Source: Candidatus Thalassarchaeum betae (GTDB taxonomy: Archaea > Thermoplasmatota > Poseidoniia > Poseidoniales > Thalassarchaeaceae). From it: a DNA stretch of 43,450 nt. The notes beneath the pieces were generated by a model. That model was not told the origin of the DNA and searched no databases. It worked only from the letters and a program-made list of their open reading frames with translations. The DNA lies in the NCBI GenBank assembly GCA_022447095.1, contig JAKUUP010000012.1:1-43450 (forward strand). The letters are read 5' to 3'. Position numbers and translations under genes: made by a program. Positions 1 through 43,450 of the stretch are shown in pieces; positions within the stretch are counted from its first letter, which is position 1, and each line of letters begins with the position of its first letter.

Positions 1-122
1 CTGCGCTACCTCGGCCTCGATGCGAGGATTCTTTCAAATGGAAATGGACGGGCGAGAAGTGGGAACCCATTGAATGACCATTGATTCGATGGATTCACAA
101 GTGCTAGTTATGACGCATTGCC

Positions 123-875
123 GTGACAGGGGTCCCCGTTGAGAAGAAACCGCCTTCGGGAGTGCAGGAGGATCTGGTTCCCGAAAGGGTGGTTGACGGC
201 CTCCCGACGATGTACTGCTTCGAGACCTGCCCATTCTGCTTCAAGGTCAAGGCACTCCTGGGCTCCAGGGGCATCGAGTACTCTAAGGTCGAAGTCGACC
301 CTACTTTCAAGACGCAGCTGAAGTGGTCTGACTGGGGCATGGTGCCAGTATTCGTCGACGTCGATGGCACCCAGGTGACCGACTCGAACTACATCCTCCA
401 CTACATCGATTCCAATGACTCAGGATCGTTCCCGCGAATGGGTGAGGACCCCGAGCAGGACCGGTGGATGAACTTCTCCAACAAGATCCTAGGGAAGTCC
501 ATCGTCGCAGTGATTTACACCTCGTACAGGACCTCCCTCCAGGCCCTCGATTACGTGACTAGGGTTGACAACTTCTCGTTTGGCAGCCGCCTGATTAACA
601 AGTGGCTAGGGGGCTTCATCATGCGCATGGTAGGCAAGAGTAGAGCGAAGATGTTCGAGCTCCCACCCCGTGAGAACCTCCAGTACCAACTGGACGAGAT
701 GTCCAAGGGGATTGAGGGGGACTTCTTCGGAGAGGAAGAGCCTAACGGGGCCGACTACGCCAACTTCGGAATTCTTCGGTCGATGCAGGGCCTGAATGGA
801 TTCGATATAGTCGAGAGCCATCAGGTCGTGTCCGGCTGGTACGGAAGGATGCAGGAGCACTCCGGCGTGTACTGA
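123..875 (+). CDS. Glutaredoxin/GST-fold protein, mPGES-2-like
   Basis: A 250-residue soluble protein with a thioredoxin-fold N-terminal half and an all-helical C-terminal half, the layout of glutathione S-transferases and of microsomal prostaglandin E synthase 2. The redox motif CPFC is at residues 36-39, followed by a beta strand and a VPVF segment, which contains the cis-proline typical of this fold. Residues 1-27 precede the fold and are poorly conserved in character, so a shorter start such as the ATG at 210 cannot be excluded; the GTG at 123 is used because it opens the longest frame. It stands alone on the plus strand and converges with the cupin gene. The fold is clear, but the substrate and thiol cofactor are unknown. 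Confidence 0.8.
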   Translation: MTGVPVEKKPPSGVQEDLVPERVVDGLPTMYCFETCPFCFKVKALLGSRGIEYSKVEVDPTFKTQLKWSDWGMVPVFVDVDGTQVTDSNYILHYIDSNDSGSFPRMGEDPEQDRWMNFSNKILGKSIVAVIYTSYRTSLQALDYVTRVDNFSFGSRLINKWLGGFIMRMVGKSRAKMFELPPRENLQYQLDEMSKGIEGDFFGEEEPNGADYANFGILRSMQGLNGFDIVESHQVVSGWYGRMQEHSGVY

Positions 876-909
876 CTAGTACAGGTCCATCTTATCGCAG
901 GCAGTAAGT

Positions 910-928
910 TGGGTAGCCTCTATACCCA
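910..928. terminator. Stem-loop between convergent genes
   Basis: Perfect 6-base inverted repeat (TGGGTA and TACCCA) around a 7-base loop. It covers the stop codon of the minus-strand cupin gene and lies 35 bases after the stop of the plus-strand GST-like gene. There is no strong T-run, so a role in termination is only a possibility. Confidence 0.25.
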
Positions 929-1279
929 TACATCATTAGAGGCAGTTAAGTCACCTTCAGTGTTGCCCGTGTTTACAACTCCACGAGGTTCGACGAGCAT
1001 TATTTTACACTCATCTTCAGCGAATGGTTTGTGCTCGACTCCCTTTGGAACCACATACATTTCACCCTCATTCAGCTCCACAGTCTCATTCTCAAACTCG
1101 ATTTTCATCTTACCCTCGACTACGATGAACACCTCATCGGTATCCGCATGATTATGCCATACAAAATCTCCCTTAATCTTAACCAATTTGAACTGATAAT
1201 CGTTCATCTCTGCAATAATTTTTGGAGACCAATGGTCCGAAAACTTAGATAATTTCTCTTTCAAATTGATTTTCTTCAT
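920..1279 (-). CDS. Small cupin-domain protein
   Basis: A 119-residue single-domain cupin. Cupin motif 1 is visible as HNHADTDEVFIVVEGKM, with the two His and the Glu that normally bind a metal, and motif 2 as GEMYVVPKGVEHKP with the fourth His ligand. Such proteins include small isomerases, dioxygenases and sensory domains, and the reaction cannot be told from sequence. The ATG at 1279 is chosen over one eight codons upstream because a GGAG sits a good distance before it and because the longer form overlaps the next gene. The gene is clearly more AT-rich and more lysine-rich (MKKINLKEKLSK) than its neighbours, which suggests recent transfer. Confidence 0.85.
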   Translation of the reverse strand: MKKINLKEKLSKFSDHWSPKIIAEMNDYQFKLVKIKGDFVWHNHADTDEVFIVVEGKMKIEFENETVELNEGEMYVVPKGVEHKPFAEDECKIMLVEPRGVVNTGNTEGDLTASNDVWV

Positions 1280-1299
1280 ATTATTCTCCACTCCATGAT

Positions 1300-1689
1300 T
1301 CACTCATCGGTGTACTCTGTGACGCGGATTCCTAACTTGCCCCTGCGGGCCTCCCTCTGCATGATGCGGTCCATCTTTCGGTGGAACTCGGACTCCAGAT
1401 CGATCTTCATCGCCAACGAGTGCCCGAGTATCAGGATCAGCAGGTCAGCCAGTTCCTCGGCAGCCTCCTCGTCTGGCTTGCCCTTGGTTATCGCAGCGGC
1501 GAACTCCCCAAGTTCCTCGACAGTGAGCGCCACGCGGTACCCCATGTCATGGCCATGGTTCTCCTCAGAAGCGAAGGCATGTTTGTGGTGGAACGAAGCC
1601 ACCCGGGACATCATAGTCATCCAGGAGCCGTCGGGGGTGTCCTGCGCCTCAATCTCAATCCAGTCATCAACGCTAACGGGTCGTGCCAT
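1300..1689 (-). CDS. MazG-like nucleotide pyrophosphohydrolase
   Basis: A 129-residue all-alpha protein with the metal-binding pattern of the MazG/dUTPase-2 superfamily: ExxE at residues 59-62 (EELGE) and ExxD at 79-82 (EELAD), separated by a short helix connection. Family members hydrolyse (d)NTPs to monophosphate and pyrophosphate, often as house-cleaning enzymes; which nucleotide is used here is unknown. It is the fourth gene of a minus-strand group beginning with eS1, 25 bases after a small membrane-protein gene. The helix before the ExxE motif carries an unusual His-rich stretch (FHHKHAFASEENHGH). Confidence 0.75.
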   Translation of the reverse strand: MARPVSVDDWIEIEAQDTPDGSWMTMMSRVASFHHKHAFASEENHGHDMGYRVALTVEELGEFAAAITKGKPDEEAAEELADLLILILGHSLAMKIDLESEFHRKMDRIMQREARRGKLGIRVTEYTDE

Positions 1690-1714
1690 GGTTCATGCTA
1701 CGCAAGGCGACCCA

Positions 1715-2047
1715 TCAACGTAGTTCCCTACCCGATGGGGGTTGCTTGGGGTCCCTATTCTCATACGGCAACACCATGACCAGTCCGCCTACTCCTGTTG
1801 CCATGAACAGTCCGACCGACCCCAGAAAGTACGTCGTCTTGCGCGCCTTTTCACCCTCCAGCTCCTCACACAACACGGGATCGGGGGACTCAATGGTATC
1901 GAGGACCAGTAGCCTGTATTCCATGTCACACTCGCGCTCGTGCTCCCTGACCGTATCGTCGTGCTCCTGCATCAGATCCATCGTCAGAGGGAGTAGGAGT
2001 AACGCGCATCCAATCAGAACGAAGCCAATCTTTAGATCATTGTCCAA
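1715..2047 (-). CDS. Small two-helix membrane protein
   Basis: A 110-residue protein of unknown function. Two hydrophobic segments (about residues 7-24 and 72-93) flank a charged, mostly acidic middle section with two Cys (residues 41 and 60), so both ends should lie on one side of the membrane. The start is TTG at 2047, directly after the stop of the phosphorylase gene; a GGGTGAT sequence just upstream matches the archaeal ribosome-binding consensus and supports it. Position and tight spacing suggest co-transcription with eS1 and the phosphorylase. I do not recognise the family. Confidence 0.6.
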   Translation of the reverse strand: MDNDLKIGFVLIGCALLLLPLTMDLMQEHDDTVREHERECDMEYRLLVLDTIESPDPVLCEELEGEKARKTTYFLGSVGLFMATGVGGLVMVLPYENRDPKQPPSGRELR

Positions 2048-2821
2048 CTAATCACCCAACTCGGCTAGAAGCGTCATCATACAATCGCCGACGCGCTCAC
2101 TCATGGTGGCAGCCACAGCATCGACCAGTTCATGGTCGATGGCAGAATCAGGAGAGCCCGGGGCTCTTCCAGCAGCCCAGTTGGAGCAACACGAGAGTGC
2201 GACATGAGGAATTCCGCGTTCAGACATCAATCGGGATTCGGGACCGAGAGTCATGCCGACCACGTCCGCACCGAGTCGCTCGAGGGCGTCTATCTCCGAA
2301 GGTGACTCGAACTGTGGGCCGATGCACTGTGCCACAACTATTCCGCTCAGCGCGAATCCTTGACTCGTCCCAATGGCCCTCACACAAGTTTCCGAGGCAG
2401 TTGAGTCGAAGGGTGATGTCCTGTCAGCATGTGATGCGTCATCGTCATGGAACGTCCAAGGCCTCTCAGCGAGGTCGAGGACGTCTCCAGCGACTGCAAT
2501 GGTCCCAGGAGGCATGTTCTCTCGCATTGTGCCGACCGAGTTGATGCTCACCACTAGGTCTGGTTGGCAGCTGGCAGCCGCGTGGATGTTGGCTCGGTGC
2601 TCGATCATGTGAGGAGGGGTGCGGCTGCCATCACCGGAGTGGTGGCGGTCAATAACCAGAATCTCACCCTCTGAGATGCTCACCAGTGTAGCCGGAACCT
2701 GTCCCCAATCAGAGTCTATTCTCATGGTTTCCGAGTTCGCCCCTCGCATCGAAACGAGTTCGGATGCGAACGCGCTCATCCCAGTACCACAGAGCACCGC
2801 GATGCGGGCCACAGTTCTCAC
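2048..2821 (-). CDS. 5'-methylthioadenosine/purine nucleoside phosphorylase
   Basis: A 257-residue member of PNP/MTAP family 2, which cleaves methylthioadenosine or a purine nucleoside with phosphate to release base and sugar 1-phosphate, as part of methionine and purine salvage. Recognisable blocks are GTGMSAFA near the N terminus, RTPPHMIEHRANIHA (compare the PPH.INYRANI block of MTAPs), SVGTM in the middle, GPQFESPSEI and GADVVGMTLGPES. The start GTG overlaps the stop of the eS1 gene as GTGA, indicating translational coupling. The usual RHG motif is replaced by DRHHSG, and the sequence is divergent, so substrate preference (MTA, MTI or inosine) is uncertain. Confidence 0.82.
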   Translation of the reverse strand: MRTVARIAVLCGTGMSAFASELVSMRGANSETMRIDSDWGQVPATLVSISEGEILVIDRHHSGDGSRTPPHMIEHRANIHAAASCQPDLVVSINSVGTMRENMPPGTIAVAGDVLDLAERPWTFHDDDASHADRTSPFDSTASETCVRAIGTSQGFALSGIVVAQCIGPQFESPSEIDALERLGADVVGMTLGPESRLMSERGIPHVALSCCSNWAAGRAPGSPDSAIDHELVDAVAATMSERVGDCMMTLLAELGD

Positions 2822-3744
2822 TCCTGCAGGCGCTCGATGAGTTCGGCCTTCTTCCCAGATACGGTCTTGCCGGCCTCTCTGAGGAGATCCTTCAACTGGG
2901 CTACAGTCATCGAAGAGTAGTCAACCTCATCGCTGACTGCTTCAGGCTCAGCAGCATCCTCTTCAACAGACTCTGGCACGATTGCATCCTCCTCGGCTTC
3001 GGCCTCTGACTCCTCTTCCTGTTCAGGAGACTCTGTCTCCTCGGCGGAATCCAAGTCCTCGGGCTCGGGCTCGGCGGCAGCCTCTTTCTCGGCCTCCTCC
3101 TGATTTCGAATTTCCTCAAGTGTTGGACCGTCTTGGGTGACGACGCCGGTCTGGATCAGTTGAGTACGTCTGATCATCACGCCCCGCACCGGTTGAATTT
3201 TGGATACCTCCTCTCTTATCTTAGCCTCTAAGGTACCGTCCAGAGAAGACTTCTGCAAGTCTATCCAAGTGGTAGTAGCACCGGTCTTGAGTATAACCTC
3301 GCGTGCCAGCGTGCGCATCTCCTGCTTCTGGCTTCCTTTGATCCGGTTCCTCGAAATTAGCAGCGGTTTGATGCGCACGTAGAAGCCGTCCTCGGTGACA
3401 ATGTCGACAGTGTCATCGATCTTGCCTCTATCGCGACGGACCTGTCTGCGGATGTGATCCTTCAGCATCTCGTGACCAATGTATTCGGTAAGAGCGTCAC
3501 CTCCGACTACACCGGAGATACGGAACTGCACCTTCACGTGCATCTTTGAGAAGTCACCGTCAAGTTCGTTCTGAAGAATCTCGTAGTTCCTGCCTATGAG
3601 CATCGACTCGTCCTCGGCTATTGTTTCGCCGATGACCTTGAAGGCCCAGGGATGACGAGGTGCGCGGATTGTGTACCAGCGCTTGGACTTCCACTTGTCC
3701 CGCTGCCTACGTGCCGCTGCCCTTGCTGCTGCTCCCTTCGCCAT
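2818..3744 (-). CDS. rps3ae: Ribosomal protein eS1 with C-terminal SAP domain
   Basis: The first about 210 residues are a complete eS1 (S3Ae): the basic N terminus, KWKSKRWYTIRAP, the RRDRGKID segment and VRGVMIRRTQLIQTG are typical. eS1 binds on the platform of the small ribosomal subunit near the mRNA exit. After residue 212 comes a strongly acidic low-complexity linker of about 60 residues (mostly E, A, D, P), then residues 275-308 form a SAP motif (MTVAQLKDLLREAG, then KKAELIERL), a small helix-turn-helix usually associated with nucleic-acid binding. The usual archaeal eS1 is about 200 residues, so the tail is extra. It is the first gene of the minus-strand group, with its promoter in the divergent region to the right. 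Confidence 0.93.
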   Translation of the reverse strand: MAKGAAARAAARRQRDKWKSKRWYTIRAPRHPWAFKVIGETIAEDESMLIGRNYEILQNELDGDFSKMHVKVQFRISGVVGGDALTEYIGHEMLKDHIRRQVRRDRGKIDDTVDIVTEDGFYVRIKPLLISRNRIKGSQKQEMRTLAREVILKTGATTTWIDLQKSSLDGTLEAKIREEVSKIQPVRGVMIRRTQLIQTGVVTQDGPTLEEIRNQEEAEKEAAAEPEPEDLDSAEETESPEQEEESEAEAEEDAIVPESVEEDAAEPEAVSDEVDYSSMTVAQLKDLLREAGKTVSGKKAELIERLQE

Positions 3745-3884
3745 GACAACGACCTCGTCTATCGGGGGCTACCCCGTATGCGAGCCGTGCGACCTGCCTC
3801 GAGTATTTGAATCAAGGCCCCGAAGGGGGACTTTGACGGTATCGCAGTCGTCGTATTCAAGGGTGCTTCACCCGTGCAGGCGGC
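3745..3884. promoter_or_regulatory. Divergent promoter region
   Basis: This 140-base gap separates the divergent eS1 and COG1325 genes. A TATA-like TTCAAATAC (minus strand, about 3803-3811) could serve eS1, and TATTCAA (plus strand, about 3853-3859) lies about 28 bases before the COG1325 start, the distance expected for a leaderless or short-leader transcript. No RNA gene is visible here. Confidence 0.35.
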
Positions 3885-4325
3885 ATGGGGCTGCACAGCG
3901 CGACCTGGAGGATCCACGCCAGTGGTGTTGACGATCTCAATCTGCTCAAGGAAAGTCTGAGATGGCTGGCCGGGAACGGTTGTGAATTTACTATTGATAA
4001 GGGGAAGTCATGGCACGGGTCACCGCAGACCATCATGCAGGCTCGAGTCAGTAAGAAGAAGGCGGCAGAGGAGTCCCTAGCGAGGTTGGGCGAGGCTGCA
4101 TTGACGTGTCTGATTAAAGAAGGGATTGCCAAGCGAATAGACGCAGAGAAGGTGATGCATGTCAGAGTTGAATTGTCAAAGTTGGTTCAGGGCGAGGTCA
4201 GGCTCGCTGCTGACGGGCACACTGGTGCAACAGCGAAAGGGCAGTTCAAGATAGAGGTGTATCCAGGTAGTGAACCGGTTGATGTGATGGGCGACAAGAT
4301 ACGTTCGATGATAGGTATTGAGTAG
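3885..4325 (+). CDS. COG1325-type RNA-binding protein (exosome-associated)
   Basis: A 146-residue protein matching the archaeal COG1325 family, predicted RNA-binding proteins historically linked to the exosome gene neighbourhood. Visible family features are the N-terminal strand-helix (HASGVDDLNLLKESLRWL), the HGSPQTIMQARVSKKKAAEE block, and a C-terminal half ending in a beta strand typical of the domain (GQFKIEVYPG). The family has an L5-like alpha/beta fold and is thought to act in RNA processing, but no enzymatic residues are apparent. It is transcribed divergently from eS1 and followed closely by the ferredoxin gene, which has its own promoter-like sequence. The family assignment rests on remembered pattern, not a search. 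Confidence 0.65.
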   Translation: MGLHSATWRIHASGVDDLNLLKESLRWLAGNGCEFTIDKGKSWHGSPQTIMQARVSKKKAAEESLARLGEAALTCLIKEGIAKRIDAEKVMHVRVELSKLVQGEVRLAADGHTGATAKGQFKIEVYPGSEPVDVMGDKIRSMIGIE

Positions 4326-4350
4326 TGCTTGCACCTTGTTTCCGAGCAAG

Positions 4351-4358
4351 TTTATTAC
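4351..4358 (+). promoter_or_regulatory. TATA box for ferredoxin gene
   Basis: TTTATTAC preceded by a purine-rich stretch (GAGCAAG) that could be a BRE. It lies 33-40 bases before the ATG at 4391, which would place transcription start about ten bases before the gene. Confidence 0.45.
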
Positions 4359-4390
4359 TCGGTTTCGCATCGCAGGGAACGAGGTTTGGC

Positions 4391-4669
4391 ATGACCCATG
4401 TAGTCACCAGCGCGTGTGTACGATGCAAGTACCAAGACTGCGTCGCTGTCTGCCCCGTAGAGTGCTTCCACGAGGCCGATGAGTATCTCGTCATTGACCC
4501 TGATGAGTGCATCGACTGCGCGGCCTGTGTGCCCGAGTGCCCGGTTGATGCAATCTACGCCGACACCGACCTTCCCGATGAGGAGATGGAGTGGCTCGAT
4601 AGGAACGAGGACGAGGCCCCCAACCTACCCGTCGCGGAAGGCGACTCGCCAGTACTGGCTGATTCTTAG
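4391..4669 (+). CDS. Ferredoxin, 7Fe/8Fe type
   Basis: A 92-residue small electron carrier. The first cluster motif is CVRCKYQDCVAVCPVECF and the second CIDCAACVPECP, the arrangement of FdxA-type ferredoxins that hold one 3Fe-4S and one 4Fe-4S cluster. An acidic C-terminal tail (about residues 58-92) follows, as in many FdxA homologs. The ATG at 4391 is chosen because the residues before it look unlike ferredoxin and because a TATA-like box lies just upstream; an earlier in-frame start would include the promoter. It probably passes electrons to cytoplasmic oxidoreductases; the partner is not identifiable. It is followed by pdxS with a 52-base gap. Confidence 0.92.
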   Translation: MTHVVTSACVRCKYQDCVAVCPVECFHEADEYLVIDPDECIDCAACVPECPVDAIYADTDLPDEEMEWLDRNEDEAPNLPVAEGDSPVLADS

Positions 4670-4721
4670 ACCCCAACTGGACCGGACATAGGTTCATGAG
4701 GACATGCCAAGAGGGCAAAAC

Positions 4722-5714
4722 ATGTCCCGACTGGTCGATCTCGAGAAGATGCGTCACGGCACAGAGCTTCTCAAGCGTGGTTTCGCCAAGATGCAGGAAG
4801 GGGGCGTCATCATGGATGTCGTCACGCCCGAGCAGGCGCACATAGCCGAGGACGCCGGTGCTACTGCGGTGATGGCACTTGAGAGGGTCCCTGCGGACAT
4901 CCGATCAGACGGAGGAGTGGCCAGAATGAGTCATCCTGACCTGATACGCGCCATCATAGACACGGCCAGCATCCCCGTGATGGCCAAAGCACGGATAGGG
5001 CATGACGAGGAAGCACGCGTGCTGGAGTCACTCGGAGTAGACATGGTCGACGAGAGCGAGGTCCTCACACCTGCTGATCCGTTCTACCACATTGCAAAGA
5101 ACGATTTCACCATCCCCTTCGTCTGTGGCTGCATCAGCCTCGGAGAGGCGTGCCGGCGCATCATGGAGGGTGCGGCTATGATTCGAACCAAGGGAGAGGC
5201 GGGGACAGGCAACGTAGTGAGCGCCGTTCAACACGCCCGTTTGGTGGCTGAAGAGATCGGTCTTCTGCAGAGTGCTAATGATGCTGAGTTTGAGACCATC
5301 GCTCGCACTATCTCCGACGGGTGGCGTCGCATCGAGTCTTCCTCCGAGCATGACTTGGTGGTTCAGAACACCCCATTCGGAAGCATGGATGCATGCCATG
5401 ATTCAATAGTGCAGATCATGGGTGAAGTTCGGGAGATGAGTAGGCTCCCAGTCGTCACTTTCTCAGCAGGAGGGATTGCGACGCCGGCCGATGCTGCGCT
5501 ACTGATGAGGCAGGGGATGGACGGTGTCTTCGTCGGCTCTGGGATTTTCAAGTCCGAGCATCCAGCGACTACCGCCTCGGCCATAGTTCTAGCAACCCAC
5601 CACTTCAACGACCCGGAGAGGGTGACAGAGGCCAGCTCCATGATGGCTGGAAAGCCGATGGACGGGCTTGAAATAGACAAACTCGATGTTCGCATGCAAG
5701 ATCGCGGCGCGTAG
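4722..5714 (+). CDS. pdxS: Pyridoxal 5'-phosphate synthase subunit PdxS
   Basis: Synthase subunit of the R5P-dependent PLP pathway. It condenses ribose 5-phosphate, glyceraldehyde 3-phosphate and ammonia; the ammonia normally comes from the glutaminase PdxT, which is not in this window. The TIM-barrel signature is well conserved: MDVV with the catalytic Asp (about residue 32), [10 protein letters not shown], the Schiff-base Lys in MAKARIGH (about 89), the second Lys in [11 protein letters not shown] (about 157), and [16 protein letters not shown]. An insertion of about 35 residues follows residue 180, as I recall for archaeal forms. ATG at 4722 is chosen because GAGG lies seven bases upstream; an ATG at 4704 is an alternative. 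It converges with the next gene with one base between stops. Confidence 0.96.
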
Positions 5715-5715
5715 C

Positions 5716-6714
5716 CTAATTCTTGTTACCCCTAGTAGTCCCAAGACGTCGCGATTTTTTCTTTTCCTTACTCGGTCGCTGAGAGGCCTCATCGCCCTTC
5801 CTAGCACCGCCGAGTGTGATTGAGCCCTGCTCAAGGAGTTGGTTGGCCAGAGAGGTTGCGAGTTGTTCATCCTCATCAGGCGTCTTCAGCGCGTCTTTGA
5901 CTGCCTGGTTGTGCTCTTTGATGATACGTTCTCTTTCCTCCTGCTGGGCCTTGATCTCGTTTCGAATCTCATTGACTTGGTCAAGCAGTACCTTCATGTC
6001 CGAGTGAACCTTATCTGCTGCCTCCCGAGAAGTAACGAAGGCATTGTGGAGTCTATCTCCCTCTGCTCGGAGGAAATCTCTCTCCTCAAGCATCGGCCTG
6101 ATTTCCTCCCAGATCTCATCGGCCTCCTTGTTGGCCTTTAACATGGACTTATGCTGAGCGTCGGCCTCCGCCTTCAGCAGTTGGATTGATCCTTCCATGT
6201 CACCGAGGTCAATCTCTATGACCTGAAACTCCTCTGCGATCGGCAAGAGTTCCTCGCGCTTAGCGATGAGTGTCTTGAGTCTCTTGAGCATAGCATTCTC
6301 CTTGCCGAGCGTTAATGAGCCATCGGTCATGATACGGTTCTCTATGCGGTCAATCTCCCCGATGGTCTCAGAAAGTTGGATGACCACCGGCTTGAGGCCG
6401 TCCTCGCCACGCTTGCCACGCCGCTGGCTGATGAGTTCGCGCATCTGCGACTGAATCTCGTCCCGCTTCCCCTGATGCACCTTGGCCCTGTTGCGCACCT
6501 CCTTCTGCTCCTCCAAGCGCTCCTTGATCCGTTCTCTTAGCTCTCGCGCTTGATCTTGTACTGAATTACGTGAGTCGGCTGCACGTCGGCTGTTTTCATT
6601 GTGCCCATTCCTCTGCTCTCGCATCCTCCTGAGTCGTGTCTCCATCGCATGGAGTCGTGTCCTGAGGTCGTCCTCGGGCTTTTCTGAATCTTCAGGCACG
6701 GCACGCCCACACAA
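5716..6714 (-). CDS. COG1340-like coiled-coil protein A
   Basis: A 332-residue, almost wholly helical and charged protein. Heptad-like patterns rich in E, K, R, Q and L run from about residue 18 to 275 (for example RELRERIKERLEEQKEVR), consistent with a long coiled coil of the archaeal COG1340 kind, whose function is unknown. No catalytic motif, signal peptide or membrane segment is visible. It ends in a basic tail with KKKSRRLGTTRG that resembles the tail of coiled-coil protein C at 11495. The start is TTG at 6714 just after a GGGAGG; a GTG at 6699 is an alternative. It lies 27 bases after the membrane protein gene on the same strand. Confidence 0.7.
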   Translation of the reverse strand: MCGRAVPEDSEKPEDDLRTRLHAMETRLRRMREQRNGHNENSRRAADSRNSVQDQARELRERIKERLEEQKEVRNRAKVHQGKRDEIQSQMRELISQRRGKRGEDGLKPVVIQLSETIGEIDRIENRIMTDGSLTLGKENAMLKRLKTLIAKREELLPIAEEFQVIEIDLGDMEGSIQLLKAEADAQHKSMLKANKEADEIWEEIRPMLEERDFLRAEGDRLHNAFVTSREAADKVHSDMKVLLDQVNEIRNEIKAQQEERERIIKEHNQAVKDALKTPDEDEQLATSLANQLLEQGSITLGGARKGDEASQRPSKEKKKSRRLGTTRGNKN

Positions 6715-6741
6715 GCCCTCCCTTTCAATGGACCTGAGTCG

Positions 6742-8322
6742 TCACAAACCCAATAGAGTGAGTATGAAGGGCACGAGGGGAGATAGCACTGCAATGGCAG
6801 CCCCTGCCATGAACAGAGCTCCCAGCATCATTTTGATTCGGGTGAACAAGTCCGACCTGACTTGTACCGTAAGCACTCTCCCGGAGATTAGGTTTCCTGC
6901 CTCATCCTCAAGCCTCACAGTGACTGTTGCCTCTCCCATGGTCGAAGGCAGGAGGCTCTGCCAGACTATCCTCGTTGAGGACAACGCGTGAGGTAAGGAA
7001 GCGCTTATCGGGACGGGTATGAGAGAATCGGACTCAGGGGAATACGGATCGGCCATCAATCGGTAGACGCATTCCTGAGGTCTGAAATCAGGTGTCTGGA
7101 CCCTCAGAATCAGATTCATCGGCTCATGCCCCTCGTTCAGTACGAAGGCAAACAAGTTAGCCTGGCCAACAACCAGATTCTCCATACCCACATCGAACCA
7201 TACGCCTTCATCAGTACGCCCGGACTGACTGCGCATGCGCATCCTGTCGTGAAGCCTGAAGAAGGGGGCGCACTGAGAACGCGCGCGCGAGAGGAGCCTG
7301 TCCCAGGTCTCCTCCCCCAGTTCTTGATGGTTAAACAGTGTCTCGACTGTGTCCTGGTCAACCATTGGCTCAAGTGCTGCCCTGAACTCTTCCTCATCGA
7401 TCAGTGAGGAACGTCTTAGATACAGTAGGTGCAGCAACATCTCCTGAAGTTCACGTCTGCTGCTACCTTGGTGTATCTTTGACTCTACGGAACGGAGGTA
7501 CTCGGAAATTCGGACAGCGAGCAGTGGGTCAATGTGAGCACGAATCACATCGGTGAAGGGTCGTCCCAGTAAGGCAGGATGGATTGGAGGGTAGAATGCC
7601 TCGAGCATTCCCCACGGCTCGGCGGTGTTGAACCGTGAGCGTTCGGATACCAAATGAACGCCGTGCCCGGAAAGCAGCGCTCCAGTGGAAAACGCGAGGA
7701 GGATGGGCGTGTCAACGACCTCCTCAGTGAACCACAGGCTGGTTGCAAGTAGGGTAGCGGCTAGAACCATCAGAGCAGTGGTGACGACGAGTTGTCGTGT
7801 GGCACCGTCCATAGTGGCTCGCATCTCAGTGTAGCCGTGAGCGCTGTTGAATGTCATACCAGCAGTCGTCAGGGCCTCTGCCTCAAGACGGAATATCTTC
7901 CTAGTTACTACCATCAGTCTCAGTAGGATGAGTAGTAAGGTAATGTCGGCCACCAGCATGAGTAGGGACATGACGTAGATTCCTGTCGACATCGGCAAGC
8001 CGCCTGCAGCACCCTCAACGTGATTGACCCACCATTGCGGGTTTGAGTTGGTAAATGACTGTGCCAGCCCATACAGTACTATGACCAGCAATGGCAGGAA
8101 CAGCACCAGTCTAGCGCCGTCGCTTATCAGGAGTCTGTCTACCCCCAGCAGCATGGATTCGTGACTCCTCAGTTTCTCTAACTTCTCGCCTGCACCTCTA
8201 GGCTGAGTCGCCCGGGAGATTGGAGAGGGGGGCATGTTAGGGGCAGGTGGTAATGATTCATCCAAGGCTTCCGCGAGGCTATCCAGTTCGTCGGTACCTC
8301 CTTGCTCATCCATCAAAGTCAC
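6742..8322 (-). CDS. Unknown multi-spanning membrane protein
   Basis: A 526-residue protein of unrecognised family. After a proline-rich cytoplasmic-looking N terminus (1-60) there are four hydrophobic segments (about 71-89, 113-138, 177-197, 206-224), a large soluble region of about 270 residues, and a C-terminal hydrophobic segment (about 497-524). The soluble region begins with a helical part and ends with a beta-rich part resembling an Ig-like domain (for example SSTRIVWQSLLPSTMGEATVTVRLEDEAG, here cited in part). The GTG start overlaps the stop of the DtxR-type gene; an ATG three codons on is equally possible. Together with the surface protein upstream and the coiled coil downstream it may belong to a cell-envelope operon. 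Confidence 0.65.
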   Translation of the reverse strand: MTLMDEQGGTDELDSLAEALDESLPPAPNMPPSPISRATQPRGAGEKLEKLRSHESMLLGVDRLLISDGARLVLFLPLLVIVLYGLAQSFTNSNPQWWVNHVEGAAGGLPMSTGIYVMSLLMLVADITLLLILLRLMVVTRKIFRLEAEALTTAGMTFNSAHGYTEMRATMDGATRQLVVTTALMVLAATLLATSLWFTEEVVDTPILLAFSTGALLSGHGVHLVSERSRFNTAEPWGMLEAFYPPIHPALLGRPFTDVIRAHIDPLLAVRISEYLRSVESKIHQGSSRRELQEMLLHLLYLRRSSLIDEEEFRAALEPMVDQDTVETLFNHQELGEETWDRLLSRARSQCAPFFRLHDRMRMRSQSGRTDEGVWFDVGMENLVVGQANLFAFVLNEGHEPMNLILRVQTPDFRPQECVYRLMADPYSPESDSLIPVPISASLPHALSSTRIVWQSLLPSTMGEATVTVRLEDEAGNLISGRVLTVQVRSDLFTRIKMMLGALFMAGAAIAVLSPLVPFILTLLGL

Positions 8323-8972
8323 ATATCCTTCGTCCTAGCCAGTATGCGCAGTGACAGCGGCTTGGAAATCTCCAATAGGGAGCCGTTGCAAACTATACCG
8401 TCATCAGTGGATTGTATCTCAGCGCCGATACCGAGCCCTGCCACCTCCAGTGTGCGCGCGTCAGTGGCTTCCATTACAAGCATCTCAACGGTTGCTGAGG
8501 AGCCTATGGGAAGAGCCGAAAGCGGTAGAAGGGATTCGCTTCTGATTGGTTCCACCCTCCTCTCGATCAGTGGTATCCTCTCACCACTAGGGGTTCTCTC
8601 TGGATAGCCGAGCATCTTGTCGAGTGCGGCTTCAAGTTCTTTGTCTATGGCGTGCTCCATCTTGCATGCAGCCTCGGAGACATCCCCTGTGAAGCCTATG
8701 ACCTCAGTCAATAATATCTCTATCAATCCCTCTCGGCGTTTTATCCTAGCAGCACGCTGGAACCCCTCGGGTGTCAAACGGCATCCTTTGTATGGGATAT
8801 GGGTGACTAAATCACGGCCTGCCAGACGCTGAATCATCTCTGTAGTGGATGCTGGACTGACATCCATCATCTCTGCGAGTTGAGTAGTCTTGACAATGGC
8901 GTCGGGCTTGTCAACATGGGCCTCAAAGAGGCGTTTGAGTTACATCTCCTCAAACTCACTCAACTCAGCCAT
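8319..8972 (-). pseudogene. DtxR/MntR-family regulator with in-frame stop
   Basis: The frame reads MAELSEFEEM, then TAA at 8942-8940, then LKRLFEAHVDKPDAIVKTTQL and on through a complete DtxR-type winged helix (VSPASTTEMIQRLAGRDLV), the metal-binding and dimerisation region (CKMEHAIDKELEAALDKML), and a C-terminal FeoA/SH3-like domain. The family binds Fe2+ or Mn2+ and represses or activates metal uptake genes. The stop replaces what should be a Tyr (EEM-Y-LKRLF), a one-base change from TAC or TAT. The ATG at 8972 has a GGTG six bases upstream, so it looks like the original start. Translation could still begin at ATG 8870, giving 183 residues, but that form lacks the first helices of the DNA-binding domain. 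A sequencing error is also possible. Confidence 0.72.
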
Positions 8973-8982
8973 GATTTCACCT

Positions 8983-10560
8983 TCATCCTAATTCGGCCAT
9001 GAATTCGGTCCTGCATGCTGGGCATCTGGAGTGAACGGGTCTGCGCTCGAGTTGAATCCGCAGCCTCTGGTCGCACTCCGGGCAAGACAGAATCTCCTCA
9101 GTAGATCTTGCTACTGGCCACGAAGGAGTAGGTTCGGGATCCGATGGAGTCTCGGAAGATTCTGGATTCTGTGGAAGAGCATCATTTGAAGGTGGGACAG
9201 TCGGATCATCATAATCTGTTTCCGTGGAGAACTGTGTCGTGCAAGCCGGACAGCGGACTGTCCCGGTGTGCTCAGATGGAATATTGAGACGCTGTTCGCA
9301 ACCGGGACACAGAACCTCTCTCTTTGATGGGGCATCCTCTAATCTGCGAGTTATTCGGGAGTCCCTGAGTACCTTCCCCCCTCCTCCTTCGGTACTGGGG
9401 GTCCGCTCTGAGACGGTTCGCCACGCGATGACGCCGACGAGCACTACCGCGAAGCCAGACAGGGCGCCGTAGAAGGCTGCCATGATGTCGAAGGGAAGAG
9501 TAAGTCTGTCACCGCCCTGAACTGAGGATTCAACAAACAGAGGCTCGGAAACTGCGGAGCCGTCCATGAACCAGATGACTTCGACTTCGATGATCTGGGA
9601 ATCTGGCCACAGGTCTATTTCCACGGTGCCCGATGAGGAACCGCTTGCTGAAACAGCCGACACGGTCCTCTCAGCTAGCAGCATACCATTTGAGGTCCTA
9701 ACGACTCTGAGTTCGCCCGGTAGAGTCTTTGTGTCCCCAGAGTTGTTCAGCCAATAGGGCAGGCTCACGGATTGGCCTGGTTCGGGTTTCTCCGGATCTA
9801 GTGGACCGAGTTCGACGGACGGTGATATTGAAGGGGCAGCCAAGTCAACCTGCCAAGTGAGGTTCGCAGGGGAGTTGAAGGTCGTCCACCCTCGTGGCTC
9901 GATGGTCACCGAGAGGCTGTCGGCTTGCGGCCCCCCTAGGTCGAGAGAAATCTCTCTTAGGCCCGAATCGAGTGTGACAGTGAATCTTTGGACCTCATTG
10001 TCGGCCCCCTGAAATCCCAAAGAGACAGAGATGTTGACATCTCTGGAATCTCCAGCCGACAGAGAGACCGAAATTTGTGATTTCAGGCCACCTGCTAAAG
10101 TCCAGTCGGCCTCGCCAAAATTCAGGTCCAGAGACTGCGCCTCATAGACAAGTAAATCCAAAGAGCCCCGAAGTTGCGACGAGACTCCACCGTCGTCACT
10201 CACAACTTCCCAACTCATACTTGTAGTACCGGCTGAGGTGGGAACCAAGGAGGCTGAGACCTCACGGCTGGAGCCCGGGCTGATCGCAATATGCTCCCCT
10301 TGAGATAAGGTTAGGCCGTTTGAATCATTCAAAACTAATCTGACCGAGCCTGTTTCTGAACCTCGATTGTGGACCAGTATAGAAGCGGTGAGCTCGTCTC
10401 CAACGTGGACTGGTTCCCCAACCACTGCGACATCTGTCGCACCTGCCGGGGTGAATCTCTTCTCGCTGTCTTCGGCGGAAGTTGCGGTAGATAGGAGGGT
10501 CAATGCAAGTATGAAGACGATGAGTTTTCGTGTTACTACCGCGGCGGAGCCTAAGCTCAT
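8983..10560 (-). CDS. Exported beta-domain protein with cytoplasmic zinc ribbons
   Basis: A 525-residue membrane-anchored protein of unknown function. The ATG at 10560 is chosen because it begins a signal peptide (basic, then a hydrophobic run VFILALTLLSTATSA); a longer frame upstream reads into the promoter region. Residues about 30-350 are Ser/Gly/Asp-rich beta sequence resembling repeated CARDB/Ig-like domains (GEPVHVGDELTASILVHN). One transmembrane helix follows (about 357-380), then a cytoplasmic tail with two CxxC...CxxC zinc ribbons, Cys 418/421/437/440 and 493/496/513/516, joined by a proline-rich acidic linker. The gene ends ten bases before the DtxR-type gene on the same strand and is divergent from coiled-coil protein B. 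Confidence 0.7.
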   Translation of the reverse strand: MSLGSAAVVTRKLIVFILALTLLSTATSAEDSEKRFTPAGATDVAVVGEPVHVGDELTASILVHNRGSETGSVRLVLNDSNGLTLSQGEHIAISPGSSREVSASLVPTSAGTTSMSWEVVSDDGGVSSQLRGSLDLLVYEAQSLDLNFGEADWTLAGGLKSQISVSLSAGDSRDVNISVSLGFQGADNEVQRFTVTLDSGLREISLDLGGPQADSLSVTIEPRGWTTFNSPANLTWQVDLAAPSISPSVELGPLDPEKPEPGQSVSLPYWLNNSGDTKTLPGELRVVRTSNGMLLAERTVSAVSASGSSSGTVEIDLWPDSQIIEVEVIWFMDGSAVSEPLFVESSVQGGDRLTLPFDIMAAFYGALSGFAVVLVGVIAWRTVSERTPSTEGGGGKVLRDSRITRRLEDAPSKREVLCPGCEQRLNIPSEHTGTVRCPACTTQFSTETDYDDPTVPPSNDALPQNPESSETPSDPEPTPSWPVARSTEEILSCPECDQRLRIQLERRPVHSRCPACRTEFMAELG

Positions 10561-10622
10561 TAGCAATACCTCGGAATAGGTGCCCGTATGAATCAAACCC
10601 CTTTCCAAGGTCACATAGTGAC

Positions 10623-10630
10623 CTTTAATG
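10623..10630 (+). promoter_or_regulatory. TATA box for coiled-coil gene B
   Basis: CTTTAATG lies 26-33 bases before the ATG at 10656, in the 95-base gap between divergent genes. The spacing fits a leaderless or nearly leaderless transcript. Confidence 0.4.
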
Positions 10631-10655
10631 CGGGCTCTCTTGTGCCCCGGATGCC

Positions 10656-11495
10656 ATGGACACCGAGGCACTGCTGGCAGTGACGCCCAAAGAGATGGCG
10701 CAAGCGCTGCTTATGAGGAGGGAGGTTCTGAGGGACGAGTTGCCTAACGTCATTCGCAACCTTGAGGCTGAGGAGGAGGCGTTAGAGCCGAAGGTACGGA
10801 GGACTATCGACTCTCACCGTCTTGCCAATGACCAAGTGGCCCAACTCAAAGAACGCCGCAACGTCGCTCAGAAAGGGGCCTCGGCGCTATTGAAAGACGT
10901 CAAGAATGCCCGCGATGTACTTGCTGAAGGCGACGGAATGATCAATCTCGATCCCAACTGGAAGAAGGATAGATTGTTCGAAGAACTGCAGGATATCGAG
11001 GAGAAGATTCAGACTTCAGCGCTCGACCATCGTGCAGAGAAAAAGTTGCTGGACCGTCGCAAGAAGTTACTGGAAGCAAATGAGATGTGGCTGAAATCCA
11101 GACGCGATGCCAATCCAGAGATGGTCAATTATATCGACTCCAGCGGTGAAATGAATTCCCTCTATCGAGAGGCGGACAAAGCCCACAGAGAGATGCTTGG
11201 GAAGGTCGAGAAGGCTCAGCCTCTACATGAGAAGAAGGTGATAATGGGGGCCGAGCTACGTGAGATTCGCAGACAGTTGGATCGAGCCAAAGAACTACTG
11301 GCGCAGTCTGATTCGGCGATTTCTCACTGGGAGAGGAGGATGTCTGATGGATTCAGAGAACTGGGCGGGGGCTTTCCCGACCTTTTGGCTACGAACCGTA
11401 TAGTCTCCAAAGGTGGTCGTTCATCCTTCGCTCGCAAGTCGAAGGCTAAATCCAAAGGTACTCCCAAAGGTACTCTCAAAGGAGGTGAGAGATAA
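10656..11495 (+). CDS. Coiled-coil protein B
   Basis: A 279-residue charged helical protein without recognisable enzymatic motifs. Coiled-coil stretches occupy about residues 20-80 (LRDELPNVIRNLEAEEEALE), 105-150 and 170-235. The C terminus is basic and repetitive (KSKGTPKGTLKGGER). It is the first of three adjacent plus-strand coiled-coil genes and its stop overlaps the next start by one base, so B and C should be made together. I place it with the COG1340-like proteins by composition and neighbourhood; its direct similarity to A and D is weaker than theirs to each other. Confidence 0.68.
   Translation: MDTEALLAVTPKEMAQALLMRREVLRDELPNVIRNLEAEEEALEPKVRRTIDSHRLANDQVAQLKERRNVAQKGASALLKDVKNARDVLAEGDGMINLDPNWKKDRLFEELQDIEEKIQTSALDHRAEKKLLDRRKKLLEANEMWLKSRRDANPEMVNYIDSSGEMNSLYREADKAHREMLGKVEKAQPLHEKKVIMGAELREIRRQLDRAKELLAQSDSAISHWERRMSDGFRELGGGFPDLLATNRIVSKGGRSSFARKSKAKSKGTPKGTLKGGER
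11452..11487 (+). repeat. 12-base tandem repeat including a ribosome-binding site
   Basis: Two perfect copies of CCAAAGGTACTC (11452-11463, 11464-11475) are followed by a partial third copy, TCAAAGGAGGTG. It encodes the KGT repeat at the end of protein B. The third, changed copy contains GGAGGTG, which sits seven bases before the start of protein C. Confidence 0.8.
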
Positions 11496-12472
11496 TGAGC
11501 AAGGGCAAGGAATCAGGCCTCTTTGAGGATCTGGAGGAAATGGATCACAAGGACATCAATGAACTCAAGGGCGACTTGGAGAGGGATTTGAAATCGGTCG
11601 TTCAGCAGCACCGAGAACTGAGAGAAGAGCGGCGAAATCAAATCGACATCGTCCGCTCTCTGAGAGATGCCGTGGGCGAGATCGAGTCAGCGGATGGAGA
11701 GAGGAAGAGTCTGCTCAAACAATTCCACTCCACTAGGAAGTCCGCCGAAGAGTCCCGCGAGGAACGGGACACCGTCAACATCTGCATCCCCCCTCCTGTC
11801 GACGTTCTGTCCGAGTGGCTAGAAGAGACTCATCGTCGATTGACTACTATTGACAACGACTTGACAGCGGTTCCGACCCTGCCCCGGGAACTCGAAACCT
11901 TCAGCCGTTTCTTCGAGCTACAGGCTGCCATCGTCAGGAAGAGGGAGTCCGAGGTCGCTCACGACAAGTATGTGAAACACATCCAAAAAATGCGAGAGAT
12001 AACCTCCAAACTTGATTCGACCCGCAAGAGCAAGAAGAAAAGTGCTGATAACGCGTCGGGTCAGTCGGACATAAAGCCCGATAAAATTTCTCGTGCGGAG
12101 GTTCGCAGGACCAGTCGAAGAATCGACAAGATAGACAAGAAGCTCGATGTGCTCAGCTCCGAGAGAAAGTCATTTCGCAAAAGACTGGGGCGTATCAAAG
12201 CCTACCAAAAGGTCACTATGAGGCGTGGCCAGCCCATTCGACTGTCGGATGTCAAGGACAGAGCCAAGAGTGGTGGCGCACTCGATGCGAGTGAACTCGA
12301 AGTCCTGCTCAATTCAGGTACACTTTCTGAATTGGCCGGTTCCGGGTCCGATACCAAAGAGGTCGATCCAAAGGTCCAGCAAAGCGCTAAGAAGAAGAGA
12401 GTGAGGCTTGGCGTAACTAGGGGCGGCCCTAGGAAAGGAACCATGGCTGCGCGCAGAGAGAATGATAGTTGA
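11495..12472 (+). CDS. Coiled-coil protein C
   Basis: A 325-residue charged helical protein. A strong ribosome-binding site (GGAGGTGA) precedes the ATG, which overlaps the TAA of protein B. Coiled-coil segments run from about residue 10 to 85 (GDLERDLKSVVQQHRELREE), 150-180 and 205-240, with a Pro-rich interruption around 100-105 (ICIPPPVDV). The C-terminal part has a short helix motif (ASELEVLLNSGTLSEL) similar to the end of protein D (ADLMSKLMAGGTLSTEEL) and a basic tail KKKRVRLGVTRGG like that of protein A. Function is unknown; structural or scaffold roles are guesses. Confidence 0.68.
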   Translation: MSKGKESGLFEDLEEMDHKDINELKGDLERDLKSVVQQHRELREERRNQIDIVRSLRDAVGEIESADGERKSLLKQFHSTRKSAEESREERDTVNICIPPPVDVLSEWLEETHRRLTTIDNDLTAVPTLPRELETFSRFFELQAAIVRKRESEVAHDKYVKHIQKMREITSKLDSTRKSKKKSADNASGQSDIKPDKISRAEVRRTSRRIDKIDKKLDVLSSERKSFRKRLGRIKAYQKVTMRRGQPIRLSDVKDRAKSGGALDASELEVLLNSGTLSELAGSGSDTKEVDPKVQQSAKKKRVRLGVTRGGPRKGTMAARRENDS

Positions 12473-12540
12473 GTTGATTCGCTGCATCCGCCATTTCTAA
12501 ATGAAGATTCAAGTTCGGGAAAATCCGGAGAGGCCTATCA

Positions 12541-13431
12541 ATGGTGATCGAATTCAGTGAAGTTCGTGATATCTTACAACCTCTATGTGAATCACTTGAT
12601 GGCAAATCATCCATGCGCCGCGACGGTCGCGATGAGTGGAATTCCAAAGTCAGGGAGTACCTCGACAAGAGGAACGAGTTGAATAGCCGAGTAAAGGAAC
12701 TCATCATCGAAGTCCAGACTCAGAAGGCTGTACGCGATGAAGTCAACCTCAAGGTCAGAGATCTCAAGGACGTCAGGGCCGAGCGTTCGGATCACCTGAA
12801 GGATATCAGGGAAAAACTTCGGGCGAAACTAGAAGAGCAGAAACAGCAAGATGACGCTCAGCAGCGGAAGCGGGACAAACGCCCTTCCGCTGGTAGAATC
12901 AAGATGGACATGGAGAGGCTTGAGAAGAGGTACGAGACAGGAGGGTTTCCAGGTAACAAGGAGAGAGAATATCACAAGAAGATGAAACATCTTTCAAATG
13001 CTCTCAAGGAGGCTTCCAAGAGTGGGGACGAGGGAAATATACGTTATCTCAAGGACGCGGTCAGGGATGCTGAGCGCCTCCAAGAGGATGCTCACAAGAC
13101 GGTTGAGAAAGCAGTGAGGAAGGCTCAGGAGGCCCATGACCTGATGGTAGAGTTGTCCGAAGAGGTTGACCGTCTCAGAGGGAAGGCCAATTCCGCACAC
13201 CTAGGGTTGACCAATTCGAAGCAAGAGGCCGACACTCTACACAGCCAATACATCGTCTCACTTCGTTGTGTACACTCAATTCAAGACATGATGAAAGCGA
13301 TGGATTCCCGAGAGAAGAGAAACGAGGAAGCAGGAGACATCGAGAAGTTGGAGGTGGCAGATCTTATGTCCAAGTTGATGGCTGGGGGGACTCTGTCAAC
13401 CGAAGAGTTGATGGCTCTCAGGCGGAACTGA
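12541..13431 (+). CDS. COG1340-like coiled-coil protein D
   Basis: A 296-residue protein that is the clearest COG1340-type member here: the N-terminal third has the family's repeating pattern KVREYLDKRNELNSRVKELI and KVRDLKDVRAERSDHLKDI, followed by a basic segment, a second coiled coil (about 145-225) and a final helix motif GGTLSTEELMALRRN. The ATG at 12541 follows GGAGAGG; the 68-base gap after protein C also contains a TATA-like TTCTAAATG, so it may have its own promoter. It converges with the next gene with one base between stops. COG1340 proteins are widespread in archaea but uncharacterised as far as I know. Confidence 0.75.
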   Translation: MVIEFSEVRDILQPLCESLDGKSSMRRDGRDEWNSKVREYLDKRNELNSRVKELIIEVQTQKAVRDEVNLKVRDLKDVRAERSDHLKDIREKLRAKLEEQKQQDDAQQRKRDKRPSAGRIKMDMERLEKRYETGGFPGNKEREYHKKMKHLSNALKEASKSGDEGNIRYLKDAVRDAERLQEDAHKTVEKAVRKAQEAHDLMVELSEEVDRLRGKANSAHLGLTNSKQEADTLHSQYIVSLRCVHSIQDMMKAMDSREKRNEEAGDIEKLEVADLMSKLMAGGTLSTEELMALRRN

Positions 13432-13432
13432 C

Positions 13433-14413
13433 TCAAACGTATTCGTAGCGCCTCCCATTACGGCCATGCAATACCTGTGTTGGCGCGCCCTCAACTTCGA
13501 TGACCCAACCCGGTATAGTCACAGGTGACTCTGTGAACTCTGCTGTTTTCGAATTGAATCTCCACCACTCCAGCATCATGCTCCTCACCGGACCATCGTT
13601 GGAATCCGGTTCACCTTGCTTGCGAGAATCCAAGAGTCTGAGAAGTTCCGGTGGTAATTCCCGTATATCCGTCCAACTCATTTCCGGTGGGTTTACCACC
13701 CTAAGTCGAGGAGGATAGTCGAGTTCCTCATCAGGATCGTAGATTGCGAGGCTGGAAGACCAAGGGTCCTCCAGCACCTGCCAGACTGCGCTTTCCCTCT
13801 CATCTTCCGGACCTACGAGCGAGCCCGAGATAATCCAGAGTTTTGCTGACATAAGTACGGGTGTGGTGTTGACCTCTTCCCAGCCGCGTTGAACCAGCCA
13901 TGAGTCGAGGTCCACGAGCGGTTTAAGGGCCCTGCGCGGGCCGATCGGTTCTGTAACACCGGAGGTAGATACCTCAGTGTCAGTCTCGGACTCCATATCC
14001 GGAGAGTGTGCGACAAGGTCTCCGGAAAGCACGGCCTCTCCGATCCATCGGGCCATACGTTCAGGCCCCCATATGACCACGTCCACTGATGAATCGACAG
14101 AGCCCAGTATGTCTTCAGGAAAGGAGCGTTCGCTGAGGATCCAATGCCTGCCACCTGGGGCGTCGACGCTCCACCTCTCAATCTCAGTCGGCGAAATCGG
14201 AAGGATATCTGAATGTACATGCCACACATGTACTGATGAGCCCGGCCCCTCATCTAGTTCCGGTACTCTCTCAGCGAGGCCCATGCACCTGAATCCGTGG
14301 ACCTTGTGCATGTTATTCGTGGGGTGCAACTGCACAGCCCGTAGGGCAAGTAGGTCTCGCACTGCCTCATCCACGTTACGAGCGGTGGCAAAGAGGACTT
14401 GAAGCGAACGCAT
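13433..14413 (-). CDS. Unrecognised protein downstream of rpl30e
   Basis: A 326-residue soluble protein with no family I can name. The first about 130 residues look like an alpha/beta domain (SLQVLFATARNVDEAVRDLL, then SVDVVIWGPERMARWIGEAVL), whose second block is faintly reminiscent of a restriction-endonuclease-like core, but no catalytic D-ExK pattern is evident. The rest is Trp- and Pro-rich with many acidic residues and ends in RNGRRYEYV. It lies 43 bases after rpl30e on the same strand, where archaea often carry nusA; it is not NusA-like (no KH motifs). It may be transcribed from the RNA polymerase operon. Confidence 0.55.
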   Translation of the reverse strand: MRSLQVLFATARNVDEAVRDLLALRAVQLHPTNNMHKVHGFRCMGLAERVPELDEGPGSSVHVWHVHSDILPISPTEIERWSVDAPGGRHWILSERSFPEDILGSVDSSVDVVIWGPERMARWIGEAVLSGDLVAHSPDMESETDTEVSTSGVTEPIGPRRALKPLVDLDSWLVQRGWEEVNTTPVLMSAKLWIISGSLVGPEDERESAVWQVLEDPWSSSLAIYDPDEELDYPPRLRVVNPPEMSWTDIRELPPELLRLLDSRKQGEPDSNDGPVRSMMLEWWRFNSKTAEFTESPVTIPGWVIEVEGAPTQVLHGRNGRRYEYV

Positions 14414-14456
14414 CGGGAGAGATTATGGAGCAGATTAGCAGGAAACTGCGGCCTCA

Positions 14457-14753
14457 TCAAACATTGTGTGTTAGAGTTAGTAGGTCGCTCTGTCCGGGGT
14501 CGAGGATGCATAGTGCACTCACCGGGAATGGTTTGGCGCATGCCGCTCCCAGCTGACGGTTGACTATCTCAACCCTATGGACAGGAATATCGGGGTGATG
14601 CTCGGCAAGGTCCGAGATGTAGGTCTCGGGGCAGTTTGCAGCGACCAACACCAACTTAGCGTCTCCCTTGGAGCATGCACTCATCGTCTGTCTCTGACCA
14701 AGAAGGATATTCCCTGAGTTCAGTCCCTGCTTGAGTTGCCGTGCCAAATCCAT
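14457..14753 (-). CDS. rpl30e: Ribosomal protein eL30
   Basis: A 98-residue L7Ae/L30e-fold protein. The sequence LARQLKQGLNSGNILLGQRQT, then KLVLVAANCPE, and a C-terminal VSALCILDPGQSDLL match archaeal eL30. It binds kink-turn RNA in the large ribosomal subunit. Its position just after rpoA2 is the standard archaeal arrangement, with 13 bases between the genes, so it belongs to the RNA polymerase operon. Confidence 0.93.
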   Translation of the reverse strand: MDLARQLKQGLNSGNILLGQRQTMSACSKGDAKLVLVAANCPETYISDLAEHHPDIPVHRVEIVNRQLGAACAKPFPVSALCILDPGQSDLLTLTHNV

Positions 14754-14766
14754 TTTCAGCCCTCAT

Positions 14767-16338
14767 TCAAACATTCTCAGGGATGTAGTACAGGTCGACG
14801 CTTCCAGTGCCGAGTGCTACGGGCTGGCCAACGATGATGTTCTCGGTGACTCCACTGAGTTCATCCCTCTCTCCGATGACTCCGGCCTGAAGCAAGTGAG
14901 TTACGGTTACCTCGAAGGCGGAGCGTGCGAGGATGCTGTGCTTGCTGCCGCTGACTCCGTGCCTGCCTATCGCTCGAACCACTCCTTCGCTGGTCATCAC
15001 GTCAGAGACTGTCAGAAGATGGCGGATGTCGACGTCGAGTCCGGCTCCCTCGAGCGTGTCCGACATCTCGTTGATTATCGCCTGCCTAGCAGCCTCGATT
15101 CCTAGATATGCGTGAATTTCGTTGATATTGTTGGTGTAGGTTCTCCCTCTGTCCACTCCGGCAAACTCGCTGACCCTAGCCAGATTTGAGCCAATGGTGG
15201 AGATGTAGTACTCGCCAGTCTCTCTGCTGGGGCCCTGCACATTGGCGCGGATCACATCGGGCAGGCCCTTCAGACGCAGTTTCTTGATCTTGTCTTCAAG
15301 TGCTAGGAGCGCGGTGTAAGTAGGGGGGTCGCTAGCTAGGGTAGCGAGATCATCCTCCTTAGAGACACCCGGAATGATCGTCAAGACCTTCGGGCGGTCC
15401 TCGTTGTCGGCCTGAATGTAGAGCCGGAGGGCCCGGGACAGTTTGTCCCTGACTTCGGCCCCATTCATGCCCTTGAGTTTGAGGTTGGAATTGATGAGTT
15501 GCAGGTTGATGTGGCGCTGCGTGATTTCGACATCGATAGCTGCGATGTCGCCGGTGGTGGTCATCTCGATCCCGGCGGCGATCTTGCGAACCGCCTTCTC
15601 GTTGGTGTTCAACGGCTTACCCTTTGAATTCAATTCTTCGAGGTATATCAGCATGGTCGGGGTCTTAGGGACCTTGCGAGCATCCACAATCTCGATGACC
15701 CTAGGCAAACCCTGAGTCACGTTCACGGTGGCCACTCCGGCGTAGTGGAAGGTGCGCATCGTCATCTGCGTTCCCGGCTCCCCTATGGATTGGGCAGTGG
15801 TAATACCAACGGCCTCGTACGGGTCGGCCTTGGCGCTGGCTAGGAACGTACTTGCGGACATCAGCACCTTCTTGGCGTCAGCGCGGCTGAGATTTTTGCT
15901 CCCACGAGCTCGGACACCTTCGGTCAAGTCGTTGAGTATGCGCGGAGTCATGACGATATTCATCTCAATCGAGAGTTCCTGCAGCTGCTGGTAAATCTCG
16001 TCATCGATGTCCAAGTTGCGAAGAATCTGCCTCATCTTAGCTTCCGGATTGTATGCCTGCATGGGCAGAGCCTTCTTCTTGCGGCGCCTAGAGACCGTCC
16101 TGCGCCGCACAATGGTCTTCTCAGTCGCGGTAGCGGCTCTAGACGGCTTGGCGGAGGCCTCCATCACAGTGAATATCTCTTGGGCCGTTCCCGAGTCGAT
16201 TCCGCAAATCTGCGCGATCTGCCCCGAAGTGAGAACCTTCACGTCATCCCACTTGCGGTCATCGGCAAGTTTGTGGGAGAATTCCTCGGCTATGCCGAGA
16301 TCCATGAGCTTCTTCTTTGTGGCACTCTTGACTACCAT
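14767..16338 (-). CDS. rpoA2: RNA polymerase subunit A''
   Basis: C-terminal part of the split largest subunit of archaeal RNA polymerase, carrying the trigger loop and jaw region. The block [26 protein letters not shown] followed by [15 protein letters not shown] (shown here in parts) is diagnostic. At 523 residues it is longer than the roughly 390 usual for A''. The extra is an N-terminal domain of about 65 residues ([20 protein letters not shown]) and a basic linker ([12 protein letters not shown]), before the canonical start near residue 100. This extra domain is clearly homologous to the N terminus of RpoH in the same operon. The ATG overlaps the rpoA1 stop as ATGA, indicating coupled translation. 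Confidence 0.96.
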
Positions 16339-19300
16339 CAGTCCTCACCTCCGAGAGCGTCGTCGAGCACCTGAACGATGTCGAATGGGGAGCCCTTGCG
16401 ACTACGAGTGGGGTCTATGCCGTCCTCACCGTACTCGAACTGAATGATGCGGTTCGCCGTGTTACGCACCGAGTTCATCCCGTCATCAGAGACTTTCAGG
16501 TCATCCATGGCGTTGATGAGGCGGCGCTGCATGTAGCCAGACTTGCTGGTTCTGACAGCGGTGTCGACGAGAGACTCGCGGCCGGACACGGAGAGCATGA
16601 AGAACTCGGTCGGCTCCAGTCCGCGCTTGAACGAGGAAGAGACGAAGCCTTTCTCCTGAGCGCCCTTCACTCCGCGGGGGAAGTGAGCTAGGACGCGATC
16701 CTGATAACCACGCTCAAGGCGTTTGCCGCGAACCTTGGGCTGGCCGATGGAGCCGGCCATCATCGCGAGGTTGTCCATCGAGCCACGGGCTCCGGAGACG
16801 GCCATCATAACGGCCGGGTTATCATCGCCAAGGTTGTTCTTGGCCACCTCTCCAGATTCGGCCTTGCCTTGGTCGAGGATTTGGAGGATATTTTCCTCGA
16901 GCGTCTCCAGAGGGGTCCTCCCTGGGCGAGCCTCGTAACCTCGGCCGGACTTGCCGAACTTCGCCAACTCAGCGTCAACCTCGTCACTGGCCCTACGGTT
17001 GATTTCGGCTATCTCGGCAATTGCCTCTGGTGGCAGGTCCTCATCGTCGATGCCAGTGGTGAATCCCATAGCAGTGCATATCGCGATGGTCATCTTGGTC
17101 ATCCTGTTCAGGAACTCAGCACCGGCATCGGAGCCGTGAGTCTGGACCACCGCGTCGAGGAGACGTCCGTCCTCGGCGCCAATGCCGCGCTTGTCTATGG
17201 TGCCGCTGACGTTACCCTTGGAAACATTGACCTCGTCACCGGAGCGGCTGGTGTACTGCAATTTGAATCCGGTCGGTACAATGAGGCCCAACACGTCGGT
17301 CCCGCGGTATCCCACAGTGCCGTTCTTCTGAACTTCTTCAGGGAGGTCGCCGTCCCAGCCGATGGCCCCGAGAATCTCCAAAACTAGGTTCTTAGGTAGG
17401 ATCCGGTCGCCGTGAGTCAGTAGGTAGGCCCCGGAGATGTGGTCGTGGATTCCTCCGATGACACTGCCTCCATAGCGAGGAGTGATTATGTGCTCCTGCA
17501 CGCGCATGAGTATCTTGGCCTCTGCCCGCGCTTCCTCGCTCTGGATGACGTGTAAGTTCATCTCGTCGCCATCGAAGTCAGCGTTGTACGGTGTGCAGTC
17601 AGCCAAATTGAATCGGAAGGTCTTGCCGGACATGACGCGAATTTCGTGAACCATCATGGACATCCTGTGAAGTGAAGGTTGACGGTTGAATATCGCCACA
17701 TCACCGTCAATCAGGTGCCTTTCGACGATAACGCCGGGCTTCGGGTTGTTGTCTCTATCGACCGTGCTCAGCCTGTCCTCGACCTCGGTCGAGTATGTGT
17801 TGCCGTACTCATCCTCGATCTCAGGACTGCCGCAGTGAGGGCAAATCACTTCTAGATGGTCGGGGAAGTAGTCTTCTGGATTGGAGTGTTCCCACTTCCA
17901 TCTGTTGTGGATTACCGCCTTGGGGTCGGCCTCGGACAGGGGTCGTCCACGGTCGTCCTCGCCCTTGAGATTGGTGATTGTCCCCTCCAAGTCAACACCC
18001 CACTCCTCCTCGAGTTCGCCGATAGAGTTTCGGCGCATCTGGCGCTTGAGTTCAAGACCGGGTAGGAAGTTCGGGGCAGGCAGAACCTCGTTGAGGTCAG
18101 GCCGGTAGCCGGCATAGGGCTCGTCTTCGCTGCCGGAGTTGCACTCGGGGTTAAGGCATCGAAAGCCGGACCAGATGAACTTGGTTCGATCAGTGATTCG
18201 CACTCGGAAGGTATCCCCACGCACGATGTAGTTGACGCCGGGGTGTACGTCGGGGCCACGCATGACCATCTGTCGCAACTGCTCGCGGTTACGGCTGGTC
18301 ACTCTAATTGGCACGGTGAGCTCCTTAGCCGTCTTTGTCGGCACACCGACCTCGTTGATGCCAAGGTTGGGGTCGGGGCTAATCACCGTACGCGCGCAGA
18401 AGTTGACGCGCTTACCGGAAAGATTGCTCCGGAACCGCCCCTCCTTGCCTTTCAGTCGCTGGGCGAGGGTCTTGAGAGGTCGTCCAGAGCGGTGCCTAGC
18501 TGGAGGAATTCCACTGGTCTGGTTGTCGAAGTAGGTGGTGCAGTGGTACTGCAGCAGTTCCCAGAGATCCTCGACGATGAGTTGGGGGGCGCCAGCGTCA
18601 CGATTCTCACGCAGACGTTGGTTGATTCTGAGTACATCTACTAACTTGTGAGTTAGGTCATCCTCGGAGCGATCACCGCTGTCGAGAGTAATCGAGGGGC
18701 GGACCGTGATTGGAGGTACTGGAAGAACCTTCATGATTACCCATTCAGGACGGCTGGAGTCCTTGTCCATTCCGAGGAATATCAGGTGCTCGTCAGGAAT
18801 CCTCTCTAGCCACTCACGGATATCTCTAGCGTTGAGTTTGTGCTCCCCCTTGTCGGCCTTCTTCTCCTTGAATGTAGAAGGCTTGTCCAGGACTATCTTG
18901 CCTTGCTCAGCACCACAGTGCATGCAGATAGCCCTCCTCTTGTGAGAGCACTCCTTCTCAATATCCTTGATGATTGTCTTGAACTCGCGGGAGCCGACTC
19001 CGTGCTTGACCATGATGTCATGGACACGGTCCCTGTAGTAGTCCTGCTCGGACTTCTCTGGGTCTAGGGGGTGGGTCTCAGCGGAACTGTGCAGAAGCAC
19101 CTTGCTACAGGTGTTGCAGGTCGATTTCAACGATGTCTTCAGGAGGTTGGTGAAGCCGATGTGGATTATCGGTAGTTCCAGCGCGATGTGCCCGAAGTGA
19201 CTTGGGCACTCCTCGTGTTTGTTGCCGCAGGTCTCACAGCGAATCCCGGGGTCGATAACTCCCATCTTGGGGTCCATCAGCCCCTGCTTGTACGCGTGCC

Positions 19301-19430
19301 CGTCGTCCTTGTAGGTGTCAGCGGTCTTGATTTCGACAGAAGACATCTTACGAATCTCGTTGGGGTCCATCAAACCGAACTTAATCGATTCGATCCTCTT
19401 CGGTATCTTGGCTGCATCGCGCGCGCTCAT
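16338..19430 (-). CDS. rpoA1: RNA polymerase subunit A'
   Basis: N-terminal part of the split largest subunit (1030 residues). Visible are the clamp zinc motif [17 protein letters not shown], a second Cys pair set ([16 protein letters not shown]), the lid/rudder region, [12 protein letters not shown], and the catalytic Mg2+ loop [10 protein letters not shown] (about residues 616-625). That loop lies about 150 residues later than usual because of an insertion between [13 protein letters not shown] and [13 protein letters not shown] (about 17745-18190), which contains a possible zinc site CLNPEC...CPHCG. The ATG at 19430 is chosen because it overlaps the rpoB stop as ATGA and begins the conserved sequence [15 protein letters not shown]; longer frames read back into rpoB. 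Confidence 0.97.
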
Positions 19431-22400
19431 CTTCGGTCCCCCAGTTCCAGCCTCATAGCCACGCCGAGACTCTTCATCTCGTCGAGCAGCAACTTGAATG
19501 CGTAGGAAGTCTGCACGGTGTGGACGTCTGATCGGTCCCCGCAGTAAGGGCAGACCGTGGTCCTCCTCTTCCAGTCGTAGTAGGCGATATGCCCGCATCC
19601 TGTTGTGTTACAGACCATCAGGTTCCAGCCGTCAGATTCGTCCAACAGCCTGTCCTTGATGACCATGGACGCACCGTGGGATATCAGGCAGTCACGCTCC
19701 ATCTCACCGAACCTCAGTCCACCCTGTCGGGCGCGGCCCTCGGTCGGTTGGCGAGTCAATATCTGGACGCGCCCACGGCTGCGGGCGTGCAACTTGCTGC
19801 TGACCAGATGGTGCAGCCTCTGGTAGTAGATGACACCGGCGAACACGTCTGCAGTGTATTCTTCACCGGTCTCGCCGTTGACCATGGTCTCGCGACCGGT
19901 GTGATTGAATCCGTTTCGTAAGAGTCCTGATCGCAGAGAGTCTTCCTTCTCTCCTGTGAAAGCAGTACCGTCAATCTTGCGACCCTCCATAGAGCCAACT
20001 TTGCCACCGATCATCTCCAGCACGTGGGCGACTGTCATTCGCGAAGGGATCGCGTGGGGATTGATCAGGAGGTCGGGGATGACGCCATCGACTGTGAAAG
20101 GCATGTCTTCCTCGTTGACGAGTCGTCCGATCACACCCTTCTGACCGTGACGGCTAGCGAACTTGTCACCGAGCTCGGGAATCTTGTTAGTCCTGAGCGT
20201 AATCCTCACCAAACGACCTGAGTCAAGTGACTCTGTGACGAACACGTTGTCGACCCAGCCTTCCTCACCGTGACGCACCATCATCGATGACTCTCTCCTC
20301 TCCTGGGCTTGCAGGAAGGCGCCGTGAGCCTCCTCGAGGAAACGAGGTGGGCTGGTCTTGCCTACCAGAACTGTCTTTTCGGACTTGTCGAGAGTGGATA
20401 CCCACTCCTCAGGAACTGGCAATCCATCTCTCTCGAGATGGGAGTAGCTGTCCCATGACTTCAGTCCCTTGACTTCGTCGAGTCCGGTGCCAGGCACCTC
20501 TATTCGCTCTTCCTGCCCACCAGGGAAGCGCTTGTTCTCGGCGTTGTACGTGCGTACGAAGGCTGAACGCGCGAGTGCGCGTTCGACCGACGCACGATTC
20601 ATGATGACTGCGTCTTGCATGTTGTAACCGTGCTGGCTCATGATGGCTACGACGAAATTCTGGCCGCCTGGACGGTTGTTAAAATTGGTCGACTCCATAG
20701 CGCGCGTTCCAACTATCGACTGTTGCGGGTAGTGCATTATGTGGGCGCGGGTATCGGGGCGGAGACGGAAGTTGGCACTAGGTAATCCTAGACTCTGCTT
20801 GACCATTGCTGTCCCGCCAGTAACACGGGGAGTTGAGTTGTGCTCTGGGTAGGGGACAAGGGAAGCGCACACACCCAGAATGAGTTGGGGGTCGATTTCG
20901 ACGTGAGAGTAGATGAGTACGGAATTGTCCTTGTTCTGTTTCCTCCTGAGGACATCGGTGTTCTCTTGGTAGTAGTTGAGAGGTCGGCTGAACTCCTCAT
21001 AGACAGAATCGCCGTTGGAGAGTTGGACCTCGACCCTCAGTTTGGCTTCCGATATCTCTTCCTCACCTAGGTTCAACCACTCAACTTTCTCGGGATTGAT
21101 TGGCCTGCCGTGTTTTGGAGAGGTGGGTGGAAGGTCAAATGGTCGAGGGGCTATCAGCAAGTCCTCCTCTTCCTCAGCGTCAACCCACTCGACGACTCCT
21201 GATGAGACTAGATCTGAGAAGGTCAAATCGCCCGTCCGCAGACTATCTAGGTGAAACTTGGATAGTTTCAGACTACCATGCTCGATGACCAGTAGCGGAC
21301 GCAGCATCCTGCCTCTATCTGTATTGATGAAGACATCACGATTAGCTGAATCGTGCCGGATGCTGACCTCTGGACGAAGTCTGCCCTTTCTTCTGCTTGC
21401 CTTGATACGCTGGACGAGTTTGGCCGGCCTCTTGTGAAGGCCAAAGATATCCCCATTGACGTGTATCCTAGAGCCATCGGCCCACTGATCTGGAGACGAG
21501 TCAACACCCGCCTCCATCAGGAGTTCTTTGACGTCATCCTCGGGCACTTCCTCTGAGACGTCAATCATCTGGGCTGCGTTCTTCACGAGGCCGCAGTTCT
21601 GACCCTCAGGGGTCTCGTTAGGGCACAGTCTGCCCCAATGGGTAGGGTGCAGGTCCCGCGCCTCGAAGTGGGGTTGGCTGCGAACCAAGGGGCTTGTGAC
21701 CCTACGCATGTGTGAAAGAGCTGCGATGTAGGTAGTTCGGTCCAGTAGTTGGCTTACTCCGGAACGCCCGCCTACCCAGTTTCCTGTCGCAAGTGCGTGC
21801 ATAATCTTGGATGTCAGGACATCCGGACGCAGGCATGAGTTGATTTTTAGTTCGCGCTTTCGGTTGTGGTGTCGCTCGAGCTGGTATTTGAGATCTCGAG
21901 CGAGTTGCTGCAGGCTGACTCGAAACAGATCCTCCATGAGGTCGCCGGCCAGGCGGACGCGCTTGTTGGCGTAGTGGTCCTTGTCGTTCGGGTCTCGACT
22001 GGTGATAGCCATCTCGAGCACCTGCCTCACAATGCGGCCTAGGAAGATTGCTTTCTTCTCGCGGTGCTCCCCTGAGGATCCTAGATGAGGGAGGAGTTCC
22101 TTATCCAGCAGATTCTGAATCCTAGACTCGCGATACTCCCTCTGCTGGCCTGCGGCGAACTTCTTCTCCAGCCAGGCTACGGCCTCCTCCTGTGTTTCGA
22201 CGCCGTATTCTTCGTTGTCCTTAACTTCGTTGAGGTTGGCCACGGTGTATTTCATCGCCTCTACCGGACCTGCAATAGAGGCAAATATCTCCTTGTCGTT
22301 CTCCATCCCTAGAGCGCGTATCAGCAGTACTACCGGGATGGCCGTCGTACCAGCACTGGGAATCTTAGCCATCAGCATGCCATCACGTCGCTTCTCGACA

Positions 22401-23140
22401 TTGATCGGCTTGCGCACACCGTCCCTCTGAGAGAATATCTTGGCGACCTCGGTCTCGTGCGCGTACTTCTTGTTCTTCTCGACCGTGACTCGGTTTGGAG
22501 CTAGGTCCTCCATTGAGATGAGGACTCGCTCAGTACCGTTGATGATGAAATAGCCGCCGGGGTCCAGCGGATCCTCGCCGAATTTACGCAGTAGTTGCGT
22601 TAGGTGTTCGGCATCCTCGACCGAGGTCTGAGGGGAGAGTTTTCTGTTCTCATCGATATGGTCAGCGTGCACGTTGCACCTAGCGGAGCGGACCATAATC
22701 GGCAGGTTGCCGATATGAACGCCCTCCTCCTGGATGTATCCGAGGTCCCCGTCGGGTGTATCCGGAGGTATGTCGTCGCGGTAGATTCGGAAATCTAGGT
22801 ACACTGGCGAGAAGTATGTCAGTTTGCGAATGCGACACTCCAATGGTGTAGCTGGATGCTCTGCTCCGTTGGCCTCGCGAATAGTGGGTCTACCAAGTTT
22901 GATGTTCTTCAGGCGGACTATAATCTCCTTATCCAAAACGTCGAGTTTGATGCATCCACCCGCATCTCCCCCCCCTGGGAGATCTTCGACTGGTTCGTCA
23001 GTTCCTATACGGATGCTGCGCACTATTTTCTCCATCCTGCTGAGTCGACCATCCCCTGCAGGGATACAGTCATTGTAGGACATCAACTGGTGGTTGACGA
23101 GGCTTCTCTGCTTGAAATAACTCTGAACTATCTCTTTCAT
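19427..23140 (-). CDS. rpoB: RNA polymerase subunit B
   Basis: Second-largest RNA polymerase subunit, unsplit at 1237 residues, unlike the B'/B'' pair of methanogens and haloarchaea. Diagnostic blocks include LDPGGYFIINGTERVLIS, HPTHWGRLCPNETPEGQNCG, NFNNRPGGQNFVVAIMS, the KFASRHGQKGVIG active-site region and LRFGEMERDCLISHGAS, followed by a C-terminal zinc ribbon (CNTTGCGHIAYYDW, CPYCGD). A GAGGTGA precedes the ATG by five bases. It starts nine bases after rpoH and overlaps rpoA1 by four bases, as expected for a single translationally coupled operon. Confidence 0.98.
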   Translation of the reverse strand: MKEIVQSYFKQRSLVNHQLMSYNDCIPAGDGRLSRMEKIVRSIRIGTDEPVEDLPGGGDAGGCIKLDVLDKEIIVRLKNIKLGRPTIREANGAEHPATPLECRIRKLTYFSPVYLDFRIYRDDIPPDTPDGDLGYIQEEGVHIGNLPIMVRSARCNVHADHIDENRKLSPQTSVEDAEHLTQLLRKFGEDPLDPGGYFIINGTERVLISMEDLAPNRVTVEKNKKYAHETEVAKIFSQRDGVRKPINVEKRRDGMLMAKIPSAGTTAIPVVLLIRALGMENDKEIFASIAGPVEAMKYTVANLNEVKDNEEYGVETQEEAVAWLEKKFAAGQQREYRESRIQNLLDKELLPHLGSSGEHREKKAIFLGRIVRQVLEMAITSRDPNDKDHYANKRVRLAGDLMEDLFRVSLQQLARDLKYQLERHHNRKRELKINSCLRPDVLTSKIMHALATGNWVGGRSGVSQLLDRTTYIAALSHMRRVTSPLVRSQPHFEARDLHPTHWGRLCPNETPEGQNCGLVKNAAQMIDVSEEVPEDDVKELLMEAGVDSSPDQWADGSRIHVNGDIFGLHKRPAKLVQRIKASRRKGRLRPEVSIRHDSANRDVFINTDRGRMLRPLLVIEHGSLKLSKFHLDSLRTGDLTFSDLVSSGVVEWVDAEEEEDLLIAPRPFDLPPTSPKHGRPINPEKVEWLNLGEEEISEAKLRVEVQLSNGDSVYEEFSRPLNYYQENTDVLRRKQNKDNSVLIYSHVEIDPQLILGVCASLVPYPEHNSTPRVTGGTAMVKQSLGLPSANFRLRPDTRAHIMHYPQQSIVGTRAMESTNFNNRPGGQNFVVAIMSQHGYNMQDAVIMNRASVERALARSAFVRTYNAENKRFPGGQEERIEVPGTGLDEVKGLKSWDSYSHLERDGLPVPEEWVSTLDKSEKTVLVGKTSPPRFLEEAHGAFLQAQERRESSMMVRHGEEGWVDNVFVTESLDSGRLVRITLRTNKIPELGDKFASRHGQKGVIGRLVNEEDMPFTVDGVIPDLLINPHAIPSRMTVAHVLEMIGGKVGSMEGRKIDGTAFTGEKEDSLRSGLLRNGFNHTGRETMVNGETGEEYTADVFAGVIYYQRLHHLVSSKLHARSRGRVQILTRQPTEGRARQGGLRFGEMERDCLISHGASMVIKDRLLDESDGWNLMVCNTTGCGHIAYYDWKRRTTVCPYCGDRSDVHTVQTSYAFKLLLDEMKSLGVAMRLELGDRR

Positions 23141-23149
23141 CTTTTCACC

Positions 23150-23737
23150 TCAGGTGGTCTCTACAATCAGCCTGTAAGCGGTGCTTGAGCCGGCTGAGCG
23201 GCTATGACGGACTACGCGTATTACTCTGTTTGTAAGCCATCCAGCCGGGAGTTCGTCATCCTCTGTCTCCTCTGCCTCCTTAATGGCCTGGACTGCAGGG
23301 TCAGTGATCAGAATCTTCGGTAGCAACTCCCTTGCCAAACGGGTACTTCCATCAGGTTGATCATGTAGTAATCCCCATGGAGCCAGAGCCTGTTGCTCCT
23401 CCTCTATAGGTACTAGTTCATGGTGTGGGACGAGGATGTGGTTGAGGACGTTGAAGCGGTCATCTCCGGTCGGGATATCAGCATCCAAAAGAGCTTTGCG
23501 AGAGATGGTGATTCTGCCGGTACGGCTCCTCTTGCGGGAAGCCATCTGCTCCCTGATAACGGCCATCACATTCTCAAGATCAGTGTCGCCAGTCTCAAGT
23601 TCGAGTTTCTTGGAGACTTGGTCGACCGTCATCCGCTTGATGGCGTCCATGTTAGCATCATCGGCAAGCCTGTGGGCGTGTTTCTCGGAGATTCCGAGTT
23701 CCATCAGACGCTTTTTCGTGGAACTTTTGACTGCCAT
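23150..23737 (-). CDS. rpoH: RNA polymerase subunit H with extra N-terminal domain
   Basis: The C-terminal half (about residues 94-195) is RpoH, homologous to eukaryotic Rpb5: FNVLNHILVPHHELV, LPKILITDPAVQAIK and RVVRHSRSAG match, with an insertion of about 15 acidic residues between the last two blocks. Archaeal RpoH is usually about 80 residues; here about 90 extra N-terminal residues begin TKKRLMELGISEKHAHRLADD and are homologous to the N terminus of RpoA''. ATG 23737 is chosen because homology with RpoA'' starts exactly there (MAVKS versus MVVKS); an ATG seven codons upstream is less likely. It lies about 50 bases downstream of tRNA-Lys and leads the polymerase operon. Confidence 0.9.
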   Translation of the reverse strand: MAVKSSTKKRLMELGISEKHAHRLADDANMDAIKRMTVDQVSKKLELETGDTDLENVMAVIREQMASRKRSRTGRITISRKALLDADIPTGDDRFNVLNHILVPHHELVPIEEEQQALAPWGLLHDQPDGSTRLARELLPKILITDPAVQAIKEAEETEDDELPAGWLTNRVIRVVRHSRSAGSSTAYRLIVETT

Positions 23738-23786
23738 ATGCGCCCCCCTACCCGGCAAAAACCGTGGGCCTGAGGAGCTGGTCAGG

Positions 23787-23860
23787 CGGGCCTGATGGGA
23801 TTCGAACCCACGGCCACCGGGTTAAAAGCCCGGCGCTCTACCTGACTAAGCTACAGGCCC
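23787..23860 (-). tRNA. tRNA-Lys (UUU)
   Basis: A 74-base cloverleaf. The acceptor stem GGGCCTG/CAGGCCC pairs perfectly; the anticodon stem CCGGG/CCCGG encloses loop CTTTTAA, anticodon TTT; the T arm contains GTGGG-TTCGAAT-CCCAT. The discriminator base is G and CCA is not encoded. No intron is visible. It lies directly upstream of rpoH on the same strand, so it may be processed from the leader of the RNA polymerase transcript. Confidence 0.95.
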
Positions 23861-23993
23861 ATAGCAAGTGCTGGGCTCTTGTCGGACTGGGGGGGTCTTG
23901 AAAAATGTTTCGGTTTGGCCAACCCGTCGGCTACGCTGGGCCACATTCACCCCGGGGGGCCGAGGCGACAAGTGATTCATCCCGGGCATTCAC

Positions 23994-24002
23994 GAATAAA
24001 GG
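23994..24002 (+). promoter_or_regulatory. TATA-like box for methyltransferase-biotin ligase gene
   Basis: GAATAAAGG lies 32-40 bases before the ATG at 24034. The rest of the 170-base gap between tRNA-Lys and this gene contains G-rich and C-rich runs but no other recognisable feature. Confidence 0.35.
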
Positions 24003-24033
24003 TTTTCAGAATCCCACCGGTGCCTAATGCCAT

Positions 24034-25410
24034 ATGTCGGGAGTGGAGGGCGAACGCCTGAAGGAAGTCGGCTCCGATTCAATCATTTCTGCGTTCAAAG
24101 TCAAGGGCGTTGGTTCATGGGAATTGGATGTCCCTCACACTGTCTACCCTCCGCGTGAGGACACGGACCTATTGGCCGGGGCCCTGCTCGGATTAACGCG
24201 GCATGGTGGCCTGGCTACGGAGATTGGTTGCGGGTCTGGTGCAATCTCCCTCCTATTGGCCACGCTGGGGTGGGAAGTAGAGGCTTGCGACATCAACCCG
24301 TTCGCAGTGGCGGCTACCATGGGCAATTCCAGCAGGGCTGGATTATCCAATCTCATCAACGTTAGTGAAGGCGGACCGGGTGAGGATGGTTGGTCAATCC
24401 CAGAAGACTCTTCTCTGATAGTCTGGAACCTCCCCTATCTGAGCCCCCCCAGAGACGGAGAGCCGGTGCTCGAGGCTATCGAAGAAGCATCGTTGAGTGA
24501 CCTCGCTGAGGGAGGTTGGTCTGATCTGTTACTTGGTGAACTGGGTTCTGCCAAAGTCAGGAGTGATTGTCTCGTTGTGATGCTGCACAGAACCGATCCC
24601 CTGAGTCCAAGTAGCCCCGAGAGTTGGAAGTCTGAAGGGTGGTCTTCAAGACTCCTCGCTAGCTCAAGGATAGCTGACGAGGGTCTCGAAGTAATAGCCT
24701 ACTGGAGACCGGGGTCCGGAACTCCCCCTGTAGTGGTTGAGGAATGTGGGTCGACTATGGACGAAGCCGGAAAGATATCGGAACCTGGTTGGCAGAGGGT
24801 CCTGTGCCTCTCCCAGAAATCGGGCAGGGGCAGGAGGGGCAGCCCCTGGCAATCCAATAGCGGCGATCTGGCTTGCACCTGGTTGATACCATCCAACGTG
24901 GTGGAAGAATGTTCACCGGGACTGACCCAGACTGCAATAGGGGCAGTCGTGTCCCATGCACTCCGGTGCAATGTGAAGTGGCCGAATGACATCCTGACCA
25001 AAGACGGTGCGAAACTCGGAGGAGTATTGCTCGAAGGAGGGACCGAGGAACCTAGGATCAAAGTAGGAATCGGCTTGAACAGGAAAGGCGGCTCATTGGA
25101 TGGAATCGGTATCGCCGGGTGGGAGGATGTCATTGGCCCTTCTAGAGCCTCGGAGGTCTTCGAAATGGTGGACGCCGCTGTGGCCTCACTTTTCGAGGAA
25201 CGTCCTTCCGTCTCACCTATCACCCGCGAGGAGTTGTTGCAAATCTCTTGGAAAGGGCTGTCAGAATCGCTGTCCCTTGGGACTCACGTCTCTAGGTCGG
25301 GCTCGTCGGTACGACCGGTGGGCCTGACGGAAGCTGGTCACCTGATACTGTATTCTGAATCTGGGGTGGAGGTCGTTGATGAGATGAGGTCCCTGAGTTG
25401 GGTGGCCTAA
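24034..25410 (+). CDS. HemK-like methyltransferase fused to biotin protein ligase
   Basis: A 458-residue two-domain protein. Residues about 30-225 are a Rossmann methyltransferase of the HemK/PrmC/Mtq2 kind: VYPPREDTDLLAGAL, the SAM-binding loop EIGCGSG (63-69), acidic ACDINP (84-89), and NLPY (132-135) in place of the commoner NPPY. Residues about 232-458 are a BirA-type ligase: ECGSTMDEA, the biotinyl-AMP loop GRGRRG (264-269), KWPND (315-319), KLGGVLLE (327-334) and GIGLN, with a small C-terminal domain. The ligase would biotinylate the carrier protein at 40054. The methyltransferase half could modify a release factor or ribosomal protein Gln, but this is inferred from family only. No N-terminal repressor domain is present. 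Confidence 0.9.
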   Translation: MSGVEGERLKEVGSDSIISAFKVKGVGSWELDVPHTVYPPREDTDLLAGALLGLTRHGGLATEIGCGSGAISLLLATLGWEVEACDINPFAVAATMGNSSRAGLSNLINVSEGGPGEDGWSIPEDSSLIVWNLPYLSPPRDGEPVLEAIEEASLSDLAEGGWSDLLLGELGSAKVRSDCLVVMLHRTDPLSPSSPESWKSEGWSSRLLASSRIADEGLEVIAYWRPGSGTPPVVVEECGSTMDEAGKISEPGWQRVLCLSQKSGRGRRGSPWQSNSGDLACTWLIPSNVVEECSPGLTQTAIGAVVSHALRCNVKWPNDILTKDGAKLGGVLLEGGTEEPRIKVGIGLNRKGGSLDGIGIAGWEDVIGPSRASEVFEMVDAAVASLFEERPSVSPITREELLQISWKGLSESLSLGTHVSRSGSSVRPVGLTEAGHLILYSESGVEVVDEMRSLSWVA

Positions 25411-25411
25411 T

Positions 25412-25726
25412 TCAGCTTCTGCTTGGGGGCCGGGAGATTCCGAGGCGTCCGCGAACAAGTCTGATTTTTCCCGAAGTCGTGACGGTCTCACAGAACTCAT
25501 GAGAGTTCAGACGACCGTTTGCCTCTTTCAAATCGGACAATTTGACTCTGACTATTGCCTTGATCAAGCCGTCTTCTTCGATAACGAGATCGTATAACTT
25601 CCACTCAATTCCTCTGAGCAACTCTCCAAGGATGCCCTCACAATCACTGCGTGAAGCAGCCTCTGAGGCGAGGGTTAAACCTACCCAGCGGCGCTTGCCT
25701 CTGGCCGTCTTGTTCAATCTCGGCAC
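25412..25726 (-). CDS. RNase P protein Pop5/Rnp2-like
   Basis: A 104-residue small basic protein. Its N-terminal motif (LNKTARGKRRWVGLTL), mid helix (CEGILGELL), strand-rich centre (GLIKAIVRVKLSDLKEA) and a final VTTSGKIRLVRGRLG fit the archaeal Pop5 (Rpp14) family, whose C-terminal GxSGTIR-like segment is characteristic. Pop5 pairs with Rpp30 and aids RNase P RNA catalysis in tRNA 5' maturation. Stops of this gene and the convergent fusion gene are one base apart. It is followed on the same strand by the FtsZ-like gene. Identification is by pattern memory and the protein is divergent, so confidence is moderate. Confidence 0.62.
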   Translation of the reverse strand: MPRLNKTARGKRRWVGLTLASEAASRSDCEGILGELLRGIEWKLYDLVIEEDGLIKAIVRVKLSDLKEANGRLNSHEFCETVTTSGKIRLVRGRLGISRPPSRS

Positions 25727-25747
25727 GGCCTCAGGAGGGGGTTTGCC

Positions 25748-26671
25748 TTAATCGACTTGGCCTGAATAGATTCCACTGACCACGGCAACCAGTCTGATTC
25801 TGCCCACCATCTCATCACTCGCCCTCGCACCTAAAATCACCTGACAGTCGGGGTCTAGGGTCGATACGAAAGCATCGGTCACCTCATTCAGGTGCGCCAG
25901 CGTCATGTCAGGTCCTCCTTCGACTTGAATCATACATCCCTTGGCGCCGTCGATACTGAGTTCCGAGAGGGGTGACCTAGTTGCCTTACTGACCACCTGC
26001 TCGGGTTTCTCCGTAGTTCCAGTTCCTACTATCAGGGTGGCGTTTCCGGGCCTGTTGATTACTGTCCTCAAGTCCATAAGGTCTAGGTTGATTTTGCCGA
26101 CCTTCGCGAGGGTTGTCACCAGACCTTCGATGAGCTCTTCTATCCAACCGGAGCCGGTCCTCCAATCGGCCTCTCTGTAGCGAGCCTGCCAAGCAAGTCT
26201 CTCCATGCTCACCCTGATGCACACGTGTGAGTTATCCTCCAACGCTGGCATAGCGGCCTCGGCAATCGATGACCTAAGGGGCTGCTCTGCGAAGGGCAGA
26301 CCGGCAATAGTGAGGACAAGGCATTCGGCTTCCTTCGAGAGGGTAGCGAGCTCGGCTGATGCGCCGGAGCCCATCCCCCCTCCCAAACCAGTCATGATGA
26401 TGATTAGTTCGGCTTGCTCAAGAAGTGGATTAATCGAGTTCAAGCCATCCCTGAGGCGATGAGCAGCCAGTGCAGGAAGGGCAGCCGTACCCCTGCCGTC
26501 GCCGCCTGCGTCAAGATGAAGACAGTGGGCAGTAGGAGCTCCTGCGAACGAGTTCTCGTCAGCATCGATTAGCAATAGGTCCGAGAGATCCTGACACGTA
26601 GAATGGGCTCTCTCGGCCCATGCGCAACCGATGCCTCCGACACCCGCTATCAGTATGGCTCCTTCGTCCAT
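25748..26671 (-). CDS. Divergent FtsZ/tubulin-superfamily GTPase
   Basis: A 307-residue protein that aligns over its whole length with FtsZ. The nucleotide-binding start is ILIAGVGGIG (6-15), the tubulin signature GLGGGMGSG at 95-103 (FtsZ usually GGGTGTG, so a Met replaces Thr), the T7 catalytic loop NLDLMD at 195-200, then DGAKGCMIQVEGGPDMTL and VVSG near the end. FtsZ builds GTP-dependent division filaments; the catalytic T7 acids are kept. The N-terminal part is reduced and the C-terminal tail that binds membrane partners is missing, so this may be a paralog rather than the main division FtsZ. It sits between the Pop5 and TPR genes on the minus strand. Confidence 0.85.
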   Translation of the reverse strand: MDEGAILIAGVGGIGCAWAERAHSTCQDLSDLLLIDADENSFAGAPTAHCLHLDAGGDGRGTAALPALAAHRLRDGLNSINPLLEQAELIIIMTGLGGGMGSGASAELATLSKEAECLVLTIAGLPFAEQPLRSSIAEAAMPALEDNSHVCIRVSMERLAWQARYREADWRTGSGWIEELIEGLVTTLAKVGKINLDLMDLRTVINRPGNATLIVGTGTTEKPEQVVSKATRSPLSELSIDGAKGCMIQVEGGPDMTLAHLNEVTDAFVSTLDPDCQVILGARASDEMVGRIRLVAVVSGIYSGQVD

Positions 26672-26709
26672 GAAACTCCTCTCGCAGCAGGGGCCGTTTA
26701 GAATGTGCT

Positions 26710-27015
26710 TCAGTCATAGGTGATATATCGTTGATATCGCCGCCTCTCGTCACGTGCCCAAGCATTGTCGGGCTCGATCTCCAGCACTCTGTCGTAGTAC
26801 TCTACCGCCTTCTCAAAATCAGACAAATAGCGGCCATGCATGTGCCCTAGGTTGTTCAAAACCGGAACGCAATCAGGATCTCGTTCCAGCAATGTCATCA
26901 GTATCGTTTCAGCATTACTGATGTCAAGCATTTCCATGTACTGCTCGGCCTGTTCAAGCTGTGCCAACTGCTCATCTGAGAGCCGGTACACGTTGCGCCA
27001 GTTCGGGCCCGTCAT
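26710..27015 (-). CDS. Small TPR protein
   Basis: A 101-residue helical protein with about two tetratricopeptide repeats. The best one is FEKAVEYYDRVLEIEPDNAWA, preceded by a degenerate repeat (AETILMTLLERDPDCVPVLNNLGHMH). TPRs bind other proteins; the partner is unknown. It lies 38 bases before the FtsZ-like gene on the same strand and has a good TATA box upstream, so the two may be co-transcribed and functionally linked, which is inference. Confidence 0.8.
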   Translation of the reverse strand: MTGPNWRNVYRLSDEQLAQLEQAEQYMEMLDISNAETILMTLLERDPDCVPVLNNLGHMHGRYLSDFEKAVEYYDRVLEIEPDNAWARDERRRYQRYITYD

Positions 27016-27053
27016 AAGTGCGCCTGAGCAGGGTCCCGTTTGAGGTTTCTCGA

Positions 27054-27061
27054 TTTTATAA
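27054..27061 (-). promoter_or_regulatory. TATA box for TPR/FtsZ-like genes
   Basis: TTATAAAA on the minus strand, 39-46 bases before the TPR gene start at 27015. It is a close match to the archaeal TATA consensus. Confidence 0.55.
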
Positions 27062-27116
27062 TGAGGATCATTAGGGGTGTCTCATCGGAGCCTCTCGAAA
27101 GGGCCAAACTGGAACG

Positions 27117-27124
27117 TTAATATC
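27117..27124 (+). promoter_or_regulatory. TATA box for respiratory operon
   Basis: GTTAATATCC contains a TATA-like core about 45 bases before the GTG at 27165. A transcription start would fall near 27145-27150, downstream of the alternative GTG at 27135, which supports the later start for the first gene. Confidence 0.45.
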
Positions 27125-27164
27125 CCTATTCAAGGTGGGTAGACATGTTCCCTTAGGTGTTAGT

Positions 27165-27980
27165 GTGAGCAGGGTAAGTGTATACTCAAAAAGACTACTC
27201 GTGTTAGGAGTAATTGCGCTGTTCGCAGCGGGCGGTGCTCAAGGGTGGCCAACTGGTATCGGAGGTGATGCTGATGAGAAAGGGGAAGTTCCCTTGTCCG
27301 GATGCACCTGCCACAGCGAATTGCCTGACAATTCGGTCACGGTCCTCATAGACGGGCTACCTTACCACTACGAAGCAGGGATTGAATATCCACTGATGAT
27401 TCAACTCATCGGAGGACCCGAAATCGATGCTGCTTCCAATACCGGAGGATTCTCCATGCTTGTCAGCGCTGGCACTCTGGCAGCCGGAGACGATTTCGGT
27501 GACCTAGTTCAGAACTGGGAGGGTGACCAAACGACTTTGACTCACACAAATGCTGGCTCGAAGACGGAGGACAGGTCATGGCTCATCGCTTGGACGGCTC
27601 CCTCAGCGGGTGAGGAGGAAGTGACCTTCTGGCTTGTCGGAAACTCGGTCAACGGTGATCTGGCGCCCTCTGACCTCGACAGGTGGAACAGGCTTTCCGT
27701 ATCGATAGACGAGGGAGACGACAACGGCAGGACTAGAGTCATATTCTCAGGAGACGGAGATATCGAGCCGCCGGCCCCTATCGGCCACGGAGTCGATATC
27801 CACGAAATGGGGGCAGGCCTCTTGGCCCATTGGCTGGGTCTGCTCGGCTTCGCCGCAGTCATGATCGTGCTGTTATTCTGCGGACTCTTCCTACGCTACG
27901 GCTTCTCTCGTCACTACTCTGGACGCAGTAACCTGCTGAAACTGCGAATCAAGCACCTCCGCAGAGGTGATCAACTTTGA
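27165..27980 (+). CDS. Exported reeler-like protein with CxCH motif
   Basis: First gene of the respiratory operon, 271 residues. The GTG at 27165 is chosen because AGGTG lies five bases upstream and the TATA box fits; it begins a signal peptide (KRLLVLGVIALFAAGGAQG). After GWPTGIGG comes GCTCHS, a CxCH motif (Cys 47 and 49, His 50) where related bacterial and archaeal proteins have a c-type heme CxxCH. Residues about 60-195 resemble the reeler/choice-of-anchor domain: NTGGFSMLVSAGTL, then SWLIAWTAPSAG and VTFWLVGNSVNGD. A C-terminal transmembrane helix (about 232-258) and a basic cytoplasmic tail follow. It could be an extracytoplasmic electron carrier replacing cytochrome c, but heme binding by CxCH is unproven. 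Confidence 0.75.
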   Translation: MSRVSVYSKRLLVLGVIALFAAGGAQGWPTGIGGDADEKGEVPLSGCTCHSELPDNSVTVLIDGLPYHYEAGIEYPLMIQLIGGPEIDAASNTGGFSMLVSAGTLAAGDDFGDLVQNWEGDQTTLTHTNAGSKTEDRSWLIAWTAPSAGEEEVTFWLVGNSVNGDLAPSDLDRWNRLSVSIDEGDDNGRTRVIFSGDGDIEPPAPIGHGVDIHEMGAGLLAHWLGLLGFAAVMIVLLFCGLFLRYGFSRHYSGRSNLLKLRIKHLRRGDQL

Positions 27981-28426
27981 AGGATGATATAGTGATGAGG
28001 CTACTCAAGCAGGTCAAGTCCGGAGAGGTCAGTCTAGACGATGCTCGCGCTGCGCTTGAGGAAGTCAGCCTCTCAGAGGATGCATACAATGCGGCCTTGG
28101 ACCACGGGGTGTTCAACCACCCTCATCCAGGCACGGTAGTCAGAGCTACAATTTCGCCATCTGGCGAATCGATACTCGTGATTCTTCTCGCCTTATGGGG
28201 GGTCCTGTGGACTCTCTTCTGGGCCGGCTCCCTGACCTATGGCCTGTTCAATGGATGGGATCAGCAAATCCTGTCGTTCAGCATGGGGATGACCTTACTG
28301 ACCGTAATCATACTCGGGATAGTGTACCTCAAGTACGTCTTGCCCGATGTAGTAATTGTCAAGCATCGTGGTAACAAATACATCACTCCAAACGACCCTG
28401 AAGGATGGAAGGATTACGAGGTGTAA
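27977..28426 (+). CDS. Small membrane protein of the Rieske/cytochrome b operon
   Basis: A 149-residue protein with an N-terminal helical segment (VMRLLKQVKSGEVSLDDARAAL, resembling short SHOCT-type helices) and two transmembrane helices (about 64-90 and 97-120). A TTG start is used: it overlaps the previous stop as TTGA and is preceded by a full GAGGTGA six bases upstream. The family is not recognised. Its place between the CxCH protein and the Rieske protein suggests an accessory subunit of the same complex. Confidence 0.68.
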   Translation: MKDDIVMRLLKQVKSGEVSLDDARAALEEVSLSEDAYNAALDHGVFNHPHPGTVVRATISPSGESILVILLALWGVLWTLFWAGSLTYGLFNGWDQQILSFSMGMTLLTVIILGIVYLKYVLPDVVIVKHRGNKYITPNDPEGWKDYEV

Positions 28427-28428
28427 AA

Positions 28429-29283
28429 ATGGCAAGGAGATTTCGACTTCGTCCCGTTCCGGGTGCTGAGGAAGAGCTTGGTGAATCGCCCAAGTTGATA
28501 GACCGCAGGGAATTCATGCGGCACTCGTTCAACACTGCCGCTGGAGTCATCACCATGGCCAGTCTGGGGGCCGTTGGATTCGCCTCCCTGCTGATGGGTC
28601 AATCCGATGCCGACGGAGGGGACACATCTGTCCGTTTCTGGGTCCCTAGCGGTGCTGAGGACACGGCATGGTACGGAGACAAGCATCTAGAGCCTATGTC
28701 ATTCCAGTCCTTCGTCGACGAGGCTGCTTCCTCTTCGACCGGAATGTCGGGCGCCTCTGGTGTTTGGTCGGGGCTGCCTGTGAATGTCATGTACGTCCCT
28801 CACACCGAGAACGCACAGGCCCCCCTAGTCGAGAACAAGCCTCGCTTCCAGTTCATGGACGGATACAACGAGAGCGGGGCCTACATCGGCTCAGGATATG
28901 ATGTGGATGAGGATCCGGCTTACGAACTACTGTCGATTCACGACAACATGATTATCATATTCTCCAGATGTCCACACCTTTGTTGTATACCGGGGTGGCA
29001 ACTGGTTGCCAACGACTTCACCAGTGACCAATGGTTTCCAGGAGGGGTCGATGCAGGAGGGAACAAACTGTTCTGTATCTGCCACTCGAGTCGGTACGAC
29101 CCGACTGTGATTGAGAAGAACAGGAACCGGAACAGAACAGATGGGACTGAGTTCGACTATATCGGGATTAGACGTACTGGAGGCCCCACTCCGGTCGGGA
29201 TGCCTCTAATTCCCTTTGAAGTGAAAGGGGATATCATTGAGGCTATGGACGACTTCAAGGACTGGTACACGTATTGTGCGTAG
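28429..29283 (+). CDS. Rieske iron-sulfur protein
   Basis: High-potential 2Fe-2S subunit of a cytochrome bc-type complex, 284 residues. The N terminus has a twin-arginine signal (DRREFMRHSF, Arg 26-27) followed by a hydrophobic anchor. Cluster ligands are C181-P-H183 in CPHLCC and C216-I-C-H219 in CICHSS; Cys186 and Cys218 would form the usual disulfide. Residues 60-165 between the anchor and the cluster are longer than in bacterial Rieske proteins. ATG 28429 is chosen because GAGGTG precedes it and because the upstream in-frame ATG lies inside the previous gene. It takes electrons from quinol at the Qo site made by the two following genes. Confidence 0.93.
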   Translation: MARRFRLRPVPGAEEELGESPKLIDRREFMRHSFNTAAGVITMASLGAVGFASLLMGQSDADGGDTSVRFWVPSGAEDTAWYGDKHLEPMSFQSFVDEAASSSTGMSGASGVWSGLPVNVMYVPHTENAQAPLVENKPRFQFMDGYNESGAYIGSGYDVDEDPAYELLSIHDNMIIIFSRCPHLCCIPGWQLVANDFTSDQWFPGGVDAGGNKLFCICHSSRYDPTVIEKNRNRNRTDGTEFDYIGIRRTGGPTPVGMPLIPFEVKGDIIEAMDDFKDWYTYCA

Positions 29284-29292
29284 GGTGGTAAG

Positions 29293-30159
29293 ATGATTCA
29301 ATTCTGGTTCCTGTGGCTGTTCATCGCGATTGTGGTCGTCATAGTCGCATTCACACTTCGTAAGGAGAGAGATGACATGCCTAGAACTGATATCCTGCGT
29401 GCAGTGGAAAGCAGTGCTGGCAGTATGGGCCTCGCCGAGAAGGCTTTTCTCTGGGCCTTCTCGTGGCTAGACACGCGGTTCAGGATCCAAGACTACTGGG
29501 GTATGAGTAGAGACTCCTACCACCACATGCACAGGCAGATGCCCCTGACCCACGCAGAGAAGTACAAACTGCGGATAATCTGGTACTGGTACCCTCTGTA
29601 CTGCCTCGGTGGCATTTCGTTCCTCGCGTTTGTCATCCTAGTGATATCGGGAACGATTCTCGGACTCTACTATGTCCCGGGGGGCGACGGCACCCCTTCG
29701 CCGGCCTACCTGAGTATGGAATTCATCATGGTCGAGTTACCATTCGGTTACATCATGAGGTCTATTCACCACTGGGGTACTCACTTCATGGTGGCATCGG
29801 TGTTCCTGCATATGTGTAGAGTATACTTCACCGGAGCCTACCGCAACCCCCGGGAGTTGAACTGGCTAATAGGGGTCGCCTTGATGTTCTTCACCATCTT
29901 CTTCGGCTATTCTGGTTACTTGCTTCCTTGGGACAGTCTCGCATTCGGCGCGGCTACCATTGGCATCAACATGGCCAACTCGACTCCGCTGATTGGGGGT
30001 TGGGTGGCCAAAGCCATGTTCGCCGGCACGACTCTATCTGCGCAGACGGTCGTCAGAATGTACTTCCTTCATGTGTTCATCCTGCCTGTGATTGTGACAG
30101 CGCTGATTCTCGCCCATCTGTTCATAGTCTGGGTTCAGGGCATAGCGGAGCCGCATTGA
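29293..30159 (+). CDS. Cytochrome b6-like subunit
   Basis: A 288-residue di-heme membrane protein of the cytochrome b6 type, with an additional N-terminal hydrophobic helix (1-21). Heme ligands are visible as His159 in SIHHWGTH and His173 in LHMCRVY (14 apart), and His260 in FLHVF and His275 in AHLFIV (15 apart). The sequence GAYRNPRELNWLIG and GYLLPWD are standard for the family. It transfers electrons across the membrane between the two quinone sites. It ends just before the last helices of a full cytochrome b, which are supplied by the next gene 12 bases downstream; GGTGG precedes its ATG. Confidence 0.94.
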   Translation: MIQFWFLWLFIAIVVVIVAFTLRKERDDMPRTDILRAVESSAGSMGLAEKAFLWAFSWLDTRFRIQDYWGMSRDSYHHMHRQMPLTHAEKYKLRIIWYWYPLYCLGGISFLAFVILVISGTILGLYYVPGGDGTPSPAYLSMEFIMVELPFGYIMRSIHHWGTHFMVASVFLHMCRVYFTGAYRNPRELNWLIGVALMFFTIFFGYSGYLLPWDSLAFGAATIGINMANSTPLIGGWVAKAMFAGTTLSAQTVVRMYFLHVFILPVIVTALILAHLFIVWVQGIAEPH

Positions 30160-30171
30160 GGAGGTAATGAG

Positions 30172-32955
30172 ATGGGAATGATAGACAAGTTCGGGAGGAT
30201 TGCTGACACCTACATCAGCGAGAGGGACCAGTTGCTCGAGGCTGACGAAGAAAGGAAAAGGGTGTTCGTCGGACACTCTTTCTGGCCCACTGAGGTGCTT
30301 CGTGACAGTATCATACTGGCTGCGATGATGGCCGTCATCGCGTTCTACTCGTGGATAATACCTCCTCCACTGCACAGCGCGGCAGATCCGTTCGCCCAAG
30401 CGGGCTTCGTCTTCCCTGATTGGTACGTGCTGTTCTCCTATGGGTATCTGAGATGGGGCGAGTACCTCCCTCAGTACGTGATCCCAGCTGGACCTATAGG
30501 GGCCTTCTTCGGTACGCCCGTGATAGCGTGGAATGCCGGTTGGTGGGGCGCCTTCCTGACCGGTTTTCCCGTAGGCATTCTCGCTCTGCCACCGTTCCTC
30601 GGAGGGAGGGAGAAGCGTGGTGTTGAGGACCCGTGGTTCGCCACCGCGGGCGCGGTCTATCTGGCCCACGTCTGGTTCATCTCGGTTTTCTCGATCAACA
30701 TCTTCCTTGAACTGTACTCCAAGGACCTGAGCAACTACTGCTGGATCAATTCACACGGCGCTCTTTTCTGCGGGAGGCAGGCCCCGTGGACGGCAGAAGT
30801 GTTCAACGCCATACCCTGGGTTCTGACTGGCATCTTCGTCTTCGCCGTAATCTACTTCGGCGTTAGGTGGTTCACCCTCAATTCCATTGGAGCGAGGCTC
30901 AATCCTGTTATGGGAAGACAGATTGCGATTGGTTCTTTGATTGCTGCGGTTCTGATTTCTGTGGTCACGTGGCCTATCTACGACGACGGTTTCTGGGACT
31001 ACGGCGGACTAGGCGCGATGGATGATGTCTCTGAATTGGATGCCATGAGAGGGCAACCCTCGGACACGCTTGTGCACCACGGCAAAGGAAATGTCTGGGC
31101 AGAATGGGAGGACGATTGCCTGCCATACTCCGAGACCATGGGGCAAGCCGCGTGGGATGATTTGGGTAATGACGAAGATACGGATGACTGGTGCCTGATA
31201 GCTGCTGCGAATTGGGTAAATTGGGGGCTCTACCAGCCTACCAGAACCGTCCTGATTGACTTCGCTGGTGATAATGGACACGCTGATTCCGAAACCGGAA
31301 GGAATTACGGGGCAATGGAAATCACCTATGTTGGAAACGCTGATGGTTCTTTGTTGACGGTCAGCGAGAGCAGGACTTTCGAGGTAGAGGACCTAGGTGT
31401 CTCAAGTGTCCCTGCAGATGTTGGGTGCAACTTCAGAACCACGGTTAGGGGGGCAGGCACTCACACTCAGAGCATCTCACTCACCGACTCCTCAGGAAGC
31501 ATACTGTGGCAGAATGAGGGTGGTGTTTGCCAATCCACCACCCTATACCTGCGATCGGGTGCCAGTTACACTGTGAGTTTTTCAGCCTCATCGGATGGTG
31601 CTGACGACTCTGTTTCAATGATCACGGACTTCTCTGCTGTTGCTTACCAGCCACTTATACTGGCTGAAGACGGCACTGCATTGATTCGTTCGGAATCCGG
31701 CCTGAGCCTAGAGGAGTTGGTGGTGCTCTCGGTCGAGAATCCAACTTATCACAAAAACCCGAAAACATTGGATGCCAAACTAATCTACACGCTCTTCATA
31801 CCGTGCCTCGGAGTAGGCGCTATCGTCTTCCTAGTCATGCGGAGCATGGCTCGAGGTTACGAGTGGGAGATGAACAAGTGCTACGGATGCGACTTGTGCG
31901 ATGATGCCTGCCCGGTCCGCCTGTTCACCGCTGGAGACAAACTGAATATCATCTACAACACTTGGAACAACGAGGACGACGGTGTCCCTCTGTACTCCTG
32001 CCTCACTTGCACCGCCTGCACCAACGCCTGCCCGCAGTTGGTCGACTACGACTCGTACGTCGACATCCGACGCAACTTAATCGTCGGAGGTCCGCCCGCT
32101 GCGGAGATACCTCACACTCTGCTACAGGCTCTTCTCGCGGCCGAGGCAGAGGAGGATGCCGACGAGGCATTCATCTCAGTTGAGGACTACCCTCTAGACT
32201 CCAATGTCGGGTACTACCCGGGTTGCGTAGACTACATTGATCAGGAGATGATCTTCAGCCATGTCAACGAGGGCACGATGGACCTCGGCGAGACCACGAC
32301 CGCGGCCTTCACTCTGTTCGAGGAGATGAACGAGGATGTCACCTACCTCGGCCGTGACTTCCTCAAGTGCTGCGGCCACGACCAGAAGTGGCAAGGACTG
32401 TCTGAGGTATTCGAGAAACTCAAGGCGTACAACCAGAAGAAGCTTGGAGACAGCGGTATAGACACTCTCGTTACCTCCTGTGCTGAGTGCTTCCGTACCT
32501 TCGCTCTGGATTACGAATTGGACGACATGAAGGTTATGCACACTACCGAGTATCTTGTCGAGAAGGGTTTCGACATGGAACTAGCAACCGATGATGATGT
32601 CACCGTTACCTATCACGATCCCTGCAGGCTCGGTAGGCAGATGAACCTCTATGACAAGCCACGCGACCTCGTGCAGGCTGTTGACGGCGTCAATCTGGTG
32701 GAGATGGAGCACCATGGCGAGGATGCGTTGTGCTGTGGCGTCTCCAGTATGATGGCCTGCAACGAGAACAGCAGGGGCCTGCGTCTGCAGCGTTTCGACG
32801 AAGTAAATGCCACTGGTGCCGACATCATGCTTACCACCTGTCCGAAGTGCGTTGCACACTTCGAATGCCTGAAGTTCGAGGGTGATCCTCGACACGATTT
32901 CGAGATTCTCGACGTTGTCAGTTTCCTAGCCCGCCAAGTGAATTCTAGGCAGTAG
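30172..32955 (+). CDS. Cytochrome b C-terminal domain fused to HdrD-like iron-sulfur module
   Basis: A 927-residue fusion. Residues 1-270 correspond to the C-terminal (subunit IV) part of cytochrome b with several transmembrane helices and the Qo-site motif PDWY (82-85; PEWY in mitochondria). Residues about 271-535 are a hydrophilic beta-rich insertion with Cys 316, 341, 419 and 453, predicted outside the cell. After a helix at 540-557, the cytoplasmic part has two 4Fe-4S motifs (Cys 570/573/576/580 and 610/613/616/620) and two complete CCG domains: Cys 685, 733-734, 770/773 and Cys 818, 854-855, 890/893. This is the HdrD/GlpC/LctE-type layout, whose CCG domains can hold noncubane clusters that act on disulfides in HdrD. 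GGAGGT precedes the ATG. The substrate is unknown. Confidence 0.93.
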   Translation: MGMIDKFGRIADTYISERDQLLEADEERKRVFVGHSFWPTEVLRDSIILAAMMAVIAFYSWIIPPPLHSAADPFAQAGFVFPDWYVLFSYGYLRWGEYLPQYVIPAGPIGAFFGTPVIAWNAGWWGAFLTGFPVGILALPPFLGGREKRGVEDPWFATAGAVYLAHVWFISVFSINIFLELYSKDLSNYCWINSHGALFCGRQAPWTAEVFNAIPWVLTGIFVFAVIYFGVRWFTLNSIGARLNPVMGRQIAIGSLIAAVLISVVTWPIYDDGFWDYGGLGAMDDVSELDAMRGQPSDTLVHHGKGNVWAEWEDDCLPYSETMGQAAWDDLGNDEDTDDWCLIAAANWVNWGLYQPTRTVLIDFAGDNGHADSETGRNYGAMEITYVGNADGSLLTVSESRTFEVEDLGVSSVPADVGCNFRTTVRGAGTHTQSISLTDSSGSILWQNEGGVCQSTTLYLRSGASYTVSFSASSDGADDSVSMITDFSAVAYQPLILAEDGTALIRSESGLSLEELVVLSVENPTYHKNPKTLDAKLIYTLFIPCLGVGAIVFLVMRSMARGYEWEMNKCYGCDLCDDACPVRLFTAGDKLNIIYNTWNNEDDGVPLYSCLTCTACTNACPQLVDYDSYVDIRRNLIVGGPPAAEIPHTLLQALLAAEAEEDADEAFISVEDYPLDSNVGYYPGCVDYIDQEMIFSHVNEGTMDLGETTTAAFTLFEEMNEDVTYLGRDFLKCCGHDQKWQGLSEVFEKLKAYNQKKLGDSGIDTLVTSCAECFRTFALDYELDDMKVMHTTEYLVEKGFDMELATDDDVTVTYHDPCRLGRQMNLYDKPRDLVQAVDGVNLVEMEHHGEDALCCGVSSMMACNENSRGLRLQRFDEVNATGADIMLTTCPKCVAHFECLKFEGDPRHDFEILDVVSFLARQVNSRQ

Positions 32956-33024
32956 TTACGAGCGCCCTGCATAAAGTGACGGCAGGAAGCATACATTGAG
33001 AATGGATGGGCCTTGGTGGGAATC

Positions 33025-33357
33025 GTGACTGAGATACCCGACCTGCTTGCACGGCGCGCCGCCGAGCAGAGCCGCATCAGGAAGCTCCTCAATGCGATGC
33101 GCGCCGAAGAGGAGGCTAAACTCAAAGGAGGGGAAGATGCTGTTGCATGGGTCAAAGAGGAATTGTGCATAGGTTGTGACCAATGCACAATAGTGTGTGA
33201 CGACGACGCCATCGAACTCTACGATACACCAATGGCTAGCCCCATCATGGATGTCGAGGTGAACAGGAAGGCGAAGATACTCCGTGACGAGTGCACCGGT
33301 TGCAGGCTATGCGCCCTAGGATGTCCCACCGATGCGATAATCATGATTGACAGATAG
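33025..33357 (+). CDS. Dicluster 4Fe-4S ferredoxin-like protein
   Basis: A 110-residue protein with a helical N-terminal segment (LLARRAAEQSRIRKLLNAMR) and two 4Fe-4S motifs, CIGCDQCTIVCDDD and CTGCRLCALGCP, separated by about 35 residues. The Pro after the last Cys of the first motif is replaced by Asp. GTG at 33025 is chosen because GGTGG lies six bases upstream; TTG 33013 and GTG 33016 are alternatives. It sits 69 bases after the cytochrome b-HdrD fusion, so it may deliver electrons to or take them from the HdrD module; that pairing is inference. Confidence 0.85.
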   Translation: MTEIPDLLARRAAEQSRIRKLLNAMRAEEEAKLKGGEDAVAWVKEELCIGCDQCTIVCDDDAIELYDTPMASPIMDVEVNRKAKILRDECTGCRLCALGCPTDAIIMIDR

Positions 33358-33365
33358 GCGTTATC

Positions 33366-33680
33366 ATGGATGAAGAGGAGCCCATCAGGTTTGGCGCCGA
33401 GTTCGGGCCGAAGAGGAGCAAGCGATCCAGCGGAGTCTCCCTTTCGACGTTCAAGACACTAGTATGGGTGTCGAACCTAGGTGGCTTAGTGCTGTTCGTC
33501 ATCGGACTTGAGCTGATGGTGGTCCAACAATCGTTCTGGTTCGGACTCGCCTGTATCGTCGCCGGCGTGGTCGTTGCCTTGTTCCCCTCTAACTACGAGA
33601 TAGTTGGTATGGAGGATCTCGAAGAATTTGCGGAAGACTATTCTGCCGAATCATCCATGAACTCTGAAGAGCAGCGGTGA
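33366..33680 (+). CDS. Small two-helix membrane protein
   Basis: A 104-residue protein with two transmembrane helices (about 30-50 and 54-73), a charged N terminus and a very acidic C terminus (EDLEEFAEDYSAESS). No family is recognised. It begins eight bases after the ferredoxin gene and its stop overlaps the next start as GTGA, so it is part of the same operon and may help anchor the electron-transfer complex. Confidence 0.65.
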   Translation: MDEEEPIRFGAEFGPKRSKRSSGVSLSTFKTLVWVSNLGGLVLFVIGLELMVVQQSFWFGLACIVAGVVVALFPSNYEIVGMEDLEEFAEDYSAESSMNSEEQR

Positions 33681-34177
33681 ATGTGCATTCCATCGGGGCG
33701 ATTGGAACTCCTCTCGGAAGAATGGTAGCCGTCGCAAGTGAAAGGGGGCTGACCAGCCTTGGCTGGAGCGATGCCCAGGAGAACGATTGCATGACCGGGA
33801 AGAATCACATCGAAGACACGAGGGTGTGGGTCGGGGCGTTCTTCGAACAACGTTTTGCCCCTCCTCCGAAACTTGACCGTTCCGGACTCACTGCATTCCA
33901 GGACAGGGTGCTCGGAACCCTATCTGAAATCGCCCCATTTGGAAGGGTTGTCTCGTACGGAGGTTTGGCGTCCGCATCCGGCTCAAGCGGTGCCAGCAGA
34001 GCTGTCGGCTCGGTGATGGCAGGCAACCCGTGGGCACTAGTGGTGCCTTGCCACCGAGTCGTACGCAGCGATGGCGGAGTGGGTGACTACAGCGGCTGTG
34101 GAGGGAGGGTCAGCAAGATGTGGCTGCTCGACCACGAAGGTAACAGATTCGATTCTGAGCAGCGGCTGATCATATAG
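33677..34177 (+). CDS. ogt: Methylated-DNA-protein cysteine methyltransferase
   Basis: A 166-residue DNA repair protein that removes alkyl groups from O6-alkylguanine onto its own Cys. The C-terminal domain has FQDRVLGTLSEIAPFGRVVSYGGLA, a helix-turn-helix with the Arg finger (ASRAVGSVMAGNP), and the active-site block VPCHRVV. A shortened N-terminal domain precedes it. The GTG start overlaps the stop of the preceding membrane-protein gene. It ends exactly where the convergent asparagine synthase gene ends, with no base between stops. Confidence 0.94.
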   Translation: MNVHSIGAIGTPLGRMVAVASERGLTSLGWSDAQENDCMTGKNHIEDTRVWVGAFFEQRFAPPPKLDRSGLTAFQDRVLGTLSEIAPFGRVVSYGGLASASGSSGASRAVGSVMAGNPWALVVPCHRVVRSDGGVGDYSGCGGRVSKMWLLDHEGNRFDSEQRLII

Positions 34178-35980
34178 TCAAGCAGGCCAGTCACCGACAT
34201 CATCCAGAAGTTCCATCAAAGGCTTCGATGCTCTCGACTGCGGGTCATCGGTGAAGTGGATGGCGTGGAACAGCCGCATTCCTATTGCCATTTCAGGCTG
34301 CCTCCTTAGTTGATCTGAAAGTCCGCCGTAGTCGTTCGCCCACTCAAGGGCATGGGGAGTCAACTCGTCTATCAGAGAGCCTACAAGCGCGGGCGCTGTC
34401 GCGGTTCCCGCCGGCAATTTAGGTCGTTGGACTATCTCTCTGGGGAGATTGGTGAGTGCCGCGGCCTCGCGCAGCGCCATCTTCTCCGAATCCGCGGATA
34501 GTTTCCAGTCCATCGGTAGCCTGTTGGACTCGGCCCTGTGCTGTGAACTCAGGAACGGTACTCGGACTTCGAGCCCATAGGCCATGCTGTGTCTGTCTGC
34601 TAGTCTGAGTTGGAAGTTTGAGAGTTGCCCTCGATCGATTTCGAACTGCAAGGCTGAAGTCAGGTCCGCGAAATGTGAGTGCGGGGTGATGGCTGTGTCC
34701 TGCCAAGGCTGGCCGGGGCCGTGTTCAAGATTTGATGGATCTAGACCTCGAGCCAATGAGAGCCTGTCTGTTATCAATCTGGCATGACTTGGCAGATTAC
34801 GATAGCGAGAGTACCCTGCGTGCAACTCGTCCGCGCCCTGCCCGCAAAGTCCTACTGTTACGTGCTGGGACATCTCCTCAAATAGGGTCTGCCAGAATAG
34901 CACGGTGATATCGAGGTCCTCGCCGGACCACGCGAATTGAGGTAAATTCGTCCAAAAGGCGTCCTCAGGCATTATCCTAGTATGATGGTTCAGCTCATGG
35001 TGCTGGGCGACCAGTTCGGCAGCCCTGAAGTCAGGGTTGTCCTCACTACCGGCCACAGTCCAGCATTCCGGAACCGGTTTTCCGGTGCTCTCTGCCGCCT
35101 GATGAGCCAGAGCAGCGACCATGCTAGAATCCAACCCTCCTGAAAGGACTATTCCCACAGGAACGTCCGACATCAGACGGTCCTCGAGTCCGGAGCGGAA
35201 ACTATCCAGAAGTGTCAATGCCTGACTCGCTGGATCCCATTCCTTCTCGGGGGCGATGGTGTCCCGCGAATATCTGGCGACTCCAGTGAGAGAGGCCCGG
35301 CCCTGTGCATCGAGGGACCATGTTTCGATCGTACCCTGAGAAACTTGCGTGACGCCCTTGAACAGCGTCGTCCTGTCTAGAGGGTACTCATATGCTAGTC
35401 GGACTGCGAGAGCGTCCAAATCAGGTTCAAGTCTGAAGTCTGGATGAGCTCTGAAAGCCTTGACTTCTGAGGCAAATAGGAGTGTGCCATCAGGTAGTAA
35501 GGTGCGCACTAGTGGCTTGACTCCCATGGGGTCTCTGCTGAGGATCAACTCACGCCGAGATGGGTCCCACAGGGAGAAACCCCAGATTCCATCCAGTTGT
35601 GAGAGCCACTCGACGTGGGCCTCGGCGGGGTTATCGGGAGAGTCGCCTAGTGTTCTTGTTGCTGAGCGGTGCATGGCCAGTATGGTCTCACTGTCGCCCG
35701 AAGTCCTCCAAGGGTAGGCTGCGTTCTGTGAACGGAGTCTCACTTGGTTGTAAATCTCTCCGTTTTGTATGAGGACCGCACCGTGATCAGAGCCTATCGG
35801 CTGGGAAGAGCCTGCGATATCGACGATGGAAAGTCTAGCGTGGCCAAACGCCACGCCGCCGCCCTCAAACTGCTCACAGAAGCCGCCCGAACCGTCGGGA
35901 CCACGATGACTCAAGCACGACGACATCGATGACGCCGTGTTCTGATCAGCATGCCCTAGCATACCTGCTATTCCGCACAC
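34178..35980 (-). CDS. asnB: Asparagine synthase (glutamine-hydrolysing)
   Basis: Converts aspartate, glutamine and ATP to asparagine and glutamate. The N-terminal glutaminase domain begins CGIAGMLG and has HRGPDG, FGHARLSIVD and QNGEIYN; the synthetase domain has the ATP loop SGGLDSSM (about residue 280) and GQGADELHAGY. The GTG at 35980 is chosen because it places the nucleophile Cys as residue 2, which must become N-terminal for activity; longer frames upstream would bury it. The protein is 600 residues, normal for the family. It is the last of a minus-strand series from the mutase subunit at 38173. An envelope-related amidotransferase role cannot be excluded. Confidence 0.92.
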   Translation of the reverse strand: MCGIAGMLGHADQNTASSMSSCLSHRGPDGSGGFCEQFEGGGVAFGHARLSIVDIAGSSQPIGSDHGAVLIQNGEIYNQVRLRSQNAAYPWRTSGDSETILAMHRSATRTLGDSPDNPAEAHVEWLSQLDGIWGFSLWDPSRRELILSRDPMGVKPLVRTLLPDGTLLFASEVKAFRAHPDFRLEPDLDALAVRLAYEYPLDRTTLFKGVTQVSQGTIETWSLDAQGRASLTGVARYSRDTIAPEKEWDPASQALTLLDSFRSGLEDRLMSDVPVGIVLSGGLDSSMVAALAHQAAESTGKPVPECWTVAGSEDNPDFRAAELVAQHHELNHHTRIMPEDAFWTNLPQFAWSGEDLDITVLFWQTLFEEMSQHVTVGLCGQGADELHAGYSRYRNLPSHARLITDRLSLARGLDPSNLEHGPGQPWQDTAITPHSHFADLTSALQFEIDRGQLSNFQLRLADRHSMAYGLEVRVPFLSSQHRAESNRLPMDWKLSADSEKMALREAAALTNLPREIVQRPKLPAGTATAPALVGSLIDELTPHALEWANDYGGLSDQLRRQPEMAIGMRLFHAIHFTDDPQSRASKPLMELLDDVGDWPA

Positions 35981-36025
35981 AGAGGGGCGTGAAACCGGCT
36001 GCCCATTATCCTGATGGATGGGCAA

Positions 36026-36145
36026 TCAGAAGTATACAACGAATATCGCGAAGGACACCAGTGAGGCGATGGTCCATATCAGGACGTAGACGTTTTGCGA
36101 AAGATTGGATTCCACTATGTCGCCAGAACTTCCCTCATCCGCCAT
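36026..36145 (-). CDS. 39-residue single-helix membrane peptide
   Basis: A short frame starting ATG at 36145: a hydrophilic N terminus (MADEGSSGDIVESN) and one transmembrane helix (VLIWTIASLVSFAIFVVYF) to the end. A TATA-like TTTACAAT lies about 30 bases upstream, and the reading frame ends 45 bases before asnB. It is too short for homology assessment by eye, but the composition, position in a gene-free gap and promoter make it credible. A much longer frame on this strand merely runs through the neighbouring gene. Confidence 0.5.
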   Translation of the reverse strand: MADEGSSGDIVESNLSQNVYVLIWTIASLVSFAIFVVYF

Positions 36146-36198
36146 GTTACCGACCCGTCCACATGAAGCCGGATTGTAAAGATGACGGGGTGTTGCCT

Positions 36199-36852
36199 TC
36201 AGAGGAACGGGCTCAGCAGCAGAAGCCCGGAGAGCGGGAAAAGAATCATCGTAGCGTTGTCGTCGATGTACTTCACTGGAGGTAACTCGCCGAGGACAGT
36301 CAGCGGAGCAAGCAGTATGCAGACCCACATTGGAGTCCCCAGCCAAAGACTGCACCCTATCCAGACAATGTAGGACGTCACCATTCCTACAGCGATTGCC
36401 ACCTTCATGTCGCGCTTGATACGCTTTATCTCGCCCATGATGGGGTCGACGAAGGTCAGTCCGAAGATCAGGGGAAATCCGTAGATACCTGCCTCGAAGC
36501 CCTTGCCGGAGCTTAAGGGCTCCATTCCGGTTACCAACAGTGCGAGGCATACGGCGAAGGCCCCCCATGCGAGGGCGGATATCTGCTTGGACTCATACTC
36601 TCTCTGCCCCACTATCACGATTCCGAACCTCAGCCTGACGATTTCGATTGCCATGATTGCGAAGAAGACGTAACTGACGAGCTCAGGGAGGGTGACTGAG
36701 AAGTAATCAGCGATTTCATCCCCTTTGGAATAGTAGATTACCGGAATCAGCGCCATAGATACGTGCGTTATACGTCTGAAAGCATGCCCTCCGAAGCCAC
36801 CTACTGAGTGCTCGACATGGTCGATGTCGAACTGTGTCTTTGGTACATCCAT
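36199..36852 (-). CDS. Dolichol/phytol-kinase-like membrane protein
   Basis: A 217-residue protein with about six transmembrane helices. It resembles the CTP-dependent lipid kinase/cytidylyltransferase superfamily (SEC59, VTE5): an N-terminal RRITHVSMALIPVIYY, the FVDPIMGEIKRIKRD loop, and the late motif PVKYIDDNATMILFPLSG, comparable to the DDN segment of those enzymes. Such proteins phosphorylate isoprenoid alcohols or activate lipids for archaeal membrane or glycosylation pathways. The exact substrate is not deducible. It lies 14 bases after meaB on the same strand. Confidence 0.7.
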   Translation of the reverse strand: MDVPKTQFDIDHVEHSVGGFGGHAFRRITHVSMALIPVIYYSKGDEIADYFSVTLPELVSYVFFAIMAIEIVRLRFGIVIVGQREYESKQISALAWGAFAVCLALLVTGMEPLSSGKGFEAGIYGFPLIFGLTFVDPIMGEIKRIKRDMKVAIAVGMVTSYIVWIGCSLWLGTPMWVCILLAPLTVLGELPPVKYIDDNATMILFPLSGLLLLSPFL

Positions 36853-36866
36853 GCGCTCAACTGCCC

Positions 36867-37745
36867 CTAATCCTCACTCAATCCGACGATTTCGACGGCC
36901 TCATCGAGCGTTATACTTCCGGTTTCTAGAGCGTCGATTACCTCGTTTAGCCGCGGGTGTGCGAGCAAGCGGGAGTCCCATGCCGAAAGAAGACGCTCAC
37001 GAACCCTCAGACGGTCTCTGGCACCTGAGGCTGGACATGATTCGATGGTATCGAGCAACTCAATGATTCCACTCCCGTCATGAGCAGAGACCAAGTGGAC
37101 AGTGACGCTGGAATCACCACCTACCTCAAGCGCCGCCCGAACCGAGTCTGCGGCCTGCTGGGAATTAGGGATATCTGACTTGTTGATTGCCACGATATCG
37201 GCCAACTCCATTATTCCGGCCTTCTCTGCTTGGACGATGTCCCCTCTGTCGGGGCCATCGACCAGTAAGATGCGGTCAGCGAACGCCACGACTCTTATCT
37301 CGGCTTGACCCGCTCCTACCGTCTCGATGACTATGCGGCTCCAGCCACATGCTGCCAGAGCATCAATCATTGGAGATAAGCACGAGACCAGTCCTCCTGG
37401 ATGGTTCCTAGTCGCTAGAGAACGTACGAAGACTGAATCGTTGGAGTCGGCTGTGCTCATCCTCATTCTATCGGCTAGTAGCGCACCACCGCTACGCGGA
37501 GAAGACGGGTCGACAGCGAGGACGGCGACTCTCTCTCCCCTGTCGGCCCAATTAGAAATCAGTCTCCCTATCAGGGTCGACTTGCCGACCCCTGGTGGGC
37601 CTGTGACACCGAGAGTCCAGGGGGATTGCTCCGGGATGTCGAACACCCCTCCGTTCTCTATCAATGTCAGCATCCTCGCTAAGTCCCTGCGATTGCCGGC
37701 CAGTGCTGAGTCAAGGAGATCGGCGGGAATCACTCCCATCGCCAT
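36867..37745 (-). CDS. meaB: MeaB/ArgK GTPase, mutase chaperone
   Basis: A 292-residue G3E-family GTPase that protects methylmalonyl-CoA mutase and gates B12 cofactor loading. The P-loop GPPGVGKST is at 49-57, the Mg2+/switch region has DPSSPRSGGALLADRMRM, the ETVGAGQAE block is at about 141-149, and the base-recognition motif NKSD is at 188-191. The start overlaps the end of the B12-binding mutase subunit gene by 16 bases, an arrangement that supports joint function. ATG 37739 is an alternative start. Confidence 0.95.
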   Translation of the reverse strand: MAMGVIPADLLDSALAGNRRDLARMLTLIENGGVFDIPEQSPWTLGVTGPPGVGKSTLIGRLISNWADRGERVAVLAVDPSSPRSGGALLADRMRMSTADSNDSVFVRSLATRNHPGGLVSCLSPMIDALAACGWSRIVIETVGAGQAEIRVVAFADRILLVDGPDRGDIVQAEKAGIMELADIVAINKSDIPNSQQAADSVRAALEVGGDSSVTVHLVSAHDGSGIIELLDTIESCPASGARDRLRVRERLLSAWDSRLLAHPRLNEVIDALETGSITLDEAVEIVGLSED

Positions 37746-38173
37746 CCCGAGTTCTCGCCCACGCCCACGGGCTTGCCGCCCTCGATTCGCTGTCTGGCGG
37801 CCTCTAGGAAGTCCAGAATCTCACTAGTCCGGGTGCCGGGGCCGAAAATTGCCCTGACTCCATCCTCATGCAGTGATTCGTGATCCCCATTGGGAATGAT
37901 TCCTCCGGCGAAGACGACGACTTCAGTGAGGCCCTCTTGCCTGAGCCCCTCACAGATGGCTGGCAAGAGGACGTCGTGGGCGCCTGATAGTGTAGATAGG
38001 CCCAGTGCGGCGGCGTCTTCGTCCATCACGATTCTAACGATTTCTTCGGGGGTCTTGCGCAGTCCGGTGTACACGACTTCATGCCCGCCGTCCCTGAGCG
38101 CCCTAGCGATTACTTTAGCGCCTCTGTCGTGCCCATCTAGTCCGGGTTTGGCCATTACTATGCGCATTCCCAT
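37730..38173 (-). CDS. Methylmalonyl-CoA mutase, B12-binding subunit
   Basis: A 147-residue B12-binding domain encoded as a separate small subunit, as in other archaea. The cobalamin lower-ligand motif DGHDRG is at 13-18, followed by LRKTPEEIV, a GLSTLSGAH loop and VVFAGGIIPNGD, all typical. With the large catalytic subunit (not in this window) it converts methylmalonyl-CoA to succinyl-CoA. It is divergent from the carboxylase genes, with a 111-base gap holding a palindrome. Confidence 0.95.
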   Translation of the reverse strand: MGMRIVMAKPGLDGHDRGAKVIARALRDGGHEVVYTGLRKTPEEIVRIVMDEDAAALGLSTLSGAHDVLLPAICEGLRQEGLTEVVVFAGGIIPNGDHESLHEDGVRAIFGPGTRTSEILDFLEAARQRIEGGKPVGVGENSGWRWE

Positions 38174-38230
38174 CGAAGCAGTCGAGTTAGCGGGGACCCT
38201 TCAAGCAACCGATGAGGCGTGAAAAGAGCA

Positions 38231-38251
38231 AGCATTCCCTTGGGGAATGCT
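38231..38251. promoter_or_regulatory. 9-base palindrome, candidate operator
   Basis: AGCATTCCC (38231-38239) and GGGAATGCT (38243-38251) form a perfect inverted repeat with a three-base centre. It lies between the divergent mutase and carboxylase operons, 34 bases before the carboxylase start at 38285, about where a TATA box or BRE would be. It may bind a dimeric regulator of propionate metabolism. A hairpin with no T-run is less likely a terminator since the genes diverge. Confidence 0.45.
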
Positions 38252-38284
38252 CATTGGCGGGGTTTTGCGAACACACGATGTATT

Positions 38285-39838
38285 ATGGCAGGCGTGGATG
38301 ACCGTATCGAGGATCTCCGACGGAGAAAGACGCAGGCGGAGACGGGTGGTGGCCAAGCTCGGGTCACCGCGCAGCATGCCAAGGGGAAGATGACCGCGAG
38401 AGAGAGAGTCGAGCGACTCCTCGATGAAGATTCGTTCATGGAAGTCGACACACTAGTCGAGCACAGATGCCGTGATTTCGACATGGATCGTAATGTGATT
38501 CCCGGAGACGGAGTAGTCTGCGGGCATGGCACGATAGATGGGAGAACGGTGTACTGCTTTGCTCAGGACTTCACGGTCTACGGCGGCTCCCTAGGTGAGA
38601 TGCACGGACTCAAGATTTGTAAGATTCTCGACATGGCGCTGAAGACCGGTGCGCCGGTCATCGGCATGAATGACAGCGGCGGGGCCCGAATACAGGAGGG
38701 TGTGGCCAGCCTCGGCTCCTACGCTGAGATATTCTTCAGAAACGTCAGAGCCAGCGGGGTCATCCCGCAGATTTCAGTAATCATGGGACCCTGTGCTGGT
38801 GGAGCTGTCTACTCGCCGGCTATCACCGATTTTGTTGTCATGGTCGACCAGACCGCTCACATGTTCATCACTGGTCCGGAAGTTATCAAGACGGTGACCA
38901 ACGAGGAGGTGACCTTTGAGGACCTCGGAGGTGCCTCGACCCACTCCACCCGCTCTGGTGTGACTCACTTCACCGCTAGCGACGACAACGACGCCATAGG
39001 AATCGTCAGAGAATTAGTAGGGCTAATGCCTTCCAACAATCTGGAGAGGGCTCCGGTCAGACCGACCTCTGATCCTCATGACCGGCTCTGTGATGTTCTT
39101 GACACGCTAGTACCTGAGAATCCCAGTCACCCTTACGATATCGTCACCGCCATTGAGGAGGTGCTCGACGACGGCGCCTTCCTCGAAGTTCAAGCAGACT
39201 TCGCGAACAACATAGTCGTCGGCTTCGGTCGACTGGGCGGACACACCGTCGGAGTCGTGGCCAATCAGCCGAAGGTACTTGCCGGTTGCCTCGACATCGA
39301 TGCCTCGGTCAAGGCCGCTCGGTTCATCCGCTTCTGCGACGCCTTCAACGTACCAATCCTGACTTTCGTCGACGTACCGGGATTTCTCCCTGGAGCCAGC
39401 CAGGAGTGGGGGGGCATCATCAGGCACGGTGCCAAACTGCTCTACGCCTACGCCGAGGCTACGGTCCCCAAACTCACCGTCATCACTCGCAAGGCCTACG
39501 GCGGGGCTTACGATGTCATGTCCTCCAAGCACATCAGAGGCGACTACAACATCGCTTGGCCGACTGCTCGGCTTGCGGTCATGGGTGCTGATGGGGCTGT
39601 ACAGATCATCCATCGAACGAGAATTCAGACCGCTGGCAATCCTGAGCAAGAGCGAGAGAGACTGGTTGATGACTACGAGGAGACTTTTGCCAACCCGTAC
39701 AGAGCCGCGGCTCTTGGGTACCTCGATGATGTGATTCAGCCGCACCGGAGCAGGGCCGTCCTGACTCGCGCGCTGGGTGCCCTGCTGGACAAAGAAGAGA
39801 TTCGCCCTGCTCGCAAGCACGGCAACATCCCGCTATGA
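38285..39838 (+). CDS. Propionyl-/acetyl-CoA carboxylase carboxyltransferase (beta) subunit
   Basis: A 517-residue biotin-dependent carboxyltransferase that transfers CO2 from carboxybiotin to propionyl-CoA (or acetyl-CoA). Visible blocks include [54 protein letters not shown], and [14 protein letters not shown], with oxyanion-forming GG pairs in both crotonase-like halves. ATG 38285 is chosen because the conserved region begins just after it and the longer frame covers the palindrome. It is followed by a 66-residue subunit gene and the biotin carrier gene; the biotin carboxylase subunit is not in this window. A Na+-pumping decarboxylase is less likely, as no membrane beta subunit is present. 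Confidence 0.93.
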
Positions 39839-39848
39839 GGTTAGAGGC

Positions 39849-40049
39849 ATGGGCAGGAAAGCGGACAGGGTTGCGAAGTTACGGGCCGCTGCTGTGGTCG
39901 CTGTGCTGTTGGAATCTTCCAATGGTGAGGTCCTGAGTCCCTCGGCACCTCGCGACGGAGGAGATTCCTGGTCGCGCGACCATCGTCGTGTGCTGATAGG
40001 TAGACGTAATCTCTTCCGCGCACGCACGCGTAGAAGCACTCCGAGGTGA
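39849..40049 (+). CDS. Small carboxylase-associated subunit (epsilon-like)
   Basis: A 66-residue protein. A basic N terminus leads to a helix AKLRAAAVVAVLLE, then a loop and a basic C-terminal end (SWSRDHRRVLIGRRNLFRAR). Small proteins of this pattern (an Ala-rich helix, a Trp or Ser-Trp, then a GR-rich helix) lie between the beta and carrier genes of acyl-CoA carboxylases or are their epsilon/OadG-like subunits, stabilising the complex. The ATG at 39849 comes ten bases after the beta subunit stop and the gene ends four bases before the carrier gene. Family assignment is from pattern and position. Confidence 0.55.
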   Translation: MGRKADRVAKLRAAAVVAVLLESSNGEVLSPSAPRDGGDSWSRDHRRVLIGRRNLFRARTRRSTPR

Positions 40050-40053
40050 ACCA

Positions 40054-40452
40054 GTGGGCGAGAAGCGCAAGGTAACCGTCGATGGGGAAGAGTTCGAAGT
40101 CGACCTTGAAAGGGATGGGGATGCCTGGAATGTAGAGGTCGGAGGGAGGAGTTTCTCAATACGAATCTCGGGAGAGTCGCTTTCAGGTCCTTCTAGACGA
40201 TCTGCCAGTGGTGGAAGCAAGAAGAAGCGTTCCGGGATCATATCCTCAACAATACCCGGAAAGGTCGTCTCGTTAGACATCTCAGTGGGTGACGAGGTCG
40301 AAGAGGGCGATGTACTGATGATCCTTGAGGCGATGAAGATGCAAAACGAGATTCAAGCGCCCCTCTCGGGGAAAGTAGTCGAGGTGAACTGCGAATCGGG
40401 AGACAGTGTCGAAGCCAATACCCCTCTGGTGGTGATTGAGCCACCTGAGTAG
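40054..40452 (+). CDS. Biotin carboxyl carrier protein
   Basis: A 132-residue carrier with a variable N-terminal section, a Ser/Lys-rich linker (about residues 45-65) and a C-terminal biotinyl domain. The modified Lys is in EAMKMQNE, embedded in the usual paired hairpins (GDEVEEGDVLMILEAMKM and SGDSVEANTPLVVIE). GAGGTGA precedes the GTG start by five bases. It carries carboxybiotin between a biotin carboxylase and the carboxyltransferase at 38285, and needs a ligase such as the one at 24034. Confidence 0.95.
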   Translation: MGEKRKVTVDGEEFEVDLERDGDAWNVEVGGRSFSIRISGESLSGPSRRSASGGSKKKRSGIISSTIPGKVVSLDISVGDEVEEGDVLMILEAMKMQNEIQAPLSGKVVEVNCESGDSVEANTPLVVIEPPE

Positions 40453-40501
40453 AGCGAGGGCTGTTCAGAGAGTTCAATAGTGGTGATTCAGAGGAACATG
40501 C

Positions 40502-40732
40502 GTGTCGAAGTGCGACTACTCAGAATGTGAGGAGAGGGGAGTTCAGATCAGTCGCCTCTCGCCGGAAGGATTCCTAGTCGCCACGGGCAGCAAGGCCTAT
40601 TCATTCAGAGAGGCTTACCGGAGGTTTCACTACTGCGAGGATCATCACGATGAACTGATGACCTCGGTGTGGAACAGGGTCAGGAAGTCAGAGAACAAGG
40701 ACGATGATCACGTCGCCCCAACTGCCATCTGA
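40502..40732 (+). CDS. Small Cys/His protein, possible zinc finger
   Basis: A 76-residue protein of unknown family. Cys residues in KCDYSECEE and a later HYCEDHHDEL could together bind a metal, as in small treble-clef or zinc-knuckle proteins. The middle, SPEGFLVATGSKAYSFREAYRR, is basic. A GTG start at 40502 is assumed. It lies between the biotin carrier and threonine synthase genes on the plus strand. The gene is short but the coding pattern is coherent. Confidence 0.55.
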   Translation: MSKCDYSECEERGVQISRLSPEGFLVATGSKAYSFREAYRRFHYCEDHHDELMTSVWNRVRKSENKDDDHVAPTAI

Positions 40733-40771
40733 CTGCGGTATGTTCATCGAATCATTCCGAACAGTCGGTGC

Positions 40772-41995
40772 ATGGCCTCGTACGTTAGCCATCTTGAATG
40801 CGCGTACACCGGGCAGCGCTACGAGGCGGATGGTTTGCACACCATATCAGATGCGGGCAAGCCCCTTTTGGTGAGGTACGACCTCAGTAGGCTGGGTACT
40901 GAGGTTCGCAGAGAAGATGTCGAGTCTTCGACCGAACCGGGATTCTGGAGGTACTCGCCCTTGCTACCAGTAGGCGAACCCGTAAACCGGGTCTCATTAG
41001 GTGAGGTCGTCACGCCCCTAGTAAGCCTCGAACGATCGGCTCACGTCCTAGGCGCCGTCCCGGGCAAGGTACTGGTGAAGGATGAGTCACGGCTACCAAC
41101 TGGATCGTTCAAGGCTAGGGGGCTGGCTCTGGCGGTCTCCATGGCCAAGCAACTCGGCATCGGCCATCTAGCAGTCCCAACCAATGGGAATGCGGGTTCC
41201 GCCCTCGCTGCCTATGCCAGTAGGGCGGGCATCAGGACCACGGTCCTGTGCCCGGACAACACGCCTGAGATCAACACGCAAGAGACGAAGGCCCAAGGCG
41301 GTGACACTCACCTGATTAACGGCCTCATCGGAGAGTGCGGACAAATTATCTCCGAGGGTTTGGATGAAGTTGACTGGTTCTCTGTATCTACCCTCAAGGA
41401 ACCTTACAGAATCGAAGGAAAGAAGACCATGGGAATCGAACTGGCGGAGCAGATGGGATGGCAGTTGCCGGATGTCATCTTCTACCCCACGGGTGGAGGC
41501 ACGGGAATTATTGGGATGTGGAAGGCCTTCGCCGAATTGACTGAATTGGGCTGGATAGACTGCAAGCTACCTCGAATGGTCGCAGTACAGTCCACCGGCT
41601 GCGCCCCGATGGTCAAGGCCTGGGAGGAGGGCAAAGAGTTCGCTGAATTCTGGGAGGATGCTGAAACCGATGCATCGGGAATCCGAGTTCCTGCCGCTTT
41701 GGGAGACTTCCTCATACTCCGAGCCGTCCGGGAGTCCGGGGGATTCGCGATTGCAGTCAGCGACGATGAGATACACCGAATGGTCGAAGCTATCGGGCAC
41801 GAAGACGGGTTGCTGATGTGCCCAGAGGGCGCTGCAACGGCAGCTGCTTGCAAGATATCTCTTGAGAGGGGCATGATTGATGAGGATGACACCGTTGTCC
41901 TTTTCAACACTGCAACCGGACTGAAGTACCCTATGCCAGCGGTTACTTCGCTCATCGACAAAAACGCTGATATCGACTACAGTCGCTTCACCTAG
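40772..41995 (+). CDS. thrC: Threonine synthase
   Basis: A 407-residue PLP enzyme of fold type II that converts O-phosphohomoserine to threonine. The PLP Lys is K114 in PTGSFKARG; the phosphate-binding loop is PTGGGTGIIG; TNGNAGSALAAYA and PEGAATAAA are typical. The N terminus CAYTGQRYEADG resembles the start of other threonine synthases that have a zinc-knuckle-like segment. Its stop TAG overlaps the stop of the convergent aIF6 gene within a CTAG palindrome. Confidence 0.92.
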   Translation: MASYVSHLECAYTGQRYEADGLHTISDAGKPLLVRYDLSRLGTEVRREDVESSTEPGFWRYSPLLPVGEPVNRVSLGEVVTPLVSLERSAHVLGAVPGKVLVKDESRLPTGSFKARGLALAVSMAKQLGIGHLAVPTNGNAGSALAAYASRAGIRTTVLCPDNTPEINTQETKAQGGDTHLINGLIGECGQIISEGLDEVDWFSVSTLKEPYRIEGKKTMGIELAEQMGWQLPDVIFYPTGGGTGIIGMWKAFAELTELGWIDCKLPRMVAVQSTGCAPMVKAWEEGKEFAEFWEDAETDASGIRVPAALGDFLILRAVRESGGFAIAVSDDEIHRMVEAIGHEDGLLMCPEGAATAAACKISLERGMIDEDDTVVLFNTATGLKYPMPAVTSLIDKNADIDYSRFT

Positions 41996-42654
41996 ATTAG
42001 CCCAAGAGCGTCTTCGATTCGGTTCAACTCAGGCCCCGTCGAGCCAGAACCCACTAGAGCATGCGCGTCACTGGCTGCGCACCCCGCACCTACGTAAGGC
42101 GAGCCGAAGGTCACTGTCCCAACCATCACCGGGACCTTCATAGCGGCCTCGATGGCCTCGGCCTCAGTTTTCGAGATATCCGGGTGAGCGAGGGCTCCTT
42201 TACCGTTAGCGACCAGCATGCTGCCTACGGTGTCATGGCCTGCTACCTTGCAGCGAATTGCATCGACGCCCAAGACCTCTCCAATCAGATCAACGCCATT
42301 CTGAGGAACGACTGGACTGACTACTGCCCCGTGCTCGTTGCACTCTATCAGATTGCCAGCGGCGTTGACACCGCTCTCCATCACGACTACGTCGCAGAAA
42401 CTCGTGAGTTCATCGAGTTCCTCCTCAGTGGCGATATCTGCGACGGCGATGCCTCTGCTGTTCCCCCGGAGAAGACTACCGAGCAAAGACGAGCCGCCTA
42501 CGAGGAACGGATGCAGTTCCATGTCGAAGGAGGATGCTAACTCTTCTACAACCTCATCGTCGAGTGCGCGGGGATGAAACAGGATGTCGCCCACCACAGA
42601 TAGGTAGACTCCGACCTGCGTGTGACCAAGTATGTCCCCAGTTGTTATCGTCAT
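41992..42654 (-). CDS. eif6: Translation initiation factor aIF6
   Basis: A 220-residue pentein-fold protein. It binds the large ribosomal subunit and prevents premature joining with the small subunit. Blocks such as GVYLSVVGD, MLVANGKGALAHPDIS, VPVMVGTVTFGSPYVGAG and STGPELNRIEDAL match the family. A GGTGG lies just before the ATG. It is downstream of 23S and 5S rRNA genes on the same strand and begins 70 bases after the 5S gene ends, so it may be regulated with the rRNA it acts on. Confidence 0.95.
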   Translation of the reverse strand: MTITTGDILGHTQVGVYLSVVGDILFHPRALDDEVVEELASSFDMELHPFLVGGSSLLGSLLRGNSRGIAVADIATEEELDELTSFCDVVVMESGVNAAGNLIECNEHGAVVSPVVPQNGVDLIGEVLGVDAIRCKVAGHDTVGSMLVANGKGALAHPDISKTEAEAIEAAMKVPVMVGTVTFGSPYVGAGCAASDAHALVGSGSTGPELNRIEDALGLI

Positions 42655-42663
42655 CTTTCCACC

Positions 42664-42679
42664 TAGTTGTCCTCAACTA
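42664..42679 (-). other. Stem-loop in the 5S-aIF6 spacer
   Basis: Perfect 6-base repeat (TAGTTG and CAACTA) with a four-base loop, located ten bases before the aIF6 ATG and just upstream of its GGTGG. It may mark the end of the rRNA transcript or act in processing. The T-run of a terminator is absent. Confidence 0.35.
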
Positions 42680-42723
42680 TGGCTCCGCCAGTAATATCGT
42701 AATTGGTTCGGGGTGAAGGAGAG

Positions 42724-42844
42724 TGGCACAGCGACGAACGTTCCCGTGGGCTCTCGCGCCACAGTACAGGAATCGACGCAGGAGGGCTTGACTTCCGGGT
42801 TCGGTATGGGACCGGGTAGAACCCCTCCGCTATGGCCGTGCACA
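42724..42844 (-). rRNA. 5S rRNA
   Basis: On the minus strand the sequence contains CGGCCATAGCGG and CCCGGAAGTCAAGCC, which are conserved in 5S rRNA. The ends form a seven-pair helix I between GCACGGC (42842-42836) and GCTGTGC (42732-42726), fixing the boundaries to within a few bases. It follows the 23S gene by about 65 bases. Confidence 0.92.
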
Positions 42845-42886
42845 ACTCATCCTTCGAATTTGAATTGATATGCGCTGTTGGACAGA

Positions 42887-42902
42887 GGCCCACAAGGGCC
42901 TT
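42887..42902 (-). other. Stem-loop in the 23S-5S spacer
   Basis: AGGCCC and GGGCCT repeat around a four-base loop, close to where 23S rRNA should end. It may be part of a processing stem or of the 3' end of 23S. Confidence 0.3.
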
Positions 42903-42909
42903 GGTGTTG

Positions 42910-43450
<541 letters not shown>

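Follow-up and report, generated by a model that had tools for sequence, protein, structure and literature searches.

A complex III cytochrome b fused to HdrC- and HdrB-like iron–sulfur domains in an order of Thermoplasmatota

The 43,450-nucleotide stretch of DNA analyzed here (hereafter the window), from Candidatus Thalassarchaeum betae, encodes a polypeptide in which the C-terminal half of a cytochrome b continues into a cytoplasmic iron–sulfur module. This covalent fusion is real, and the Rieske/cytochrome b complex that bears it is the only complex III of the genomes examined. It represents a covalently hard-wired connection from complex III to cytoplasmic redox carriers. Through the module, a soluble reductant, for which ferredoxin is the likeliest candidate, would directly exchange electrons with the quinones of the membrane. 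The home order is probably Marine Group II (MGII, Poseidoniales), judging in part from its phylum and from the fit with the MGII respiration described previously (PMC6336850). If so, the hosts, which live at the ocean surface, count among the most abundant marine archaea not yet cultured.

Domain organization of the fused polypeptide

The fusion is encoded on the forward strand by a single ATG-initiated frame of 927 residues (30172–32955). From the N- to the C-terminus, it comprises a cytochrome b C-terminal half, an extracellular β-domain, an HdrC-like 2×[4Fe-4S] dicluster, and two HdrB-like CCG domains. The initial annotation had proposed that one frame joins a cytochrome b half, with its PDWY motif and transmembrane helices, to a cytoplasmic iron–sulfur unit; Pfam and a family profile built from 40 fusion sequences confirm this reading. 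Residues 1–275 (30172–30996) correspond to helices E–H and one extra transmembrane helix. Pfam finds no match in the first 536 residues of the window protein, and the cytochrome b identity of this part rests on the family profile, which matches cytochrome b6-f subunit IV (2e74_B, E = 5e-5) and bc1 cytochrome b, and on PF00032 (petD), whose cut-off is exceeded by the fused relatives L047 (E = 1.4e-4) and L048 (E = 7.8e-10). The PDWY motif of the outer quinol site (residues 82–85, 30415–30426) is invariant in all 40 aligned fusions.

Five predicted transmembrane segments (residues 40–67, 126–145, 157–182, 208–239, and 245–271) precede a fast-evolving extracellular β-sandwich of ~260 residues (276–535, 30997–31776), which lies between two membrane helices and is absent in L047, L048, and L049. 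This insert is the least conserved segment of the fusion, with mean identities of 54% and 33% in the order's two families, and is modelled at a pLDDT of about 90, with a weak Foldseek match to a GOLD/propeptide-like β-sandwich (E = 8e-5). A last helix, assigned by hydropathy (residues 533–561, 31768–31854), returns the chain to the cytoplasmic side. The six predicted segments thus flank the extracellular domain, with an odd number before it and one after, which places the iron–sulfur part back in the cytoplasm, beginning after the helix at 533–561.

Directly C-terminal to this helix is the dicluster, whose two CxxCxxCxxxCP motifs span C570–C580 and C610–C620 (31879–32031). It is detected by PF13183 (E = 2.9e-7) and by the family profile as HdrC (9sfi_E, E = 1.5e-6; 5odc_C), and is the best-conserved segment of the fusion, with mean identities of 92% and 86% in the two families. 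It is poorly modelled (pLDDT about 30) in a prediction made from 40 sequences with an overall pLDDT of 71. The two CCG stretches that follow are recognized by PF02754 (E = 1.5e-21) and by their spacings: CCG1 (32224–32490), also supported by alignments A2 and A3, reads C685-X47-C733-C734-X35-C770-X2-C773, and CCG2 (32623–32850) reads C818-X35-C854-C855-X34-C890-X2-C893. The earlier claim that every cluster-binding cysteine is present holds for the eight dicluster and ten CCG ligands. Across 40 fusions, none of the eight dicluster cysteines varies, and of the ten CCG ligands only C734 does, being present in 39. Two extra cysteines of CCG2, C863 and C899, are likewise invariant in the 40 sequences, and E772 of CCG1 occupies the position of a cluster-ligating histidine in EtfD.

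The closest solved relative of the fusion is EtfD (9ojn), which the family profile matches at E = 3.6e-34. The profile also matches HdrB, and all of these matches (subunit IV, bc1 cytochrome b, HdrC, HdrB, and EtfD) fall in the expected segments. A Foldseek search with the modelled CCG region retrieves EtfD (E = 7e-13), LutA (E = 5e-10), and HdrB (E = 1e-7); matches to aspartate/glutamate racemases probably reflect a chance likeness of the duplicated α/β CCG fold. NCBIfam matches to Hdr families all lie below the respective equivalog cut-offs, and GlcF, GlpC, LdhH, and TfrB are among the other NCBIfam matches, all far below cut-off.

Conservation within and beyond the order

We surveyed 98 genomes of the home order, representing two families and 19 genera. 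In about 85 of them, a single unbroken frame encodes the complete fusion, with identities of roughly 60–89%; one of these genomes is assembled as a single contig of 2.06 Mb (G060). Most of the others have fragments at contig ends or frames locally broken in drafts (as in G011 and G088), and in two of the 98, both drafts, no fusion was seen. In the window genome itself, part of a second copy lies at the end of a contig (L002). Broken draft frames and this partial copy are what could be cited in favor of an artefact, either an assembly join or a frameshift between the two halves. Against this stand the uninterrupted frames of about 85 genomes, the single-contig genome among them, and a conserved junction (residues 520–580), with identities of 72% or more among home-family members and of 74% or more in comparison with the second family. 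The probability that the fusion is artefactual is therefore practically nil.

Outside the order, the arrangement varies. In a sister family of the same class, which we infer to be Marine Group III, the same operon is found (L049, L050, L051, and L083) and the cytochrome b C-terminal half and dicluster stay one protein, while the CCG pair is a separate gene. Separate genes in close relatives had been named as grounds for rejecting the fusion; all close relatives carry the fused form, and in this sister family it is the CCG part that is encoded separately. The full fusion reappears in two further Thermoplasmatota families, there lacking the extracellular insert, which is also absent in L049 and is specific to the home order. 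One of these proteins (L047, family f22, Thermoplasmata archaeon isolate nzgw66) has 789 residues and is followed by a four-cluster ferredoxin. The other (L048, family f25) has 606 residues and is followed by an HdrA-like flavoprotein (NF040770, E = 2e-17); no ferredoxin gene is seen adjacent to it on a contig that ends inside the HdrA-like gene. A contig scan with protein patterns from f22, represented by a single sequence, returned only that sequence's own contig and one more from the Thermoplasmatota, a basis too narrow to speak for other phyla. What stays the same throughout is cytochrome b joined to the dicluster. The CCG pair can belong to this polypeptide or have a gene of its own, and the partner that follows is a ferredoxin or an HdrA-like flavoprotein. 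One or the other CCG1 cysteine is lost in several of these relatives, where the motif reads CSGHD (L050, L051, and L083) or CAEG (L049 and L085).

Operon and genomic redox context

The module had been assigned to a Rieske/cytochrome b complex, and the conserved operon corroborates this assignment. All of its genes in the window lie on the forward strand, in the order Reeler-like GCxCH protein, DUF7318-like protein, Rieske protein, b6-type cytochrome b, fusion, RnfB-like ferredoxin, and a protein with two transmembrane helices. The first position, in an operon that has no cytochrome c1 or f gene, is occupied by a Reeler-like 'choice-of-anchor V' protein with one C-terminal transmembrane helix and a GCxCH motif (27135–27980; NF041895, E = 2.6e-23). 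Its residues C57, C59, H60, and H137 are invariant in 16 sequences, its model best matches the F-spondin reeler domain in Foldseek (E = 1.3e-6), and it is a possible p-side redox subunit of complex III. Next is a DUF7318-like membrane protein (27977–28426; PF24002, E = 1.5e-5, just below cut-off), whose position is conserved in the MGII-type and sister families. The Rieske iron–sulfur protein (28405–29283) is identified by its ligand motifs CPHLCC and CICHSS and a match to TIGR01416 below cut-off (E = 4.4e-9). The b6-type N-terminal half of cytochrome b (29293–30159; PF00033, E = 4.7e-40) has invariant haem ligands H159/H173 and H260/H275 with the b6 spacings of 14 and 15. Its YCLGG cysteine, C104, equivalent to Cys35 of b6, is invariant together with the histidines in six sequences from four families; the corresponding cysteine in b6 binds haem ci. 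The four axial histidines, the haem-ci cysteine, the PDWY-containing C-terminal half, and the Rieske motifs together identify a Rieske/cytochrome b complex of the b6f-type split form.

Downstream of the fusion, an RnfB-like 2×[4Fe-4S] ferredoxin (33013–33357; TIGR01944, E = 2.2e-12, below cut-off) is a candidate electron donor or docking subunit. Its gene adjoins the fusion in most loci examined, those of the sister family and L047 included. The small two-helix protein (33366–33680) is recognized by synteny as the partner of the ferredoxin gene, and the two lie side by side in most loci, even where the pair has relocated: in G060 it is found ~14 kb from the fusion (L077), and in the second family it is usually convergent with the operon. 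The home-order operon contains no gene for a thiol cofactor, a dehydrogenase, or an NAD(P)- or flavin-binding subunit.

A cytochrome b match (PF00033) is present in 29 of 30 sampled genomes, essentially one in each; a second copy occurs in two, the window's own genome, on a 3.1-kb contig, and G010. This count makes the fusion complex the organism's complex III and not a side complex. The γ subunit of 2-oxoacid:ferredoxin oxidoreductase is found in 28 of the 30 and NuoF in only two, suggesting that catabolic electrons are largely delivered as reduced ferredoxin. ETF α and β are both present in 29 genomes; the fusion is retained in G066, where ETF has no match. The window genome encodes a separate EtfD-like protein (L003) with CSG/CPHC cluster signatures, as do most relatives, and two genera that lack it (g3 and g8) mostly have a FixX-like ferredoxin (PF05187) instead. 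HdrA is absent from all 40 home-order genomes searched, and FAD-linked oxidases of the lactate/glycolate type (FAD-oxidase_C, PF02913) are absent from all 30 relatives, compared with matches in 11 of 14 control genomes.

Proposed electron exchange with the cytoplasm and comparison with known systems

Our preferred reading, adopted tentatively and at slightly below an even chance, is that of a complex III with a built-in input at the inner quinone site for the electrons of a cytoplasmic reductant, ferredoxin being the most likely one; the donor and the direction of flow are the parts we infer. The module would act as an HdrC–HdrB-type electron wire on the cytoplasmic side, with two cubane clusters near the membrane and two CCG clusters beyond them. 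A cytoplasmic donor, most likely reduced ferredoxin, would feed in electrons through the operon's RnfB-like ferredoxin; from the CCG and dicluster clusters, these would reach haem bN/ci and reduce quinone at the inner (Qi) site. The quinol formed at Qi would then be oxidized at the outer site via the Rieske protein in the usual Q cycle. Such a complex would be a quinol oxidase and a built-in ferredoxin:quinone reductase in one, comparable to cyclic electron flow into b6f.

Several observations shape this proposal. Since the sister family keeps the dicluster on cytochrome b while its CCG pair is separate, it is probably the dicluster that connects the module electrically with the membrane. Its connection to the n-side haems bN and ci is suggested by homology to EtfD, where a wire made up of the clusters and haem b leads from the cytoplasm to quinone (PMC13083937). 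The choice of ferredoxin as donor follows from the conserved ferredoxin gene, the 2-oxoacid oxidoreductases, and the absence of NuoF from 28 of 30 genomes. Two observations speak against this choice, namely the HdrA-like neighbor in f25 and the distance between the fusion and the ferredoxin pair in G060. In addition, ferredoxin can be oxidized without CCG domains, which elsewhere face flavins or disulfides; having them here points to an additional two-electron partner or to another one altogether.

The initial annotation had electrons passing between the quinone pool and a thiol/disulfide or an organic acid through a single complex. Exchange through one complex is supported, but the named substrates are not. 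If the CCG clusters oxidized a cytoplasmic dithiol or reduced a disulfide in the manner of HdrB/HdrD, exchanging electrons with quinone, then the full HdrB five-cysteine set in both home-order CCG domains, including the CCG1 cysteine replaced by Thr in EtfD, would be accounted for, as would the Foldseek and profile matches to HdrB. We nevertheless consider this unlikely: the CCG1 cysteine missing in the sister family and in L085 means that two-cluster disulfide chemistry is no conserved property, HdrA is absent, the operon has no thiol-cofactor gene, and oxygen sensitivity is expected of open Hdr clusters, while MGII are described as obligate aerobes. An acceptor for a dehydrogenase of lactate, glycolate, or glycerol 3-phosphate with a separate FAD subunit is highly improbable; GlcF, GlpC, LdhH, and TfrB do appear among the sub-threshold matches, but the missing PF02913 proteins and the lack of a dehydrogenase gene in the operon speak against it. 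It is also very unlikely that the module is an EtfD-type ETF:quinone oxidoreductase accepting the electrons of β-oxidation. EtfD is its closest solved relative and ETF is nearly universal in these genomes, yet most of them have a separate EtfD-like protein or FixX-like ferredoxin, G066 has the fusion and no ETF match, and the EtfD signature is missing, with CC and CAEC in place of CT and CPHC.

The wire could also run outward. Quinol would then be bifurcated at the outer site, its high-potential electron going to the Rieske protein and its low-potential electron via haems bL, bH, and ci into the iron–sulfur arm and on to a cytoplasmic acceptor. Something closely comparable has been suggested for the b6-like complexes of anammox, which have an iron–sulfur chain and an NAD(P) oxidoreductase on the cytoplasmic side (PMC12954380), and the HdrA-like neighbor in f25 also speaks for this direction. 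We regard this direction as quite unlikely, in that it requires unusually low haem b potentials, the home-order operon has no NAD(P)- or flavin-binding subunit and the genomes no HdrA, and the sole complex III of an aerobe needs an ordinary Q cycle as well. That the respiratory chain makes cytoplasmic reductant directly, with the Rieske/oxygen branch driving a low-potential electron via haem ci, the dicluster, and the CCG clusters to a carrier, is decidedly unlikely. The ferredoxin-fed complex III remains the reading we favor.

Surveys of MGII have reported that these archaea 'lack canonical complex III' and possess an orphan RnfB, the other Rnf subunits (RnfACDEG) being absent (PMC6336850). 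A cytochrome b C-terminal half hidden in a fusion and unseen by Pfam, together with an RnfB-like ferredoxin in the operon, possibly explains both statements; the operon's ferredoxin would be the orphan RnfB of the surveys. We found no description in the open-access literature of the covalent fusion, its order-wide universality, or its split form, in keeping with the earlier remark that such a link was not known. That remark was nonetheless too strong, as earlier work had already noted or proposed cytoplasmic redox arms on complexes of the Rieske/cytochrome b type. In Ca. Angelarchaeales, hdrD-like and rnfB-like genes beside complex III were reported in 2022 with a proposal of ferredoxin entry (PMC9038741). 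The phylum, the combination of Rieske/cytochrome b with an hdrD-like protein and an RnfB-like ferredoxin, and the proposed role are the same as here, whereas the genes there lie near complex III in a single reconstructed genome, and the text mentions no covalent fusion (PMC9038741). The Rieske/b complexes of anammox come with cytoplasmic NAD(P) oxidoreductases for which outward bifurcation to NAD(P)+ was proposed, and share an added cytoplasmic iron–sulfur module meant to link haem bN/cN with soluble carriers (PMC12954380). They differ in that their flavin/NAD(P) subunit is separate and that they exist in addition to other such complexes in the same organism; here, the CCG module is covalently attached to the only complex III. 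Whether soluble carriers exchange electrons with haem ci/bN, a matter debated for cyclic flow into b6f and for the anammox complexes, can be tested here in a single polypeptide.

Among solved structures, EtfD of M. smegmatis (PDB 9ojn, PMC13083937) has the same succession of a membrane domain, two cubane clusters, and two CCG clusters, which together serve as a wire to quinone. Its membrane part is its own five-helix haem b domain; in its CCG part, Thr replaces a Cys at a linear [3Fe-4S] cluster, and D2 has a His ligand. In the fusion, by contrast, a petD-like membrane part makes up half of a Rieske/cytochrome b complex, and the sets of cysteines resemble those of HdrB. HdrDE and HdrBC share with the fusion an HdrC-type dicluster and two HdrB-type CCG domains, but HdrE is missing from the fusion, HdrA is missing from the home order, and the membrane partner is cytochrome b. 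Relative to the approximate Hdr pattern CX31–39CCX35–36CXXC, the spacings of CCG2 are X35/X34 and those of CCG1 are X47/X35, the first being longer. Cytochrome b6f has the split b6/subunit IV architecture and a haem-ci cysteine toward the n-side, both of which are preserved here. Its subunit IV has three transmembrane helices and no iron–sulfur module, whereas the fusion has at least four and ends on the n-side in a C-terminus that carries the clusters.

Components of the complex III operon

The first gene of the complex III operon (27135-27980, + strand) encodes a Reeler-like 'choice-of-anchor V' membrane protein, in which a C-x-C-H motif and H137 are both invariant. This protein is possibly an unrecognised metal- or haem-binding partner of the Rieske protein on the p-side. 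The canonical haem c motif differs from CxCH.

The extracellular beta-sandwich insert of the cytochrome b-HdrD fusion (window positions 30997-31776) has evolved much more quickly than the remainder of the complex; identity between the two families of the home order is 33% for the insert versus 86% for the dicluster.

Additional loci

A second, incomplete copy of the Rieske protein, cytochrome b, and the fusion start lies on a 3.1 kb contig of the window's own assembly (C47, locus L002). It shares 81-94% identity with its counterparts there and is probably a binned fragment from a sibling population. In another Thermoplasmatota family, an HdrA-like flavoprotein gene (L048:5435-6379), incomplete because the contig stops within it, is found immediately 3' of a cytochrome b-HdrD fusion gene.

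Electron entry: ETF and complex I

An EtfD-like protein of 685 residues, separate from the fusion and bearing CSG and CPHC cluster signatures, is encoded in the window's own genome (L003:469-2526). Genera g3 and g8 of the home family lack such a separate protein and mostly have a FixX-like ferredoxin match, which suggests that the two ETF:quinone systems have been swapped in these genera.

A PF01512 protein is present in two of the 30 sampled genomes of the home order (G016 and G068). Whole-genome searches did not find NuoF, the NADH-binding complex I subunit, in the other 28, which conflicts with the 'canonical NADH dehydrogenase' that the literature ascribes to these archaea.
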